From a bacterium (GTDB lineage: Bacteria > UBP6 > UBA1177 > JAKLFG01), in assembly GCA_022711315.1 (NCBI GenBank), contig JAKLFG010000007.1, positions 1 to 64,000 on the forward strand: 64,000 nt of DNA, given 5' to 3'. The notes beneath the pieces were generated by a model. The model was not told the origin of the DNA. It searched no databases and worked only from the letters and a program-made list of their open reading frames with translations. Below, in pieces: positions 1-64,000 of the stretch. Within the stretch, counting starts at the first letter, position 1; each line of letters starts with the position of its first letter. The position numbers and the translations under genes were made by a program.

Positions 1-1138
1 CGAAGAACCCCATCGCGATGTAGGAGAACAGTATCGAGAGCGGTATCGCGGTGGCGACGACCATCGCGTTGCGGAACCCCATCCCGATGAAGACCACGAT
101 GATGACGAAGAGCATCCCTTCGAACAGGTTCGACATGAAGTCGTTCACCGCCTGTCTGACATCGTCGGGCTGGTAAAGCACTTCGTCGACGATGAGATCG
201 TCGGGTAGCGACCGCTTCACCTCGTCGATCGCCGCGCGCACCTCGTCGCCGATGATGAGCACATTGCGCTTCTCTTCGAAGTAGCCGGCGAGTATGACCG
301 CCTCCTTCCCGTTGCGCCGTATCTTGCTCGCCTCGTCGTCGAGCCCCATCGAGACGGTCGCCACATCGCGCAGACGGACGATGGAGCCGTCGACGGAAGA
401 AACATCCACCACGGTGTTCTCGATGTCGCGCAGGGACCCGAATTTACCGGGCACGCTGACATTGATGGTCGATCCGTCGCTCGCGATGGCCCCCGACGGG
501 ATCTCGATGTTCTGCGCCTGCAGAAGTTTCCAGAGATCCTCGAGCGACAGCCGGTGCTGGTTGAGCCGCGCGGCGTCGGCGGTGACGCGCACGACGCGGT
601 CGATCTTTCCCGCGAGTTCGAACCGGACGACCCCCTTGATGCGGCGCAGACGCTCCTTGAAGATATCGGCGTAGGCCTCCAACTGGTCGTAGGTGTAGTT
701 ACCGCCCGAGAACGATATCATGAGCCCCGCCGTCTCACCGAGTTTGGTGTTGAGTTCCGGTTTCCAGCACCCCTGCGGCAGTTCCGGGTAGAGATCGTCC
801 ATCTTCTGGCGGAGGTCGAGCCACGACTTTTCGCGGTCGGCATCCGACCTGATGTAGACCAGCACGATGGAGATGGAATTCTTCGAATAACTGCGGACGC
901 TGTCGAACCCGCGTATCTCGCTGACGGCGTCCTCTATCTTCTCGGTGACCAGTTTCTCCATGTCCTCGGGCAGGGCGCCGGGGTAGACCGCCGTCACCAG
1001 CGCGATGGTCGGGTCAAGGTCGGGGTTCTCCTGTTTGGGAAGGAAATAGTAACTGACGAGACCGTAGAGCGTTATCGCGGCGACGAAAAAGAGGGTGATC
1101 CTGCGGTTCAGCACCGCCTGATAGATGAGTTCCTTCAT
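1..1138 (-). CDS. RND efflux permease (AcrB/HAE1 type), N-terminal part, truncated by window edge
   Basis: Inner-membrane proton-driven RND permease; about 379 N-terminal residues are present and the rest lies beyond the window. Reading the minus strand from the ATG at 1138 gives MKELIYQAVLNRRITLFF, a first membrane helix, then a periplasmic porter region (PEDMEKLVTEKIEDAVSEI), and finally the start of the TM2-TM3 hairpin (IPLSILFSYIAMGFF), the usual RND layout. It begins 7 bases after the stop of the adaptor gene, so the two form one operon. Substrate cannot be told. It is a different pump from the complete RND operon at 51547-57032. Family call is firm, role beyond efflux is not. Confidence 0.9.
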   Translation of the reverse strand, partial: MKELIYQAVLNRRITLFFVAAITLYGLVSYYFLPKQENPDLDPTIALVTAVYPGALPEDMEKLVTEKIEDAVSEIRGFDSVRSYSKNSISIVLVYIRSDADREKSWLDLRQKMDDLYPELPQGCWKPELNTKLGETAGLMISFSGGNYTYDQLEAYADIFKERLRRIKGVVRFELAGKIDRVVRVTADAARLNQHRLSLEDLWKLLQAQNIEIPSGAIASDGSTINVSVPGKFGSLRDIENTVVDVSSVDGSIVRLRDVATVSMGLDDEASKIRRNGKEAVILAGYFEEKRNVLIIGDEVRAAIDEVKRSLPDDLIVDEVLYQPDDVRQAVNDFMSNLFEGMLFVIIVVFIGMGFRNAMVVATAIPLSILFSYIAMGFF

Positions 1139-1145
1139 CCCCGTC

Positions 1146-2216
1146 CTATCGCTGTTCGACGATGGCGACCGGCATCCCCTGATGGAGGTCCTTCATCCCC
1201 TCCGTCACGAGCACCTCGCCCGGCTCAAGGCCGCTCACCTCGACCGCCGTCCCTTCGATGGCCCCGAGCATCACGGTGCGCCGCCGCGCATGGCCGTTCT
1301 CGACGACATAGACATATTCGAGCCCGTCGTTCTGTATCGCCTGCACCGGCGCCCAGACCGCCTCTTTCTCCCCCACCTCGAACCAGACCTTGGCGATCGA
1401 GCCGAGGTAGAAATCGGAGCGGGCCAGTTTGTCGGCCAGTTCTACCTCCACGGTGTAGGTGCGGCTCTGCAGGTCGGGTATCTGCGCGATGTTCGAGATG
1501 AGGCCCGCCCCCTCGACCCCATCGACCGAAAGCAGGGCCTTCATGCCGATCGACAGCCGCTTGACATCTTTCTGCGACACCCCGACGCTCACGATCTGGC
1601 GGTCGGTGCGGACCACCACCACCGGATAGCCGGCGCCGGTGATCTCGCCCGGCTTGTTGAGCAGTTCGATGACATATCCTTCGACCTCGGAATACATCCG
1701 CAGGTCGGCGGCGAGATTCTTCTTGTAATCGACATCGACCTGCGCGCGCCGGTAGTCGGCCTCCCGCACATCGCGGTTGAGTTTCGCCTTGTCGTGGTCG
1801 TCACCGGTGACCGACCCCTTCTCGCTGAGCGCCTTGATGCGCTGATAGAAGTTCTCGGCCTCGTCGTAGGCCTCCTTCGCCTTGCGGAGCGTGTGTTCCG
1901 CATCGGAGACCGCGAAGCCGACATCGGTCGGGTCGAGTTGCGCCAGCAGGGTCCCCTTTTTCACCTTCTGCCCCTTCTCGACGCGGATGGCCGCTATCTT
2001 GCCCGGCATCTTGAACGAATATTTCTTGATGTCCTGCGAACTGAGCGTACCGATGTAGGGAAGCCGCACCGGCCGCTTTTCCTTCTGGATGGTCACCGCC
2101 CGGACCGGCCGCGCCTTCTCGCCATCATCCATCGCCCCTCCCCGGCACGACCATATGGCGCAACAGCAGAGCAACGCACAGCAAAAGACACTCGCGCGAG
2201 AAACATTCTTTTTCAA
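1146..2216 (-). CDS. Periplasmic adaptor (membrane fusion) protein of RND efflux pump
   Basis: HlyD/AcrA-type adaptor linking the inner-membrane permease to an outer-membrane channel. An open frame extends upstream to an ATG at 2261, but only a TTG at 2216 has a good ribosome site (AGGGAG, 6-base spacer). From there the protein opens with KKNVSRASVF, a Cys-rich hydrophobic stretch and SC, a plausible though atypical lipoprotein signal. Then come a lipoyl-like half (GKIAAIRVEKGQKVKKG), a coiled-coil hairpin (AEHTLRKAKEAYDEAENF), the second lipoyl half (VEGYVIELLNKPGE), beta-barrel and membrane-proximal domains (GLEPGEVLVTEGM). The permease gene follows 7 bases later. No TolC gene sits beside it. 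Confidence 0.88.
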   Translation of the reverse strand: MKKNVSRASVFCCALLCCCAIWSCRGGAMDDGEKARPVRAVTIQKEKRPVRLPYIGTLSSQDIKKYSFKMPGKIAAIRVEKGQKVKKGTLLAQLDPTDVGFAVSDAEHTLRKAKEAYDEAENFYQRIKALSEKGSVTGDDHDKAKLNRDVREADYRRAQVDVDYKKNLAADLRMYSEVEGYVIELLNKPGEITGAGYPVVVVRTDRQIVSVGVSQKDVKRLSIGMKALLSVDGVEGAGLISNIAQIPDLQSRTYTVEVELADKLARSDFYLGSIAKVWFEVGEKEAVWAPVQAIQNDGLEYVYVVENGHARRRTVMLGAIEGTAVEVSGLEPGEVLVTEGMKDLHQGMPVAIVEQR

Positions 2217-2287
2217 GAACAACTCCCTAAAAATGTCAGGTACCGAACTATCGGTCGTCACCCCACGACTTTCTTATCCAACGGCAA

Positions 2288-2304
2288 AAAAGTAAAGTTA
2301 TTCT
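2288..2304. promoter_or_regulatory. 17-base element repeated at 17754-17770 (possible promoter part)
   Basis: AAAAGTAAAGTTATTCT occurs here and again upstream of valS, both times 55-75 bases in front of a minus-strand gene. Read on the minus strand it contains TTTACTTTT, close to the TTGACTTTT that forms the -35 region of the promoters at 10529 and 44465. A -35/upstream role is inferred; no good -10 box is obvious at this copy. Confidence 0.35.
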
Positions 2305-2419
2305 GAACCACTAAGCAATTCCGGGATGTGCGATTCCGAACAGTCTGTCTGGAGGACCTGCTCCTTCCCTTTTTGCGGTCTCCCGTCGCCTGTTCACGGA
2401 GAATCTCTTCGTCAAAAAG

Positions 2420-2447
2420 TGGCATTTTCTCTTTGCCGTGGTATCAT
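2420..2447 (+). promoter_or_regulatory. Putative promoter of the TlpA-like gene
   Basis: TGGCAT and TATCAT separated by 16 bases, 34 bases before the chosen ATG. Moderate match to a sigma-70 promoter. Confidence 0.35.
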
Positions 2448-2480
2448 CCGACCGTGTTTTCCAACCGCTTCGGAGGCGCG

Positions 2481-3101
2481 ATGCGTTCTTCCTTTCTTTT
2501 TCTTCTCTTTTCGCTAGCACCCTGCCTTTTCTTTGCAGCCGACGCCCCCGCTCCCGCGACCGAGGGTCTTGCCGAAGGCTCTCCTCTGGTCGATTTCGGT
2601 ATGCGGATCGTCGATCTGGAAAGCGGCAAACTCAAAAATCTGCTTTGGCTCACCGATTTCGTCGGAAAGCCGCCTCAGGGAAAAGTCGGCTCCGGCCCCG
2701 CGGAACGGAAAAAGGCTCTTGTTCTTAATTTCTACGCCAACTGGTGCAAGCCCTGTATCGAGGAGATGCCATTACTCCAGAAACTGCATGAGCGATACTC
2801 CGGCAAGGGCGTACAGTTCCTCGGCGTCAACTTCCGCAACGATGACGAAAACCCCGACAAGGTACTCGCAGGCACGATCGATATCTTGAAAAAGGAGAAG
2901 ATCACCTACCCCATACTGTTCGACCGTTTTACGACACGCAATCAACTCATCTACATGGGCTCCAAAGCCATCCTGCCCACGGTCGTTATATTTAATGCCG
3001 ACGGAGTGATGGTCAAAAAGCTGCAGGGAGAAAAGACAAAGAACATCAAAGAGATAGAAATGACCATTCAAAAACTTACCGGAGAAGCGGCGCATTATTA
3101 G
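2481..3101 (+). CDS. TlpA/ResA-like exported thioredoxin-family protein
   Basis: Predicted periplasmic thiol-disulfide oxidoreductase, 206 residues. Start chosen at ATG 2481 because GGAGG lies 4 bases upstream and the product begins with a clean signal peptide (MRSSFLFLLFSLAPCLFF, cleavage near AADA); the open frame upstream lacks such features. The active-site motif FYANWCKPCIEEMP gives the redox CXXC (WCKPC), followed by GVQFLGVNFRND and the cis-proline segment ILPTVVIF, all as in TlpA/ResA/AlkC-type reductases. Likely roles are reduction of protein or heme-carrier cysteines, but the partner is unknown. Twenty-five bases separate it from the next gene, suggesting co-transcription. Confidence 0.85.
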   Translation: MRSSFLFLLFSLAPCLFFAADAPAPATEGLAEGSPLVDFGMRIVDLESGKLKNLLWLTDFVGKPPQGKVGSGPAERKKALVLNFYANWCKPCIEEMPLLQKLHERYSGKGVQFLGVNFRNDDENPDKVLAGTIDILKKEKITYPILFDRFTTRNQLIYMGSKAILPTVVIFNADGVMVKKLQGEKTKNIKEIEMTIQKLTGEAAHY

Positions 3102-3126
3102 CCCCACAAGGGAAGGAGGATCACGC

Positions 3127-3774
3127 ATGACGACAAAGGTCGCGTTCATCGGCGGCGGCGAAATGACCCTCGCCTTTCTCCGTTTTTTTGAAAGAACACC
3201 GGGCATCGAAGTGGTGATGGTGACCGACGAGTTCCGGGACGCCCCCGCGCTCCGTTATGCCGCCGAGCACCAGGTGCGCATATCGACGAACATCATGGAT
3301 GCCATCCGTTACCCCGAGATCGACCTCATCATCGAACTCACCGATAACCGCGCCGAGGTACTTTCGGTCATCAACGACAACCTTTCCCCGCGCACCACTC
3401 TGCTCACTCATCGCCATGCCCGTATCATGTACGATCTGCTCGCCACGATCATCGAGAACGAGTTCGCGACCATAGAAGACCGGTTCATGCTCAACATCAA
3501 GGACATCAAGAAATCGATAACCGACTTTGCCGCCATCACCAAGAACATCGATATCCTGGCGATCAACGCATCCATCGAGGCGGCACGGGCTGGGGAGACA
3601 GGCAAGGGGTTCGCTGTGGTGGCGAACTCCATCAAGGATCTGGTCAAGAACAGCCGCGACACGCTTCAGCATGTCAGGTCGGTGCTGGAGAAACTCACGC
3701 TCATCCACAAGAACATGCAGGAGACCCGCGGCGCCCTCAAGACGAAAGAGAAGAGCGGCCCGCTTACCTATTGA
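3127..3774 (+). CDS. Soluble fusion of a Rossmann-like domain and a chemoreceptor signalling tip
   Basis: A 215-residue protein without any membrane segment or HAMP domain. Residues 3-105 look like a dinucleotide-binding Rossmann domain (KVAFIGGGEMTLAFLRFF, then IDLIIELTDNRAEVLSVI), similar to the N-terminal half of homoserine-dehydrogenase/Gfo-Idh-like proteins. Residues 130-195 carry the MCP hairpin tip: IDILAINASIEAARAGE followed by GKGFAVVANSIKDLVKNS, the segment that contacts CheA and CheW. The helical arms flanking the tip are only about 25 residues. Ribosome site GGAAGGAGG lies 6 bases upstream. A nucleotide- or metabolite-responsive cytosolic receptor is inferred; no che gene is in the window. 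The 3' end overlaps the convergent gene by 7 bases. Confidence 0.75.
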   Translation: MTTKVAFIGGGEMTLAFLRFFERTPGIEVVMVTDEFRDAPALRYAAEHQVRISTNIMDAIRYPEIDLIIELTDNRAEVLSVINDNLSPRTTLLTHRHARIMYDLLATIIENEFATIEDRFMLNIKDIKKSITDFAAITKNIDILAINASIEAARAGETGKGFAVVANSIKDLVKNSRDTLQHVRSVLEKLTLIHKNMQETRGALKTKEKSGPLTY

Positions 3775-4421
3775 CCGCTTCCCGAGAAGAAGAACCTTTT
3801 GGTCTCGGGCGTGGGGAACGCGATGTCAAGGACCCGGCGCGCCGTATCGGTATCGTAGGTCCGTTCGACCGAATCATAAAATTCGATGGACCGCATCTTG
3901 ACATCATCCATCGCGCGGGCCCAATCGACCTCGCCGCGGAACCAGCGCAACTGCACCTCCTCGAGATTCTCGAGAAGTCGTGAATAATCGCCGCCGATAC
4001 GCTGCCGCTGCTCCTCGTCGAACCCGTTACGCGCCAATCCGGCGTCAAGCACGCCCTTCCATGTATTGAAATAGGCCTTGTTCGTCCCCTTGAGCATCTC
4101 TTCCTGCCGCGACTGCATCACAGCTACGGCACTCTCGGCACCTCCTCCTTTTTTAAGCGCATCGACCTCGGCGCGAAGCCGGCGCATCTGCTCTTCCATC
4201 GCCGCGACAGAAAAGACATCCTTGACCTTGGCCACCTCTCCGGTCTTTTGCTCGCGCAATTCTTCGATCTGCGTCTCGAGAGCATCCAAACGGTCTTGAA
4301 GCGCGCTCACCTCTTCGGCGACAGGGCCGCCGCGATGCACCAGGACGATCGCTATGCACGCCAAGACCAACGCGATGAGCGCAACAACGGTCGCCACGAT
4401 GCTCCACCTCCTATCGTTCAT
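3768..4421 (-). CDS. Membrane-anchored coiled-coil protein, unknown function
   Basis: 217 residues. Start at ATG 4421, with AGGAGG just upstream and a 4-base stop/start overlap with the preceding gene; this is preferred over the longer frame to 4463. One N-terminal transmembrane helix (VVALIALVLACIAIVLVHR) follows MNDRRW, then a coiled coil rich in Leu/Glu heptads (residues about 35-95: VSALQDRLDALETQIEELRE), then a helical C-terminal domain (WFRGEVDWARAMDDVKM) ending FFFSGSGQ. I recognise no family. It is the last gene of a set headed by the giant coiled-coil protein, so an envelope role alongside it is a reasonable guess. The 3' end overlaps the convergent Rossmann/MCP gene. Confidence 0.7.
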   Translation of the reverse strand: MNDRRWSIVATVVALIALVLACIAIVLVHRGGPVAEEVSALQDRLDALETQIEELREQKTGEVAKVKDVFSVAAMEEQMRRLRAEVDALKKGGGAESAVAVMQSRQEEMLKGTNKAYFNTWKGVLDAGLARNGFDEEQRQRIGGDYSRLLENLEEVQLRWFRGEVDWARAMDDVKMRSIEFYDSVERTYDTDTARRVLDIAFPTPETKRFFFSGSGQ

Positions 4422-5269
4422 GGGGCCTCCTTCTTTCTTTTGCCCAGAAACAGCTCCCACCATTCAAGCGCCTCATCATCGAATCCTATACGCTTGAGCA
4501 TCTCTCGCGCCTTTTTATCTTCGGTATGTCGCAAAAGGACCAGCAGGGGGGTCTTTTCGGAGAGACCATCCTTGATGGTGGCCGTTGGGTCATCCACGGC
4601 GCGTGTTACCGCGTAACCGAGGTCATCGTCTTGCGAGGAGGGCAAGATCCCATTCTCATAAAGCCATCCGGCAAGTTCCCGTTCCGGGAACGGATGCTCC
4701 CTGACCTTGAGAGAGGATCGGAAGTTCTTGGTAAAACCCCGAGATGCGTATGTTATGGGCCGGTCCGCCAGAAGAAGGGGGGCTTCATCGCGTGCGGGGG
4801 GCTCGAAAGTGAAAAGCACGGAATAGACACCGGGGTCCAGGGTCAGTTCTGTCGTTGAATGGTCAAAGGGATGCTCCGGCGAGAAAACGCCCTTCTGTTC
4901 GCCGTTCACGGCGATCGTTCCTCTGAATATCCCGGAGAACAAGAAGAGAAAGGTCTCTTTTTTCGGCGCTTCGACACAGAGAGGGGCGTATCGGAGTCCC
5001 TCATTATAACTTTTCACGACATCCAGCGGAATACGCTGTATGCCGCCACGCCCGGTCAAAGGAAGATGGTAGCGCGCAAGAAAAAGATCTTTTACGCGAT
5101 CGCCTTTATCCTTTTTCAGCCAGCCGGAAACATCGGAGAGCGGCATATGGAAAACGCGGTACAGGTCGGCATACGATGTGGCGGGTGTCGCGGCAAAGAT
5201 CGGAAAAACACAGAGCACAAAAAGCAAGGGGAGCACCGCGCGTGCTCCCCCTCTCATAACATCTTTCAT
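4418..5269 (-). CDS. Exported protein of unknown function
   Basis: 283 residues with a signal peptide (AVLPLLFVLCVFPIFA, cleavage near ATPA). The mature part has a beta-rich middle (ETFLFLFSGIFRGTIAVNGE, LDPGVYSVLFTFEPP), which resembles a small jelly-roll or PEGA-like sandwich, and a helical C-terminus ending in GKRKKEAP. No catalytic motif is visible. The start is uncertain: no good ribosome site precedes ATG 5269, and an in-frame ATG at 5257 is an alternative. It begins 10 bases after the stop of the giant coiled-coil gene, and its stop overlaps the next start by 4 bases, so three genes appear co-expressed. Confidence 0.65.
   Translation of the reverse strand: MKDVMRGGARAVLPLLFVLCVFPIFAATPATSYADLYRVFHMPLSDVSGWLKKDKGDRVKDLFLARYHLPLTGRGGIQRIPLDVVKSYNEGLRYAPLCVEAPKKETFLFLFSGIFRGTIAVNGEQKGVFSPEHPFDHSTTELTLDPGVYSVLFTFEPPARDEAPLLLADRPITYASRGFTKNFRSSLKVREHPFPERELAGWLYENGILPSSQDDDLGYAVTRAVDDPTATIKDGLSEKTPLLVLLRHTEDKKAREMLKRIGFDDEALEWWELFLGKRKKEAP
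5228..5250 (-). other. Perfect 9-bp GC-rich hairpin between giant coiled-coil gene and its downstream neighbour
   Basis: GGGGAGCAC and GTGCTCCCC flank a 5-base loop. It lies in the first codons of the downstream gene, 30 bases after the stop of the 1717-residue gene, and has no T tract. It could protect the upstream mRNA end or limit translation of the downstream genes; it may also be incidental coding sequence. Confidence 0.35.
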
Positions 5270-5279
5270 CCGCGGACGA

Positions 5280-8200
5280 TTATTTGATCTCTTCGAGCAA
5301 CGCGCGGGAGCGAAGGAAGTATTCGTCGGTCGCGAGCAGGCTCTTGAGCAACTGCTGCAACATCTTCTTGGCCTTGGTCTTGTCGGACTCCTTGATGCCG
5401 AAGGCCTCCCAGTAGATGGCCTTCGCCTTCGAGTTGATCGAGTTCAAACCTTCCTTTGCCGTCTTATCGTTCCTGTTGAGGTACAGGGCCTGCACGAAGG
5501 CATCACGGGCACCGGAAAGGTCGTTCTCGTTCAGTTTGCCAAGACCGTTCTTCGCGAGCACCTCGGCGAGTTTCGCCTCGATGTTCTTGGTGGTGGCGGT
5601 GAGTTCCAGATCGCGCTTGGACTCGACCTTATAGGCCTCTTTATAGCGCGATTGGATGACCTTGAGCTCCTCGTCGGCTATGGCATCGAGTTTCTTCTGG
5701 TAGTCGGCATCGATCGCGGCCTTCTTCTTACGCGCGTCCTCCTTGTCCTTGGAGGCGTCCTCCTCGCGTTTCGACTTGGACCGGTCTATCTCATCGCGGA
5801 GTTTCTGTTCGTCCTCCTTCGATTTGGCCTGCTTCTTTTCCCAAACCTCCTTCTCTTTCGCGAGAATGCCCTGCCGCTTCTCCTTCCGCTTCTCCTTTTC
5901 GGCGAGGAGTTTATCACGCTGGGCCATCATCGTCTGTTTCTGCTTCTCGCGCTCGTTCTTCTCCTTCACCTCCATCTGTTCGTACTTCTCGGTGACCTTC
6001 CTCTTGCCCTCTTCGTAGAGGTCGGTCTCCTTCTGCTGGCGTTCGGTCCAAGCCTTTTCCCTCTTCTGGCCTTCGGCCTGATTCTTGACCTTGGTCTCGT
6101 CGAGTTTCTTCGCCCAGTCGGCATTGATGACCGCGATGTCGTTGGAAAGCCTCTCGACCTCTTTGGTGAGATCGGCTATCTTCTGGCGGGTACCGGCGGT
6201 GCGCGCCTCGAACGCTTTCTTGCGGTTCTCTTTTTCTTGTTCCCATTTTTTGACTTCATTGTCCCGCTGCTTCTTGCGATCGGCGAGCTTCCCATCGCGT
6301 TCTTTCTGGGCATCGGCGACCGATTTGTCGATATTCTTCCTGAAACGCTCCTTTTCGGCAAGGAAGGTCTTATACGCCTTTTCGGCCTGAGCTTTCTCCG
6401 CCTTCTTCGCCTTGGTGAACTTGTCGTTCTCGGCCTGCAGGCGCTTGTTCTCGGCGACATTCTTCATGTCGAGTTCCGTTGATTTAGCATCGTAGGCCGC
6501 ATCGATCGCCTCGACGGCCTGCGCCAAGAGCATTTCCTTCTCTTCTTCGTGCTTGGCCAGCGCCTTGTTGACAGCCGACAATTCGCTGTTAAGTTTTTTG
6601 AACTCCTTCGCCCGTTCGGCCGAAAGCGCGGCGGTTTCCTTCTTTATATTCTTTGCGAATCCTTTCTCGAGCGCATCCTTCTCCTTTGAAAGCGAGGCCT
6701 TCTCCTTTGTCAGGGCCGCGGCCTTTTCAGCTTTTTCGCCCGCGAGTTTCTTTTCATCGGCGCGCAGCGTATTCTTCTGGGCAGCGTACTTTTCCGACAC
6801 CTTCTTCATCTCCGCCTTCAGGAACGCGTCGAATCCCTTGGTCTCGCCTATCACCGTCGCCTTTTCTTTAGCGATATCGGCTATCTTTTGCTTGACGGCA
6901 TCACTGATACCTTTTATTTTCTGGTTCTTCTCAGCAACAAGCGTCTTCTTTTGCGCTTCCAACGAGGCTATCTTATCTTGGAAGGGCTTGCGCATCTCGT
7001 TCATCTTCGCCGGATCGACCTTACTGCTCCTCTTTTCCCAGCCCTTGATCTCCTTGCGGATGTCCTTTGTCTTCTTGTCGATCTCGGCGACCTCTGCCGA
7101 TATCTTACCCTTCTCCGCTTTTGCCTCCTCATCCACCTTTTGCACTATGCCCGCCTTCGCCTCTTTCAGCGACTTCAATTCGGCCGCCTTTTCCGCGAGG
7201 ACCGCCGCCTGCCGTTGCTTGACTGAACCAAGGACCGCCGCCACCTTCTTGTTGATGTCAGTAGCGCCCGCCTTCATCTCCTTGTCTTGCTTGGCAGCCG
7301 CCGCTTTCTGCGCCCGCATCGCCTCGTTGACCTTTTTCTGGTGGACCGCGAGAGCCTTCGCCTTGTCGCCGCTAATGGCTTTTATCTTCTTATTTATATC
7401 TATGGTCTCCTTCGCCTTCTCGGCATCGAACTTATCCAGTTTCTCCTTGTTCTGGGCTATCTGCCGTTCGTAGGTGGAGCGTTTGGTCTGAATGCTACGG
7501 TTCGCCGAATCCTCGGTGAATTTCAACTTGCGGTCGAGGGCGCCCTCATCCATCTCTATCTTTCTCATGTTCGCCTGATGTTCGCGCTCCATCTTGGCGA
7601 GTTCGGCCTTATTCTTCGTCTCGGCCTTCTTGTCCTGGAACGACTGCGTCTCGTTTATCTTGGCGCTTCTGATGGCATCGAGCATCTCCTGCAGTTTGTT
7701 CACCTCCTCAACCTTCTTGTTGTCGAGTTCGGCGATCTCCTGATTCATCTTCTCTACGATCGAATCGGTGCTGTACGGCTGCATAAGCTTGGCGTATTTG
7801 TCGTCGATGTCGGAAAGCATCTGATTCAACTTGTCGACCTGGGAGTCGAACTGTTGCGCTATCGCCGACTCCTCCTGTCCCAGTTTGGCAAGTTCCTTGG
7901 CAAACTCGTCCTCCTTGGCGGACCACGCCTGCGCCTGTTTGTCGAGTTCGGCCTGCAGACGCGCCCGTTCGGTCTCGGCCTCCCTCTGGACCTGATCCTC
8001 GACCTTGGCGAGTTTTTCGGCGTACTTGTTCTCTACGGACCCTATCTGGTCCTCCACCTTGTTGGTCTGTTCGGCCTTCTTCGTTTCGTACTTGGCGTCG
8101 ATCTCGGCCTTACGCGCTTTTTTCTGGTCGAGTTCGCCCGCGAGAGAAGACTCCTGGGCCATGAGCTTCTCTATCTCCTTGTTGACGATCTCGCCCCAGT

Positions 8201-10433
8201 TCGCCTTAAGGTTCTCGGTCGCCTCGACGAGTTTGTTCTTCTCATTGGCGATATCGTCATCTATCTTGGACAGTTTCGCGGCATATTCGTCCTCTATGCG
8301 GGCCTGCACCTCGGCGCTCGCGATCTTCTCCTTGTCTATCTTCTCATCATACACCGCCGATCTCTGAAGGGCCGCCTCGTTCTTCTGGCGGAGTTCGTTC
8401 TCCTTGGCACTCTTCTCCGACTCTTCGGCATCGGTCATTTTCGCCAGCGCGTTCTGTATCTGGGAGACCTTGCCCTCAAAATCCTGATCTATCTTGGCGA
8501 GATCTTCCTCTATCTTGGTGAGGCGTTTCTCGCTCTCCTGTATCTTCGCTTCCTGCGCCTTGGTCAGTTCATCCTCTTTCTTGGCGCGCAGCTGCTCGGT
8601 CTCGTCACCATGTTTCGCGACGGCGGCCTCGAGCGCCTGCTTTTTGGTCGTGAGATCGGTGAGTTTCGTTTGATATTCCTTTTCGGCCTTCTGTTGCGCC
8701 TGCGCTTTGTCGGTGTTGTACTTGCTGTCGATCGCGGCACGCTCCTTTTCAACATCTTCTTGGAACTTGCCCATTTTCTCGGCATTCTTCGCCATGTACT
8801 CCTCTATCTCTCGGTCGAACTTCGAGATATCGGCCTGTTTCTTGGACTCCTCGGTATCATACTTGGCAAGCTGGCTGTTGAGTTGATCGAACTTCTTCTG
8901 GTATTCCCGTTCGATCTCAACGGCGTACTTGCGATCCTCATCCTCGTTGCGCATGCGCACCGCTTCGAGTTCTCCCGCCTTAGCGCGTTCGGCCTTATCG
9001 AACTCGTCATTCATCTCCTGCAGTTTCTTGTCGGCCTCTTTTATCTGGTCTTCTTTTTCCTTCTTTTTCTTCTCGATGTCGGCTATTCTCGCCGTCACCT
9101 TTTTACCTTCGGCGTCCTCCCACTCTTTCTGCTTGCTGTAGTAGGCATCCTTTTCCGCCTGTATCTTTTTGCGGATCTCGTCGTTTTTCTTATCCAGCGC
9201 TTCGTATTCCTGCTTCTGTGCGTTCTCACGGCCCTTGTTCGCCGCCTTCACAACGCCTTTCTCGCGCTGCTCGATCATGGTGATCTGACTTTCGAGATTG
9301 ACGATCTCCTGCTCAAGGGACGAATCGTCCTTCTCCCACTGGTACTTGAGCCCCTGCACCTTTTCTTTAAGCGCCTTCTCGGCCTCCTTGGACATGGCCA
9401 CGAAGTCCTGAAGTTTTTTCTCTCTTTCGGCAAGGGCCGCCTCGCGCTCCTTGATGCGGTCGTTCACCCATTTGTCGACCGAGGCCTGCTGTTCAAGGCG
9501 CCATTTACGGACATCCTCTATCTTCCGCTTGAACTGGTTGTGTATCGAGTCGACCGCCGCCACATCGTCGCTGTTGGGCTTGCGGTAGATGACGCGCTCC
9601 ACATTGTCCTTCTTAAAGGACATCAGTTTGTACCCTGCGTCACGGACCTGCGTGTCAAGGTCGAGTATCGTCTTGAGGATGCGCTCCGCCTTACCGTAAT
9701 CCTGCGAGGAGACCGAATCCTCGGCGGCCGCGAGCCCCTTCTTGATGTTGACGATGTTCTCGTAATGTTTCTTCGCATCGTCGTTCTGGCTACATTTGCA
9801 GTTCATGTCGTTGGCAGCGCGGTAGAACGATTCCTCGGCGCCCGACAGGTCGCCCTTGCGATAAAAATCCATGCCCCGCTTTATCTCGTCCTTAACCTCG
9901 GAATAGGTGTAGGTCTTGGACGACGAACCGCTGCGGGCCGACCGCGCGGACGCGGAAGATTCGCTTGACCCGGAACTTCCTCCAGCGACATACTTATCGA
10001 CCAATTTCTTCGTAGCCGCCAACATCTTCGCCGCGATATCCTCCTCATCGGCATCCTTGCTGTATTCGACATCCTCGGTACCGAGTTTCTTGCCGGCGCC
10101 GCTCATGAGATAGACCATGATGCCGTCCGACGAGACCTTGCTCAGGAGATAATAGGCCGCGTCCGCCTCCTTGGCGACATTAAGCATGCACTTGAGGTCA
10201 TCCTTGCATTTCGCGGCGTCCTTGGGAGACAGATCTTTTTCGTAACTGACCGCCTTGACGCCCTTTATGGAAGAAAAGAGCATGGTGAAGTTCTCGAACA
10301 CATCGTCCGCCATCTTTTTCTCGTTCGCTTTTTTGGCGGCGATCGGCATGACGATCATCTGTTCCTGCGCCAAAAGGAGCGACGAGGTCATGAACAACAC
10401 CAAAGACGCGGTAAGGAAGCATGATCTTTTCAC
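5280..10433 (-). CDS. Giant exported coiled-coil protein (1717 residues) with N-terminal CX5C domain and C-terminal TPR-like end
   Basis: Start is GTG 10433: AAGGAGGG lies 4 bases upstream and the product opens with KRSCFLTASLVLFMTSSLLLA, a signal peptide. Residues about 25-150 form an alpha/beta domain containing CKDDLKC (CX5C); the same domain occurs twice in the protein at 19252-20574. A Ser-rich linker (SSGSSESSASARSARSGSSS) and a TPR-like stretch (GMDFYRKGDLSGAEESFYRA) follow. From about residue 290 to 1600 the sequence is almost uninterrupted Lys/Glu/Ala/Gln-rich coiled coil. The end (NENDLSGARDAFVQALYLNR) is again TPR-like. The fold could form a long periplasmic rod or tether. Promoter at 10506-10534. 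Function unknown; it is not SMC, having no ATPase motifs. Confidence 0.8.
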   Translation of the reverse strand: MKRSCFLTASLVLFMTSSLLLAQEQMIVMPIAAKKANEKKMADDVFENFTMLFSSIKGVKAVSYEKDLSPKDAAKCKDDLKCMLNVAKEADAAYYLLSKVSSDGIMVYLMSGAGKKLGTEDVEYSKDADEEDIAAKMLAATKKLVDKYVAGGSSGSSESSASARSARSGSSSKTYTYSEVKDEIKRGMDFYRKGDLSGAEESFYRAANDMNCKCSQNDDAKKHYENIVNIKKGLAAAEDSVSSQDYGKAERILKTILDLDTQVRDAGYKLMSFKKDNVERVIYRKPNSDDVAAVDSIHNQFKRKIEDVRKWRLEQQASVDKWVNDRIKEREAALAEREKKLQDFVAMSKEAEKALKEKVQGLKYQWEKDDSSLEQEIVNLESQITMIEQREKGVVKAANKGRENAQKQEYEALDKKNDEIRKKIQAEKDAYYSKQKEWEDAEGKKVTARIADIEKKKKEKEDQIKEADKKLQEMNDEFDKAERAKAGELEAVRMRNEDEDRKYAVEIEREYQKKFDQLNSQLAKYDTEESKKQADISKFDREIEEYMAKNAEKMGKFQEDVEKERAAIDSKYNTDKAQAQQKAEKEYQTKLTDLTTKKQALEAAVAKHGDETEQLRAKKEDELTKAQEAKIQESEKRLTKIEEDLAKIDQDFEGKVSQIQNALAKMTDAEESEKSAKENELRQKNEAALQRSAVYDEKIDKEKIASAEVQARIEDEYAAKLSKIDDDIANEKNKLVEATENLKANWGEIVNKEIEKLMAQESSLAGELDQKKARKAEIDAKYETKKAEQTNKVEDQIGSVENKYAEKLAKVEDQVQREAETERARLQAELDKQAQAWSAKEDEFAKELAKLGQEESAIAQQFDSQVDKLNQMLSDIDDKYAKLMQPYSTDSIVEKMNQEIAELDNKKVEEVNKLQEMLDAIRSAKINETQSFQDKKAETKNKAELAKMEREHQANMRKIEMDEGALDRKLKFTEDSANRSIQTKRSTYERQIAQNKEKLDKFDAEKAKETIDINKKIKAISGDKAKALAVHQKKVNEAMRAQKAAAAKQDKEMKAGATDINKKVAAVLGSVKQRQAAVLAEKAAELKSLKEAKAGIVQKVDEEAKAEKGKISAEVAEIDKKTKDIRKEIKGWEKRSSKVDPAKMNEMRKPFQDKIASLEAQKKTLVAEKNQKIKGISDAVKQKIADIAKEKATVIGETKGFDAFLKAEMKKVSEKYAAQKNTLRADEKKLAGEKAEKAAALTKEKASLSKEKDALEKGFAKNIKKETAALSAERAKEFKKLNSELSAVNKALAKHEEEKEMLLAQAVEAIDAAYDAKSTELDMKNVAENKRLQAENDKFTKAKKAEKAQAEKAYKTFLAEKERFRKNIDKSVADAQKERDGKLADRKKQRDNEVKKWEQEKENRKKAFEARTAGTRQKIADLTKEVERLSNDIAVINADWAKKLDETKVKNQAEGQKREKAWTERQQKETDLYEEGKRKVTEKYEQMEVKEKNEREKQKQTMMAQRDKLLAEKEKRKEKRQGILAKEKEVWEKKQAKSKEDEQKLRDEIDRSKSKREEDASKDKEDARKKKAAIDADYQKKLDAIADEELKVIQSRYKEAYKVESKRDLELTATTKNIEAKLAEVLAKNGLGKLNENDLSGARDAFVQALYLNRNDKTAKEGLNSINSKAKAIYWEAFGIKESDKTKAKKMLQQLLKSLLATDEYFLRSRALLEEIK

Positions 10434-10505
10434 GAGACCCTCCTTGAGCAACTTATCTCATTAAAACTAGTCACCTTTTCAATCTTCATTGCCTCTTCGT
10501 CGAGC

Positions 10506-10534
10506 AGAATATCCATCGAATGGCAAAAAGTCAA
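10506..10534 (-). promoter_or_regulatory. Promoter of the giant coiled-coil gene
   Basis: On the minus strand TTGACT and TATTCT are 17 bases apart, giving a leader of about 65 bases before GTG 10433. The -35 region runs on as TTGACTTTTT, as at the promoter at 44465. Confidence 0.6.
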
Positions 10535-10553
10535 ACTTTTTATACATATATTG

Positions 10554-11621
10554 TCAGCCATCAACCACTTTTTTCAATATCTTTTTGTAATCCACCACGG
10601 TTTCTTGGAATTTCCGCAACTCATCGCCTTTCAGGTACTCGAAATAGGTTTCGTGGTGCTTGAAGGGATCCAGCGCCTTGCCGCGAGTACCTGCGTTGAT
10701 CTGGTAATGCAAATGGGGCACCGCCGCTTTCCCGGTGCTACCGCTTTTGGCGATGATGTCTCCCGCCTTGACCTCCTGCCCTTCGTCAGCCATCCGCTCG
10801 GCGAGGTGCAGATACTTGGCGACCAGCGCGCCGTTCTTGGCCGTGACCTCCAGTGAATAGCCGTTAAAGCGGGTCTGCCAATCGGCGCGGGTGACACGGC
10901 CATCGAAGGTGGCATAGACCGGCGTACCGGTGGGGGCCTTGAAATCGACACCCTCGTGTTTCGGCGGATGCTCGTCGAACAGGGTTATGACGGCGACATG
11001 ATCGCGGAGCGGCGGGGTCTTCAAGACCCGCTCCAACAGGCGACCGTCCGCGTAGTAGAAGTTCCGGCGCTTTTTCGATACCGCATGATAGGAAAAAAGA
11101 TCTATGAACTTGTTGTAGCGGTTCGAGAAATAACTGACCGCCAAGACCTCGACCGGGTCAGGCATATCCTCGCGTTGTTTCATTTCTTCGGCGGGTACCA
11201 TGCGGAACACGAAAGAGAGGGTATCGCCCTTCATGACATCCTTATGCAGGAGCAGGTCCCACATGAGCACGCGACTGACATAGACCGAAAGGATCTCGGC
11301 GAGTCGCGGAAAATCAAAATGCTCCGCATGGTGCACGATATCCTTATCGGCCGTAAAGGCATTGTAGAAATTCTCGGTGATAGTGAGCCAGACCGGTATC
11401 GGCTCGCCAACGACCGGCCCCGCACTACGCTCTTTCGCAGGCAACGACTCGGCCTGCGGGGTAACGACACCGACCATATCCGCCGGGGGATCGGGCATCT
11501 GCTCCTGTTCCTCGCCGGTCTCGACATAGAGCGCGACCACGAGGAAACAATTGAAGAGGAACGATATGAAAAAGAGCGTCTTCCAGCGTTTGACCTGAGG
11601 ATTGGTGAACAGGTAGGTCAC
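10554..11621 (-). CDS. M23-family (LytM-type) cell-wall peptidase, membrane-anchored
   Basis: 355 residues. Predicted zinc endopeptidase acting on peptidoglycan cross-links, or a degenerate regulator of amidases. A transmembrane anchor (TLFFISFLFNCFLVVALYV) near residue 17-35 follows a short cytosolic start. The middle region resembles the OapA/LysM-like N-domain of such proteins (KDVMKGDTLSFVFRMVPAEE). The catalytic domain has HEGVDFKAPTGTPVYA (HxxxD zinc ligands), YLHLAERMADEGQEVKAGD, the GSTGKAAVPHLHYQI motif with HLH zinc ligand, so key residues are intact. Last gene of the valS operon; it overlaps the stop of the glycosyltransferase gene by 4 bases (ATGA). Confidence 0.9.
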   Translation of the reverse strand: MTYLFTNPQVKRWKTLFFISFLFNCFLVVALYVETGEEQEQMPDPPADMVGVVTPQAESLPAKERSAGPVVGEPIPVWLTITENFYNAFTADKDIVHHAEHFDFPRLAEILSVYVSRVLMWDLLLHKDVMKGDTLSFVFRMVPAEEMKQREDMPDPVEVLAVSYFSNRYNKFIDLFSYHAVSKKRRNFYYADGRLLERVLKTPPLRDHVAVITLFDEHPPKHEGVDFKAPTGTPVYATFDGRVTRADWQTRFNGYSLEVTAKNGALVAKYLHLAERMADEGQEVKAGDIIAKSGSTGKAAVPHLHYQINAGTRGKALDPFKHHETYFEYLKGDELRKFQETVVDYKKILKKVVDG

Positions 11622-13285
11622 TTCACCCTCCCGAAAAGAGCCGAGAAATAGACCGAGTCGGTCTCCGAAAGTTCAAGCGGGCGTGCCGTTCCGAACTCGC
11701 GGTACAGGTCGTATAGTACGCTTTCGTTCTGTTTTTCATAGAAAAAAAACGCGAGATCGGCGTCGCGCAGTTCGTTGGTGCCATGAATGTCATTCCGGAT
11801 GTGCCCTTCCCGTTTAAGATAGAGAAAGGAATTCCAGTTAAGACCTTCGGCATAACTCATCACATACAGGCGTGCGCCTCGCGGGGCAACGGTATTGAGC
11901 ACGCGGCAGAGCGGCAGGATATCGTAGCCCCAGAAGTTGCGTTGCATGTAGTTCTCGGCCGCCCCCTGCGCACCGCCGATGAGGGCGTTGTAGAACCCGG
12001 CCCCGTGCATGACGAACTTTGCGTTGGGGACGATGAGCGCTAGGAGCGCCCCCGCGACGAGCATACCCTGCACGGCCTGTTCCTTAAGCCACGGCCACCG
12101 GCGGGCGAGTTCCGTCGCGCCACCGAGCACCACCGCGAGCCCCGCGGTGAGCAGTATCGGTTGACCGGTGAAGAAATGCTTGATGCCGCCGAAGATCGGG
12201 ACGCTCGGCAAGGCGATAAGGAAGATGGGGAACAAGGCACCGATGATCATGATCGCACCGACATGTCGCTCTACCGGCGTGCGACCGCGGCCGAAGAGCC
12301 AACAAAGAAAGAGTGCTACCGCCGCGAAGAAACAGACCAGTTGCGGCACCGGAGTGGTGAAGAAGGTCATTCCCCACGGGTAGGAGAAGGGGAAGGGCGC
12401 GACCGACAGTTCCTGCCCGAAATAGTAGTTGGTGTAATTGACATGGTAGGTATGGAACGCGAGATAATTGCCGAATCGCTTGACGGTGTCGTACCACAGC
12501 CACGGCCAACTGAGAAAGAATACCAGCAACGATACCGTCGGCATCAGCCACAGCGGCAACGGCACGGCGTGGAAGAACCCGACGAAGCCCCGGTGGCGCG
12601 GTTCAAGCGAGCGGTAGTGAAGGAAATGCATCACGAGCCACAGGAGCGCCAGCAACGGTGGGATGAAGTAGACATTGTGCTTGGTCGCCATCGCGAAGCC
12701 GAAGAGGACCGCGATGAGGAATGCGAGCCCGATCCGCCTCTCGATGAGGTAGATCGCGTAAAGGATGAAGGTGGCCGCCCAGAAGAAGAGTATCGGGATA
12801 TCGAAGCAGGCGAGGTGGCTGTGGAAGAAGATGTGCGGCATGGTGAAGAAGAGCGGCGGCGCGGCGATGGCGGTCATCCGCGAGAAGAAGCGTCGACCGA
12901 ACAGGTAGATGAGGAAGGCGGTCGCCGCGGCGAAAAGGGCTGCCACGAGCCGTATCGAATTGACGAAGGAGAGCCACTGCAGTTTCTTGTGGAAGATGAA
13001 GTACGACAGACCGAACAGGTTCTTCACGAAGGTCGGATGTTCGTTGTTGAACTCGAAGAAGCGGGTGATGGTCCGCTTGCTGAACGGCTCGGCGAACTGG
13101 CCACGACCGAAACTGTCGAGCGAGAACTGGATGTAATCGGCGGTCGTCTCCGCCGTCCGCATGTAGAAGCCTTCGTCACGGACGAGACCCACCAGATGCG
13201 AGGTGAGCATCACGGCGAGCGCCGTGGCCGCGGCGAGTGCGAGCGAAAGGATCCAATCCCATGTGTCGAAACGATGCAGCGTCAT
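11618..13285 (-). CDS. PMT/ArnT-like membrane glycosyltransferase (GT39/GT83 family)
   Basis: 555 residues with about 11-13 hydrophobic helices, as in lipid-phosphosugar-dependent glycosyltransferases. The acidic first-loop motif RDEGFY (Asp37-Glu38) sits just after TM1, and NNEHPTFVKNLFG around residue 80 is the second conserved His/Pro loop of the family. Such enzymes move a mannosyl, arabinosyl or other sugar from a polyprenyl carrier to protein, lipid A or glycan on the periplasmic face; the substrate cannot be deduced. It is coupled by 4-base overlaps to the anchored protein upstream and the M23 peptidase downstream, hinting at an envelope modification role. No Mg-dependent GT-A motifs are present. 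Confidence 0.82.
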   Translation of the reverse strand: MTLHRFDTWDWILSLALAAATALAVMLTSHLVGLVRDEGFYMRTAETTADYIQFSLDSFGRGQFAEPFSKRTITRFFEFNNEHPTFVKNLFGLSYFIFHKKLQWLSFVNSIRLVAALFAAATAFLIYLFGRRFFSRMTAIAAPPLFFTMPHIFFHSHLACFDIPILFFWAATFILYAIYLIERRIGLAFLIAVLFGFAMATKHNVYFIPPLLALLWLVMHFLHYRSLEPRHRGFVGFFHAVPLPLWLMPTVSLLVFFLSWPWLWYDTVKRFGNYLAFHTYHVNYTNYYFGQELSVAPFPFSYPWGMTFFTTPVPQLVCFFAAVALFLCWLFGRGRTPVERHVGAIMIIGALFPIFLIALPSVPIFGGIKHFFTGQPILLTAGLAVVLGGATELARRWPWLKEQAVQGMLVAGALLALIVPNAKFVMHGAGFYNALIGGAQGAAENYMQRNFWGYDILPLCRVLNTVAPRGARLYVMSYAEGLNWNSFLYLKREGHIRNDIHGTNELRDADLAFFFYEKQNESVLYDLYREFGTARPLELSETDSVYFSALFGRVK

Positions 13286-14190
13286 TTTCCCAGATACCCG
13301 TTGAAAACGAAATGGCGCGCCCCGTCGAACTTCACCCAGAAGGAAAGGTCGATCATCTTCGCCCCTTCGGGAAGCGCGATGCGGTGGCGGTACAGTTTCT
13401 TTATGCTCTCGTTCTCGTATCTCAGCAGTTCCCGGCCATCGACCGTGACGGTGACGCGGACCGGCTTGCCGTTCTGCTCACGATAGGCCCGTTCGAGGAA
13501 CGAGGAGTTAAGGATAAGCACGGTCGCCCCGACGGTGTTCTCGAAGACGACATGGGTCGTCCGTTCGGTGCGCGGGTGGGCCCAGTTCGCCTTCTGCCAG
13601 CGACCCGCCATGAGCGTCCGCTGCGGCCCGACATACTGCCACTCCTGCCGCCCGCATTTCCAGCGATCACGGTCCCACGCGCATTCTTCGCGGCTTCCCT
13701 TCGCGTCGGTCAGATACACCTCCCTCGCCTGCGCGAGGTCGTTGGTGAAATCGAAAAGTTTCACCACCGCGTCACCCGAAGGCTGCGCCTTGATGACGAG
13801 CGCCTCCCCCGCCGGATAGCGTCCCTGCTCCTTGAGCACGAACCGGGCGCGGATGTCTCCCCAGCGCTCTTCGGCGTCGACCACGAACCACAGGACATTC
13901 ACGCCGTTGTTGTTGAGATCGCTCAGTTCCTCCTTGGTGAAGGCGTCGAGCGTGTAGGATATGTCGGTGATGCCGTCACGCAGGTAGCGGGTGAAGCCGA
14001 TGTCCCAGTCGGGCTTCGGGAAGATGATGTCGCCCGGACGGAACTCACGGTTGAGTATCTCGGCGATGAGCGGCTCATCGGCCGCCGTAAAGCCGTGCCG
14101 GTCGGAGAGGAAGAGCCAGAAGATGCCGGTCACGAGTATCGCCGCGAGGAACAGTACGAAGAACGCGATGGAAAGACGAGGTGACAGCAT
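13282..14190 (-). CDS. Membrane-anchored protein of unknown function in the valS operon
   Basis: 302 residues. It starts at ATG 14190, sharing one base with the nadC stop (TGATG); the open frame continues upstream only inside nadC. An N-terminal helix (LSIAFFVLFLAAILVTGIFW) anchors a periplasmic domain beginning SDRHGFTAADEP. Beta-rich stretches (THVVFENTVGATVLILNSSF, VRVTVTVDGRELLRYE) suggest a carbohydrate-binding-like or galactose-binding-like sandwich; this is inference from pattern only. Its gene is wedged between nadC and the PMT-like transferase with overlaps on both sides, so it probably partners the transferase as an extracytoplasmic subunit or substrate-recognition module. Confidence 0.65.
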   Translation of the reverse strand: MLSPRLSIAFFVLFLAAILVTGIFWLFLSDRHGFTAADEPLIAEILNREFRPGDIIFPKPDWDIGFTRYLRDGITDISYTLDAFTKEELSDLNNNGVNVLWFVVDAEERWGDIRARFVLKEQGRYPAGEALVIKAQPSGDAVVKLFDFTNDLAQAREVYLTDAKGSREECAWDRDRWKCGRQEWQYVGPQRTLMAGRWQKANWAHPRTERTTHVVFENTVGATVLILNSSFLERAYREQNGKPVRVTVTVDGRELLRYENESIKKLYRHRIALPEGAKMIDLSFWVKFDGARHFVFNGYLGK

Positions 14191-15041
14191 CACTTCTCGG
14201 CGGTAAGGGTCAGGTTGATGTCGACCGACGGGGCCGAATGGGTCAGCGCCCCGACCGATATGAGGTCGGCGCCGAGCCGCGAAAGGACCGGTATCTTTTC
14301 CAGCGTCACGCCGCCCGACAGTTCGGTCACGGCGCGCCCGTTGATGAGGGCGATCGCCTTCCGTATCGTCGCGGCCTCCATGTTGTCGAGCATGATGATG
14401 TCGGCGCCGGCCGCGAGCGCCTCTTTGACCTCGGCGATCGTGGCGGTCTCGACCTCGACGCGAACGAGGTGATGCGCCGCGACGCGCGCCTTTTTCACGG
14501 CGGCGGCGATAGATCCGGCGGCGACGATATGGTTGTCCTTGATGAGCACGCCGTCGTCGAGCGCGAAGCGGTGGTTGCTCCCTCCGCCGACCCGGACGGC
14601 ATACTTTTCGAGCGTCCGCCACCCCGGTGTGGTCTTGCGGGTATCGACGATCTTTGTCTTCGACCTCTTATCGAGCGCCGCGACATAGCGTTTGGTCAAG
14701 GTAGCCACTCCCGAAAGGCGTTGCAGGAAGTTAAGGACCGTCCGTTCGCCGGTGAGGATCGCGCGGCAGGAACCGGTCACCGTGGCGACGATATCACCTT
14801 TCTTCAGCACCTCTCCGTCCTTGCGGGACCTGGTCACCTTCACCGCCGGATCTATGAGGCCGTAAATGTATCCGATGAGTTCAACTCCGCACAGGATAAG
14901 CGGTTCCTTGGCCTTAATGACCGCCGTACCGCGCGAAGACGCCGCGATGGTGGCGCGGGTGGTGATGTCGCCGCGGCCGATATCTTCGGCGAGTGCGAGT
15001 TTTATCAGTTCGGCGCTGGCGTAGGCCGGTATCGTCATCAC
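14190..15041 (-). CDS. nadC: Quinolinate phosphoribosyltransferase (nicotinate-nucleotide pyrophosphorylase)
   Basis: Converts quinolinate and PRPP to nicotinate mononucleotide, CO2 and pyrophosphate in de novo NAD synthesis; cytosolic. 283 residues, the normal length. Family motifs in order: [12 protein letters not shown] near the N-terminus, [17 protein letters not shown], the PRPP/quinolinate-binding [30 protein letters not shown], then [15 protein letters not shown] and the glycine-rich [12 protein letters not shown]. All expected basic residues seem present. Overlaps the valS stop by 4 bases upstream and shares one base with the next start. nadA and nadB are not in the window. Confidence 0.96.
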
Positions 15042-17698
15042 CCTATCTCCGTGAGCCGTTTCTCAAGATGGGCTATCTTCCCTTTCAGGTCGGCGTGCTT
15101 CACTTTTTCCTGTTCAACCAGTTCGGGGCGCGCCTTGGCAAGGAAACTTTCGCTCCCCAGCTTCTGCTCCGCTATCTGGAAATCCTTGCGCAGTTTCGCC
15201 AGTTCCTTCTCGATCCGCTTCACCTCTTCGCCGAAATCGACCAGCCCCGCGAGCGGCAGGTAGAGCGTCCCCAGTTTCACCACCGCCGAGGCGTCGGTCT
15301 TGGCGGGAGCGTGCGCCGTCTCGAAGGAGAGCGATGAAACACGAGCCAGTTTCTTCAGGTACGATTCGCGCGCCTTGAGCGCCGATACCGCCGCCGCATC
15401 GGCGGTCACGAGGATGACCGGCGCTTCGAGCGAAGGCTTCACATTACTCTCGGCCCGTATCGTCCGGATGGTGGTGATGAGTTCGACGATCCGCTCCATC
15501 GCCTCGGCGTCGGTGGCGAAACGCGGGCACTCATCGCTCTTCGGGAAATCCGCTATCATGATCGATGCGCGGCGGGAGGCGGAACGGTACGGCAGCGCCT
15601 GCCAGAGTTCTTCGGTGATGAAGGGCATGAAGGGATGGAGCAGGCGCAGGGAGGTGTCGATCACCTTGAGAAGCACCTTCTTGGTCGCCTCCTTCTCGGC
15701 GGCGTTGTAGCCCTGCAGCGTCGGCTTGGCCAGTTCGATGTACCAGTCGCAGAACTCATGCCAGAAGAAGTGATAGACCGCGCCGGCCGCCTCGGTAAGC
15801 CGGTACTCGTCCAGACCGCGGGTCACTTCGTCGGTCACCTCGCCCAGCCGCGTGAGTATCCACTTGTCGGCCGGGGTGAAGGCGTCCTCCTTGTAGGTCG
15901 CCGGGTCGAACTCGACCACCTCTCCCTCGCCGAACTGCATCAGCGAGAAGCGGATGGCGTTGAATATCTTGTTACAGAACCCGGCGTAACCCTCTATCTG
16001 GGCCATCGACAGTTTGAGATCGCGCGCCGTCAGCGGCATCATCGCGAAGGTGAACCGCAGCGCGTCAGCGCCGTATTTCTCGGTGATCTCGAGCGGGTCG
16101 ATGACATTGCCGCGCGTCTTGGACATCTTGTGCCCCTTCTCGTCGCGCACCATCCCGTGGAAATAGACCTTGTCGAACGGGACATCGCCGCCGAACTTGA
16201 GCCCCATCATGATCATCCGGGCGACCCAGAAGAAGATGATGTCGAACCCGGTCTCCATGAGCGAGGTCGGGTAGTATTTCTTGAGATCGGCCGTCTTGTC
16301 GGGCCAGCCGAGCGTCGACATGGGCCAGAGCGCCGACGAGAACCAGGTGTCGAGCACATCGGGATCGCGCCGCAGTGCCGCGCCGCCGCACTTCGGGCAT
16401 TTCACGGGAGCGGTCCGCGCGACGATCACCTCGCCGCAGGCGTCGCAGTACCACGCCGGGATCTGGTGGCCCCACCACAACTGGCGGCTGATGCACCAGT
16501 CCTTGATGTTGTACATCCACTCGTAGTAGGTCTTCTTCCAGTGGTCAGGGAGAAATTCTATGCGCCCCGATTCGACCGCGTCGATGGCGGGCTTCGCGAG
16601 CGGCGCGATCTTCACGAACCACTGCTTGGAGAGTATCGGCTCGACGGTGGTCTTGCAGCGCTGACAGCCGCCGACCGCGTGTTTGTGCACCTCTTTCTTG
16701 ACGAGCAACCCCAACTCGGTCAGGTCGGCCACCACCTTTTCGCGCGCCTCGTCGGTGGTGAGCCCCTGATAACAGCCGCCGTCTGCGGTGATGCACCCCT
16801 TTTCGTCGATGACATTTATCTCGGCGAGGTTGTGGCGCTTGCCGGTCGCGAAGTCGTTGAAGTCGTGCGCCGGGGTCACCTTCACCGCGCCGGTGCCGAA
16901 CTCGATGTCGACCAACTCCGCGTCGCCGATGATCGGTATCTCGCGCTCCATGAGCGGCAAAATGACGCTCTTGCCGATGAGATGGCGGAAACGCGGGTCG
17001 TCGGGATGGACCGCGACCGCCGTGTCGCCGAGCATCGTCTCGGGGCGGGTCGTCGCGACGGTGAGGAATTCGCTGGTCCCTTTCACCGAATACTTGATGT
17101 ACCAGAGCGCGCCGTCCTTTTCCTCATGGTCGACCTCAAGGTCCGACAGCGCCGTGCGACAGCGGGGACACCAGTTGATGATGTAGGTGTCGCGGTAGAT
17201 GAGCCCTTCCTCATACAGCCGCACGAAGACCTCGATAACGGCGCGCGAGAGCCCGTCGTCCATCGTGAACCGTTCGCGGCTCCAGTCGAGCGAACTGCCG
17301 AGATGGCGCAACTGTTCCGATATCCGGTTGCCGTACTGCCGTTTCCACTCCCACACCTTTTCGAGGAACTTCTCGCGCCCCAGTTCGTGACGGCTTTTCC
17401 CCTCTTTGGCCAGTTCGCGCTCGACCACCATTTGTGTCGCGATGCCGGCGTGATCGCAGCCCGGAAGCCAGAGGACATCGAACCCCGCCATCCGTTTGTA
17501 GCGGCACATGACATCCTGTATCGTGACGGTCACCGCGTGCCCCATGTGGAGCGAGCCGGTGACATTGGGCGGCGGAATGACTATGCAGAACGGCGGCTTA
17601 TCGCTCTCGGGATGGGCGGCGAAGTAGCCGCGCTCTTCCCATTCCTTATACCATTTCGACTCAATACCTTGATGTTCGTAGCGCTTTCCGAGTTCCAT
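15038..17698 (-). CDS. valS: Valyl-tRNA synthetase
   Basis: Class I aminoacyl-tRNA synthetase charging tRNA-Val, with an editing domain that clears Thr-tRNA-Val. 886 residues, full length for the bacterial type. HIGH motif appears as GSLHMGHAV (near residue 50), the editing domain carries [19 protein letters not shown], the zinc-ribbon-like insert [15 protein letters not shown] is present, and [12 protein letters not shown] is the KMSKS loop. The C-terminal arm is the typical coiled coil ([15 protein letters not shown]). It heads an operon with nadC, an anchored protein, a PMT-like transferase and an M23 peptidase, all with overlapping stops and starts. The 17-base element at 17754 lies upstream. 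Confidence 0.98.
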
Positions 17699-17753
17699 AC
17701 CGAATATCCCCGTTAGGAAAAATAACGCCCGTTCCTTTTACCCACGGTCAGCT

Positions 17754-17770
17754 AAAAGTAAAGTTATTCT
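17754..17770. promoter_or_regulatory. Second copy of the 17-base element, upstream of valS
   Basis: Identical to 2288-2304. On the minus strand TTTACT is followed after 16 bases by TAAAAG, a weak promoter for valS; the same -35-like core TTTACTTTT recurs. It is also in the divergent gap to the ECF sigma gene. Confidence 0.35.
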
Positions 17771-17779
17771 TCCTTATGG

Positions 17780-17791
17780 TTCGCGCGCGAA
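17780..17791. promoter_or_regulatory. 12-bp perfect palindrome upstream of ECF sigma gene
   Basis: TTCGCGCGCGAA lies in the valS/ECF divergent gap, 68 bases before the ECF start. A possible operator; equally it may be chance in GC-rich DNA. Confidence 0.3.
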
Positions 17792-17805
17792 GCCGATCTG
17801 TTTTT

Positions 17806-17835
17806 TTACCATTTTTTCCTCGACCGCGTTATAGT
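17806..17835 (+). promoter_or_regulatory. Putative promoter of the ECF sigma operon
   Basis: TATAGT ends 23 bases before the ATG; TTACCA lies 18 bases upstream of it. The -10 box is good, the -35 poor. Confidence 0.35.
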
Positions 17836-17858
17836 GGGTGTGTGCTGAGGAGGCATTG

Positions 17859-18413
17859 ATGGTGTTCGGGTTCCTCGAAAGCAGGAAAGAGCGCGACCGG
17901 AAGTTCGACGAACTATTCTGGGAAAAGCGCCATTTCATCGAGCGGATCGCCCAGCGTTACGCCCGGACCCCCGACCTCATCGACGATCTGGTGCAGGAGA
18001 TATTCCTCAAGATATATCTGCAACTCCCCAAGGTACTCGCCGCCGACAACCGCGACGGCTACCTGCGGCGTCTGGCGGTCAACAGCGTCGTGGACTATTT
18101 CCGGGCTCACCGCGACAAGGCGCGCGAGGTGGCACTATCGCCCGAATTGGAGGAGGTGCTCCCGGCCCCCGGCGACGGTCACGAGTCCGACACGCTCGGC
18201 GGTCAGCGGGCAGAGCGGTTCATGGGAATGGTGCAGGCGCTCCCCGAAAAACGGCGCAATGTGATGACGCTGCGCATTGTGGACGAATTACCGTTCCGCG
18301 ACATCGGGGAAACGCTCGGCATCTCCGAGGTGTCGGCGCGGAACCTCTTTTCGATAGGGATGAAGGAATTGAAGAACAAGATACTGCGACAGCAGGAGGC
18401 GGGTCATGCGTAA
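17859..18413 (+). CDS. ECF-type RNA polymerase sigma factor
   Basis: 184 residues. Start at ATG 17859, preceded by GAGGAGG at 17847 with a 5-base spacer; the open frame 21 bases further upstream has no ribosome site. Region 2 is DLIDDLVQEIFLKIYLQLP with the core-binding and -10 recognition helix, followed by NRDGYLRRLAVNSVVDYFR; region 4 is LPEKRRNVMTLRIVDELPF and GISEVSARNLFSIGMKELK, a helix-turn-helix for the -35 element. No sigma 1.1 or 3 region, as in ECF factors. It overlaps a small membrane protein by 8 bases and is followed by a Spy-like periplasmic protein, the layout of an envelope or metal stress regulon. Confidence 0.92.
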   Translation: MVFGFLESRKERDRKFDELFWEKRHFIERIAQRYARTPDLIDDLVQEIFLKIYLQLPKVLAADNRDGYLRRLAVNSVVDYFRAHRDKAREVALSPELEEVLPAPGDGHESDTLGGQRAERFMGMVQALPEKRRNVMTLRIVDELPFRDIGETLGISEVSARNLFSIGMKELKNKILRQQEAGHA

Positions 18414-18663
18414 CGAACAGGAACGGTGGGACACTATTCTCGCCGATGTCAAACAGCGGGGCGGCCGCATCCGGCGGCGGCGCGGCATCGCGGCGGGGCT
18501 GGCGACCGCGGCGCTGGCGCTCATGCTCGTGGTCACGGTGCCGTTCGGCCTTTCGCACCCTGCGGCGGCGCCCGAACAGTTTGCGCAGATAGATCCGGAG
18601 ATGGAGATGGAACTGGTGCTGTTAGAGCACGATATCATGATAGATGAAACAGGCCTTTACTAA
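18406..18663 (+). CDS. Small single-pass membrane protein, probable anti-sigma factor
   Basis: 85 residues. A basic cytosolic N-terminus (RNEQERWDTILADVKQRGGR, then IRRRRG), one membrane helix (IAAGLATAALALMLVVTVPF) and a short acidic periplasmic tail (DPEMEMELVLLEHDIMIDE). Its size, topology and 8-base overlap with the ECF sigma gene fit an anti-sigma factor or its membrane partner. It has no zinc-binding HxxxCxxC motif, so it is not a ZAS-type anti-sigma; the cytosolic part of about 30 residues is short for sigma binding, like CnrY/NccY-type peptides. Function inferred from context. Confidence 0.65.
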   Translation: MRNEQERWDTILADVKQRGGRIRRRRGIAAGLATAALALMLVVTVPFGLSHPAAAPEQFAQIDPEMEMELVLLEHDIMIDETGLY

Positions 18664-18684
18664 CCACTGCATAGGGAGGAACCT

Positions 18685-19182
18685 ATGAGAAAATTGATGT
18701 TCTTCGCGATCCTCATGACGAGCGCCCTTGCGCTCGCCCAGTGTCCCAACCACGGCAAGGGCGGCCCCGGCGGTCCCGAAGGCGGGCCGAAGGGCGACCA
18801 CAAAGGGCACATGATGATGATGCACGACGAGATGCTCAAAGAGATCGGCGTCGCCGAGGCTCAGCGGGCCGAATTCCGCGCATCGATGCACGAGACCCAC
18901 AAGAAGATGATGGACATCCAGTTCAAGATCAAGGAAGAACGCATCGCGATGAAGGCCGAGGCCGAAAAGGCGAGCCCCGACAAGGCGAAACTCCAGAAAT
19001 CGATCCAGAAGATCGCCGACCTGCGCCGCGATCAGACGCTCCTGATGGAGAATCACAAACTCGAGATGCTGTTAAAACTCACCCCCGACCAGCGCAAGAA
19101 GGCGCTTGAGTTCATGCAGAACCGCAAGAAAATGATGATGAATCACATGATGGGGCCCGGCCCCGACGGTGACGACGACTAG
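18685..19182 (+). CDS. Spy/CpxP/ZraP-like periplasmic Met/His-rich protein
   Basis: 165 residues, signal peptide MRKLMFFAILMTSALALA. A Gly-rich segment and GDHKGHMMMMHDEM precede an all-helical core with HETHKKMMDIQFKIKEERI and a heavy-metal-sensor-type LTPDQRKKALEFM motif (the LTxxQ signature of Spy/CpxP). The end is NRKKMMMNHMMGPGPDGDDD. The His/Met clusters suggest binding of Cu, Zn, Ni or similar metal, or chaperone activity for misfolded envelope proteins. It starts 21 bases after the putative anti-sigma gene with its own AGGGAGG. CnrX-like sensing that releases the ECF factor is an attractive but untested reading. Confidence 0.78.
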   Translation: MRKLMFFAILMTSALALAQCPNHGKGGPGGPEGGPKGDHKGHMMMMHDEMLKEIGVAEAQRAEFRASMHETHKKMMDIQFKIKEERIAMKAEAEKASPDKAKLQKSIQKIADLRRDQTLLMENHKLEMLLKLTPDQRKKALEFMQNRKKMMMNHMMGPGPDGDDD

Positions 19183-19207
19183 CGACCTCCCTCATCCCCC
19201 CGATAGG

Positions 19208-19244
19208 CGGCCCGTGCGCTGGAATCTTTCCACGCGGCGGGCCG
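19208..19244. terminator. Hairpin between convergent genes (possible terminator)
   Basis: CGGCCCG and CGGGCCG pair, with an inner TGGA/TCCA pairing and loop ATCTT. It lies in the 69-base gap, the only roomy convergent gap here. There is no T run on either side, so intrinsic termination is doubtful. Confidence 0.35.
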
Positions 19245-19251
19245 TCGCCGT

Positions 19252-20574
19252 TCAGCGGGCCATCTCTATCTGGACCTTGCCGGTCCCCAGTTCGGGCTTC
19301 TTGAGTCCGAGCACGACGCCGGTGGCGGTCGCCGCGCCGGCGATGACGGTGCCGGTGATGGTCCAGAACCACCAGGTCTTGTACCACGGCGTCGGCCGCT
19401 CCATGACGGTGAGCGTCCGGACATTCGCGGTCCCCGGCGCGACATAGATATCGGTCTGGAACGGGAAGTAGTCGTCCTGATCGGCGAGCACCCGCAGGTT
19501 GTAGCGGCCCGGCACGAGATTCTCGGCGGTGTACTGGCTGTTGACCAGTTTCTCTTTGTTCGGGCCGAACTGCAACTCGCCATCCGGCACATTGAAGGTT
19601 ATCGCGATGCTGCCCGGTTTGCTTGTGTAGTCGATGCCGGCGAGTTGGTAGGCGGCGAGTTTCACAGCGTTCTTGAGTTCCTCGGCATCGCCCGCGAAAC
19701 TTTCCAGCACGCGGTTCTCGACCTCGGCGCGGCGCGTGTCTATCAGTTGTATCGAGATGACATAGGTGTCCTTGACCTTGCCGACCGAACCGGTCACCAG
19801 TTTGGAGAGACCGAGCGACGCGCCGATCTCGACCACGCACTGCATGCTGTCGGTGCATTCGACCGCCGAATCCATCGAGACCTTGGCGAGCATCGCCTTG
19901 ATATCGTCCTGACTGATGACGCTGATGCCCTTTATCTGATTAAGTTGCGAGGAGAGTATCGAGGTGAGCGCGTCGGCGGTCGCGATATCGACGCCGCGCG
20001 CCGCCAGCGGCATGACGGCGAGTTTCAACTGCTCGCCCTCCTTGAGCGTGAACATCGGCTTTTCCTTGGCGAAACCGAGCAGTTTATCGACCGCCTCTTT
20101 TATCTTCGTCTTGATGTCGTTGAGGTCGGCGCCCTGCACCGTGGTCCGCTTGCCGACGGTGGAGTTGTTGACATCGACGGTGTTGAGCGAGAGGATGTAT
20201 TCGTCGCCCATCTTCGTTATCTTGCCGGCGATAAGGGTATCGACCGCCAGTTTCTTCTGCACCTCGACGATGCATTCGGTCGAATCGGCGCACCCCAGCT
20301 CAACGCTCGACTGGGCATGCTGGACCGTCGCGCTCATCTCGGCCGAGGTAACGACGCTGAACCCTTCGCGTTTGCCGATGTCGAGGACCAACGCCTCTTC
20401 GAGCGACCGGGCGAACGCCTCTTCGACCTCGACCGCCTCTATCTTGTCGACGAGCAGTTTGCGCACCGCGACCGGGCCTGCCGGGGCGGGGTCGTTAACC
20501 GACACGGGGGCTTCGGCGGCATATAGCATCGGGACCGCCGCAAGCAACAAGAGCGCGACCATCATCCGCTTCAT
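19252..20574 (-). CDS. Exported protein with duplicated CX5C domain, PEGA-like domain and C-terminal membrane helix
   Basis: 440 residues from ATG 20574 (GGAGGGATGTTCC upstream; the longer frame lacks a signal sequence). Signal peptide MMVALLLLAAVPMLYA. Two tandem alpha/beta domains follow, about residues 35-170 and 185-310. Each holds a Cys pair of identical spacing: CADSTEC and CTDSMQC, then hydrophobic GKITKMGDEYILSLN or GSVGKVKDTYVISIQ. This resembles CsgG/TolB-N-like lipoprotein domains, and the same module begins the giant protein at 5280-10433. Then a PEGA-like sandwich (LVPGRYNLRVLADQDDYFPF) and a membrane helix (WFWTITGTVIAGAATATGVV). Probably an envelope structural or assembly factor; exact role unknown. 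Confidence 0.75.
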   Translation of the reverse strand: MKRMMVALLLLAAVPMLYAAEAPVSVNDPAPAGPVAVRKLLVDKIEAVEVEEAFARSLEEALVLDIGKREGFSVVTSAEMSATVQHAQSSVELGCADSTECIVEVQKKLAVDTLIAGKITKMGDEYILSLNTVDVNNSTVGKRTTVQGADLNDIKTKIKEAVDKLLGFAKEKPMFTLKEGEQLKLAVMPLAARGVDIATADALTSILSSQLNQIKGISVISQDDIKAMLAKVSMDSAVECTDSMQCVVEIGASLGLSKLVTGSVGKVKDTYVISIQLIDTRRAEVENRVLESFAGDAEELKNAVKLAAYQLAGIDYTSKPGSIAITFNVPDGELQFGPNKEKLVNSQYTAENLVPGRYNLRVLADQDDYFPFQTDIYVAPGTANVRTLTVMERPTPWYKTWWFWTITGTVIAGAATATGVVLGLKKPELGTGKVQIEMAR

Positions 20575-20607
20575 GGAACATCCCTCCCTGAGATCAGAGA
20601 CGCCCGG

Positions 20608-20635
20608 ATGGTATCGTTCTTTCATGAAATTGCAA
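20608..20635 (-). promoter_or_regulatory. Promoter of the PEGA/CX5C gene
   Basis: Minus strand: TTGCAA, 16 bases, TACCAT; about 40 bases upstream of ATG 20574. The -35 hexamer is a palindrome also used by the opposite promoter. Confidence 0.5.
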
Positions 20636-20658
20636 AAAATATCCCTCCCGTGTATCAT
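20630..20658 (+). promoter_or_regulatory. Promoter of tcdA-birA, sharing its -35 with the divergent promoter
   Basis: TTGCAA, 17 bases, TATCAT, 23 bases before ATG 20682. TTGCAA reads the same on both strands, so the two promoters overlap back to back and may compete. Confidence 0.5.
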
Positions 20659-20681
20659 GGGGATGAATTTGCGGAGCACCC

Positions 20682-21416
20682 ATGTCATTTTCCGAACGGA
20701 CCGCCATCATCTACGGCCCCGCGGCGCTGGCGCGGCTTTCCCGGGCGACCGTGGCCCTGTTCGGGCTCGGCGGGGTCGGCGCCGCCGCCGCGATCGATCT
20801 GGTCCGTGCCGGTATCGGGCGTCTGGTGATCACCGACTTCGACGCGGTACAGGAAAGCAATCTCAACCGGCTTGCCATCGGGTTCACCGACACGGTGGGG
20901 CAGGAAAAGGTGACCGTACTGCGCGATACGGCGCGCCGCATCAACCCGGTGGTCATTATCGAGGGACACGTCCGTTTCCTGCGCGGCGCTTCGGTCGCCG
21001 ACAACATCCCTGAGGCCGATGTCTACCTCGACGCGATAGACGCCCTCAATCCCAAGGTCAACCTCATCCTTGCGCTCCTGCGGACCGGCAGACCGTTCCT
21101 CTCGGTGCTCGGCACCGCGGGCCGCCGCGACCCCACGCGGCTTCAGGTCGCCGACATCTGGAAGACGCACGGCTGCCCGCTCGGATACTTCGTCCGGAAA
21201 AGACTTCGTAAACAGGCGGTACCCGCAAAGTTCCCCGCCATCTTTTCGCCCGAACCGCCGGTGGGCCCGGTCGAGAACCCCGACCAGCGTGACGACGGCA
21301 GGGGGCGCATCCGCCGGATACAGGGCTCCACCCCCTTCGTGCCGCAGGCGGCCGGTCATATCGCCGCATGGTGGCTTGTCGAGGAACTACTATCCTCTCA
21401 GCGGGGAGCATCATGA
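20682..21416 (+). CDS. tcdA: TcdA/CsdL-like E1 superfamily protein (tRNA t6A dehydratase family)
   Basis: ThiF/MoeB-type ATP-using enzyme; the TcdA branch cyclises threonylcarbamoyl-adenosine at tRNA position 37. 244 residues, close to the family norm. The nucleotide-binding GLGGVGAAAAIDLVRAG starts near residue 28, the acidic strand LVITDFDAVQESNLNR carries the Asp and the Asn-Arg of the adenylation site, and YLDAIDALNPKVNLILAL is typical of TcdA. The C-terminus QGSTPFVPQAAGHIAAWWLV also fits TcdA rather than ThiF or MoeB, which have a CXXC zinc site not seen here. Stop overlaps birA start by 4 bases. Confidence 0.88.
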   Translation: MSFSERTAIIYGPAALARLSRATVALFGLGGVGAAAAIDLVRAGIGRLVITDFDAVQESNLNRLAIGFTDTVGQEKVTVLRDTARRINPVVIIEGHVRFLRGASVADNIPEADVYLDAIDALNPKVNLILALLRTGRPFLSVLGTAGRRDPTRLQVADIWKTHGCPLGYFVRKRLRKQAVPAKFPAIFSPEPPVGPVENPDQRDDGRGRIRRIQGSTPFVPQAAGHIAAWWLVEELLSSQRGAS

Positions 21417-22192
21417 AGCGGTACGACATCGAAAGGACCCCATGGGGCAATTTCTACCATTTCGCCGAACTCGATTCGACCAACGCCGAGGCGATCCGCC
21501 TCATCGAGAAAGGGATATCGTCGGGCATCGTCATCGCCGACCGGCAGACGGCGGGCCGCGGCCGCGGCGGCAACGGCTGGTTCTCGCCGAAGGGCAGGAA
21601 CCTCTATGTGTCGTTCTTCTCGCGCACCGAGATGGAACGGTCGCGCGATCTCGCTAAGATGGCCGGCATCGCGCTCTACGAAACGATCGCGGGGGTCGTC
21701 CCGACGACCCGACTGCTCCTCAAGTGGCCGAACGACATACTCGCCGACCGGAAGAAGGTCGCCGGCATACTCATCCAACAGGTCAGGCGCGGTCCCGCAC
21801 TGCTGGCGGTCACCGGCATCGGCATCAACATCGAGACCCCCGACAAACAGGCATTCGCTTGGCGCTGGGAACCATCGTCGCTCGAAGAAACGGCGGGGAC
21901 ATCCGTATCGCCGAACACCGTGCTCAGGAGACTCGTCTCTTCGCTCGACCACTGGCGTCATGCGACGGAAAACGAGATCGATACGCGTTACGACGAACTG
22001 GTCGCGTGGATGACCGGAAGAACGACGAGGTGGCTCGACGGCGGCGCGGAACGGCAGGGAACGATACGCCGGTTCGCCGACCGGCATCTGACCCTTATCA
22101 TCGCCGCGGAAAACGGAGAGGAACTGGCGCTTTCGGCCGGAGAGGTGACCGGCCTGCAGATACCCGGGGATGACCCTGCCACGGAGGTGTGA
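21413..22192 (+). CDS. birA: Biotin-[acetyl-CoA-carboxylase] ligase, monofunctional
   Basis: Attaches biotin to the lysine of biotin carboxyl carrier proteins through biotinyl-AMP. 259 residues from ATG 21413, which overlaps the tcdA stop; the longer frame is inside tcdA. LDSTNAEAIRLIEKG, GRGRGGNGWFSPKGRNLY (biotin and ATP loop) and LKWPNDILADRKKVAGILIQ with the catalytic lysine are all present, followed by GIGINIETP and the C-terminal SH3-like domain. The N-terminal helix-turn-helix of the E. coli repressor type is missing, so it should not bind the bio operator. Coupled to tcdA; the lipoprotein gene follows after one base. Confidence 0.94.
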   Translation: MKRYDIERTPWGNFYHFAELDSTNAEAIRLIEKGISSGIVIADRQTAGRGRGGNGWFSPKGRNLYVSFFSRTEMERSRDLAKMAGIALYETIAGVVPTTRLLLKWPNDILADRKKVAGILIQQVRRGPALLAVTGIGINIETPDKQAFAWRWEPSSLEETAGTSVSPNTVLRRLVSSLDHWRHATENEIDTRYDELVAWMTGRTTRWLDGGAERQGTIRRFADRHLTLIIAAENGEELALSAGEVTGLQIPGDDPATEV

Positions 22193-22193
22193 T

Positions 22194-23162
22194 ATGAAAG
22201 AACTGCTGACGACCCTTCTCGCTCTGACGACCGTTCTTATCCTCTCGTCCTGCGGCGAGGAGGAGGACCCTGAAGAGGTGAACGACCTGCCCGACTGGGA
22301 CTATGTCTCGTCGAGCGACAACGCCGCCGGCACCGATGACGCGACAACGACCCTCGATGAGGAAGAGGCGCCCGATGAAACGACGACCGACACCGCGACC
22401 GGCCCCGACGATGCCCCTACCACGTGGTGCGGCAACGGCTTCATCGAACCGGGCGAACGATGCGATCTCTCTCCGAGCGACTGCGCCAAGATAAACCCCG
22501 GTCTCACCGACATCGCGAACTGCAAGCCCGACTGCTCGGGCTGGTCGATGGCCGACTGCAGCAAGAACACCAAGGTCTGGGGCGTCATGACGCTCGATTT
22601 CAGGACCGACTACATCCTTAACGAATCGCGACTGAACGATCCGGTTTACTGCGAACAGGGACTCCAGCACCACGATGCCTTCTTCGGGATGTATGGCGAC
22701 GACACCCCGATACCGGCCGCAACGGCGACCGTCACCTGGAGCGCCGCTTCGAACACCCCGGCGGGCAACGGCCTCTACACAACCTTCGTACGCCAGCATT
22801 CCTTCAACGGGACCACCGAGATATTCCCCTACATCGAGATAGAGTTCCCCCCCGGCGCGATGACGCTCGCCGACTATTCGGTCAACAGCACCGACACCAT
22901 TTTTTTCAACAAGAAAATGGTTCGCGTCCGGTTGATCGGCACCAATGGCGGGTCCCCATGCATAACGGCGATGGGCTTCTGGGGGACCGTCAATGTCGAG
23001 GATGCATGGCAGGTCGACCCGGCCGAAGGCGGGAAGATCGCGCTCGTGTCTGCCACTATCGAGTTCTACCCTCCGCGCGAACTGCCCAATCTCGCGCTCG
23101 AGGAAGGCGATCCGATTCCCGATGATCTTCTTTCCATCATGAAATATCCCGAGTGTCCCTAA
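22194..23162 (+). CDS. Lipoprotein with acidic tether and one CGNG-type cysteine repeat
   Basis: 322 residues; ATG 22194 is preceded by GGAGGT. Lipoprotein signal MKELLTTLLALTTVLILSSC (lipidated Cys20). Residues 21-75 are Asp/Glu/Thr-rich, a flexible tether. Residues 79-126 form one cysteine repeat (CGNGFIEPGERCDLS ending SGWSMADC), the type seen in myxobacterial surface proteins. The rest is a beta-rich domain (FPYIEIEFPPGAMTLADYS) without catalytic motif. A related lipoprotein with four such repeats lies at 35708-37423. Likely outer-membrane-anchored and surface- or periplasm-exposed; ligand unknown. Confidence 0.75.
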   Translation: MKELLTTLLALTTVLILSSCGEEEDPEEVNDLPDWDYVSSSDNAAGTDDATTTLDEEEAPDETTTDTATGPDDAPTTWCGNGFIEPGERCDLSPSDCAKINPGLTDIANCKPDCSGWSMADCSKNTKVWGVMTLDFRTDYILNESRLNDPVYCEQGLQHHDAFFGMYGDDTPIPAATATVTWSAASNTPAGNGLYTTFVRQHSFNGTTEIFPYIEIEFPPGAMTLADYSVNSTDTIFFNKKMVRVRLIGTNGGSPCITAMGFWGTVNVEDAWQVDPAEGGKIALVSATIEFYPPRELPNLALEEGDPIPDDLLSIMKYPECP

Positions 23163-23171
23163 CCCTAAAAT

Positions 23172-23199
23172 TTGACAAAGTTTTCTTCCGGTGTAAAGA
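23172..23199 (+). promoter_or_regulatory. Promoter of the GT2 synthase gene
   Basis: TTGACA (23172-23177), 16 bases, TAAAGA; about 40 bases before ATG 23240. Perfect -35 box. Confidence 0.5.
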
Positions 23200-23239
23200 A
23201 TGCCTCGTATGTTATCCACCGTGTAATGGGTCATAAAGC

Positions 23240-24763
23240 ATGAGAGAGTTCCTCTTTTATGCGTATATCCTGCTTCTTTTCATGCTGTCGGTGTTCGGCC
23301 TGCATCGTTACTACATGGTGTGGCTCTACCGGAAGAACATCAACAAACGCCCCGAACCCATGCATCGCTTCAGTGATCTGCCGACGGTGACCATCCAACT
23401 GCCGATATTCAACGAGAAGTATGTCGCCGATCGGCTCATCGAGGCTGTCGCCGCCATCCGCTATCCGCTCGATCGGCTCGAGATACAGGTGCTTGATGAT
23501 TCCACTGACGAAACGACCCTCATCGCGGAACGGAAATGCGCCGAGGTGCGCGGGCGCGGCATCGACATCCGCTACATCCACCGTGATGACCGGACCGGCT
23601 TCAAGGCGGGCGCCCTCGAGAACGGTCTCCGAACGGCACGCGGCGAATATGTCGCCGTCTTCGACGCCGATTTCCTGCCCGACCCCGATTTCCTCGAGCG
23701 CACGATACACCACTTCACCGATCCGGGCATCGGCATGGTGCAGGCGCGCTGGGATCACCTGAACCGCGGGTGGTCTCTCCTCACGGAAAGCCAGAGCATC
23801 CTGCTCGACGGACACTTCATGATAGAGCACACGGCACGCAACCGGAGCGGTCGCTTCTTCAACTTCAATGGGACCGCCGGCATCTGGCGCAAGACCACCA
23901 TCGCCGACGCGGGCGGCTGGCAGCACGATACGCTGACCGAGGATCTCGACCTTTCCTACCGCGCCCAGATACGAGGGTGGCGATTCATCTATCTGCCCGA
24001 TATCACGGTCCCGGCCGAACTGCCGGTCGAGATGTCGTCCTTCAAATCACAGCAGTTCCGCTGGGCGAAAGGTTCTATCCAGGTCTTCCTCAAACTGTAC
24101 CCTTCCATCCTGCGATCGGCGCTCCCCGCGAAGGTCAAGATGGAGGCATTCTTCCATCTGGGCGCCAATTTCGCCTATCTGTTGATGACCCTTTTCTGCA
24201 TCCTGCTTCCGCTTAATATCCTTCTGCGCCACCGACACGGGATACGCGAGGTCATCTTCTTTGATCTGCCGGTGTTCCTGCTCGCCACCATCTCGGTGTT
24301 GTTCTTTTATTTCTACTCCGAGATGGCGGTCATCCGCTCGACGAGCCATGTGGTGCATGCCTCGAAACTGCGCCTGCTGTTCTATCTGCCGGCGACCATG
24401 GCGGTCGGCATCGGACTGACCGTCAACAACGCCTGCGCCGTCATCGAGGCTCTGATCCGGAAGGCATCCCCGTTCGTACGGACCCCGAAATATGACATCA
24501 CCGGCGCCGGGCGAGGAAACGGCCGATTGACCAAGGTGCTCGCGAACGCCTATCGTTCAAAGGCCCTCAACGGCGTGGCGCTCATCGAGGCCCTCTTCGC
24601 CGTCTACTTCACGATAGGGATCCATGCCGCCTTCCTTGCCGGCTTCTGGTTCAGCATACCCTTCCTGCTCCTGTTCCAGTTCGGCTTTCTGTACACCGCG
24701 ACGATGACCCTCCTCGGCGAACCGATCGCGGCCCTGCTGCGCCGTCTGGATCCGACCCATTAA
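23240..24763 (+). CDS. Processive family-2 membrane glycosyltransferase (cellulose synthase/CslA-like)
   Basis: 507 residues. One N-terminal helix (YILLLFMLSVFGLHRYYM), a cytosolic GT-A catalytic domain, then at least four C-terminal membrane helices. Catalytic signature complete: VLDDSTDET (first Asp), FDADFLPDPDFLE (DAD), LTEDLDLSYR (TED), and QQFRWAKGS (QxxRW), which marks processive beta-glycan synthases. The domain resembles bacterial homologues of plant glucomannan synthase CslA. It probably polymerises an exported beta-linked polysaccharide from a nucleotide sugar. It lacks a PilZ domain, so direct c-di-GMP control is not evident. No export partner genes adjoin. Convergent with truA 15 bases away. 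Confidence 0.9.
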   Translation: MREFLFYAYILLLFMLSVFGLHRYYMVWLYRKNINKRPEPMHRFSDLPTVTIQLPIFNEKYVADRLIEAVAAIRYPLDRLEIQVLDDSTDETTLIAERKCAEVRGRGIDIRYIHRDDRTGFKAGALENGLRTARGEYVAVFDADFLPDPDFLERTIHHFTDPGIGMVQARWDHLNRGWSLLTESQSILLDGHFMIEHTARNRSGRFFNFNGTAGIWRKTTIADAGGWQHDTLTEDLDLSYRAQIRGWRFIYLPDITVPAELPVEMSSFKSQQFRWAKGSIQVFLKLYPSILRSALPAKVKMEAFFHLGANFAYLLMTLFCILLPLNILLRHRHGIREVIFFDLPVFLLATISVLFFYFYSEMAVIRSTSHVVHASKLRLLFYLPATMAVGIGLTVNNACAVIEALIRKASPFVRTPKYDITGAGRGNGRLTKVLANAYRSKALNGVALIEALFAVYFTIGIHAAFLAGFWFSIPFLLLFQFGFLYTATMTLLGEPIAALLRRLDPTH

Positions 24764-24778
24764 GGGCGCGGGACACCG

Positions 24779-25579
24779 CTACCGGCACTTCCACAGGATA
24801 TCGGGAGAGAATATCTCCGGTTCTGCCGAACGGAGCAACGACTCGTCCTCGAACAGACGGTACAGATACAAACCCTTGCCGGGAAGTGTTTCGCCGGCGC
24901 GGCTCCGGTCGCGCGCCGCGAGGATGGCGGGAAGGTCATCCGGCGCGATACGCCCCTTCGCGACACCGACCAGTGTCCCGCAGAGGATCCTCATCATGTG
25001 TTTGAGGAACCCGTCGCCTATGATGTCGATGGCGATGACCGGACCCCGCTCCTGAAGAGAAGCATGGTAGATGGTCCGGACCGTTTCGGTCACATCGGTA
25101 TTAGACGCCTGGAACGACTTGAAGTCATGCGTGCCGACAAGGTGTGCCACGGCGACGCGCATCGGTTCGACATCGAGCGGATAGCGGCTTTGCCAGACAA
25201 GGTCATCAAGGAACGGGGAAAGCACCTCGGTCCGGCAGATGATATACCGGTAATGTTTCCCGGCCACGAGCGTTCGGGCGTCGCGATACCCGTCACGCCG
25301 CTCGACCGAAAGGACCCGGATGGAGCGCGGGAGCAGGGTATTAAGCCCCATACGAAGATTGTCGGGGGCGATATCGCGGGCCGCCTTGACCGTCGCGATG
25401 AAATCGATCGCATGCACCCCCTCGTCGGTGCGACCGCATCCCGAAGGGTTCGGGAACTGATCGGTGTCGAATATCCTCTCGATCGCCGTCCGCAGGGTCT
25501 GCTGTATGGTCGGCACCCCGACCTGCATCTGCCAGCCGTGGAATCCGGTGCCGCGGAAGGAAAGTCGCAGAATGAACAT
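24779..25579 (-). CDS. truA: tRNA pseudouridine(38-40) synthase
   Basis: Isomerises uridines 38, 39 and 40 in the tRNA anticodon arm. 266 residues from ATG 25579 (MFILRLSFRGTGFHGWQ); the open frame upstream is antisense-free only because it runs into the preceding gene, whose stop is 5 bases before this start. The catalytic loop SGCGRTDEGVHAIDF holds the essential Asp; GKHYRYIICR and IDIIGDGFLKHMMRILCGTL are typical TruA segments. Short overlap-like spacing ties it to the beta-barrel fusion gene and asd upstream. Confidence 0.94.
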   Translation of the reverse strand: MFILRLSFRGTGFHGWQMQVGVPTIQQTLRTAIERIFDTDQFPNPSGCGRTDEGVHAIDFIATVKAARDIAPDNLRMGLNTLLPRSIRVLSVERRDGYRDARTLVAGKHYRYIICRTEVLSPFLDDLVWQSRYPLDVEPMRVAVAHLVGTHDFKSFQASNTDVTETVRTIYHASLQERGPVIAIDIIGDGFLKHMMRILCGTLVGVAKGRIAPDDLPAILAARDRSRAGETLPGKGLYLYRLFEDESLLRSAEPEIFSPDILWKCR

Positions 25580-25584
25580 CGGCG

Positions 25585-27717
25585 TCAAAAGTCGAAAAGG
25601 ATGCCGAATTCGAACCGACTCGACGCGAGGTCGAATCCGTTCTTCGCAAAGAAATTGTCCACCCGCTCCAAGCGATAGTGCGCAAAAAGAGAGGTGTCGA
25701 TGATGCCGGTCGCCTCCCGCAGTTTTATCGCGGTCTTCTGATCGAAGAAATTCAGCGACAACTGTATGCCCACCGAACCGTGCAGGCCAAATTTCCCACC
25801 GTCCTCGACAAGATGTTTGTCTTCGATGATCCACCAGATGTAATAATCGATCCCGGCGGCAATATAGGGACGGAGCGGGAACTCGTAGACCGGCCGCAGT
25901 TTCAGTTCGGCCATGAGGGGAAGGAGGTAGAAGTAACTCCGTTCCATGCCGGCGGTACCGTCAAGACGCACCGTTCTCCCCTTGAGTTCGACGAACCCGA
26001 TACCCGCCTGCGCGGTGAGCTTGAGATATTTCCCCGCCGGGATATCGATCCCGCCGTGAAGCGCCGGAAGATAGTTCAGGTCGGAGGTGAGTATCTCGGC
26101 CATCGGGGAACCGGTAGCATCACGATCGATGTATTTGGGATCGTAAAAGCCACTGGCAAAAAGGATATTCCCGTGTACCGTTATCTCGTCATCGCCATCC
26201 TCTTCCCCTTCACCCGCCTCTTTATCCTTTTCGGTCTTTTCTATCTTCTTATCCTTTTCTTCATCCTCCTCTTCTTCTAATGCGCCTACCATACCGGGCA
26301 ACAATAAGAAACACAGGAGAAAAGAGACGGTGACCGCGCGCCGGGAAAGGGATCGGCACACCAACAGGACCGGCGCTAGGAAAAGGAATCCCGCCAACCA
26401 AGGGTGCATCATGAGCCAGGCAAGGAGCACCACCGGGAACAGGAGCACCTGCACGACCGGGCGCAGTATCGGGGCTTTCCCCATGACCGAAGCGATCGCC
26501 GGACCATGGTCGTAATAGGCCGAGACGAAAACGCGTCCCCAAGCATATGGCATCAAAAAGGCGTCTCTCCACCTGCGTAACAGGTCCACATGCGGATGCC
26601 TGCCATCTCCATATCCGACGGTCGCGATGAAACAATAGTCCCCCTTCTCCTTTCCTCCCGCCGATTTGTAGTGGCTCCAGAATCCCTCCGTGGTCGCCGC
26701 GCTTCCGGTCGTATCGATGGAGTGGTCCGGATCGCCGTTCCCGGCAAGATCTTCCGCCCATACTCTGATGGCATAGATATACGCGTCAACGCCGGCATCA
26801 TTGTTGACGAGCCCGTACCCGTCCTTGCCCTCAAGAGTGAAGGTCGCCGTCTCGTCGGACCGTTGCGATTCTTTCAGGTCGAAGGTGAAGGAGAGGGTGG
26901 TTCTTTTCTCCTTTCCCTCGTAGACGAAAAGGCCTTCCATCTCCGCATGGTAACGCCCGATCGATTCGCCGCTCTTTCCCTGCGCATCGATCTCGGGCCG
27001 CGTTATCGCGAGGTATATCTTCCGATTGCCGCTTTCGGTCTTAACGGCGGAGGGAGCCGCCGGGGGCACATTGTCGAGGCGAACGGTGAACAGCTCTCTC
27101 GTCTCATCCGTACCGTACAACAAGGGCTGCCTGACCAGAGCCGTATCGTTGTCGGTAACGGTATCGGTGTCGACATCGATATCGTTATCAGAGACCACAT
27201 CGTCATCGACGGCGTCCCGGTCAACGACGACGACCAGATTGAAATTGTACTGACCATCTCGTTCCGCCGGCCAGTCATCCTGTTCGATCACATCGTCGTC
27301 GGATAGCAGGTCGTCATGGGTGCCTTCGTCGTCCGGCACGGTCACCTCATCGGTCATCTCGTTGTCCGAAAGGAGATCATCATCGTCCGATCCTGCGGCA
27401 AACGATCGGGAAAAGATCACTGCACCGCCGGCAAGATCATAAAGATCGGACCCGTTCACCGAAAGGCGGTTCCCGGTCGCGGAAAGGTCCCCGCTACTGC
27501 GCGAGGACCCGGGGAACACCGTCGTCATACCATTGACCAGCACCTCGAGATAGACCTCTTCGACCGCGCTCAATTGCGGGAGATCGAAGTATATCTCGAG
27601 AGAGCCGTTATTATTGATCTCTCGGTGCGTCGGATCGAACGATATCTCGGAAACATCCTCGGCATAGGCAAGGATCGTTGCCGCCAACAACACCATCACC
27701 ACGGTGAACTTTCTCAT
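25585..27717 (-). CDS. Multidomain envelope protein: acidic linker, CFIATVGYG domain, internal signal-like segment, beta-barrel
   Basis: 710 residues. Signal peptide MRKFTVVMVLLAATILAYA; beta-rich domain 25-105; Asp-rich linkers 111-145 and 166-192 (DDDVVSDNDIDVDTDTVTDN); a fibronectin/Ig-like stretch 205-345; then CFIATVGYG at 362-370 with the usual follow-on LLRRWRDAFLMPYAWGRVFV and YYDHGP, the family normally spelled CFIATAAYG. Two hydrophobic helices follow (421-452). RRAVTVSFLLCFLLLPGMVG (459-478) looks like a second signal peptide, followed by a Glu/Lys-rich linker and a 200-residue outer-membrane-barrel-like domain ending in F. This looks like two exported genes joined. Overlaps asd stop by 4 bases. 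Function unknown. Confidence 0.75.
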   Translation of the reverse strand: MRKFTVVMVLLAATILAYAEDVSEISFDPTHREINNNGSLEIYFDLPQLSAVEEVYLEVLVNGMTTVFPGSSRSSGDLSATGNRLSVNGSDLYDLAGGAVIFSRSFAAGSDDDDLLSDNEMTDEVTVPDDEGTHDDLLSDDDVIEQDDWPAERDGQYNFNLVVVVDRDAVDDDVVSDNDIDVDTDTVTDNDTALVRQPLLYGTDETRELFTVRLDNVPPAAPSAVKTESGNRKIYLAITRPEIDAQGKSGESIGRYHAEMEGLFVYEGKEKRTTLSFTFDLKESQRSDETATFTLEGKDGYGLVNNDAGVDAYIYAIRVWAEDLAGNGDPDHSIDTTGSAATTEGFWSHYKSAGGKEKGDYCFIATVGYGDGRHPHVDLLRRWRDAFLMPYAWGRVFVSAYYDHGPAIASVMGKAPILRPVVQVLLFPVVLLAWLMMHPWLAGFLFLAPVLLVCRSLSRRAVTVSFLLCFLLLPGMVGALEEEEDEEKDKKIEKTEKDKEAGEGEEDGDDEITVHGNILFASGFYDPKYIDRDATGSPMAEILTSDLNYLPALHGGIDIPAGKYLKLTAQAGIGFVELKGRTVRLDGTAGMERSYFYLLPLMAELKLRPVYEFPLRPYIAAGIDYYIWWIIEDKHLVEDGGKFGLHGSVGIQLSLNFFDQKTAIKLREATGIIDTSLFAHYRLERVDNFFAKNGFDLASSRFEFGILFDF

Positions 27718-28748
27718 GCCAGCTCCTTGCCGATGACCATCTCGGCGATCTGAACCCCGTTAAGCGCCGCACCTTTCCTGATGTTGTCGGCGACCACCCA
27801 CGCCTGCACCCTCGTGCGATCCGCACCGGACCGTCCGTACCTGATACGGCCAACGAATATGGCATCCCTTCCTGCGACATCAGCCGGCGTAGGATAGACC
27901 AGTTTCTCCGGATCATCCATAAGCGCAAGACCCCTCTTTTCGCTGATGGCGACGCGCAATCGCTCGATGTCGACCGGTCGCTCAAGATCTGCGGTCACCG
28001 ACTCGGCATGACCATAAAAGGTCGGCACACGCACCGCCGTGCAATCGATGTCGAGGTCAGGTTTCCCTAGTATCTTGCGTGATTCGTTGATGAGTTTTTT
28101 CTCCTCTTCCGTGTAACCGTCGGGATGGAACTTGTCGATGTGCGGAATGACATTGAACGCGACCCTTTGAGGGAAAACCTCGGGGACCGCACTTCTGCAG
28201 GAGAACACCTCGGCCGTTTGGCGTTGCAACTCCTCGATACCCTTCTGCCCGGCGCCGCTGACGCTCTGATAGGTACTCACCACGACCGACCTGAGGCCGA
28301 ACAGATCGTCCAATACCTGAAGATACGGGACCAGCTGTATCGTCGAGCAGTTCGGGTTTGCCACGATATATCCTTCCGCAAGGCCTTTTTTTAGCAGGTG
28401 ACCGTTGACCTCGGGCACCACGAGCGGCACATCGGGTTCCATGCGAAAGGCGGAACTTTTATCGATGACAACGGCGCCGTGACGGGCAAAGATCGGCGCG
28501 AAACGGGAGGAGACGAGCGCGCCCGCGCAAAAAAAGACGATGTCGTGCCTCGCCTCTTTGGCGGTCGGCTCTGAAAGGACCGTGATCGGCACTTCCGAGC
28601 CGCGATATTCGACTGTCGCACCCCGTGAATTCTCGCTTGCATACAGTGTGATGTCCGCTATCGGGAAATGCCGCTCACCAAGTATGGAGAGCAATTCTCG
28701 ACCGACCGCCCCCGTCGCGCCGACCACCGCGATGCGATATTTCTTCAT
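27714..28748 (-). CDS. asd: Aspartate-semialdehyde dehydrogenase
   Basis: NADPH-dependent reduction of aspartyl phosphate to aspartate semialdehyde, feeding lysine/diaminopimelate, threonine and methionine synthesis. 344 residues, normal length. N-terminal Rossmann motif VVGATGAVGRELLSIL, DKSSAFRME, catalytic cysteine in VANPNCSTIQLV, QSVSGAGQKGIEEL, IPHIDKFHPDGYTEEE and the basic/His segment VPTFYGHAESV are all intact. Ribosome site AGGAGGT with 6-base spacer. First gene of a set with the CFIATVGYG fusion and truA; promoter at 28793-28821. Confidence 0.96.
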   Translation of the reverse strand: MKKYRIAVVGATGAVGRELLSILGERHFPIADITLYASENSRGATVEYRGSEVPITVLSEPTAKEARHDIVFFCAGALVSSRFAPIFARHGAVVIDKSSAFRMEPDVPLVVPEVNGHLLKKGLAEGYIVANPNCSTIQLVPYLQVLDDLFGLRSVVVSTYQSVSGAGQKGIEELQRQTAEVFSCRSAVPEVFPQRVAFNVIPHIDKFHPDGYTEEEKKLINESRKILGKPDLDIDCTAVRVPTFYGHAESVTADLERPVDIERLRVAISEKRGLALMDDPEKLVYPTPADVAGRDAIFVGRIRYGRSGADRTRVQAWVVADNIRKGAALNGVQIAEMVIGKELA

Positions 28749-28792
28749 CTGTGTACCTCCTGCTCGGAACGAACGCCTTGTATCGACCGCCG

Positions 28793-28821
28793 ATATTACA
28801 AAAAAAGGGCACGATATGCAA
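28793..28821 (-). promoter_or_regulatory. Promoter of asd
   Basis: Minus strand: TTGCAT, 17 bases, TAATAT, about 45 bases upstream of the asd ATG. Confidence 0.55.
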
Positions 28822-28980
28822 CTCGTATGCCATTTTTATTCATCAATCTTTCCATGCGATTACAAACAAAAGATATCCTGTCCGCCGACAAGATGCCACT
28901 CTGACACGAAAAACTGTCACCTTTTCCGGACCATCGAGAAACCGGACCGCCCCCACCATCTTTTTCGATGCCGTTTTATC

Positions 28981-29008
28981 TTGACAATGAAACATCGACA
29001 TATAACAT
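28981..29008 (+). promoter_or_regulatory. Promoter of efp operon
   Basis: TTGACA, 16 bases, TAACAT, about 46 bases before ATG 29055. The rest of the 300-base asd/efp gap holds no recognisable gene. Confidence 0.55.
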
Positions 29009-29054
29009 TACCGCGATTAAGATTTTTTGTTTTCCACTGCATGGAGGTCTTTTC

Positions 29055-29624
29055 ATGGTCTCGATATCGACATCCGAGTTCCGGCGCGGTTTAAAAATAG
29101 AGATGGAAGGGGTGCCCTATGCGATCGTCGACATGGTGCACATCCAGCAGAAAAGGCGGGCCGTCATCAAGACAAAGCTCCGCAACATCCTTTCCGGCTC
29201 CATATCCGAATACACTTTTTTAAACGGCGACAAGGTCGAGAAGCCTGACCTTGATGAGCGCACCATGGAGTATCTGTACCATGACGGCGATCACTATCAC
29301 TTCATGGACCAAGAGAGTTTCGAACAGATAACCATCGACGAGCGGATCATAGAGGACGCCATACCCTTCATGCGTGAGAACGAGCGGGTCCTCGTGCAGT
29401 TCTACAACGGCTCACCCATCTCGGTCGAACTACCGCAGTTCATCGAACTCACGATAGCGGAGACCGAGCCCGGCTACAAAGGGGACACCGTCACCAGTTC
29501 CTTCAAGCCGGCAAAAGTGACCACCGGAGGCACGGTGCAGGTACCCATGTTCGTCGGTGTCGGCGATGTTGTCCGCGTGAACACCACCGAGAATTTCAAG
29601 TATGTCGAACGCGTTAAGAAGTGA
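29055..29624 (+). CDS. efp: Translation elongation factor P with atypical tip loop
   Basis: Relieves ribosome stalling at polyproline by binding between P and E sites. 189 residues from ATG 29055, preceded by GGAGG; an upstream in-frame ATG has no ribosome site. Three-domain layout is normal: KOW-like N-domain (TSEFRRGLKIEMEGVPYAIV), OB domain (MEYLYHDGDHYHFMDQES), and C-terminal OB (TSSFKPAKVTTGGTVQVPMF). The tip loop reads HIQQKRRAVIKTKLRN, so the modifiable residue is Lys33, but the usual PGKG is QQKR, and the flank AVIKTKLRN resembles the arginine-type EF-Ps. No epmA, epmB or earP is visible. The TPR gene follows after 12 bases. Confidence 0.94.
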   Translation: MVSISTSEFRRGLKIEMEGVPYAIVDMVHIQQKRRAVIKTKLRNILSGSISEYTFLNGDKVEKPDLDERTMEYLYHDGDHYHFMDQESFEQITIDERIIEDAIPFMRENERVLVQFYNGSPISVELPQFIELTIAETEPGYKGDTVTSSFKPAKVTTGGTVQVPMFVGVGDVVRVNTTENFKYVERVKK

Positions 29625-29636
29625 TCGGGGCCGGTT

Positions 29637-31799
29637 TTGGGCGAAGTGACCAATAAAAAGAACCTGTTCGGGTTTCCGAAGAAAACGAAGGAATCCGAAG
29701 AGATAGATCAGTACCTCGCACTCATAAAAAAAGAGCCCGATAACGACCGCAACTATATCCGTCTCGCGGAACTATACACCCGTGCCGGCGAAGAGGAAAA
29801 GGCCATCGAAGTGTACGAGAAGGTCGCTCTTCTTTTCGAAAAGAAGGGGTTCTTCAACAAGGCCAAGGCGGTGCTCAAACAGGCGCTTGCCATCAATCCC
29901 GACCACGGGCGCATCAATGTGCTTCTCGCCGATCTCGACAAGGATGACGGGCTTATTAAAGACGCGGTCATGCGGTATCAGACCGCCGTGAATTACTTCA
30001 TAAATACCGGTAACAAGGCAGCCGCCACGACCATACTCAAAAAGATAGTCGAGATCCAGCCCCAGAACATCTCCTATGCGATAAAACTCGCGACGCTTCT
30101 GGTCACGGAAAAGATGTACCACGATGCGGAGAAGATCCTGACGCCGCTCATGGTATCGTTGAAGAGCACCAACAAAAGCGCCGATTATGTCGCCGTCCTC
30201 AAACTGCTCTATCTTGCCAAGAACGAGAATCCCGACATCGGGCGCGAACTGGTGAAGGCCTACATCAAAAGCGGGAATCACCCTCAGGCGCTCTCCATGC
30301 TTCACAAGTTGCTTCTCGCCGACCCGGAATCCACCGACCTCCTCGAACAACTCGCCTTTCTTTTCGAACGGATGGGGGAGAAAGAGAAACTGGAAGCGGT
30401 CTACAAACAACTGGCATCCCTCTATCAGGAAAGACACTCGACCGAAGAAAGCCGCAAATATTATCGTAAGGTGCTCGAACTTAACCCGCGCGACACCGAG
30501 GCGCTCCTCGCGCTTAACGAAGAGGGGCGACTTCGCGACATCATTTCGGGGAAGATAGCCTCCGCCTCGGTCGACATCGCGGGAGACGAACATGACGAGG
30601 AAGACGAAGATATCGAGATAGAACTCGATGATCATGAAAGATCGGCGATATCGACCCCGCCGGTCACGCCATCGACCCCTCAAGAGAGCGCCATTCCGGA
30701 AAAGAAGGAGCCGGCGCCCGAAAGCGAGACCGCACAACGCTCCGCATCTTCGCGTCAGACCATCAAAGAGGCTCAGGTCTTCCGGAGTTACCGTCTTTTT
30801 GACCGAGCACTGGAAAGATTGAAAACCTATCCGTCCTGGGAGAAGGATGTCGATATACTTGATCTCATCGCTGAGATATATATCGAAAAGAACGACATCC
30901 GATCCGGCGCCGAGACCATTTTCCAGTTGATAACGGTCTATCTTGAGAATGGCGACGAAGCGCACGCAAAGAGCATCTTTTACGATGCGAAAGACATGTT
31001 GGAGATCATGCCCGAGGCCTTCCAGCAGATGCACGAGGTGCTCGCAAGCATGGAAGAGCGGCCCATGATGCTTTCGACACCGGAGGATGCACCGACCGCT
31101 CCTCCTTCCCTGAAGGTCGATCATCACGCCGAGTCCCCTCTTCTTCTCGACCCCGAGGAAGAAAAAGCCGCTCCCTCGCCCCCCCCGGCACTTTCGGCGG
31201 CCGACAAGGAATTCGCCGATATGGCGCGCGACCTGCTGACCGAACTGAATGAGATACGCGAACCGGAACAGAAACGACTGGATGAATTGGAGTTCTTCAT
31301 CAGCATAGAGGACTATCAAAGCGCGACGATACTTCTGCAGGAACTGGTGTCCAGTTACCCGGAGTCGAAACTGCTTGTCGGTTTCCGCGACATCATTCCC
31401 TTGAAAAAGGAAGAGAACATCGCCGACACACTTGACGAGGTCAAGGAATCGCTCTCGAAGACCATGCGGGGAGCCGACCAATCGGCCGAAGATTTTTACA
31501 ATATGGGGATAGTCCACCTCTCGATGGGCATGATCGCCGAGGCCATCGGCTATTTCGAGCAGGCAGCGCAGATGAACGGCACCGACCCGAAATACCTGAT
31601 CGCCATATCCGATGCGTGGTTCCAGAGCGGCAAGAACGCTCAGAGCCTCAAATATGCTCAAAAAGCGCTCGAAAAAGCGACCGATGACGATTCAAAAGCG
31701 GAAATTCTTGAAAAGATCGCCAATCTTTACTACAGTGCGGGAGACACCGGTCGCCAACAACAGGCGCTGGAAGAGATAAAAAGACTGAAACGGAGATGA
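29637..31799 (+). CDS. Large cytoplasmic TPR-repeat protein
   Basis: 720 residues, no signal or membrane segment. Likely starts at TTG 29637 (GGGG 9 bases upstream), or at GTG 29646. Residues 20-320 hold many TPRs (LAELYTRAGEEEKAIEVYEK, KKGFFNKAKAVLKQALAINP). An acidic stretch (DEEDEDIEIELDDHE) and a Pro-rich linker separate this from a second TPR set at the C-terminus (FYNMGIVHLSMGMIAEAIGY). It would act as a scaffold. The gene begins 12 bases after efp and overlaps the next gene by 4, in a row of four unfamiliar genes ending with rsmD; a shared complex with the membrane proteins downstream is inferred. Confidence 0.75.
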   Translation: MGEVTNKKNLFGFPKKTKESEEIDQYLALIKKEPDNDRNYIRLAELYTRAGEEEKAIEVYEKVALLFEKKGFFNKAKAVLKQALAINPDHGRINVLLADLDKDDGLIKDAVMRYQTAVNYFINTGNKAAATTILKKIVEIQPQNISYAIKLATLLVTEKMYHDAEKILTPLMVSLKSTNKSADYVAVLKLLYLAKNENPDIGRELVKAYIKSGNHPQALSMLHKLLLADPESTDLLEQLAFLFERMGEKEKLEAVYKQLASLYQERHSTEESRKYYRKVLELNPRDTEALLALNEEGRLRDIISGKIASASVDIAGDEHDEEDEDIEIELDDHERSAISTPPVTPSTPQESAIPEKKEPAPESETAQRSASSRQTIKEAQVFRSYRLFDRALERLKTYPSWEKDVDILDLIAEIYIEKNDIRSGAETIFQLITVYLENGDEAHAKSIFYDAKDMLEIMPEAFQQMHEVLASMEERPMMLSTPEDAPTAPPSLKVDHHAESPLLLDPEEEKAAPSPPPALSAADKEFADMARDLLTELNEIREPEQKRLDELEFFISIEDYQSATILLQELVSSYPESKLLVGFRDIIPLKKEENIADTLDEVKESLSKTMRGADQSAEDFYNMGIVHLSMGMIAEAIGYFEQAAQMNGTDPKYLIAISDAWFQSGKNAQSLKYAQKALEKATDDDSKAEILEKIANLYYSAGDTGRQQQALEEIKRLKRR

Positions 31800-32590
31800 G
31801 CGTGAAAGGGTCTTTGGGTCTTCTTTCCCTGATCCCGGTTTGTTTTCCCATCATGCTGTATGCCGGAAAACTGACGGTCACTGTCACATACACGCCTTCC
31901 GCGGTCTCCCGCGAAGAGACCATGCCGGAGGCTCCGATCAAGGACAACTACCATCAGATATCGGCACTCGCCCCCGAAAAAATATGGGAACCGGAAGGGT
32001 ATTATGCCGTGCTGGAGGGCACCGATAAGGGAGCTCCGACCGACGAAACGGCCTATCTCCGCGGCCTTTCGGTCAACCGCAACTATTTCCTCCTTAAGAT
32101 CGACGGAAAACTCCTTCTACAGAACGGGGAGTCGTTCGCGCGGGAGTTCACCGTTATCGATGACACCGGCACCGTGACCAAAGAATTCATTGTTAAACCG
32201 AACACCACCGCGCCCTACGCCTTCATGCGCACCGGCACCTACACCTTCATCGACAATCGGAACCCGACCTGCAAGATCTATGTCAAGGTGCTCGCGGCCT
32301 GCGTGATCTTCCCGGTGCGCGGCCCCTCCTTGCGGATAGACCTGCCGGTGCTGGATCCCGGCACCTACTCCTTTAAAATCTACTATGCCTTCCGGCAGAT
32401 ATTCCAAGAGGATTTCTCGATGGTCGGTGACTCGGTGCAGGATGTCTCCTACCGGATAGCCGATCGCGAGGTCTTTCGTAGTGACTCGACGACCTTTACC
32501 GGAAGCCGCATCCTCTCCCGATCTCCCGTTTCTGACCGTCCGGGGCCGGCTGGCGCTCCGAATGTAGGCGCATCGCAACAGCAACCATAG
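31796..32590 (+). CDS. Exported protein with possible cupredoxin-like fold
   Basis: 264 residues with a signal peptide (LGLLSLIPVCFPIMLYA). The mature part has beta-rich segments; EFIVKPNTTAPYAFMRTGTY followed by TFIDNRNPTCKIYVKVLAA looks like a cupredoxin-type sandwich, yet the His/Cys/Met copper set is not evident, so it may be structural only. The C-terminus is a low-complexity Ser/Pro/Gly/Gln tail ending SQQQP. It overlaps the TPR gene by 4 bases and precedes the MXAN_5187-like gene by 16. A specific function cannot be assigned. Confidence 0.6.
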   Translation: MSVKGSLGLLSLIPVCFPIMLYAGKLTVTVTYTPSAVSREETMPEAPIKDNYHQISALAPEKIWEPEGYYAVLEGTDKGAPTDETAYLRGLSVNRNYFLLKIDGKLLLQNGESFAREFTVIDDTGTVTKEFIVKPNTTAPYAFMRTGTYTFIDNRNPTCKIYVKVLAACVIFPVRGPSLRIDLPVLDPGTYSFKIYYAFRQIFQEDFSMVGDSVQDVSYRIADREVFRSDSTTFTGSRILSRSPVSDRPGPAGAPNVGASQQQP

Positions 32591-32606
32591 TTACGGAGGG
32601 GCTGTT

Positions 32607-34016
32607 ATGTTGGGAAATGTCTGGCTCAAGATCAAAGTGTTCTTCTTCATCTCCAGCGTCCTCGCATTCCTTTCCTTCCTGTTCTTCAATCTTTTTGACC
32701 ATCTGGTCACTAGGATAAACTTCCAGCAGGGAGCCGATAACACCTTCCGATACCTCGAACAACGGATAAAGAACCACCAGTACGAACTCATCACCCGCTC
32801 CTTCGATATATCTTCGAAACTCAAGGTCACTACCGATAAAAAGACCAAGCAGGTGGTCTTCGACACGCAAGGGATCGACGCCAACCTCCTCTTCGCCTTT
32901 CTTGACGGCAACGGCTCTTTGGTGACCGGGAGTTTTCGCATCTTCAATTCCATGGCGGGAGTGCCGGCCGTCGATCGCGCCATCCGTGACGGGGTCGCTT
33001 CCGACGGTATGCTGAAAACGGAAGGCGAAAGATACCTCATCGGTGTAGCTCCGTTCAATGTCGATCTGGGACTTGATAGACCGAAACGGATGATAGCGGT
33101 GACCCTTGTCCCTATCCGCGAAGCATTGAGCGGCGTATCGGTGACCTTCCCCGCACAGGTCTACGCGGACAGCACCCTGTTGTACGAATTTAATAAGGAA
33201 TCCCTCTTGAAGATCAATTCGGGCGAGAGGCAGACGCAGATACAGGCGGCGGTAGACGATATTCTTGCGGGAAATGCTCCCCGCCCCATCGACCGCTGGC
33301 TTCAGATATCGTCTTTTTCCCTGCCTTCCGATATCCGATCGGCCGGTGGCAGGACGACCTTCGTGGGATTCATGAGCGCTCTGCCCGGTTACGATGTCTA
33401 TAACAAGAGCGTCACCTACATAGGTCTGTATGCGCTCGCGACCATCATCATCACGCTCATTTTCACTATTCTTATCACCTATGATGTCGACCGCGGATTC
33501 AAGAGACTCGCCGCCGATATCTCCCGGCTTAGGATCGGAGAGAAACTGGTACTGCACAAATATAGCCATGGCGCAGGTATCGTTGTTTCGTCGCTGAACC
33601 ACCTCATCGGAAATTACCAGAAACATAACGAATCGGTAGGCCACGGCTCTTCGCTCTCAGCCTTGGTCCCCGAAATAAAGGATGAAGAGGTCGAGATACC
33701 CGAACCCTCTTTCGACAAGAAACGGGACCCGGCTCCCGCTACAGACACCTCAAAGACCGTCCGCACCGGCGGCACCGACCCGAAGATCGCGCAACCGGTC
33801 GACAATGCTGACCCCTATGCCGCCCTCTGGGATACCTATCGTGGCATCAAGGAGAAAAACGGGGAAAAAGTAACGGATCAGGAAAAAACCTCGTTTCTCG
33901 CAAAACTGAAAACCAATCGTGTCTCCATCATGAGCAAATACAGTTGTCGGGATGTCTCCTTCGTGATCGAGGAGAAAGAGGGGAAACCGGTCATTAAAGC
34001 AAAACCGGTCAAATAG
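32607..34016 (+). CDS. Two-helix membrane sensor-like protein with MXAN_5187-type C-terminal domain
   Basis: 469 residues. TM1 (VFFFISSVLAFLSFLFFNLF), an extracytoplasmic domain of about 240 residues resembling a Cache/double-PAS sensor (NLLFAFLDGNGSLVTGSFR), TM2 (YIGLYALATIIITLIFTILI), a HAMP-like stretch (DRGFKRLAADISRLRIGEKL), a Pro/Asp-rich linker, and a compact C-terminal domain with WDTYRGIKEKNGEKV, FLAKLKTNRVSIMSKYSCRD and VSFVIEEKEGKPVIKAKP. That last domain matches my memory of myxobacterial MXAN_5187-family proteins. No kinase or methyl-accepting domain. Probably a signal-transducing or scaffold protein of the operon. Confidence 0.65.
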   Translation: MLGNVWLKIKVFFFISSVLAFLSFLFFNLFDHLVTRINFQQGADNTFRYLEQRIKNHQYELITRSFDISSKLKVTTDKKTKQVVFDTQGIDANLLFAFLDGNGSLVTGSFRIFNSMAGVPAVDRAIRDGVASDGMLKTEGERYLIGVAPFNVDLGLDRPKRMIAVTLVPIREALSGVSVTFPAQVYADSTLLYEFNKESLLKINSGERQTQIQAAVDDILAGNAPRPIDRWLQISSFSLPSDIRSAGGRTTFVGFMSALPGYDVYNKSVTYIGLYALATIIITLIFTILITYDVDRGFKRLAADISRLRIGEKLVLHKYSHGAGIVVSSLNHLIGNYQKHNESVGHGSSLSALVPEIKDEEVEIPEPSFDKKRDPAPATDTSKTVRTGGTDPKIAQPVDNADPYAALWDTYRGIKEKNGEKVTDQEKTSFLAKLKTNRVSIMSKYSCRDVSFVIEEKEGKPVIKAKPVK

Positions 34017-34024
34017 AACGGTTC

Positions 34025-35044
34025 ATGAATTTCGTCTGCAACAATTGCGGTTTTTCCGCCGAGATACCCCAAAAGATAGAGACATGCCCTCTGTGCGGAA
34101 GTTCTAACACCGAATGTTCTGACCAACCGGTCGAGTCGGCTCCGCAAAACACTCCGGCATCCATTGAAACCCCGCGAGACCATGCTCGTTCAACCACCGA
34201 CCAACCCTTGAGTACCGCTGGTGCGCAAAAGAGCGCCTCGACCGAAGAGAAAAGTCGCGCTCAAGTGATCAATCTCTCTGAAGAGTTCTTCAGCAAAAAG
34301 CCGTACCAGGAGGAACATGAGATAGCCGAACTCCTCAAGGAACTCGGTGCAGAGGAGCCACCTCCCGTCAAGAAGAAAAGGGGGGCTTCTCTACCGACGC
34401 TCATGGGCATGACCTTGCTCGTAATGCTCATCATCGGTGGCGCCTATTATCTCTTCTCGGGTTCTGATGAAGAACCGCTCTCCGCGCAGAACCCCCTTCC
34501 CTCCTCTGCACCGGAAACTGCTCCGGCACCGGAACCCGCTCCTGCTCCGGAACCAGCCCCTGCTCCGGAACCAGCCCCTGCTCCGGAACCCACTCCTGCA
34601 CCGGAACCCGCACCGGCACCGGAACCCACCCCTGCACCGGAACCAGCCCCTGCTCCGGAGCCAGCCCCTGCTCCGGAACCCGCACCGGCACCCGAGATCA
34701 AGCCCACGCCATCACCTCCGATCCCCGATCCTGTAAAGAACACACCGAAGCCCGTGGCGCAGAAACCTGCCAAAAAGAGACCGGGGAACGATGAGTTCAA
34801 CGCCTTTGTTGCTGAGGGGAATCGGGCGATCGGTGAACAACGGTTCAATGACGCCATACATGCCTACAAGGATGCCTTGAAGATAAGGCCGCGCGCGGGA
34901 AAAGTTTATAAATTCCTTGGCATCGCCTACGCATCGACCGGGAACGCCGCCGGCGCATGTGAGAACTACCGGAAATATATCTCTCTGGTCCCGGACGCAC
35001 CCGATCGCGCGCAGGTCGAGGATCTTATCGCCGCCTGTAAATAG
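34025..35044 (+). CDS. Zinc-ribbon, single-pass membrane protein with Pro-Ala-Glu repeat and TPR end
   Basis: 339 residues. N-terminal rubredoxin-like zinc ribbon with two CxxC pairs (FVCNNCGFSAEIP and ETCPLCGSSN), a disordered stretch, a membrane helix near residue 125-145 (LMGMTLLVMLIIGGAYYLF), a Pro-Ala-Pro-Glu repeat that probably spans the periplasm, and a C-terminal TPR (GEQRFNDAIHAYKDALKIRP). The zinc ribbon would be cytosolic and the TPR periplasmic. Similar ribbon/helix/TPR proteins occur in myxobacteria. Eight bases after the MXAN_5187-like gene, 14 before rsmD. Confidence 0.7.
   Translation: MNFVCNNCGFSAEIPQKIETCPLCGSSNTECSDQPVESAPQNTPASIETPRDHARSTTDQPLSTAGAQKSASTEEKSRAQVINLSEEFFSKKPYQEEHEIAELLKELGAEEPPPVKKKRGASLPTLMGMTLLVMLIIGGAYYLFSGSDEEPLSAQNPLPSSAPETAPAPEPAPAPEPAPAPEPAPAPEPTPAPEPAPAPEPTPAPEPAPAPEPAPAPEPAPAPEIKPTPSPPIPDPVKNTPKPVAQKPAKKRPGNDEFNAFVAEGNRAIGEQRFNDAIHAYKDALKIRPRAGKVYKFLGIAYASTGNAAGACENYRKYISLVPDAPDRAQVEDLIAACK
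34519..34696 (+). repeat. Tandem repeat encoding Pro-Ala-Pro-Glu linker
   Basis: About ten near-identical 18-base units (gctccggaaccagcccct and variants) encode PAPEPA/PAPEPT. Unit number may vary between strains by slippage; frame is preserved by the 18-base unit. Confidence 0.85.
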
Positions 35045-35058
35045 CGGGGCTTCCGCTT

Positions 35059-35622
35059 ATGCCTATACGCATCACTTCAGGTTTCCTGAAAGGTCGCTTG
35101 CTTGCCGTTCCCCGCGGAGCCACGATACGACCGACCGGAGAAAAGATACGGGCGGCCCTTTTCAACACCCTCTATGCCTTGACGAATTTCGAAGACCGAT
35201 CTTTTCTAGACCTCTGCTCGGGCAGCGGTGCCGTCGGCATAGAAGCGATAAGCCGGGGATTCAGACAAGCGATATTCATCGACAAGGACATAAAGACCCT
35301 GACCCACCTGAACAGGCAGGCGGACATTCTGGGGATCGCCGCGCGAACACTTTTCCTGCATGCCGATATCTTCTCGACCGCATGGGAGGATCGTTTGCCG
35401 ATCCCCGCAGATGTCATATTCATGGACCCACCATACGCTCTGGGTGATAGCGTGGTCCCCTTGATACGACGCTGCATAGAACGGAACATCGTCGCGCCCG
35501 ACGGCATCATCGTCGCCGAGACCGACCGCGAACTACCCGAGCAACTGGCGGACTGGACACGCAAAGAAAAGGGGTACGGGGAGACCTTTCTCTCTTTCTA
35601 TCGGCGCCCCGAAAAGCCATGA
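35059..35622 (+). CDS. rsmD: 16S rRNA (guanine(966)-N2)-methyltransferase
   Basis: SAM-dependent methyltransferase for G966 of 16S rRNA. 187 residues, normal size. Starts PIRITSGFLKGRLLAVPRG and then the family motif RPTGEKIRAALFNTL; SAM-binding motif I is FLDLCSGSGAVGIEAISRG, and the catalytic motif IV is VIFMDPPYALG. Nothing is missing. It ends the efp-TPR run; the linkage of a housekeeping rRNA methylase to the four envelope-type proteins is probably only transcriptional. Confidence 0.93.
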   Translation: MPIRITSGFLKGRLLAVPRGATIRPTGEKIRAALFNTLYALTNFEDRSFLDLCSGSGAVGIEAISRGFRQAIFIDKDIKTLTHLNRQADILGIAARTLFLHADIFSTAWEDRLPIPADVIFMDPPYALGDSVVPLIRRCIERNIVAPDGIIVAETDRELPEQLADWTRKEKGYGETFLSFYRRPEKP

Positions 35623-35707
35623 AGATATCCTCTCTCGAAGATTTCCTTGCTCCGACGAGCGCCTTGGAGTATGATTTCGCTGTTTTTTATATGCGGGAGG
35701 AGAAACC

Positions 35708-37423
35708 ATGCAACGCACGATGAACCTGGCGGTCCTGTTCCTTTCGTTCGTTCTTCTCGCCTTCGCCTGCAGCGAGGGAACCAAGAAGACCAACGACAAC
35801 AGCGCCCTCGGCGACAACGACGATCTGCTCGGCGACAACGACGACCTCGCAGTGAATGACGCCGATTTCGCGGCTACCTGCGGGAACGGCTTTGTCGACG
35901 GCGGCGAACCGTGTGACGGGAACACCGAATTCTGCATCGCCATAAATCCCGTGCTCTACAGCGGCGGTAAGGCAAAGTGCCTCCCCGACTGTTCCGGCTG
36001 GGACATCGCCACCTGCGATGAGGTACCGCACGAATGCGGGAATAATGTCAAGGAAGGACCCGAGGCCTGTGATGGCGACACGAAGAACTGCGTCGACATA
36101 GATGCGAACAAATACAGCGGCGGCAAGGCGAAGTGTCTTACCGATTGCTCGGCCTACGACACCGCCACCTGTGATGAAAAATTACCGGTCTGCGGCAACA
36201 ATGAGGTAGAAACCGGAGAGACCTGTGACGGCGGGACCATGAGTTGCATCTCGCTCGGTGCCTACATCGGCGGCACCGCCGATTGCAAGAACGACTGTTC
36301 CGGCTGGGACACCGCCACCTGCATCACCGCAGAGATGTGCGGTAATGATGTACTCAACACCGGCGAGACCTGCGATAAGGGAACTAATAGCACGACCAAG
36401 GTCAAGAACTGCGTCGAGATAGACCCGTACGCCTACTCGGGCGGCAAGGCCAAGTGCAACGCGACCTGCGACGGCTGGGACACCGCTACCTGCGAGGAGT
36501 TGCCCACCGACAGCGACATCGTACCGACCGACGACGCCGTGACCGACACCGATACCGAGATCCCCGACACCGATTCCTCCTGTGTCAATGCCTGCTCGCC
36601 CCAGGGAAGCGAGCGGTGCTTCAACGAAACCGTCCAGACCTGCGCGATGGGTTGGGATGGCTGTCTCATCTGGTCGAACACCACCTACTGCTATCTCAAC
36701 ACCCCGGCGCAGATATGCGAATTCTCGAACGATGACGCCTACTGCGTCTATGACTGTACCAGCGATTGTACCAGCGGCGATCGCCGGTGCAACCCGACCT
36801 ATGTCGATCAGGTGGACGATTGCGTACAGGGCGAGGATGGGTGCTACCACTGGACCTATATGGAAGACTGCTCCTATTGGGGGATGATCTGCGTCGATCC
36901 CGGCGTGGCAGGGTGCGACTATGAGTCGACAGAAGTGATCGACACCATCGGCTCGAGCGCGAACTACTACACCTACGGCGACCGATTGAAAGGGAACTAC
37001 TTCTCCTGCTCCTCCTCGCGGACGCTGACCGAGATAGAGACCTACATGTTATTTAACGGCTACCTCGACATCACCTACGCGGTCTATTCTTCATCCTCTC
37101 AGGACGGTACCTACAGTCTGCTTTCGCAAAAGACCGTTTCTTCCAACTCCGGGAGCGGCACCGGCAACTGGTACAGTTCGGGCACCATATCGGTGAGCCT
37201 GACCAGCGGGTACTATTATTTCATCGGCGTGTTCTTCGGGACGACCGATGATATCTCCTATCCCGACCCGACCTACTACGCCGCCACATCGCTTAACGCC
37301 AGTTCTCTCGCCTTCGGATCGCACCTCGGCGGCGGCGAGTCGACTTCTTACGCGAGCCTTCCCTCCAGCATAACCACCATCGACAACACCTTCGGATATT
37401 ATATGCGATTGACCACCGAGTAG
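35708..37423 (+). CDS. Lipoprotein with four tandem cysteine repeats
   Basis: 571 residues; GGGAGGAG precedes the ATG. Lipobox LLAFAC (Cys21), an Asp/Asn tether (GDNDDLLGDNDDL), then four repeats of about 45-52 residues at 58-103, 110-155, 162-205 and 211-262, each CGN..(E/G)xGExCD.. and ending C.xWDxATC. A second Asp/Thr linker (DAVTDTDTEIPDTD) leads to other Cys-rich segments (SDCTSGDRRCNP) and a C-terminal beta-rich Ser/Tyr/Gly domain (SGYYYFIGVFFGTTDD) resembling a galactose-binding or discoidin-like fold. Likely surface-displayed. Cysteines would form disulfides, so the TlpA-like or other thiol systems may matter. Confidence 0.8.
   Translation: MQRTMNLAVLFLSFVLLAFACSEGTKKTNDNSALGDNDDLLGDNDDLAVNDADFAATCGNGFVDGGEPCDGNTEFCIAINPVLYSGGKAKCLPDCSGWDIATCDEVPHECGNNVKEGPEACDGDTKNCVDIDANKYSGGKAKCLTDCSAYDTATCDEKLPVCGNNEVETGETCDGGTMSCISLGAYIGGTADCKNDCSGWDTATCITAEMCGNDVLNTGETCDKGTNSTTKVKNCVEIDPYAYSGGKAKCNATCDGWDTATCEELPTDSDIVPTDDAVTDTDTEIPDTDSSCVNACSPQGSERCFNETVQTCAMGWDGCLIWSNTTYCYLNTPAQICEFSNDDAYCVYDCTSDCTSGDRRCNPTYVDQVDDCVQGEDGCYHWTYMEDCSYWGMICVDPGVAGCDYESTEVIDTIGSSANYYTYGDRLKGNYFSCSSSRTLTEIETYMLFNGYLDITYAVYSSSSQDGTYSLLSQKTVSSNSGSGTGNWYSSGTISVSLTSGYYYFIGVFFGTTDDISYPDPTYYAATSLNASSLAFGSHLGGGESTSYASLPSSITTIDNTFGYYMRLTTE
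35879..36493 (+). repeat. Four in-frame cysteine-repeat units
   Basis: Degenerate tandem units of about 45-52 codons encoding CGN-xx-GE-CD ... YSGGKAKC ... C-GWDTATC. The DNA units have diverged, indicating old duplication under protein-level selection. Confidence 0.75.
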
Positions 37424-37432
37424 GAGCGGAAC

Positions 37433-38128
37433 TTGCCGAAAAAGATCTCCTCCTTGCTCTTCAGTGTGTCCCTGTTCTTTTCCGTATCGATACTGTACGG
37501 AGCCGAGAAAGAGTTCTCTCCGGTGCTGGCGGTGAAGGAAAAGGCGCTGCCGGAAACCGGCACCTCGTATGTCTATGTGGACCCCAGGACCCCCCGGCAT
37601 ATCATCAACGATCTCAAGGCAAAGGACCTCCCGGTCGCCTTCCTTTTCGACCAGCGGCAGGCGGCGTGGCTCCGCGACACCATTCCCCTGCTCAAAGGGA
37701 CGGCGCCGGTCATCTTCGTACGCGACACCCTTTCTGATATGGATTCGAAAAGACTCCGGGAAACGCTCGACTTCTTCAATTACGATGCCACGCTCATTCA
37801 TATCAGGCGGAACGGAACGGGAAAACTCCCATCCCTCCCGATGAAACATATCCTGACACTGGATATCAACATCGATAAGCAGGGCGCCCGCTTCATCCTG
37901 AGCGGCGCTTCCCGACCTCCCGAAGCGGCCACCCTTTTTTCGACACTCGATGAACGCGACCTTGCGGAAGATCTTTCTGTCGCGCGGGGCATGGTTTTCC
38001 CCGGTCACCGCCTCCGTTTTTTGAATATCGACGAAGAGGTCACCCCGGGAACCACCGCCGCCGACCGGACCATCTTTTTCTCCAACAGCGAGAAAAATCT
38101 CCAGAAATTTATTGAGAAACAGCGATGA
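37433..38128 (+). CDS. Exported protein of unknown function
   Basis: 231 residues. Starts at TTG 37433 with GGAG 6 bases upstream, 9 bases after the lipoprotein stop. Signal peptide KKISSLLFSVSLFFSVSILYG. The mature part has alternating alpha and beta segments (LPVAFLFDQRQAAWLRDTIP, TAPVIFVRDTLSDMDSKRL) that suggest a thioredoxin-like or Rossmann-like alpha/beta fold, but no CXXC or glycine-rich loop is present. I do not recognise the family. A promoter for the next gene sits in its 3' end. Confidence 0.6.
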   Translation: MPKKISSLLFSVSLFFSVSILYGAEKEFSPVLAVKEKALPETGTSYVYVDPRTPRHIINDLKAKDLPVAFLFDQRQAAWLRDTIPLLKGTAPVIFVRDTLSDMDSKRLRETLDFFNYDATLIHIRRNGTGKLPSLPMKHILTLDINIDKQGARFILSGASRPPEAATLFSTLDERDLAEDLSVARGMVFPGHRLRFLNIDEEVTPGTTAADRTIFFSNSEKNLQKFIEKQR

Positions 38129-38139
38129 CACGCTACAAT
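38112..38139 (+). promoter_or_regulatory. Promoter of the DUF4412-like gene
   Basis: TTGAGA, 16 bases, TACAAT, ending 40 bases before ATG 38180; the -35 box is inside the preceding gene. Confidence 0.45.
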
Positions 38140-38179
38140 GCTTCCGGTAACGGGATAGACTGATAAGAGGGAGAACGCC

Positions 38180-38911
38180 ATGCGCGCCTTTTGTTTCTTG
38201 ACGGCTCTTTTTCTCGTGGGCTCGCTCTATCCCGCCGAAGAGGCCGGATGGAAGGTCACCGAAGAGGTCCTGGTCAACGGCAGTAAGGTGACCAAACATT
38301 CCCATTTCAGCGACCACTATATAAAGGTGGTCAACGAGGCCGACACCGGTAGCACCGAGACCATTATCGACCTGCAGAACGACAAAATAACGCTGATCAA
38401 TCATTTCCAGAAGAGTTTTCAGGTATCGAAACTGAGCGATTATCTGAAGTTCGCCGAAGGCATCGCGAACGGACTCAAAAGCGGCGGGTACGCCAACCCT
38501 GAAAAGATCGAACCGAAGATCGTATTCGAGAAGAAGGGAACAGACACCGTGGGCCCGTGGCAGGCCGTTCGTTCCGTCGTAAAAGTTGACGGGAAGGAAT
38601 ATGCCGAGATATGGGTCGCGCCCGAACTGAAGAACAGCCCGGTCCTTGAGTATCGTAAAAAATACGCCGCCTTGCTTCCCGAAACGCTGGTGAAATATCG
38701 CGCCGTCGATGAGAAGATACGGGAACAAGCGGCGGCGGAAGGGCTTATCGTCCGCATGATCAAGATCCCTCTCAACAAAAAACTGCCCAAGGTCGATCAG
38801 AAGATGGTGTCGCTCGCCCCCATCTCACTGACGCCGGCCATGCTCCTCATCCCGAAAGACTATCTTGATAAGACCATCGCCCCGGGAGCGAACGCCACCG
38901 GCGCGAAATAA
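38180..38911 (+). CDS. Exported DUF4412-like protein
   Basis: 243 residues with signal peptide FCFLTALFLVGSLYPA. The body recalls DUF4412 lipocalin/LolA-like proteins: ETIIDLQNDKITLINHFQKS (sheet that reports an aggregate state), KLSDYLKFAEGIANGL, then GPWQAVRSVVKVDGKEYAEI and WVAPELKNSP. Such proteins are periplasmic or outer-membrane associated; their biochemical function is not known to me. Gene is flanked by its own promoter and lies 49 bases before the dihydroorotate-dehydrogenase-like gene. Confidence 0.65.
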   Translation: MRAFCFLTALFLVGSLYPAEEAGWKVTEEVLVNGSKVTKHSHFSDHYIKVVNEADTGSTETIIDLQNDKITLINHFQKSFQVSKLSDYLKFAEGIANGLKSGGYANPEKIEPKIVFEKKGTDTVGPWQAVRSVVKVDGKEYAEIWVAPELKNSPVLEYRKKYAALLPETLVKYRAVDEKIREQAAAEGLIVRMIKIPLNKKLPKVDQKMVSLAPISLTPAMLLIPKDYLDKTIAPGANATGAK

Positions 38912-38960
38912 CGCGATCACAGGATGTGTTAAAGCCTATGACCCTACGGAGGATCCGGCC

Positions 38961-39947
38961 ATGACCAGATTGGCGACGCAGTATGCGGGATTGTCGCTTG
39001 CGAACCCCTTCATCGTGAGCAGTTCCAGCCTCACCAACACCATCGAAAAGATACACCGTTGCGAAGAGGCGGGCGCCGGCGCGGTGGTCCTCAAATCACT
39101 TTTTGAGGAGCAGATCTACGAGGAACGGGTGCGCGCCGCCGACCCGGATCTTGGCATGACCTACCACACAGAAGCGGCCGCCTATATCCACCAGATGAGC
39201 ATGGATCTCGGCCCGGAGGACTATCTGGGACTCATCCGCGGCGCTAAAAAAACGGCGAAGATACCGGTCATCGCGAGCCTCAACTGCGTGTCCTCCGAGT
39301 GGTGGCAGGACTACGCGCTCCGGATACAGAAGGCCGGGGCTGACGCGCTGGAGGCGAACATCGGCTTCCTGACGCATGATCCCAACGCCGAAAGCGCCGA
39401 TATAGAATCACGCATCCTGGCTATCGTGCAAAACCTTTTACAGGGGTTGAAGATACCGTTGGTCGTCAAGATCGGACCGTTCTTCACCAATCCGATGGCC
39501 CTGATACGGAAAATAGACCGGCTCGGAGCGGCCGGGGTCGTCCTCTTCAATCGTTTTTACCAGATAGACATCGATGTGGATTCGCTCGAACTCCGGTCGG
39601 GCTATCTGCTGACGCCCCGGGAGGATGTGACGCTCGCCCTGCGCTGGATCGCGCTCCTTTCCGGAAAGACGAAGCTTTCCATCGCCGGTTCGGGCGGCAT
39701 CTATTCAGGCGAGGATGCCGCGAAATACCTGCTGGCCGGCGCCGACGCCGTACAGGTCTGTTCGGCCCTCTATAAACACCGGGTCGAGCACCTCAGGACC
39801 ATGACGACAGAACTCTCTTCATGGATGCAGAAACATGATCTGGCGTCTCTCGACAAGTTCCGCGGCAGACTTTCCCAGAGCGGGCACGGCGATCCGGCGG
39901 CATGGGAACGGCATCAGTACATCAAGGCGCTCGTCGGATTGGAGTAG
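38961..39947 (+). CDS. Dihydroorotate-dehydrogenase-like flavoprotein
   Basis: 328 residues from ATG 38961 (GGAGG 9 bases upstream); the open frame upstream lacks a ribosome site. FMN TIM-barrel like class 1 DHODH/PreA: YAGLSLANPFIVSSSSLTN, GAGAVVLKSLFEEQI, VIASLNCVSSEWWQDYA, LEANIGFLTHDP, PLVVKIGPFFTNP, and the FMN-phosphate loop IAGSGGIYSGEDAAKYLLAG. The catalytic loop (N-C-P or NxS in true DHODHs) reads ASLNCVSS and does not match cleanly, so this belongs to the DHODH-like group of uncertain substrate, not confidently pyrD. Convergent with the barrel gene 2 bases away. Confidence 0.8.
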   Translation: MTRLATQYAGLSLANPFIVSSSSLTNTIEKIHRCEEAGAGAVVLKSLFEEQIYEERVRAADPDLGMTYHTEAAAYIHQMSMDLGPEDYLGLIRGAKKTAKIPVIASLNCVSSEWWQDYALRIQKAGADALEANIGFLTHDPNAESADIESRILAIVQNLLQGLKIPLVVKIGPFFTNPMALIRKIDRLGAAGVVLFNRFYQIDIDVDSLELRSGYLLTPREDVTLALRWIALLSGKTKLSIAGSGGIYSGEDAAKYLLAGADAVQVCSALYKHRVEHLRTMTTELSSWMQKHDLASLDKFRGRLSQSGHGDPAAWERHQYIKALVGLE

Positions 39948-39949
39948 CG

Positions 39950-40846
39950 CTACTTCGGCTCCCAGACAAAGGTGACGGCAAAAGTAATGAAGGTGCGGGT
40001 GATGTAGACCCCCGCATAGACACCGCCGCCGTCCTCCTCTTCATCCTCGCCTTTCTTATTCTTCTTTATCTCACGCTCCTTGTAGAACCCGACACCCACC
40101 GTTTTGAGAAGATCATCGAAGGTGAGGTCGCGCGCGAACGAACTGGTGTGAACGCCGATCTGCGAGGAGAACCATGCGTACCGGAACTCGAACCCGGTTG
40201 AAAAGTCGGCGTAAGCGGCCTGCGGACGACGGTTGGGCACCGACTCCTCGCGATGATCGATGTGGTAGGATCCGGCGATATTGAGCAGGAACATCCGTTC
40301 GTACAGGTTGAACTCGCACTGCCCGGTCACCCGCATCGGCAGGTTGTCCCCGATAGGCACGAAATCGTTGAACGAGGCGCCGATATAGGCGATGTCCTTT
40401 ATGTTGAACAGGACGCCGATATCGGCGGTAAGACTCAGTATCTTCCGTTGCAGGGGATAGAACGGCCCCGAAAGGAATTTGAGGTTAAAGCCGAACATGA
40501 ACCAGTCGACGACCTGGAAAGCGCTGTTGGTCTTGACCGTGTTCAGTTTATTATGGCGATCGTACATAAGACCGCCAGCGAACGCGCCCATTTTGTTGTC
40601 GGCGGCCGCGAAGGAGAACGATTCGGTGAACAGATAGGAAGAGCCGACGAAGAATTTCTGCTCCACGGCACCGAGGGCGGGATTGTCTCCGAACTGCCCG
40701 AAGGTGCTGAATACCGCGCCGCCGCCTTTCGCCGCATTACGGGCGTCTATGGAAAGCATTTCGATATCGCCCCGTTCCTGATCGGCGAACAGCGGGCCCC
40801 CTATCAGGAGGAGGAAGAGTATGACGAACGGCCTACCGTTATTCAT
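39950..40846 (-). CDS. Outer-membrane beta-barrel protein (PorV/FadL-like)
   Basis: 298 residues from ATG 40846, overlapping the transglutaminase-like stop by 8 bases. Signal peptide PFVILFLLLIGGPLFA. The N-terminus DIEMLSIDARNAAKGGGAVF and FGQFGDNPALGAVEQ match the PorV/UPF0164 plug-like start, and alternating amphipathic strands run to a terminal ITFAVTFVWEPK. A Lys/Glu-rich loop (KKNKKGEDEEEDGG) could be surface exposed. Role: perhaps a channel or a secretion shuttle; not determinable. Confidence 0.72.
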   Translation of the reverse strand: MNNGRPFVILFLLLIGGPLFADQERGDIEMLSIDARNAAKGGGAVFSTFGQFGDNPALGAVEQKFFVGSSYLFTESFSFAAADNKMGAFAGGLMYDRHNKLNTVKTNSAFQVVDWFMFGFNLKFLSGPFYPLQRKILSLTADIGVLFNIKDIAYIGASFNDFVPIGDNLPMRVTGQCEFNLYERMFLLNIAGSYHIDHREESVPNRRPQAAYADFSTGFEFRYAWFSSQIGVHTSSFARDLTFDDLLKTVGVGFYKEREIKKNKKGEDEEEDGGGVYAGVYITRTFITFAVTFVWEPK

Positions 40847-42233
40847 GGGAGAACCCCGTGACCGTAAAACGGGCGCCACGCAGGATATTGAGGATGGAGA
40901 GCGAAAGATCCTCCCGCTCCGCGGTGCCGGCGCCGCCGCTTGTCATGAACAGTCGCGCCGCATCAGCCGGGAACTGGTCATAGGTCGGGTCGGCGTTCGT
41001 CCAACCGGTGCCGGTATGGACCAATATCCAATTGTGGAAAAAGAATCGACCGTCATCGGAGAGGACGAGTCCGTATGCCATCCGCGTCGGGACCCCGAGC
41101 GCCTTGAGGAGCGCCGCGGCCAGCACCGCGTGCTCGGTGCAGTCGCCGGATCTTTTTTCCAGCGTCTCACTGGCCGAAAGTGTACCGTGCCGGTAGTTCT
41201 TGTCGGTGATATGACCATAGACGAAAGAAACGACCTTTCTGACCAGAACGCTCCGTTCGCTTATCGAACGCCAGCGCGCCACGGTCTTTTGAATGATCGG
41301 GGCATCCTTGTCCTCATAAATGGTCGCGGCGGTATCGACCGGCAGAACTTCACCGGCGCAGGGTTTTTCAGGTCGCTCGACCCTGATGACGCGGGAGTCA
41401 CCCTTTTTTTCAGACCGTTGCCCGCAGGCCTCTTCGGGATCGGGTCCCATCTTTTCGACGCTCATCACGAGTCGGGCAAGGCGCCGCGGGTTCTTCACCG
41501 TCAGACCTTCGTTCGGGAGAGCCGTCGCCGCCAGTACATCGTTCGAAAGACCCTTCCCGGCCACCATCGGCAGATCACCGGCACCACGGAGACGATAGAC
41601 GATAAGGCCACCGTTCATGATCGAATGGACGACCACGCGGTCACGCACCGTGACCGTTATCGGCACCCCCGCATACTCCATGTCGATGACAACATCTTTT
41701 CCGGCACGACGCCCCACGAAGGAAAGGTTGCGTACCGTAAGCCCCTCCTCCGATATCGCCGGGACCTCTCCCTTTTTAAGGAAATATTCCACCGGATACT
41801 TGCGGAATAACATGCCGAAGAATACCGATGTACCGTCGAGTTTCAGTGTTCCCTTTTCGGATACGCCGTTCTTTTCGGTCTTTGATACCAGAAGATCGCC
41901 CTCGCGCCGGACCGTCGTAACGATAGGTCCGCCCCCCTCATCGCGCGTCACCGAAAGCGACCGCGGTCGGTAGGTGCCGCAGTCGGCTTCGGCCACCGTC
42001 CGGGTGCTCATGGCCAGATCGAACCCGCCGCGGGAAAGGACGATCCGCATCGCACTTTCGCTTTTCACCACGCACTGCCCGCCGACCGTCGCCTCTTCCC
42101 AGGTGTCAACCACCTCCCCGGACGGCGCGCCGGCTACGAGCACCTCATAACGGTACTCCTCCTTGGCGCTTAAGGTCTCGACACAAAGTATGATGGCAAG
42201 AGACGAAAGGAGGGAAAGCGAACCGTTCTTCAT
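40839..42233 (-). CDS. Exported transglutaminase-like (cysteine protease fold) protein
   Basis: 464 residues from ATG 42233, which gives signal peptide GSLSLLSSLAIILCVETLSA; no strong ribosome site is seen, so the start could be upstream. Residues about 25-270 are a beta-rich N-terminal domain. The C-terminal transglutaminase core has the catalytic Cys in EKRSGDCTEHAVLAAALLKA, His in RFFFHNWILVHTG and Asp in WTNADPTYDQFPAD: a complete Cys-His-Asp triad. Bacterial members act as proteases or amide hydrolases/ligases in the envelope. The gene lies between a large lipoprotein and a barrel protein in an apparent operon. Confidence 0.85.
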   Translation of the reverse strand: MKNGSLSLLSSLAIILCVETLSAKEEYRYEVLVAGAPSGEVVDTWEEATVGGQCVVKSESAMRIVLSRGGFDLAMSTRTVAEADCGTYRPRSLSVTRDEGGGPIVTTVRREGDLLVSKTEKNGVSEKGTLKLDGTSVFFGMLFRKYPVEYFLKKGEVPAISEEGLTVRNLSFVGRRAGKDVVIDMEYAGVPITVTVRDRVVVHSIMNGGLIVYRLRGAGDLPMVAGKGLSNDVLAATALPNEGLTVKNPRRLARLVMSVEKMGPDPEEACGQRSEKKGDSRVIRVERPEKPCAGEVLPVDTAATIYEDKDAPIIQKTVARWRSISERSVLVRKVVSFVYGHITDKNYRHGTLSASETLEKRSGDCTEHAVLAAALLKALGVPTRMAYGLVLSDDGRFFFHNWILVHTGTGWTNADPTYDQFPADAARLFMTSGGAGTAEREDLSLSILNILRGARFTVTGFSHE

Positions 42234-42292
42234 GATGGGGAAGGCATTGAGAGGGATATCCCGCGTCATATCGACCGCGGGACGCAGAGGGA

Positions 42293-44401
42293 TCACTGCC
42301 TCGAGCCGTAATCTTCGCAGGTGCCGCTACCGCCGCCGAACTCGTCATCTATCGGCGTGGGGGTGGTCACCCAGGTCTCGTAGGCCGTATAATCCCAGAT
42401 GGTCACATTCTTGCAGTGGGTGGACTCGTACTTACAGACCTTCGCGTGGGTCGCCGGAAGGTCGTGCACGACCGCGTCGCCCACCCAGCCCGGGGTCGAG
42501 GGGGTAAGGGTGCCATCCCATGTGAAGGTCCCGATGACGATCCACTCGCGGGGACGGATGACGAATTTCGTTCTGCTCAACGGATCATCATCCGTTTTCC
42601 CTTCGCGCGGTGCCACCTTGCCGTCCACGAAGATCTCGACCTTCGCGTGGACATTGTATTCGGCGCCACCATCCTGACACGGCGCCTCATCCCCGCCCGA
42701 TTTGAGGTTCTGGCAGTTGTTGTAGTTCACTATCACCAGATACTCGTCGTCATACGGGTTCACATCGGGTTTGCCGTCCTTGGGGTTCTCGTCGGTTATC
42801 GGGCCGAGGTTTATCGTCTCGGGGTTGGTGTAATCACCGCCGCCCCAGCGGTTATCGAGATCGAATGCGGCGTACCAGCCGATGGTCTTGAATTCCCCGT
42901 TGCAGTCGGTGAAGACATACTCGCCGTTCAGGCCGAGATCGTTCCAGTGGCAATCGTCGTGGGTCGGGGTGTCTATCGGGAGATCGGGACGCGACATAAC
43001 GGTGCACATGAGTCCGTCAGCGCCCGCATCGTTCCGGCAGGCATCCATGCCTTTTTTCTTGATGAGGTGCAGGTCAAGATCGACCGCGACCCCTTCCTGC
43101 CGGTCGAGTTCCGCGCGGGTCTGCAGGCCTTCTTTCCAGGTCAACTGCACCATGACGCGGGCCGCAGGGATGATGTTGGGAGCGTCTATCTTTTCGGTGA
43201 TCTCGCTCTCCAACTGGGTCTGCTTGTCTATCGTGACCGCCTGCATACTGACCTTGTAGTATTTACCCTCGGGCGTCGGGGTGATCATGTAGCCCTTGAA
43301 CGAGGCAAGCGTCGGATCGAGTTCACCACAGGCCTCGTACCAGTTGCCTTCGCCGCCGAGCGGGATGTTGTCGAGACCGATATGGGTCTCGGGAGCAAGA
43401 GGTGTCGGGGTCTCGACCATCTCCCAGCGATACTTGAGGCAGTACTGCTCCTCCCAGTTCGCGGCGCAACACTGATCGCGGAAATCGTTCGTCGAGATGG
43501 TGTCGGGGCCTGAAACGGTGTCGGATATTATCTTGTTGCAGGTCGCCTCGTCGGCGCCCTCTTTCCGCGGACAGGAAAGGTTGACCTCCATGTTGACCCA
43601 GTCCTTGATGACCCGGTGGTCCTTGTAACCGCCGATCGGGCTCGAATATTTCAGACCAATGAACGGCTTGGGAGGCAGGTTGGGGTAGCGGTATATCTGC
43701 ACCTTGTAGGAGGTGCCCTCTTTGCAGGTGGTCGGCGATGCTTCCTTCGCGGGGTCGTTGGTGCAGAATTCTATCGCGTAACTACCCTCGTCCTTGATGT
43801 CTCCACTCAACATGTCCTTGTATATCTCGGGAGCCAACTGCTTGTAGTTCAGTCTGACCTTGAAGTAGGTGTTGTACTCTCTGGGATCAAAACCAGTGCG
43901 GCACGCGCTGGTCATCGGGGTCAACGCGCTGACGAGCGGGCACAGCGGGGCGATGACGAACCGTTCATTGCGATAGTTGTCGAAGGTGAAGGCCGGCGTA
44001 CCGTCCTGGTTCGCGACCGCGGTGTAGCCCTCGCCTTCGCCAACGATGATCTTGCCGTTGCTGCCGACATTCGAATATTCGAACGAGAACAACTTCTCCA
44101 CATTGTCGCCGCCCGCGATGACGCGGCCGTCGGGATCGAGAAGGTTTATCGTGAATATCTGCAGTTCGCCGGTCAGTCCCTTGTTGCTGATGACGAACTC
44201 GTTCCACTTCAGTTTCCCCGTCGAGCCCTCATCGGTGGTCGTACCATTGGTGTCGGCATCCTTCAGGATGTAGTCAACGGTCCATTTCGGGGGGTTCGAG
44301 GTTATCTCGGGCTTCCCTTCGATCTCGTAACTGTTGCACGCGATCGCCAGAAGGGACCACACACCGAGAATGAGCATAAAACGATTGAAATAACTGCGCA
44401 T
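42293..44401 (-). CDS. Large lipoprotein with YfaP/DUF2135-like domain
   Basis: 702 residues; GGAGG precedes the ATG by 6 bases. Lipobox SLLAIAC (Cys22). An N-terminal beta-rich region with several Cys (CRTGFDPREYNTYFKVRLNY) is followed by a middle domain and then VDLDLHLIKKKGMDAC with DDCHWNDLG, WGGGDYTNPETINLGPI, and DEYLVIVNYNNCQN, which resemble the YfaP/DUF2135 fold in which DxDLH binds metal. The Cys count suggests disulfides in the periplasm or on the surface. Promoter at 44443-44470; transglutaminase and barrel genes follow. Function unknown, though similar large lipoproteins are common in myxobacteria. Confidence 0.75.
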   Translation of the reverse strand: MRSYFNRFMLILGVWSLLAIACNSYEIEGKPEITSNPPKWTVDYILKDADTNGTTTDEGSTGKLKWNEFVISNKGLTGELQIFTINLLDPDGRVIAGGDNVEKLFSFEYSNVGSNGKIIVGEGEGYTAVANQDGTPAFTFDNYRNERFVIAPLCPLVSALTPMTSACRTGFDPREYNTYFKVRLNYKQLAPEIYKDMLSGDIKDEGSYAIEFCTNDPAKEASPTTCKEGTSYKVQIYRYPNLPPKPFIGLKYSSPIGGYKDHRVIKDWVNMEVNLSCPRKEGADEATCNKIISDTVSGPDTISTNDFRDQCCAANWEEQYCLKYRWEMVETPTPLAPETHIGLDNIPLGGEGNWYEACGELDPTLASFKGYMITPTPEGKYYKVSMQAVTIDKQTQLESEITEKIDAPNIIPAARVMVQLTWKEGLQTRAELDRQEGVAVDLDLHLIKKKGMDACRNDAGADGLMCTVMSRPDLPIDTPTHDDCHWNDLGLNGEYVFTDCNGEFKTIGWYAAFDLDNRWGGGDYTNPETINLGPITDENPKDGKPDVNPYDDEYLVIVNYNNCQNLKSGGDEAPCQDGGAEYNVHAKVEIFVDGKVAPREGKTDDDPLSRTKFVIRPREWIVIGTFTWDGTLTPSTPGWVGDAVVHDLPATHAKVCKYESTHCKNVTIWDYTAYETWVTTPTPIDDEFGGGSGTCEDYGSRQ

Positions 44402-44442
44402 TGTTACCTCCGCGACAAGAAATTACGATAAACTCGGGTTCG

Positions 44443-44470
44443 ACTATAGCAGGTCCGACCTAAAAGTCAA
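44443..44470 (-). promoter_or_regulatory. Promoter of the large lipoprotein operon
   Basis: Minus strand: TTGACT (TTGACTTTTAGG), 16 bases, TATAGT, about 42 bases before ATG 44401. Strong match. Confidence 0.65.
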
Positions 44471-44491
44471 CAACCGTCGCTTCCTTTTTTC

Positions 44492-44519
44492 TTGCGCTCC
44501 GGGACGGTCAGGATATACT
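44492..44519 (+). promoter_or_regulatory. Promoter of the Cys-rich/AT-hook gene
   Basis: TTGCGC, 16 bases, TATACT. Transcription would begin near 44526, upstream of the Cys-rich part, which supports that part being translated. Confidence 0.5.
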
Positions 44520-44534
44520 GCCCCGCAGAACAGT

Positions 44535-45623
44535 ATGCGGCGGTCGATAGTGTCCGGAACCATGTGGGTCACCTGCCTTTTTCCCGAGCAACTCGGGCTT
44601 CTCACAGGGGCAAAGGTCCACCTTCCGCAATGTCTCTCCTGCCCCGTCGCCGGCTGTCCGCGGAAAGCCGACGCCTTCCGGGCCTTTTTCACGGAACAGG
44701 TGACCCTTTCCGCATCCAGCCTGAATCGCAAGATCATGGACCTGAACGAGAAACTCGATACGGCGAAAAAGCGCGGGGATCTCTACTGTCCGCGTAAGGG
44801 GTCCCTGACGACCAAATGCTCAGGACTTTCCTCGTTCTGCCGTTACAACCTGATATGTGGCCGTTTCAAGGAGCGAACAGGGCGACTTTTTATACGATCG
44901 TTACGATGGAGGAGAACCATGGTGTATGTGGTGAAATTCAGGAACGGCGAGGTGCGGCAGATCGAAAAGGGCGATCTGGCGACACTGAACATCGATCTTG
45001 TCGAAGTGGTCTACCCCGGCACGACGCGGGTGGAGGTGGTGACCGAACTGGTGCCGCAGGGAGAGGAGCAGGAACGACTGTCGGACACCATCGCATCGTT
45101 CCGCGAAAAGTACAACGGAAAGGTGGTCTGCGACCGCGGCATGATAGATTTCGGCGAATGGTTCGCCTCGGCGGCGACCGGCGACCACGGGCTGATCCCG
45201 GAACGGGCGCTTGTCCCCCTCAAGACCTACCGTATCATCAAAATAAAGGGCGGAGAGAAAGTGAAACCCCCGGTGCAGTCAACGACCCCCGTCGAGGTCG
45301 CGCAGTTGAGCGTATCTCGTCCGACCACCCCGCCGACACCGCCCACAGCATCCCCCAAACCGCTACCGGAAAAAAAGCCGGCTCCCGTCACCATCGAAAA
45401 GAAAGTGGCGGACCCAAAGACAACAAAACAGCCCCCGGCCCCCAAGCCGGAGAAAAAAGAGAGGGGAAAGGAGGTGGTCGTGCAAAAAAAAGGACCGGGA
45501 CGACCGCCAAAAAAGAAAGAGAAGGCCGAAGATGTTCAGCCGCGACTTTTTACACCGCCACCGCCTGCCGGACGCCCCAACAAATTGAAAACAGACAAGA
45601 AAAACACTAACAAGAAAAAATGA
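44535..45623 (+). CDS. Cys-rich N-terminal segment joined to basic protein with AT-hook-like tail
   Basis: One open frame of 362 codons. Residues 14-110 have a Cys pattern (CLSCPVAGCPRK, then LYCPRKGSLTTKC and FCRYNLICGRF) and codons typical of the region, so they look coding; starts at 44535 or ATG 44562 are both possible. An ATG at 44919 with GGAGGAG upstream could start a 234-residue short form (MVYVVKFRNGEVRQIEKGD). The tail is Pro/Lys-rich and contains KKGPGRPPKKKEK, an AT-hook (GRP core), then RLFTPPPPAGRPNKLK. A DNA- or RNA-associated role is inferred. Rare codons just before 44919 mean the two parts may also be separate. Confidence 0.6.
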   Translation: MRRSIVSGTMWVTCLFPEQLGLLTGAKVHLPQCLSCPVAGCPRKADAFRAFFTEQVTLSASSLNRKIMDLNEKLDTAKKRGDLYCPRKGSLTTKCSGLSSFCRYNLICGRFKERTGRLFIRSLRWRRTMVYVVKFRNGEVRQIEKGDLATLNIDLVEVVYPGTTRVEVVTELVPQGEEQERLSDTIASFREKYNGKVVCDRGMIDFGEWFASAATGDHGLIPERALVPLKTYRIIKIKGGEKVKPPVQSTTPVEVAQLSVSRPTTPPTPPTASPKPLPEKKPAPVTIEKKVADPKTTKQPPAPKPEKKERGKEVVVQKKGPGRPPKKKEKAEDVQPRLFTPPPPAGRPNKLKTDKKNTNKKK

Positions 45624-45700
45624 GCGGGCTAGTTGACTCTTGTACGGGAATATGATAGAGCATGCGGGTGTTATCCTTTTTAGAATAAGAGGAGGTTCTC

Positions 45701-45871
45701 ATGGCGCACAAGATCGATGCCGGCGCTTGCATCAGTTGCGGAGCCTGCGCGGCCGAATGCCCCGTTGATGCGATCAGTCAGGGCGACAGTTCCTATGTGA
45801 TAGACGCCGCCAAGTGCACCGACTGTGGTGCGTGCAAAGGCGTCTGCCCCGTCGAGTGCATCTCGAACTAA
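45701..45871 (+). CDS. Small 2x[4Fe-4S] ferredoxin
   Basis: 56 residues: MAHKIDAGACISCGACAAEC and CTDCGACKGVCPVECI, two CxxCxxCxxxCP clusters, as in clostridial-type ferredoxins. Start ATG 45701 with GAGGAGG 6 bases upstream. A TTGACT lies about 65 bases before the ATG as part of a possible promoter, but the -10 box is unclear. Electron donor or acceptor unknown. It ends 7 bases before the radC stop, in front of the homopolymer tracts. Confidence 0.9.
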   Translation: MAHKIDAGACISCGACAAECPVDAISQGDSSYVIDAAKCTDCGACKGVCPVECISN

Positions 45872-45878
45872 AAAAGTT

Positions 45879-46622
45879 TTACCCCCCCCCCCCCCCCCAT
45901 ACGCCCCCGCCCCCCGGGGCCTTTTTTTTTTTTTCCAGAGACCCCCCTCCGGTGAACAAGAAGTGGGTGCCGCCTGCCACGATGATGTGATCGAGCATGC
46001 GTATCGAGACCGTATAGAGCGCCCGGACTATGGCGCGAGTGAGCATCGTATCGGCATCGCTCGGCGTCGCGATCCCGTTCGGATGGTTGTGCGCGAGCAC
46101 TATAGCCGCGGCACCGCGACGCAACGCCGATTCAACTACCCGTCGTGGATAAAGCGCCGCGCGGTCGACCGTCCCTTCGGCGAGCGTTTCCACGCCGTCG
46201 CGCACCAGCCGATGACCGGCGTCAAGATAGGCGACCTCCACCGTCTCGTTCCGCAGCGCACCCATGCGTATCCGCCAGAAATCGACCAATTTCCCCGCAT
46301 CGCCAAGGAACGGGGCCTCCTCGCCTCCCTTCAAAAGATACAGCGCCGCCGACTCACGGATCATCTTAAGGGCGATCGGCGCCACCGCGCCGATGCCGGG
46401 GACCGCGCGCAGATCATCTATCGGCGCGTCAAGAACGCCGCGCAGGCCGCCGAAGCGACGGACAAGTTCTTTCGCCGCCGGCTTGACATCGCGCCGCGGT
46501 ATGGCAAGCGTGAGCAGGAGTTCCACTATCTCGTGTTCGGAGAATCCTTCGAGTCCCGTTCTCAAAAAACGGTCCCGCAAGCGTTGCCTGTGTCCGGCAC
46601 CGTTATGTCCCTTTTTATCCAT
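45879..46622 (-). CDS. radC: RadC/YicR-like JAB domain protein; 3' end suspect
   Basis: Proposed DNA-repair or replication-associated metalloprotein of unclear biochemistry. 247 residues. N-terminal HhH-like region (LRAVPGIGAVAPIALKM), and the MPN/JAB metal motif VLAHNHPNGIATPSDAD followed by MLDHIIVAGGTHFLF, all typical of the family. The family normally ends a few residues after this point; here the frame continues through a T13 and a C17 tract (the end reads EKKKKAPGGGGVWGGGGG), which is likely a sequence or assembly artefact or a frame change. True C-terminus is therefore uncertain. Confidence 0.85.
   Translation of the reverse strand: MDKKGHNGAGHRQRLRDRFLRTGLEGFSEHEIVELLLTLAIPRRDVKPAAKELVRRFGGLRGVLDAPIDDLRAVPGIGAVAPIALKMIRESAALYLLKGGEEAPFLGDAGKLVDFWRIRMGALRNETVEVAYLDAGHRLVRDGVETLAEGTVDRAALYPRRVVESALRRGAAAIVLAHNHPNGIATPSDADTMLTRAIVRALYTVSIRMLDHIIVAGGTHFLFTGGGSLEKKKKAPGGGGVWGGGGG
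45882..45934. other. C17 and T13 homopolymer tract at the ferredoxin/radC junction
   Basis: C run at 45882-45898, then a C/G-rich stretch and T run at 45922-45934. Such runs occur nowhere else in the window. They may be real, but low-quality assembly is more likely; see findings. Confidence 0.6.
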
Positions 46623-46683
46623 GCGCCACCCCGTCGTCCGGTCGCGCCATGCTAGCGGGGGAGCAGTCCTCTGTCAAAAAATC

Positions 46684-46711
46684 TCGACCTGTCGCGTTCC
46701 GTCGCTATAAT
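46684..46711 (+). promoter_or_regulatory. Promoter of tgt
   Basis: TATAAT at 46706-46711 with TCGACC 16 bases upstream; ends 23 bases before GTG 46735. Perfect -10 box. Confidence 0.5.
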
Positions 46712-46734
46712 GCCATCGAACACCGGAGGTGCCC

Positions 46735-47832
46735 GTGATACGATTCACCGTGGAAAAGCGTGACGGCAACTCTCGCGCCGGCATCATCGAGACACCGCAT
46801 GGCGCGGTGCCGACCCCCACCTTCATGCCGGTCGGCACGAAGGGCTCCGTCAAGGGAGTGCTCCCGCAGCAACTCCGCGAGGCCGGCGTCGGCATCGTGC
46901 TCGGCAACACCTACCACCTCTTCCTGCGCCCGGGGCACGAACTCGTTCGCGAGACCTTCGGTTCGCTCCATCGCATGATCGGCTGGGACGGCCCGATACT
47001 CACCGATTCGGGCGGCTTTCAGGTGTTCAGTCTCGGGCCGCTCCGCAAGATAACCGAGGAGGGGGTCGAGTTCCGTTCTCATCTCGACGGCTCGAAACAG
47101 TTCCTCTCGCCCGAACGCTCCATCGAGATACAGGAGGCGCTCGGCGCCGACATCCTGATGGCGTTCGACGAATGTCCGGCGCTCCCCTGCTCCGACGACG
47201 AGATGGTCGCCAGTATGGAGCGGACGACCCGTTGGGAAAGTCGTTGTCTCGATGCCCGAAAAGGCGACGCGGCGCTTTTCGGCATCGTGCAGGGCGGCGT
47301 CTCCGAGTCACTGCGCCGCAAGCATCTCGCCGAGATCGCGGCGCTCAACTTCGACGGCTATGCGCTCGGGGGGCTATCGGTCGGCGAGGCGAAGGAGGAC
47401 ATGTACCGCACCGTCGCCACGATAGCGCCGCTCATGCCCGACGACCGGCCCCGCTACCTCATGGGGGTCGGGACGCCGCGCGATCTCGTGACCGCGATAC
47501 TTTCGGGCATCGATATGTTCGACTGCGTGATGCCGACCCGCAACGCCCGCAACGGCCAACTATTCACCCGATCGGGAACGATGAACATCAAGAACAAGGA
47601 GTTCGAGCGTGATACCCGTCCCATTGATGAGCGATGCTCCTGCCTCACCTGCCGGTCGTTCGCGCGTGCCTATCTGAACCATCTTTACCGGAACGGAGAG
47701 ATACTCGCCGCAGTGCTCAACTCGATCCATAACATCCATTACTACCTTGATCTCACCGCGACGATGCGGCGACTCATCCTCGAGGGACGCGCCGCCGAAG
47801 GGATTGGGCTCGTGGCGGCCTACGACCGCTAG
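46735..47832 (+). CDS. tgt: Queuine tRNA-ribosyltransferase
   Basis: Exchanges G34 for preQ1 in GUN-anticodon tRNAs. 365 residues from GTG 46735: CGGAGG is 5 bases upstream, whereas GTG 46729 overlaps the ribosome site. ILTDSGGFQVFSLGPL carries the general-acid region, DILMAFDECPALPCSDDEM, GIVQGGVSESLRRKH, YALGGLSVGE with the catalytic Asp downstream in MFDCVMPTRNARNGQLF, and the zinc ligands CSCLTCRSFARAYLNHL with a later His. All conserved. queA and other queuosine genes are not in the window. Confidence 0.97.
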   Translation: MIRFTVEKRDGNSRAGIIETPHGAVPTPTFMPVGTKGSVKGVLPQQLREAGVGIVLGNTYHLFLRPGHELVRETFGSLHRMIGWDGPILTDSGGFQVFSLGPLRKITEEGVEFRSHLDGSKQFLSPERSIEIQEALGADILMAFDECPALPCSDDEMVASMERTTRWESRCLDARKGDAALFGIVQGGVSESLRRKHLAEIAALNFDGYALGGLSVGEAKEDMYRTVATIAPLMPDDRPRYLMGVGTPRDLVTAILSGIDMFDCVMPTRNARNGQLFTRSGTMNIKNKEFERDTRPIDERCSCLTCRSFARAYLNHLYRNGEILAAVLNSIHNIHYYLDLTATMRRLILEGRAAEGIGLVAAYDR

Positions 47833-47840
47833 GCGAAAAA

Positions 47841-47869
47841 TTGCAATAGGTCCTTTTTCCATATATATT
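47841..47869 (+). promoter_or_regulatory. Promoter of the histidine kinase gene
   Basis: TTGCAA, 17 bases, TATATT, just before GTG 47895. Good match. Confidence 0.5.
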
Positions 47870-47894
47870 CGCCCTGTCCGACAGGGAGGGTCCC

Positions 47895-49175
47895 GTGTCC
47901 ATCCAGAAAGAGACCCGGCGATACGCCAAGATATCGTTCCCCCGTTTCATGCTCATCTGCGCCATCGCCTTCGCGATGTTCGGCTCCCTTTCGCAAGTGC
48001 TTCCCGACGCGACCTACACACCGCTCTGGCCACACCTCGGGCTGTCGGGCGCCTTCCTGGTCATATTCCTCTTCTCTTCGTGGTTCACCCGGTTCGAACC
48101 GTTCCTCTGGTCGCTCTTGCATGGTTTTTTCGCGCTGGTCTTCCTCTGGGTGCTCTTTTTCGCCTACGCGAACGGGTTCGCCCTTTCCCATACCATACAG
48201 GTGCTCGTCACGATACTGACCATCGACCTCGCGATCTTCGTCCCGCGCCATCTCGTGGCCTTCGCCGTTTTCACTACCGCCACGACCACGGCGGCGCTCA
48301 TCTCGTCCGATACACCGATGGCGACGCAGGCGCTCTTCATCTCTCTCATCGCGTTCGGCCATGTGATAAACTATATCAGCACCTCACACAAATACCTCGC
48401 CCATCATGAGACCGCCGTCGCCCGCGAGAAGGCGGAGGAGGCGAACCGGATGAAGGACCTCTTCATCGCCAAGACGAGTCACGACCTCCGTTCGCCGCTC
48501 AACGGCATCATCGGATTCACCCAGATGCTGATGGCCGACGAGAAGAACGCGGAGCGGCTCAAGATGCATCAGGCGGTGCTACAGTCCTCGGAAATGCTCC
48601 TGCGACTCATCAACGACCTGCTCGATCTTTCCAAGATATCGGCCGGGACGCTCTACATCGAACACCGCCCCTTCTCGCCGCGCGAATTGACCGACACCAT
48701 CGTCGCCGCCTGTCGGCCGCTCGCCGTGTCTCGCGGACTCGACCTTTCGGCCACGGTGACCGACCGGGTGCCTCCGCTGATCGTCTCCGACCGTTTGCGC
48801 ATCGGTCAGATACTTATCAATCTGCTTTCCAACGCGATAAAGTTCACCGACCGCGGCTCGGTGACCCTGACGATCGACCTGCTTACCGCCGCGCAGGGCC
48901 ACCCGCGTCTGTTGCTCCGGGTCATCGATACCGGCATCGGCATACCACAGGACCAGATACCGCGCATATTCGAGAGTTTCGTGCAACTCGCGGAGGACGC
49001 CGACAAACGGCGTCAGGGCCTCGGACTCGGGCTTTCCATCGTGAAGAATCTTGTCGAAATGCTTGACGGCACGATAACGGTCAACAGTACGGTCAACTCC
49101 GGTTCGGTCTTTTCGGTGGAGTTGCCGGTGGAGGGCGTGGAAAGATCGTTGACCGATACGGTCACTGCACCCTGA
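47895..49175 (+). CDS. Membrane-bound sensor histidine kinase
   Basis: 426 residues from GTG 47895 (GGGAGGG upstream). The N-terminal 170 residues are about five membrane helices and act as a membrane sensor of unknown ligand. Kinase core is complete: H-box SHDLRSPLNGIIGF, N-box ILINLLSNAIKF, G1 VIDTGIGIPQDQ, F-box IFESFVQLAEDAD, G2 GLGLGLSIVKNL. No receiver domain or HPt. The short coiled-coil linker (ETAVAREKAEEANRMKDLF) precedes the DHp helix. Cognate response regulator is not nearby, so the partner cannot be named. 3' end overlaps the convergent lipoprotein gene by 14 bases. Confidence 0.92.
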   Translation: MSIQKETRRYAKISFPRFMLICAIAFAMFGSLSQVLPDATYTPLWPHLGLSGAFLVIFLFSSWFTRFEPFLWSLLHGFFALVFLWVLFFAYANGFALSHTIQVLVTILTIDLAIFVPRHLVAFAVFTTATTTAALISSDTPMATQALFISLIAFGHVINYISTSHKYLAHHETAVAREKAEEANRMKDLFIAKTSHDLRSPLNGIIGFTQMLMADEKNAERLKMHQAVLQSSEMLLRLINDLLDLSKISAGTLYIEHRPFSPRELTDTIVAACRPLAVSRGLDLSATVTDRVPPLIVSDRLRIGQILINLLSNAIKFTDRGSVTLTIDLLTAAQGHPRLLLRVIDTGIGIPQDQIPRIFESFVQLAEDADKRRQGLGLGLSIVKNLVEMLDGTITVNSTVNSGSVFSVELPVEGVERSLTDTVTAP

Positions 49176-50790
49176 TACGACTCCGGGCAATGACCCGTTC
49201 GTTGCCGTCGGTGTCGGTCGCGACGATCTCTAGCAGATATGAACAGGGATACCGGTCGTCGAGCGACACCGTTCCCGAGAATCCGACCTTGCCGTCACAC
49301 AGAGAGTATCCGGGGTAGGCGGCGCAGACATCGGGACGATCGGTGTCGAGCGAAAGCGCGGTCACCGAGGCACCGCCGCCCGATCCTATCCGCGCCGCGA
49401 TCGACGCCACCCCCTTGTTGTCGAGCACCCAGCCGTTCACCATGAACGATCCGCTGTGCGCACTGTCGAGGGCCGGCGCGTCAAGATGGCCGAACGGAGG
49501 CAGTTTGCTGTCGAGCCATGCCGCGAGTCCCTGTATCGTCTCAAAACTGCCGAGCAGGAGATAAGCGCGCGCCGTCACCGAGCCGTTGGCGGGGATGCCG
49601 AACGAGAACCGCGAGCGGATGTTGTTGAACACCCCTTCTTTCTGCCACGCCTGATAGGCGGTCAGGCGATTTTCGTAATAGATGCCGACCCCGTAGGTGC
49701 GCTCGTCGTTCTGCAGGGTCGCCCAAGCGCCCGGCGTCTCGAAGTTCTTGTAGAAGAACCCGTCGTTGGCAGGTATGTCCACCGCGATCTGTGTCCCGTT
49801 CGAATCGAGGATGTTGTGCAGGTTGGCCAGCCCGTGCGCCCCGTAGGCGGCGTAAAGGGTCGGGAACTCCTGCAGGGTCGCCTGCACGGCGGTCGCGGTG
49901 AGATTCTCGACCGTCATCTGCATCTCGACGATATTGCTGTGGGCGAACCGTACCCGCTGGTGATAGCGGACATCGGACTGACGATACTTGAGTATATTGT
50001 CGGTACAGCCGTCGCCACCACAGCCGACCTGATCCCAATCGGGGTTCCAGAAAAGCGGCCGGACCGTCGCCTGCATGAACCCGACCTCCTCGTATATCGA
50101 CTCGACCGATGACCCGATGTTGCAACGATTGCCCCCCTGCACCGGGTTCCAGCCGAGGTAGCGGATGCTGTTGGGGCAGGCGAGTTCGGGACTGGTCTGG
50201 CACGAGGAATTGTAAGCACACCCCTGCATGCTCCGGGCCGGATCGTAGAAGGCGACCTGTACCTCGCGGCCGGTGTCATTGGCGTCGATGACATTCGATC
50301 CGGCATTGTCGGCGAGGCCGAAAAACACCATGCTCGCGCCCCACTCTTCGCGGATGGCGACCTTGATATAGTTGCTGTCCCCGTAGAGGTAGTGGTCGTT
50401 GAAGCCATTATTGAAGACGACCTCTATCTTGCCCTGCCCCGATCCGAGGAGATGATCGGAGAAACTCAGATACTCGTCGGGGACCTCCTGACACAGCAAC
50501 CCATCGTCGTCGGGGATGATGGCGTCGGAAAGGTCGGTCGCCTCGGGCAGATCGTCGGACAGGATTTCGTCTTCCCCGACCAGAGCATCCTTTTCGTCAC
50601 CCGTGTCATGTTCTCCCTGTTCCCCGTCATCATCGACGAGCGCGCCATCGGCATCGGGCAGACCGCCCATATCCTTGTCGGCCAGAACGAATTCGTCGGC
50701 GACCGGCTCCTCATCCGGCGCTCCCGCAGGCGCGGAAGAACAGGATCCCAGCAGGAGAACGAAGAGGATAGATATACAAAGTTCTTTCAT
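49162..50790 (-). CDS. Lipoprotein with Asp/Glu-rich tether and beta-rich domains
   Basis: 542 residues. Lipobox LLLGSC (Cys17) then an unusually long acidic tether (VLADKDMGGLPDADGALVDD and more, to about residue 98). The rest carries Cys pairs (GCAYNSSCQTSPELACPNSI), CGGDGC, and long beta-rich stretches (RFAHSNIVEMQMTVENLTAT); the C-terminal part from about residue 440 is Ig-like (GSFMVNGWVLDNKGVASIAA). No enzyme motif is seen. The gene follows rdgB with a 1-base gap, so the two are co-transcribed. Outer-membrane-attached; role unknown. Confidence 0.75.
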   Translation of the reverse strand: MKELCISILFVLLLGSCSSAPAGAPDEEPVADEFVLADKDMGGLPDADGALVDDDGEQGEHDTGDEKDALVGEDEILSDDLPEATDLSDAIIPDDDGLLCQEVPDEYLSFSDHLLGSGQGKIEVVFNNGFNDHYLYGDSNYIKVAIREEWGASMVFFGLADNAGSNVIDANDTGREVQVAFYDPARSMQGCAYNSSCQTSPELACPNSIRYLGWNPVQGGNRCNIGSSVESIYEEVGFMQATVRPLFWNPDWDQVGCGGDGCTDNILKYRQSDVRYHQRVRFAHSNIVEMQMTVENLTATAVQATLQEFPTLYAAYGAHGLANLHNILDSNGTQIAVDIPANDGFFYKNFETPGAWATLQNDERTYGVGIYYENRLTAYQAWQKEGVFNNIRSRFSFGIPANGSVTARAYLLLGSFETIQGLAAWLDSKLPPFGHLDAPALDSAHSGSFMVNGWVLDNKGVASIAARIGSGGGASVTALSLDTDRPDVCAAYPGYSLCDGKVGFSGTVSLDDRYPCSYLLEIVATDTDGNERVIARSRIRVQ

Positions 50791-50791
50791 G

Positions 50792-51388
50792 TCACTGCTC
50801 CTCCTGCGGGAATTGGCGCGCCATCATGGCGGCAAGATGCCGGAAGGCGCGGCCGCGGTGACTGAGGGCGTTCTTTTCGGCGGGCGACATCTGGGCAAGC
50901 GTCCGCGTGTCGCCGGTCGGTATGAACATCGGGTCATAGCCGAAGCCGCCCTCTCCTCTCTCTTCGTCGATGAGAGTGCCGTCGACCCGGCCGGTGGCGA
51001 CGAGCGCCGCGCCGTCCTGATCGAGCAGTACCGCCGTGCAGAGAAAATGGGCTCTCCGGTCGGTGATGTTCCTGATGTCGGTCCGCAGTTTTGCGCGGTT
51101 TCTTGCATGGTCGCCGTTCACCCCGCCCCAACGGGCCGAATGGATGCCGGGGGCGCCGCCGAGCGCCGGGACGACGAGTCCCGAATCGTCCGAAAGGACC
51201 GGCAGGCCGCCGCTCTTCATCCGCGCCGCTTCGGCCTTGATGACGGCGTTCTCGAGAAAACTCTTTCCGTACTCGTCGGGGTCGAAAGCCTTGTCGAGGT
51301 CGAGGATCGAAAGTATCTCGACGCCGGTGAATATCTCTCGGGCTTCCTGAAGTTTATGTTTGTTCCCGGTGGCAAAAACGACCCGCAT
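50792..51388 (-). CDS. rdgB: XTP/dITP diphosphatase
   Basis: Hydrolyses non-canonical purine triphosphates (dITP, XTP) to prevent their incorporation. 198 residues, normal length. VFATGNKHKLQEAREIF, the SFLENAVIKAEAARM helix, VLSDDSGLVVPALGGAPGIHSAR with catalytic acids, GRVDGTLIDEERGEGGFGYD and HRGRAFRHL match the HAM1/RdgB family throughout. First gene of a two-gene set with the lipoprotein. Confidence 0.96.
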   Translation of the reverse strand: MRVVFATGNKHKLQEAREIFTGVEILSILDLDKAFDPDEYGKSFLENAVIKAEAARMKSGGLPVLSDDSGLVVPALGGAPGIHSARWGGVNGDHARNRAKLRTDIRNITDRRAHFLCTAVLLDQDGAALVATGRVDGTLIDEERGEGGFGYDPMFIPTGDTRTLAQMSPAEKNALSHRGRAFRHLAAMMARQFPQEEQ

Positions 51389-51437
51389 GGCCTTTTCCGT
51401 GCGTCTTTAATCACTTCTCCTATATTCCAAAAAACAA

Positions 51438-51466
51438 TTGCAAATTCAAGTAAATTAGGCATAACA
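51438..51466 (+). promoter_or_regulatory. Putative promoter of the TolC/RND operon
   Basis: TTGCAA, 17 bases, ATAACA. It would leave an 80-base leader before ATG 51547. The TTGCAA palindrome lies in the divergent gap to rdgB. Confidence 0.35.
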
Positions 51467-51546
51467 GAGAGACATCGGGCAAAGAAATTTTACTCATTGC
51501 TCGAAAGGTTCGTCAGACTGATGATGCATTAGGGAGAGATGGGATC

Positions 51547-52920
51547 ATGAATCGATATCGTACGGTCCTCCTGATATTGTCGGCTTTCGTCCTGCCGCTT
51601 GCGGCGGACGAACTGCTGACGCTCGACGATGCGCTGCAGAGCGCCGTCGCCGCCAATCCGACCTATCTCGCCGCGGTGAAAAGCGCCGAGGCGTCCGACA
51701 ACAAACGGCTGCTCGTCCGCGCCGGGTTCATGCCGGTCATATCGAGCGAACTCAGTTATAAACGGACCACGCTCAATTCGGCCCCGGTGCCCGGCGCCTC
51801 CTCTTTTCAGGACATGCTGGGAATGTTCAACCCGTCGGCGCTCAATCCCGCCGCCACGATGCCCAAGGACCGTTCCGAATCGGACTCTTTCAACAACTAC
51901 TCCCTTTCGTTGCTGGTCACCCAGAACATCTGGGACTTCAAGACCTACTATAATTATCAGGGAGCGGGTCATACGCGGAGCGCCGTCGAACTCGACGCCG
52001 ACGCGGCGGTCAACAATCTCTATCTGACGGTGGTGCAGGCCTACTTCGCGGTGCTGGCGGCCGACGCGACGCTCGTTTCGGCACGCGGCTCAGTCGCACA
52101 GATGGAAAAACGGCTTGAGACGGCGACCGCTCAGGTGGAGAACGGCCTGCGGACGCCGGTGGATAAACTGCGGGCCGAGGCCGACCTCGCATCGGCGCGG
52201 CTGAATCTCATCAAGGCGATGAACCTGCGCGAGAACGCCGTGAAGTCGCTCGCGACCGCCATCGGACGCGATCCGGCGCAGGGCGTGCGGGTAGACCCCG
52301 ATGCACGGGCCGGCGTGTTGGAGGTGAGCGATCCAGCGCAGGCGGCGTCCGACGCGCTTGCACGGCGTCCCGATGCCCGTGCACTCAAGGAGAAGATCGC
52401 GGCGGCGCGTTCCACGGCGCAGGCGGCGCGCGGCGACTATTACCCTCAGTTCAAGGCGAACGCGGGGGTGAGTTACGGCGGCTACGAATTCGACAACCTC
52501 AAATACAACTGGTACATCGGCGCGGCGGTCAGTTGGAACATCTTCGCGGGACTCGCGACCCAGACGCAGGCGAAGGATGCCGACACGGCGATCGCGGTGC
52601 TGGAACTCAACCTCCGCGCGCTCGAACTGTCGGTCCGGCAGGAGATCGAGAGCGCGCTGATCGCGGTCAGGGAGGCGCGCGAGAAGGAGGAACCGACCCG
52701 GACGATGTACAACGCGGCCAAGGCGGCGCTGGAACTCGCCGACCAGCGGTTCGAACAGGGACTTGGCACCATCACTGATGTTTCCGACGCGCAGGCTCTT
52801 TACGAACAGGCATCGGCCGCGCTTATTCAGACCCGCTACGATCTTGAGACCGCCACGGCGCGCCTGAAAAAGGCGCTCGGACTCGGCGGCACGGCGTTCT
52901 ATCAGCACAAAGGAGAATGA
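51547..52920 (+). CDS. TolC-like outer-membrane efflux channel
   Basis: 457 residues with signal peptide (YRTVLLILSAFVLPLAA). Two repeated helical halves typical of the outer membrane factor family: LTLDDALQSAVAANPTYLAA and the matching HARRPDARALKEKIAAARST-like region, plus beta-strand segments (NYSLSLLVTQNIWDFKTYYN, YNWYIGAAVSWNIFAGLATQ). Last helix EQASAALIQTRYDLETATAR. First gene of a tripartite pump with an adaptor 1 base downstream and the RND permease. Substrate not evident. Confidence 0.93.
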   Translation: MNRYRTVLLILSAFVLPLAADELLTLDDALQSAVAANPTYLAAVKSAEASDNKRLLVRAGFMPVISSELSYKRTTLNSAPVPGASSFQDMLGMFNPSALNPAATMPKDRSESDSFNNYSLSLLVTQNIWDFKTYYNYQGAGHTRSAVELDADAAVNNLYLTVVQAYFAVLAADATLVSARGSVAQMEKRLETATAQVENGLRTPVDKLRAEADLASARLNLIKAMNLRENAVKSLATAIGRDPAQGVRVDPDARAGVLEVSDPAQAASDALARRPDARALKEKIAAARSTAQAARGDYYPQFKANAGVSYGGYEFDNLKYNWYIGAAVSWNIFAGLATQTQAKDADTAIAVLELNLRALELSVRQEIESALIAVREAREKEEPTRTMYNAAKAALELADQRFEQGLGTITDVSDAQALYEQASAALIQTRYDLETATARLKKALGLGGTAFYQHKGE

Positions 52921-52921
52921 T

Positions 52922-53956
52922 ATGCGTACGCAGGCCATCCTCATCCTCGTTCTTCTGCTTTCGGCCTGCGGCGGGAAACCGCCCGAACCGCCTGCCGCGA
53001 CCAACGGCAAGGGAGGCGGCGCGACCGTCGCGCTGGCCGCCGCCGCGATCGAGAAGCGGGAGCGGGTTGTCGACATCACCGGTTCGCTCCTGCCGTGGCG
53101 CGAGGCGACGGTCGCCATCGAGGCCGATGGCCGCGTGGTCGCGCTCGGCGCCGACCTCGGCTCGGCGGTCAAGTCCGGCGCGGTGATAGCCCGGCTGGCG
53201 TCCGAGGATTACGAATTCAAGGTGCGGCAGGCCGAGGTGGAATTTAAGGCGGCCGAGGCCGATCTTGCCCGCATCTCGGCGCTCGCCGATAAAAGCATGG
53301 CGACGCGCCAGCAGGCCGACGATGCCGCGCGCCGGGTCGATGTGGCCCGCGTGACGCTCGACACCGCCAAAAAGAAACTGGCCGATACCGAACTCAAAGC
53401 GCCCTTCGACGCGGTGGTCGCCAAGCGGCTGGTCAACGAGGGCGAATATCTCCGGACCGGGAGCACGATCTTTCATCTGGCGCAGGTCTCTCCGCTCAAA
53501 TTCCGCGGCGAAGTGCCTGAACGCTACGCCCCGCTGGTGAAAAGCGGCATACCCGTCACCGTGACGCCCGCGTCGGCCCCCGGCACGACCGCAAAAGGTA
53601 CCATACGCCGCGTCGGACCGCTCATCGCCGCCGATAACCGTTCCTTCCCGATAGAGGCCGAGGTGCCCAATGTCGATCTGAAGATAAAGTCGGGGACCTT
53701 CGCCGCCTGCCGCATCCTCCTCCCGGGGAGCGAGGAGGTGGTCGCGATCCCCGAAAAAGCGCTCGTCACCTTCGCCGGCACCGATAAGGTCTTCGTCTTC
53801 GAGAACGGAAAGATCAAAGAACGCCTCGTGACGGTCGCCGACCGGCGCGCCGGCAAGGTGCTCCTCGCGCAGGGGCTGTCGGCGGGCGAACAGGTGGTGG
53901 TGAGCGCCTCGGAATCGCTCTACGACGGCATGGTCGCCGCGCCGCGCGCGGAGTGA
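52922..53956 (+). CDS. Lipoprotein-type RND adaptor (membrane fusion protein)
   Basis: 344 residues, lipobox LLLSAC (Cys16). Order: barrel-sandwich (lipoyl) halves ATVAIEADGRVVALGADLGS and ELKAPFDAVVAKRLVNEGEY around a short coiled-coil hairpin (VEFKAAEADLARISALADKS), beta-barrel domain (VTVTPASAPGTTAKGTIRRV) and C-terminal membrane-proximal domain (RLVTVADRRAGKVLLAQGLS). It starts one base after the TolC stop and 4 bases precede the permease gene, so all three are co-translated in strict order. Confidence 0.94.
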   Translation: MRTQAILILVLLLSACGGKPPEPPAATNGKGGGATVALAAAAIEKRERVVDITGSLLPWREATVAIEADGRVVALGADLGSAVKSGAVIARLASEDYEFKVRQAEVEFKAAEADLARISALADKSMATRQQADDAARRVDVARVTLDTAKKKLADTELKAPFDAVVAKRLVNEGEYLRTGSTIFHLAQVSPLKFRGEVPERYAPLVKSGIPVTVTPASAPGTTAKGTIRRVGPLIAADNRSFPIEAEVPNVDLKIKSGTFAACRILLPGSEEVVAIPEKALVTFAGTDKVFVFENGKIKERLVTVADRRAGKVLLAQGLSAGEQVVVSASESLYDGMVAAPRAE

Positions 53957-53960
53957 CGGC

Positions 53961-56900
53961 ATGAACGCGCTGACGATCTTCATCCGCCGGCCGGTGCTGG
54001 CCACCATGCTCACCGTGCTGCTCATGGTGCTCGGCCTGTTCTCCTACCGCGCCATCGGCGTCGATCTGACCCCGAAGGTCGAATTCCCGCTCGTCACCAT
54101 CACCACGGTGCTTCGCGGCGCTTCGCCCGAAGAGGTCGAAACGCTCCTGACCAAGCCCATCGAGGAGGCGGTCAACACCGTGTCGGGCATCGACGAACTC
54201 TCTTCGACCAGCAGCGAGGGGATGTCGCGCGTCCGGGTCCGGTTCCTGCTCGAAAAACCGGTGGACGAAGCGGTGCAGGATGTGCGCGATAAGGTCGCGG
54301 CGGTGGTCTCCCGCCTGCCGACCGGCGTCGAGATGCCGGTGGTCACGCGGGTCGATTTCGACGCCTTCCCGGTCATCACCTTCGCGGTGTCGGGCAACCG
54401 CGATCCCAAGGAACTTTCCGAGATAACGCGGATATCGATAAAGGAATCGCTCGAGAATGTCGCCGGGGTCGGCGCGGTGAATCTCTCCGGCTACTGGAGA
54501 CGGGCGGTCAATGTCCAGCTCGACGCCGCCAAGATGCAGGCGCTCGGCATCTCGGTCGGCGCGGTCAAGGCGGCGCTCACGACCCAGAATGTCGAGGTGC
54601 CGGCCGGTCGTATCGACAAGGGGGAACGCGAGGAGATGCTGCGGGTGCTCGGCCGCGTCGCGTCGATGGAGGAGTTGCGCCGCATCACCGTCACGACCCG
54701 CAACGGTCGCCAGATAACGCTGGGCGAGATCGCGGCGGTGACCGATTCGGTCGAGGAGCCGCGCAACATCGCGCGACTCTGGAAAAAGGGCGAGGAACGC
54801 ACCTTCGCCGCGACCATATCGCTCGATGTGGTCAAACAGTCGGGCTCCAACACCGTCGAGGTGATCGCGGCGGTCAAGGAGCGGATGGCGAAGATACAAC
54901 CGCTTCTGCCCAAAGACATCGCGGTCGAGGTGGTCTCCGACCAATCGATCTTCATCAACAACTCGCTCCACGAACTCAAACTGCACCTCACGCTCGGCGC
55001 GCTGTTCGCCGCCATCGCCGTCTTCCTCTTTCTCGGACATCTCCGCTCCACCATCATCGCCGCCCTCGCGATCCCGACCTCGCTTATCGCCACCTTTACC
55101 TTCATGCACCTGCTGGGCTTCACGCTCAACAATATGTCGCTTCTCGGGCTCACGCTCGCGGTCGGCATCGTCATAGACGACGCGATCGTCGTATTGGAGA
55201 ACATTTTTCGTCATATCGAGCAGTACGGTAAGAACGCCTTCGACGCCGCCATCGACGGGCTCAAGGAGATCGGCCTCGCGGTCACCGCGACCACCACCTC
55301 GCTGCTCGTCATTTTCCTCCCCATCGCCTTCATGCAGGGGATGTCGGGCCGTTTCTTCTACGAATTCGGCCTCACCACCGCCTTTGCCATCGCGGTGTCG
55401 CTTCTCATCTCCTTCACCCTCACGCCGATGCTCGCGGCGCGCTTTCTCGGCGCTAAACCGCATGACGAGCGGTCGCTCATCGAACGGTTCTGGAAATGGC
55501 TCGACGACCGCTACGCCACGCTCGTGCGCTTTTCTCTGCATCACCGTTGGGTCATCGGGCTTGTCGCCCTCGCCGTCATTTTTTCGGCCGTGCCGATAGC
55601 CAAGCGGCTCGGGACCGACTTCATGCCGCTGGACGACCGCGGCGAGATACAGGTCGAGTTGCAGTTGCCCTCCGGCGTGACGCTGGAGAGCGCCCGCGCG
55701 GCGGTCGGTGCGATAGAACGGGATCTGCGGACGGTGCGGGGCGTCGACAAGACGCTCATGCAGATCGGCAGTTCGGTATCCGACGATGTGACCGGCGCGA
55801 AGATATATGTCGCCCTCGTGCCGCTCGAGGAACGGGATTTCTCACAGTTCGAGGTACAGCGCGACATCCGACGCATCCTCAAGCGCTATCCCGAGATCAT
55901 ATCTTCGGCCAGCGCCATCGGCGGGAGTTTCGGCGGCGGACGATCGGCGACTTTCCAGTACGACATCGTCGGTCCCGATCTCGACCGGCTGACCGTATAC
56001 TCCGACGCGATCGTCGCGAAACTGCGCGATCAGGCGGGCTTCGCCGATGTATCCACCTCGCTGGTGGCCCGCAAGCCCGAGGCGCGCATAATCATCGACC
56101 GGCTCAAGGCGGCCGATCTGGGACTCAGCGTCGCCGACATCGCCGCGACGCTCCGCACCTTCGTCGGCGGCGAGATCGTCACCAAATACCGCGAAGGATC
56201 GGAACAGTACGATGTCTGGCTACGGCTCGACCGGACCTTCCGCGATGACGCGGCGGCGCTCGGCACGCTCACCGTTCCCTCGGCCAAGGGGGTGCCGGTG
56301 CCGCTCTCACAGGTCACGCAGGTCGAATACGGCAAGAGCCCGTCGGTCATCGACCGCTTCAACCGCCAGCGGCGCGTTTCCATCTACGCCAATCTTGACG
56401 GCGTTGACATCGGCACCGCCACCGCGACGATAGACCGCATGGTCAAGGAACTCGACATGCCGATCGGCTACGCTCCGGTCAAGATCGGCCGATCGAAGGT
56501 GATGGCCGAATCGATGCAGAATCTTCTCATGGCCTTCGCGCTCGCCTTCATCTTCATCTACATCGTCCTCGCGGCGCAGTTCGAGAGTTTCGTCCATCCG
56601 ATCACGATACTGCTCTCCCTGCCGCTCACCATACCCTTCGCGCTCCTGTCGCTACTGATGACCGGCGAGACGATCAACCTCTACAGCCTGCTCGGCGTCT
56701 TCATGCTTTTCGGCATCGTCAAGAAGAACGGCATCCTGCAGGTCGACTACGCCAATACGCTCCGCGAGCGCGGCGAGCCGCTCGAAAAGGCGATCATCGA
56801 GGCCAACAAGGCGCGGCTCCGTCCCATCCTGATGACCACGATGACACTCGTCGCGGGCATGATACCGATCGCGCTGGGGACCGGTCCCGGCGCCGCGGCG

Positions 56901-57032
56901 CGCGCCTCGATGGCCAAAAGCATCGTCGGCGGACAGATATTGTCGCTGCTGATCACGCTATTGGTGGTGCCGGTGGGCTATCATCTCTTCGAATCGGTGA
57001 AGATGCGGTTCGGATTCGGGAAGCGGGATTAA
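53961..57032 (+). CDS. RND efflux permease (HAE1 type), full length
   Basis: 1023 residues, the standard size. Starts MNALTIFIRRPVLATMLTVL; twelve membrane helices; duplicated porter halves. Proton-relay acids sit in TM4, LTLAVGIVIDDAIVVLENIF, as in AcrB. A second relay region is FMLFGIVKKNGILQVDYAN, in TM10. Porter segments EEAVNTVSGIDELSSTSSEG and MIPIALGTGPGAAARASMAK are typical. Typical substrates are dyes, bile salts, drugs or metabolites, not predictable here. 3' end overlaps the convergent OPT gene by 4 bases. Confidence 0.97.
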   Translation: MNALTIFIRRPVLATMLTVLLMVLGLFSYRAIGVDLTPKVEFPLVTITTVLRGASPEEVETLLTKPIEEAVNTVSGIDELSSTSSEGMSRVRVRFLLEKPVDEAVQDVRDKVAAVVSRLPTGVEMPVVTRVDFDAFPVITFAVSGNRDPKELSEITRISIKESLENVAGVGAVNLSGYWRRAVNVQLDAAKMQALGISVGAVKAALTTQNVEVPAGRIDKGEREEMLRVLGRVASMEELRRITVTTRNGRQITLGEIAAVTDSVEEPRNIARLWKKGEERTFAATISLDVVKQSGSNTVEVIAAVKERMAKIQPLLPKDIAVEVVSDQSIFINNSLHELKLHLTLGALFAAIAVFLFLGHLRSTIIAALAIPTSLIATFTFMHLLGFTLNNMSLLGLTLAVGIVIDDAIVVLENIFRHIEQYGKNAFDAAIDGLKEIGLAVTATTTSLLVIFLPIAFMQGMSGRFFYEFGLTTAFAIAVSLLISFTLTPMLAARFLGAKPHDERSLIERFWKWLDDRYATLVRFSLHHRWVIGLVALAVIFSAVPIAKRLGTDFMPLDDRGEIQVELQLPSGVTLESARAAVGAIERDLRTVRGVDKTLMQIGSSVSDDVTGAKIYVALVPLEERDFSQFEVQRDIRRILKRYPEIISSASAIGGSFGGGRSATFQYDIVGPDLDRLTVYSDAIVAKLRDQAGFADVSTSLVARKPEARIIIDRLKAADLGLSVADIAATLRTFVGGEIVTKYREGSEQYDVWLRLDRTFRDDAAALGTLTVPSAKGVPVPLSQVTQVEYGKSPSVIDRFNRQRRVSIYANLDGVDIGTATATIDRMVKELDMPIGYAPVKIGRSKVMAESMQNLLMAFALAFIFIYIVLAAQFESFVHPITILLSLPLTIPFALLSLLMTGETINLYSLLGVFMLFGIVKKNGILQVDYANTLRERGEPLEKAIIEANKARLRPILMTTMTLVAGMIPIALGTGPGAAARASMAKSIVGGQILSLLITLLVVPVGYHLFESVKMRFGFGKRD

Positions 57033-59050
57033 TCTTCCGCCTTCGCCTTGAACGATTCCCAGATGAAGTAGGCGATGAGGCCGGCGAACGCGACGAACGC
57101 GAGCGCCTCGGCGATCACTTCGCCGTGGGCGATCTGATCCCAGTGGACGAGTATCAGCGACTGTTCGCTGCCGGTGATGAAGAGTATCACCGCGCCGATG
57201 ACGCCGAAGAGCGCCGCGCCCGCGATGAAGCCGGAGGCAATGAGGATGCCGCGGTCGTTGCGCGCCTTGGCCAGTTTCTCGTCCTTGCTCTTGTTGAAGT
57301 AGTGGTTGAGCAGGCCGCCGACCACGAGCGGGGTGTTGAGCGACAGCGGGATGAACATGCCCAGAGCGAAGGCGAGCGGCGATATCTTGAGCCAGTTCAT
57401 GAGTATGGAGATCACCGCGCCGATGGCGAGGAGCATCCACGGCGCGCCGGTGCCCGACATCAAAGGTTCGATGATGGCCGCCATGGCATTCGCCTGCGGC
57501 GCGACCATCGGATTGGGATGTTCGGCGGTCTGCACGAAGCCGAAGACCTCGCTCAGAACGAAGATGACGAGCCCCACAGTGGCCGCCGCGACGAGCGTCC
57601 CGAGGAACTTGTAGGTCTGCTGTTTATAGGGACTCGTGCCGAGCCAGTAGCCCACCTTGAGGTCGGTGATGAAGCCGCCCGCCATGGAGAGCGCGGTGCA
57701 GACAATGCCGCCGATGATGAGCGCCGCCACCATCCCCTGCCAGCCGCTGAGGCCGACCCACACGAGGATCACGGAGGAGAGAATGAGCGTCATCAGCGTC
57801 ATGCCGGAGACCGGGTTGGTGCCGACGATCGCGATGGCGTTGGCCGCGACGGTGGTGAAAAGGAACGATATGACGAAGATCGTGATGAGCGCGACGACCG
57901 CCTGTATGAGCGTTATCTTGACGCCGAAGAGGAGGAACAGGAACACCGCGACGAGCGTGAGCCCGATGACGAGCAGGACGAACGACATCTTGAGGTCGCG
58001 GTCGGTGCGGACCGCCTGCGCCTCGCCGGATGCCTTGCCGCCGACGCCGACCGCCAGTTTGAAGGCCGACCCGATCACGCCGCCCGACTTGATGATGCCG
58101 ATGATGCCGGCCATCGCGATGGCGCCGATGCCGATGGGGCGGACATAGTTCTTGAAAATGAGTTCAGGCGGCATCGCGGCGAAGGGATTGTCCGGCGCGC
58201 CCGCCGCCATGGCCAGAACGCCGATCTGGTTGATGAGCGGGACGAAGACGAACCACGACAGAAGAGAGCCGCACACGATGATCAGCGAGAAGCGGAGCCC
58301 CACGAGGAAGCCGAAACTGAATATGAGGGCGCTGACATTGAATTTGAATACCATCTTCGCCTTCTCGGCGAGCATCTCGCCATAGGGAAGGGCGCGCGAG
58401 GTGAATTCCTCGGCCCAGAGTTTCAGATAGGTGAAGAGAAAGTCGAACAGGCCGCCGATAAGGCCGCTCACGACCAGCAGTTTGGCCTGCGCGCCGCCCT
58501 TCTCGCCGGTCATGAGTATCTCGGTAGTGGCGGTCGCTTCGGGGAACGGCAGTTTGCCGTGCATATCGCGCACGAAGTATTTGCGGAACGGGATGAGGAA
58601 AAGGATGCCGAGGAAGCCGCCGAGGAGCGACGAGAAGAATATCTGCCAGAAATCGACCCGGATCTCGGGGTATTTCGCCTGCAGGATGTAGAGCCCGGGG
58701 ATCGTGAAGACGGCGCCCGCGACGATGACGCCGGAGGCGGCGCCGATCGACTGGATGATGACATTCTGGCCGAGCACATTCTTCTTGCGGAGCGCCGCCG
58801 AGGCGCCCACGGCGATGATCGAGATGGGGATGGCCGCCTCGAACACCTGACCGATCTTGAGCCCGGAATAGGCCGCGGCCGCCGAAAAGATCGCCGCCAT
58901 CAACAGGCCCATGAAGAGCGACCAGCGGGTCACTTCCTGCACATTCTCGGATGCCGGCATCACCGGCTGGTAGATCTCGCCTTCCTTGAGTTCGCGGTAG
59001 GCATTCTCGGGGAGCCCCTTGACGGGTCCGCCTTCACCGTGTCCTGACAT
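57029..59050 (-). CDS. OPT family oligopeptide-type transporter
   Basis: 673 residues, about 14-16 membrane helices, as in the bacterial OPT family (YSL/peptide clades). Starts with a hydrophilic MSGHGEGGPVKGLPENAYRE, then LFMGLLMAAIFSAAAAYSGL and GLKIGQVFEAAIPISIIAVG, GQNVIIQSIGAASGVIVAGA, EATATTEILMTGEKGGAQ and GGGFITDLKVG-like loop GGFITDLKVGYWLGTSPYKQ. Substrate could be oligopeptides or metal chelates. Ribosome site AGGAGG 5 bases before ATG; promoter at 59095-59122. Confidence 0.93.
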   Translation of the reverse strand: MSGHGEGGPVKGLPENAYRELKEGEIYQPVMPASENVQEVTRWSLFMGLLMAAIFSAAAAYSGLKIGQVFEAAIPISIIAVGASAALRKKNVLGQNVIIQSIGAASGVIVAGAVFTIPGLYILQAKYPEIRVDFWQIFFSSLLGGFLGILFLIPFRKYFVRDMHGKLPFPEATATTEILMTGEKGGAQAKLLVVSGLIGGLFDFLFTYLKLWAEEFTSRALPYGEMLAEKAKMVFKFNVSALIFSFGFLVGLRFSLIIVCGSLLSWFVFVPLINQIGVLAMAAGAPDNPFAAMPPELIFKNYVRPIGIGAIAMAGIIGIIKSGGVIGSAFKLAVGVGGKASGEAQAVRTDRDLKMSFVLLVIGLTLVAVFLFLLFGVKITLIQAVVALITIFVISFLFTTVAANAIAIVGTNPVSGMTLMTLILSSVILVWVGLSGWQGMVAALIIGGIVCTALSMAGGFITDLKVGYWLGTSPYKQQTYKFLGTLVAAATVGLVIFVLSEVFGFVQTAEHPNPMVAPQANAMAAIIEPLMSGTGAPWMLLAIGAVISILMNWLKISPLAFALGMFIPLSLNTPLVVGGLLNHYFNKSKDEKLAKARNDRGILIASGFIAGAALFGVIGAVILFITGSEQSLILVHWDQIAHGEVIAEALAFVAFAGLIAYFIWESFKAKAED

Positions 59051-59094
59051 GAATTCCTCCTATGGGTTGGTTGGTCTGAAAACCAGCATGGGGA

Positions 59095-59122
59095 ACAATA
59101 GCGTACCGGCCCGATTTGTCAA
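59095..59122 (-). promoter_or_regulatory. Promoter of OPT transporter gene
   Basis: Minus strand: TTGACA, 16 bases, TATTGT, about 40 bases upstream of ATG 59050. Confidence 0.55.
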
Positions 59123-59219
59123 TTATTAGAGGTAAAGGTGTTGCGAAAGCGAAATTTCTTGATTCACGATTCGGGTGGAGGTATTCTGCGAAAGAAATCG
59201 GGGAGGTTCTGGATAAAAC

Positions 59220-60002
59220 ATGCGATTTGTGACCAGTCGGAATTTTCAGTTACCGGATGACGCGCAGGAGATGGGGAGCCGTCTTTGGTTCAATCTTTGG
59301 GAAAAGAAGAACTGGCCTTATCTTGAACTTGCGGTCGGTGACAAACTTTTCTGGTACGAATCTCCACGCCAGCGGCTTCGGTGGTCATCTACGGTGGCTT
59401 GGGTCGACAAATTCTCGTACAGCAACAAGGACGAGATAATTCAGCGGCTTCAACTGCCGCCAGAGGAGAGCGTTATCCCTTATTTTGCCAAGGCTGCCGC
59501 TTCGGGTTACTGTCTGGCATACAAAATAGAGCCGACAGTATTGCTTGATGTCCCGAAACCGCGCAATATCCGTTTCCCGTATCTCGGATGGTGTCGGGTG
59601 GACGACGAGTTTGAAAAACGATGGGGGGCGGTCGAGGGTGCCAAGTCAGCTCACGCCGAAATCTATCCGGATGAGGCTCATGTGCAGCTACTGGAAGAAG
59701 GTGGCCGCACGAAGGTAGAAGTGAATCGCTATGAGCGCGATCGTGCGGCACGGCAGGCGTGCATAGAATTCCATGGCAGCAAATGTTTGGCGTGCGGGAT
59801 AGATATGGAACAGATTTACGGCTCCATCGGCCGGGGATTCATTCATGTCCATCATACGACGCCGTTGAGTTCAGTGGGTGAGTTAAGGAATATTGATCCA
59901 CGAACTGATCTGATTCCCTTGTGCCCGAATTGTCATGCAATGATCCATCGTTCAGACCCACCGTTTGGTTTGGAAGAATTACGCAAGCGTATAAAAAAAT
60001 AG
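59220..60002 (+). CDS. HNH endonuclease with PUA-like N-terminal domain, possible modification-dependent restriction enzyme
   Basis: 260 residues. C-terminal HNH: a zinc CxxC..CxxC pair (CLACGIDMEQIYG and LIPLCPNCHAMIH), with the catalytic IHVHHTTPLSSVGEL. The N-terminal 120 residues (SRLWFNLWEKKNWPYLELAV, GDKLFWYESPRQRLRWSSTV) look like a PUA/EVE-type small barrel, which in other HNH fusions reads modified bases. Start at ATG 59220 has only a distant GGGGAGG. DNA is lower in GC and uses A/T-ending codons more than its neighbours, suggesting recent acquisition. Restriction role inferred. Confidence 0.75.
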   Translation: MRFVTSRNFQLPDDAQEMGSRLWFNLWEKKNWPYLELAVGDKLFWYESPRQRLRWSSTVAWVDKFSYSNKDEIIQRLQLPPEESVIPYFAKAAASGYCLAYKIEPTVLLDVPKPRNIRFPYLGWCRVDDEFEKRWGAVEGAKSAHAEIYPDEAHVQLLEEGGRTKVEVNRYERDRAARQACIEFHGSKCLACGIDMEQIYGSIGRGFIHVHHTTPLSSVGELRNIDPRTDLIPLCPNCHAMIHRSDPPFGLEELRKRIKK

Positions 60003-60051
60003 GAGCAAGCAAAAATCTTGTTCTATGGGTCAAAAGCCAAGGAGGCTGTTA

Positions 60052-60927
60052 GTGGTTAGGGAAAAAAGAGAAGAAGGCACTCAGTTCGTTCGGTACTTTG
60101 GTCCGTTGCTTGATGCTCTTAGAGCAATTGGCGGGTCCGCGAAACCGGACGAAGCAATTGATCGTGTAGCTGAAGAGCTAAAAGTTTCCGATCATGTACT
60201 AAACGAAACGCTACCGTCTGGTGGTTTGCGTTTTCGTAATCGAGTTGCTTGGGCGCGGTTCTATTTGGCGAGAGAGGGGCTTCTTGACTCATCAAAGCAT
60301 GGTGTTTGGAGCTTGACAGAAAAAGGATTCAAGACCTTTCTCACGCCTGATCAGGCAGAAGAGATATTTAAGAAGTGGACAAAAATCTTCCAAGAGCAAC
60401 GAAGAAAAAAAGAAAAAGAGGAGCCAACTGCAGAAAAGGTTGCTGAAGGAACCGGATCAATTTCAAAAGATTATAGGGAAGAGATACTTGAAGTGTTACT
60501 CAAGCTTACCCCCGATGGATTTGAGAGGCTTGCACAACGAATTCTTCGCGAAGCGGGTTTTACTCAAGTTGTTGTAACAGGGAAAAGTGGAGATGGCGGT
60601 ATTGATGGCGTAGGTACGCTACAGGTTAATCCGCTTGTCTCATTCAAAGTATTGTTTCAGTGCAAACGCTATACAAATTCGGTGTCTCCATCTCAAGTGC
60701 GTGACTTTCGTGGTGCCATGGCCGGCCGTGCAGACAAGGGAATTATTATCACAACTGGAACTTTTACGGCAGAGGCGAGGCGAGAGGCCTCTCGCGATGG
60801 TGTGCCGCCCATAGAGTTGATTGACGGAGAAAAGCTTATTGATATGCTCGAAAAATTGGAATTGGGCTTGAATCCTATAACGACATATGAAATCAATCAC
60901 AGGTTCTTTAAAGACTTTGATGCCTAA
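60052..60927 (+). CDS. Mrr-like type IV restriction endonuclease
   Basis: 291 residues. Start at GTG 60052: AAGGAGG lies 6 bases upstream; an ATG at 60025 in the same frame has no ribosome site. The N-terminal winged helix (YFGPLLDALRAIGGSAKPDE) recognises DNA in this family; the C-terminal Mrr-type PD-(D/E)xK nuclease has SGDGGIDGVGTLQVN with the Asp and FQCKRYTNSVSPSQVRDF with the QxK. Such enzymes cut DNA with methylated bases. It lies 49 bases after the HNH gene in lower-GC DNA; both probably form a small defence insert. Confidence 0.88.
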   Translation: MVREKREEGTQFVRYFGPLLDALRAIGGSAKPDEAIDRVAEELKVSDHVLNETLPSGGLRFRNRVAWARFYLAREGLLDSSKHGVWSLTEKGFKTFLTPDQAEEIFKKWTKIFQEQRRKKEKEEPTAEKVAEGTGSISKDYREEILEVLLKLTPDGFERLAQRILREAGFTQVVVTGKSGDGGIDGVGTLQVNPLVSFKVLFQCKRYTNSVSPSQVRDFRGAMAGRADKGIIITTGTFTAEARREASRDGVPPIELIDGEKLIDMLEKLELGLNPITTYEINHRFFKDFDA

Positions 60928-60984
60928 TTTTTACGCAGAAGTTATCTGAATTGCTACTATCGTCCCGTATTTGCCGGAGGTCCC

Positions 60985-61398
60985 ATGCTGCGCATAACCG
61001 CGACGGTCGCGATACCGCTTTCCGAGATAGGGTTCACGGCGATCCGCGCCGAAGGTCCCGGCGGCCAGCATGTGAACCGGACATCGAGCGCGGTACAGAT
61101 ACGGTTCGATATCGAGGCCTCGTCGCTCCCCGACGAGATGAAGCGGCGCCTGCGCGCCCGGCGCGACCACCGCATCACGGCGGCCGGCGTCATCATCATC
61201 AAAGTGCAGGATGAGCGGTCGCTCACCCGCAACAAGGAGACGGCGTTGGAACGACTGGCCGATCTCATCCGGCGCACTATCGTGGTCCCCAAGAAGCGGA
61301 AGCCGACCAAGCCGACGAAGAGTTCGGTGGAAAAGAGGATCGCCGGAAAGAAGAAACGGGGCGAGACCAAGCGGCTGCGCCGCCTCCCCGCCGATTGA
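60985..61398 (+). CDS. arfB: ArfB (YaeJ)-like peptidyl-tRNA hydrolase, ribosome rescue
   Basis: 137 residues with release-factor GGQ motif: RAEGPGGQHVNRTSSAVQIR (Gln28), which hydrolyses peptidyl-tRNA on stalled ribosomes. The positively charged C-terminal tail (VPKKRKPTKPTKSSVEKRIA, GKKKRGETKRLRRL) fits the mRNA-channel anchor of ArfB. ATG 60985 is preceded by GGAGG. Stop TGA abuts the reverse stop of the cyclase gene, so TGATCA serves both. Confidence 0.93.
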   Translation: MLRITATVAIPLSEIGFTAIRAEGPGGQHVNRTSSAVQIRFDIEASSLPDEMKRRLRARRDHRITAAGVIIIKVQDERSLTRNKETALERLADLIRRTIVVPKKRKPTKPTKSSVEKRIAGKKKRGETKRLRRLPAD

Positions 61399-63606
61399 TC
61401 ACTTCGACTTGAATTCCCAGATGCCGTTGTAGGCTTCGCCCGACTCTTTCATCTCTTGGGCGCGATCTTTAAGGAACGCGAACGCCTTATCGTCGGGGAA
61501 AGTGTTCTTCTCACACGCGGCGAGACAGGCGGCCATATCGCCCGCGATGAACGCGGTGAGCGCCGCTTCGTACTGCTCCTTGAGGCGGCGTTTCTCGTCG
61601 ATGCCCGGATCGGTGAGCCGTCCCATCAGTTCGAAGATGCGGACGCCCAGTTTCTTCCCCTTCACCTGCACGGTGTCGAGATGGCGGAACAGGAATTCGT
61701 CCTGTGCCCGTTCGAATATCTTCTCCGATGCGATGATGCGGACGCCGTAGGGACGGGTGAGTCCTTCCATGCGCGACGCTGTGTTGACCGCGTCGCCGAT
61801 GGCCGAGTAGTTGAACCGCTCCTCGGAGCCCATGTTGCCGACGATGGCGTCGCCGGCGTTGACGCCGACCCCCATCCGGACATCGGGTTTGCCCTCCGCC
61901 TTGAACTCGGTGCGGACGATGTCCATCCGCTCCATGATCTTGACCGCCGAGCGGCACGCCTCTTTTTCCTTGTTCGCTATCTCGATGGGGGCGCCGTAGA
62001 GCGCCATCATCGCGTCGCCCATGTACTTGTCGAGGAACCCGCTGTGTTCGAGCACCGCAGCGGTCGCCGGGGTGAAGAGGCGGTTGATCGCCTTGATGAG
62101 GTCTTCGGGCGGCATCGACTCCGAGAGCGTCGTGAAACCGACGATGTCGGAGAAGAGCGCCACGATCTCTTTTTTCCGGCCGTAGAGTTGTATCTGATCC
62201 GGGTCGCCGGTCAGTTGCGAGAGCAGTTTCGGGTCGAGATACTTCGCGAAGGCGTTACGCATGAACGACGCCTGCTTGTCGACGAAGAAATACTTGCCGA
62301 TATAGACGAGAAGCATCAGGAACCACAGAAAGAGGAGCGGGGTCGCCATGTAGATGACGACGCCTCCTTTATGCGAAAAGTAGCCGAACAGAAAGAAGAT
62401 GACCGAGTAGAAGGCGGTCCCGGCGATCCCCTGCCAGAGCGGTACGCGGTGGTAGAGGAAGCGGATGAAGAAGAGCGGGATGAGGACGAAGAGGAACGAG
62501 ACGAGGTAGGACCAGAACGGCGCGGTGAGGAAACGCCCGTCGATGATGTTGTTCATCATCGCGGCGTGGACGAAGATGCCGGGGATGAACTCCTCGAGCG
62601 GCGTCACGCGCTGGTCCCAGGTCCCGAGCGCGGTGTTGGCGACGAATACCACCTTGTCCTTCACCTCGGCCTGCGCCATGTCGGCGATGGAGAAGGTCTT
62701 GAACCGATCGCTCTTCGCATAGTAGTTTATGAGTGTGAGCCCCTCATAACTCGTCGGGATATCGAGGTCGCCGACCCGTATCTCCTCGATGCCGGTGGTC
62801 GAATAGGTGATCTGGGCCACCTTATCGAAATAGAGTTGCGTCGCGGCGAGCGCGAGCGACGGCAGGAGTACCCATTCATCCTCGCCCTGCCGGACCGAAC
62901 TCACGAGGAGGTAGTGGCGGATCGGACCGTCGAGATCGGGAACGGTGTTGAAGAAGGCGAGTCCGGCGCCGGTGCCGGAGAACTCGGGAAGCGGCAGCAT
63001 GATCCCCGCGTAACTGTGGGGCACCGGCGGCTTGCCTGCCGCCGATGCTTCGACCGGCTTCAACATGAAGTTCGACTTTGTCTGTGCCACCTGTATCGCC
63101 GCCCCGGCCGCCGCCGCGTCGGTCGCCTCGGCCGGCGTCTGGAGAATAGCGCCGAGCACCACCTTGCGGCCGTGCTTATCGAGCGTCGCCTTGAGTTTCG
63201 CGTCGCCCGGCACCCACGCCGGGTCGAGCGCCGCTATCTTCGCTTCAAGGTCGCGGTTCACGCGCTCCGAGAAGGTCATGTCGAACACGACCCCCTTCGC
63301 GCCGCGCTCCATCACCGTCTCGACGAGTTCGGCGATGACGCCGCGGTCCCATGGCCAGCGACCGTACGCCGCGAGCGCCTTGTCGTCGGCCGCCGCGATG
63401 ACGAACTTGTCCGAAGCCGCCTCGTCGGGCAACATCTTGACCTGCGCGTCGTAGAGGAGCATCTCAAGCAGATACATGTTGCGACTGCCCTCGGGCTTCG
63501 CGATGTAATGCAGGAAAAAGCCCGCGAATATCACGAAGGCGCCGAGCGCAATGGCGCGCACGACGGTGAAGCCCTTGTCGGCCGGTCTTTTCTGTGCGGT
63601 GGTCAT
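61399..63606 (-). CDS. CHASE2-domain class III adenylate/guanylate cyclase
   Basis: 735 residues; GGGAGGGG upstream of the ATG. First membrane helix (IALGAFVIFAGFFLHYI), large extracytoplasmic CHASE2 sensor (LLYDAQVKMLPDE, FVIAAADDKALAAYGRWPWD, VVFDMTFSERVNRDLE), three closing helices, then a cyclase catalytic domain: VALFSDIVGFTTLSESMPPE (metal-binding Asp), FLDKYMGDAMMALYGAP (second Asp) and NAGDAIVGNMGSEERFNYSA with AIGDAVNTASRMEG. All active-site acids seem present; K/D base-choice residues suggest adenylate cyclase. A C-terminal helical extension of about 90 residues follows. It is downstream of enolase by 21 bases, so maybe in the same transcript. Confidence 0.93.
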   Translation of the reverse strand: MTTAQKRPADKGFTVVRAIALGAFVIFAGFFLHYIAKPEGSRNMYLLEMLLYDAQVKMLPDEAASDKFVIAAADDKALAAYGRWPWDRGVIAELVETVMERGAKGVVFDMTFSERVNRDLEAKIAALDPAWVPGDAKLKATLDKHGRKVVLGAILQTPAEATDAAAAGAAIQVAQTKSNFMLKPVEASAAGKPPVPHSYAGIMLPLPEFSGTGAGLAFFNTVPDLDGPIRHYLLVSSVRQGEDEWVLLPSLALAATQLYFDKVAQITYSTTGIEEIRVGDLDIPTSYEGLTLINYYAKSDRFKTFSIADMAQAEVKDKVVFVANTALGTWDQRVTPLEEFIPGIFVHAAMMNNIIDGRFLTAPFWSYLVSFLFVLIPLFFIRFLYHRVPLWQGIAGTAFYSVIFFLFGYFSHKGGVVIYMATPLLFLWFLMLLVYIGKYFFVDKQASFMRNAFAKYLDPKLLSQLTGDPDQIQLYGRKKEIVALFSDIVGFTTLSESMPPEDLIKAINRLFTPATAAVLEHSGFLDKYMGDAMMALYGAPIEIANKEKEACRSAVKIMERMDIVRTEFKAEGKPDVRMGVGVNAGDAIVGNMGSEERFNYSAIGDAVNTASRMEGLTRPYGVRIIASEKIFERAQDEFLFRHLDTVQVKGKKLGVRIFELMGRLTDPGIDEKRRLKEQYEAALTAFIAGDMAACLAACEKNTFPDDKAFAFLKDRAQEMKESGEAYNGIWEFKSK

Positions 63607-63627
63607 GTCGTCCCCTCCCGGAGAATG

Positions 63628-64000
<373 letters not shown>

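Follow-up and report, generated by a model that had tools for sequence, protein, structure and literature searches.

Chemoreceptors (MCPs) are sorted in MiST 3.0 into twelve heptad classes, ranging from 24H to 64H (PMC6943060). The soluble receptor Tm14 of Thermotoga maritima is a membrane-free MCP hairpin, for which a long solved chain of 213 residues (3g67) and short chains of 85-90 residues (4jpb, 3ur1) are available. The 4jpb structure is a complex of CheA P4-P5, CheW and a Tm14 fragment, and the short Tm14 fragment is described as 'unzipped' (PMC6746300). Here, we analysed a protein encoded in a window of bacterial DNA, the window being the whole stretch of 64,000 nucleotides. The protein resembles Tm14 in its membrane-free MCP hairpin, with 30% identity over 109 aligned columns, and its best PDB sequence matches are the short Tm14 chains, which approximate the length of the natural hairpin found here. 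Unlike the 213-residue chain of 3g67, this hairpin comprises only about 100 residues. The matches to Tm14 are confined to the hairpin, and Tm14 has no counterpart of the Rossmann domain that precedes it in the window protein. The gene, its parts and its two neighbours are as follows.

2328-3101, forward strand: thioredoxin-like (TlpA/redoxin) gene, 25 nt upstream of the open reading frame (Pfam Redoxin, E = 4.7e-14)
3113-3119, forward strand: Shine-Dalgarno-like AAGGAGG, 7 nt 5' of the ATG at 3127 (read from the sequence)
3127-3774, forward strand: whole gene for the soluble protein with a Rossmann domain and a minimal MCP tip, 215 amino acids and stop (open reading frame, same-order orthologs, purifying selection)
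3127-3447, forward strand: residues 1-107, Rossmann-like input domain (AlphaFold2 secondary structure, Foldseek, profile match, hhalign)
3448-3525, forward strand: residues 108-133, N-terminal arm of the hairpin (model helix 95-204)
3526-3657, forward strand: residues 134-177, MCP hairpin tip FAAITKNIDILAINASIEAARAGETGKGFAVVANSIKDLVKNSR, near-invariant in the family (PF00015, identity, dN/dS)
3658-3741, forward strand: residues 178-205, C-terminal arm, extending to about 45 residues from the turn and without a methylation region (model and alignment)
3768-4463, reverse strand: convergent neighbouring gene for a 231-residue protein, part of a conserved run

The protein is an N-terminal Rossmann domain (about residues 1-107) fused to a chemoreceptor hairpin tip. 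This architecture had been proposed in the first-pass annotation, and we found the open reading frame with both tip motifs quoted there; residues 116-192 match the Pfam family PF00015 (MCPsignal) with 63.8 bits (E = 2.3e-17), well over the curated cut-off of 34.6 bits. The match covers only profile positions 28-100 of 172, corresponding to the tip and its flanks. The same annotation had seen no HAMP domain, membrane segment or methylation arms, and we agree. HAMP domain and methylation region are both absent from the 215-residue protein. When the whole protein was scanned, no 19-residue stretch exceeded a Kyte-Doolittle mean of 1.0, showing that a membrane segment is absent. Landmarks of the Rossmann domain are GGGEMT in place of GxGxxG, an Asp closing beta-2 and a DAPALRYA motif. 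Heptad-like periodicity is modest in the N-terminal arm and strong in the C-terminal arm.

Structure prediction, which the first-pass annotation had suggested as a check, yielded an AlphaFold2 model (mean pLDDT 83, pTM 0.60) in which strands and helices alternate over residues 3-93, followed by a single long helical segment, 95-204. Foldseek matched the first part to the dehydrogenases PheF (7z3s, E = 2.7e-4) and DmpF (1nvm, E = 9.3e-4). The helical part matched the Tsr tip chain 6s1k_E over 100 columns at 2.7 Å with a TM score of 0.77 (normalised to 6s1k_E), as well as the soluble receptor Tm14 (3g67). A straight helix is incompatible with hairpin matches at 2.7 Å r.m.s.d., and the segment is thus most likely folded as a hairpin in the model.

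Counted from the turn, each arm is about 45 residues long, and the hairpin amounts to about 13-14 heptads. This hairpin fits none of the twelve MiST classes, of which the shortest is 24H, and a size so far under that class makes trimer-of-dimer packing uncertain. The position of F373 of Tsr, a trimer contact, is an invariant lysine (K139). In Tsr, the methylation helices lie about 80-90 residues from the tip. Here, the PF00015 match stops at residue 192 and the model helix at residue 204, short of the position of the methylation helices, indicating that the methylation region is absent. The genome encodes two other MCPs, and the tip shares 22 of its 44 residues with either one. Other PDB and Pfam matches (PPAR-gamma, exocyst, PCNA and others), with E values of about 0.01 or higher, were rejected as chance or coiled-coil similarities.

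Eight orthologs were identified within the order of the host; seven are full-length and one is cut at a contig end. They are 40-70% identical, span three families and retain the architecture wherever it is covered, so the reading frame is not a chance one. A profile scan of the genome contigs found three members of the family, and no relatives turned up among the viral contigs searched. The near-invariant alignment columns are ITKNIDILAINASIEAARAGE and GKGFxVVAxxIKxLVKxS. On average, pairs of family members are 89% identical in the tip, 43% in the arms and 34% in the Rossmann domain; the N-terminal alignment has just two invariant residues, A45 and E117. The dN/dS values follow suit at 0-0.04 for the tip and 0.1-0.34 for the Rossmann domain, with dS saturated in several pairs. 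Judged from these comparisons, the protein is under selection, most strongly at the tip. Docking on conserved partners would be expected to leave just such a pattern, a near-invariant tip of 40 residues beside a drifting Rossmann part. The strong purifying selection also bears out the first-pass view that the gene is probably functional and not decaying. A functionless pseudogene, or the remnant of a larger receptor, might have been suspected from the very short length, the missing methylation arms and the location apart from the che cluster. However, same-architecture orthologs in three families with a tip dN/dS near zero, together with a frame free of stops and an intact start and Shine-Dalgarno sequence, speak against it. 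We rejected this idea on the dN/dS values and give it a negligible probability.

The 'GGGEM-type Rossmann start' of the first-pass annotation has to be divided into two parts: the Rossmann core was recovered by model and profile, but the dinucleotide motif was not, its third glycine being missing. Pfam searches with the single sequence gave weak Rossmann matches (E = 0.02-0.08), and a nine-sequence profile reached pyrroline-5-carboxylate reductase (3gt0, E = 6.8e-5). The alternating strands and helices and the matches to 7z3s, 1nvm and 3gt0 together identify a Rossmann fold. The glycine loops of the orthologs that cover this region read GGGEMT, GGGDAT, GATESE, GAGRDE, GAGEKE, GASRED and GCDTQT. 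None of them has the third Gly of GxGxxG, and the second is missing in three of eight orthologs (GATESE, GASRED and GCDTQT). The acidic residue ending beta-2 is kept in most orthologs. NAD(P) binding is doubtful because of the missing third Gly, and so, from the alignment, is binding of any dinucleotide by this family; the coupling of a dinucleotide to chemotaxis, one of the options first envisaged, is not supported. A sensor of NAD(P)(H) redox state for chemosensory signalling would be a special case of the explanation we prefer (see below). The Rossmann core does match the NAD-dependent PheF, DmpF and Gfo/Idh proteins, the acidic beta-2 end is in keeping with it, and in the host genome the gene is directly preceded by one for a redoxin. 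Nevertheless, the glycine loop speaks against this special case, the more so as homologous domains in other signalling proteins keep G-A-G, and none of the relatives inspected showed a redoxin gene at the upstream position. We therefore regard an NAD(P)(H) sensor as unlikely.

The profile search with the N-terminal region, also proposed at first reading, uncovered what that reading had overlooked, namely a recurrent signalling input domain. Across 386 genomes, the profile matched the N-termini of histidine kinases, GGDEF proteins and sigma-54 activators, mostly ranked over metabolic Gfo/Idh enzymes. It also found longer fusions of a Rossmann domain to an MCP elsewhere, in a soluble family of another phylum (about 285-304 residues, 13 genomes). 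When the profile of the Rossmann domain was aligned by hhalign with that of the kinase/GGDEF/sigma-54 group (L038-L051), a match with 99% probability (E = 9e-18) was obtained. That group keeps the G-A-G and T-G motifs, which the window family lacks. Its Rossmann input domain is matched by GFO_IDH_MocA, NAD_binding_3 and similar enzyme models and has no Pfam model of its own. Because homologs head kinases, GGDEF proteins, sigma-54 proteins and MCPs, we read the Rossmann domain, by homology, as a recurrent cytosolic signalling input domain. Placing the Rossmann domains of both Rossmann-MCP families in one common clade gave an AU p of 0.38, which neither establishes nor rejects a single origin of the Rossmann-MCP fusions; an initial tree with long branches was discarded. 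A further protein (L057), from the sole genome examined of its phylum (G111), has a Rossmann domain and an MCP-like tip that is both short and degenerate (TRILAVNAKMEASR...GKGQTFKVVAKQM); its gene is truncated by the contig end, and its MCPsignal score of 32.2 bits is slightly under the cut-off.

The host genome, which is 83% complete, encodes both CheA and CheW within a che cluster, something that the first-pass annotation had proposed to look for. The single cluster (G000:C13) encodes CheY, CheA, CheW, HPt-CheW, CheR, CheD and CheB, the gene names being based on sequence reading and CheW profile matches. It includes three CheW-domain proteins, CheA and CheW among them; the gene under study lies outside it. 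There are three MCPs in all, the window protein and two others. One other MCP has membrane segments and HAMP-like features. In the MCP on contig G000:C29 (L026, 1055 residues), a region of beta-propeller-like repeats lies ahead of the signalling domain.

The gene and CheW are both present or both absent in 22 of the 25 genomes of the order. Genus g4 lacks both in all 15 of its genomes, and seven of the ten other genomes carry both. Of the three exceptions, two (G003 and G014) carry the gene and yielded no CheW. The third (G001) encodes CheW and lacks both the gene and a neighbour found in every other genome of the order, which hints at a gap in the assembly. All three exceptions are likely due to incomplete assemblies. 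The association is a clear one, but the p = 5e-4 of Fisher's exact test overstates it, as a single loss during evolution may account for the absence of both from g4.

The Che pathway is not a flagellar one, because FlhA is absent from the order (0 of 25 genomes; it is present in the phylum's other family) and FliG was not found in the host genome. Flagellar chemotaxis, to which the first-pass annotation's 'chemotaxis' could have referred, is thus set aside. PilT occurs in all 28 genomes of the phylum, and type IV pili are a plausible output, though a presumptive one, given that genus g4 has pili without Che.

The conserved gene run that converges on the locus encodes the 231-residue protein, a 283-residue protein, a coiled-coil protein of 1723 residues, an M23 peptidase and a PMT_2 glycosyltransferase. 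Neither the 231- nor the 283-residue protein has a Pfam match. The 1723-residue protein (window 5280-10451, reverse strand) is nearly all coiled coil, with a signal-peptide-like N-terminus and no Pfam match. Among the 25 genomes of the order, 24 encode a homolog of the 231-residue protein; the three examined from the phylum's other family have none. This operon, rather than CheA/CheW, could be imagined as the partner of the window protein, as the two are adjacent in the host genome and five relatives from two families. Against such dependence, genus g4 retains the gene for the 231-residue protein in all 15 genomes, and those inspected keep the operon with different genes beside it and no remnant of the Rossmann-MCP gene. 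In G006, conversely, the gene is located away from the operon and its tip is still conserved. The operon is also convergent, and the N-terminus of the giant coiled coil resembles that of an exported protein, whereas the window protein is cytosolic. We rejected dependence on the neighbouring operon on the grounds of g4 and G006, and consider it very improbable. On the other side, the redoxin gene is possibly co-transcribed with the open reading frame; in the relatives inspected from a second family and from one genus of the same family, pheS occupies the upstream position. Further away in the window (61399-63606, reverse strand), a 735-residue protein fuses a CHASE2 domain to an adenylate/guanylate cyclase domain.

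We favour, with moderate confidence, a cytosolic and membrane-free receptor that passes a cue sensed by the Rossmann domain to a CheA/CheW array with a non-flagellar output. The window protein would thereby probably feed an internal metabolic signal into a chemotaxis-type system. Around a predicted fold, we infer the following scheme for dimerisation, array insertion, ligand sensing and output. The C-terminal hairpin, probably as a homodimer, would insert its tip into the CheA/CheW array formed by the products of the sole che cluster, next to the genome's two receptors of conventional type. The Rossmann domain would sense a cytosolic nucleotide-like or metabolite cue and alter the packing of the short hairpin. 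With arms that stop short of the methylation region, the protein itself cannot be methylated, implying either a non-adapting input or reliance on methylation of neighbouring receptors; the receptor is probably non-adapting. The output would not be the flagellum, with type IV pili as the most likely target and another cellular function as the alternative. Points that weigh against this scheme are the small hairpin and the 'unzipped' state of the comparable Tm14 fragment, the lysine at the F373 position, the location of the gene outside the che cluster and the three exceptions to its co-occurrence with CheW. More specifically, we suggest tentatively, at rather less than even confidence, that the protein is a natural minimal chemoreceptor of about 13-14 heptads, slightly over half of the shortest MiST class, and devoid of an adaptation region. 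It would couple a Rossmann metabolite sensor, of a type also used by kinases, cyclases and sigma-54 activators, to a CheA/CheW array whose output is not the flagellum.

The main rival is a ligand-free modulator that acts on the array structurally or competitively: the hairpin would join or cap CheA/CheW arrays, and the Rossmann domain would be a folding, dimerising or anchoring module. The weak conservation and lost third Gly of the Rossmann domain next to a near-invariant tip, and the absent methylation region, would suit such a role. Yet the Rossmann domain is still constrained, judging from its dN/dS, and retains all strands and helices in the model. An input role is also the natural reading of a domain whose homologs head histidine kinases, GGDEF and sigma-54 proteins. 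The modulator thus appears fairly unlikely to us.

If the protein signals, it would mark a natural lower size limit of a working chemoreceptor, under any MiST class and about the size of the Tm14 fragment used in crystallography. The tip hairpin alone would then suffice for array insertion and signalling in nature, without HAMP domain, membrane or methylation, under the control of a sensor domain reused ahead of other outputs. The receptor reading would also draw attention to a cytosolic sensor domain that is widespread and has no name yet. The protein would moreover be a convenient system, being short, soluble and probably crystallisable, in which to test directly how sensor packing controls CheA.

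Among known systems other than Tm14, the Rossmann-MCP family of the G285 phylum (L037/L058-L070) is alike in being soluble and in having a homologous Rossmann domain (E = 4.8e-12) followed by MCPsignal. It differs in covering MCPsignal positions 14-142 instead of 28-100, hence its longer hairpin, and in a glycine loop that is mostly GGGxGA, and is a separate family. The input domain of L038-L051 is homologous and has the same N-terminal placement, with kinase, cyclase and transcription activation as outputs and, unlike the window family, an intact GxG motif. The NAD-binding domains of Gfo/Idh/MocA and DmpF type have the fold in common with the window protein, which scores 14.1 bits, under the Pfam cut-off of 24, lacks the catalytic domain and has a degraded glycine motif. 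Bacillus subtilis YfmS (9a72, a model with CheW), a protein of 286 residues, matches at the level of fold over about 118 columns with 28% identity. A literature search for a Rossmann-type chemoreceptor or sensor domain returned nothing relevant, and novelty is weakly supported by it since coverage was partial, subscription journals lying mostly outside it. Soluble MCPs are known already, as are Rossmann-MCP fusions of usual length, the latter shown here in another phylum. What is new is that the protein is so short, that this form is strictly conserved in an order devoid of flagella, and that it is tied to a shared, unnamed input domain.
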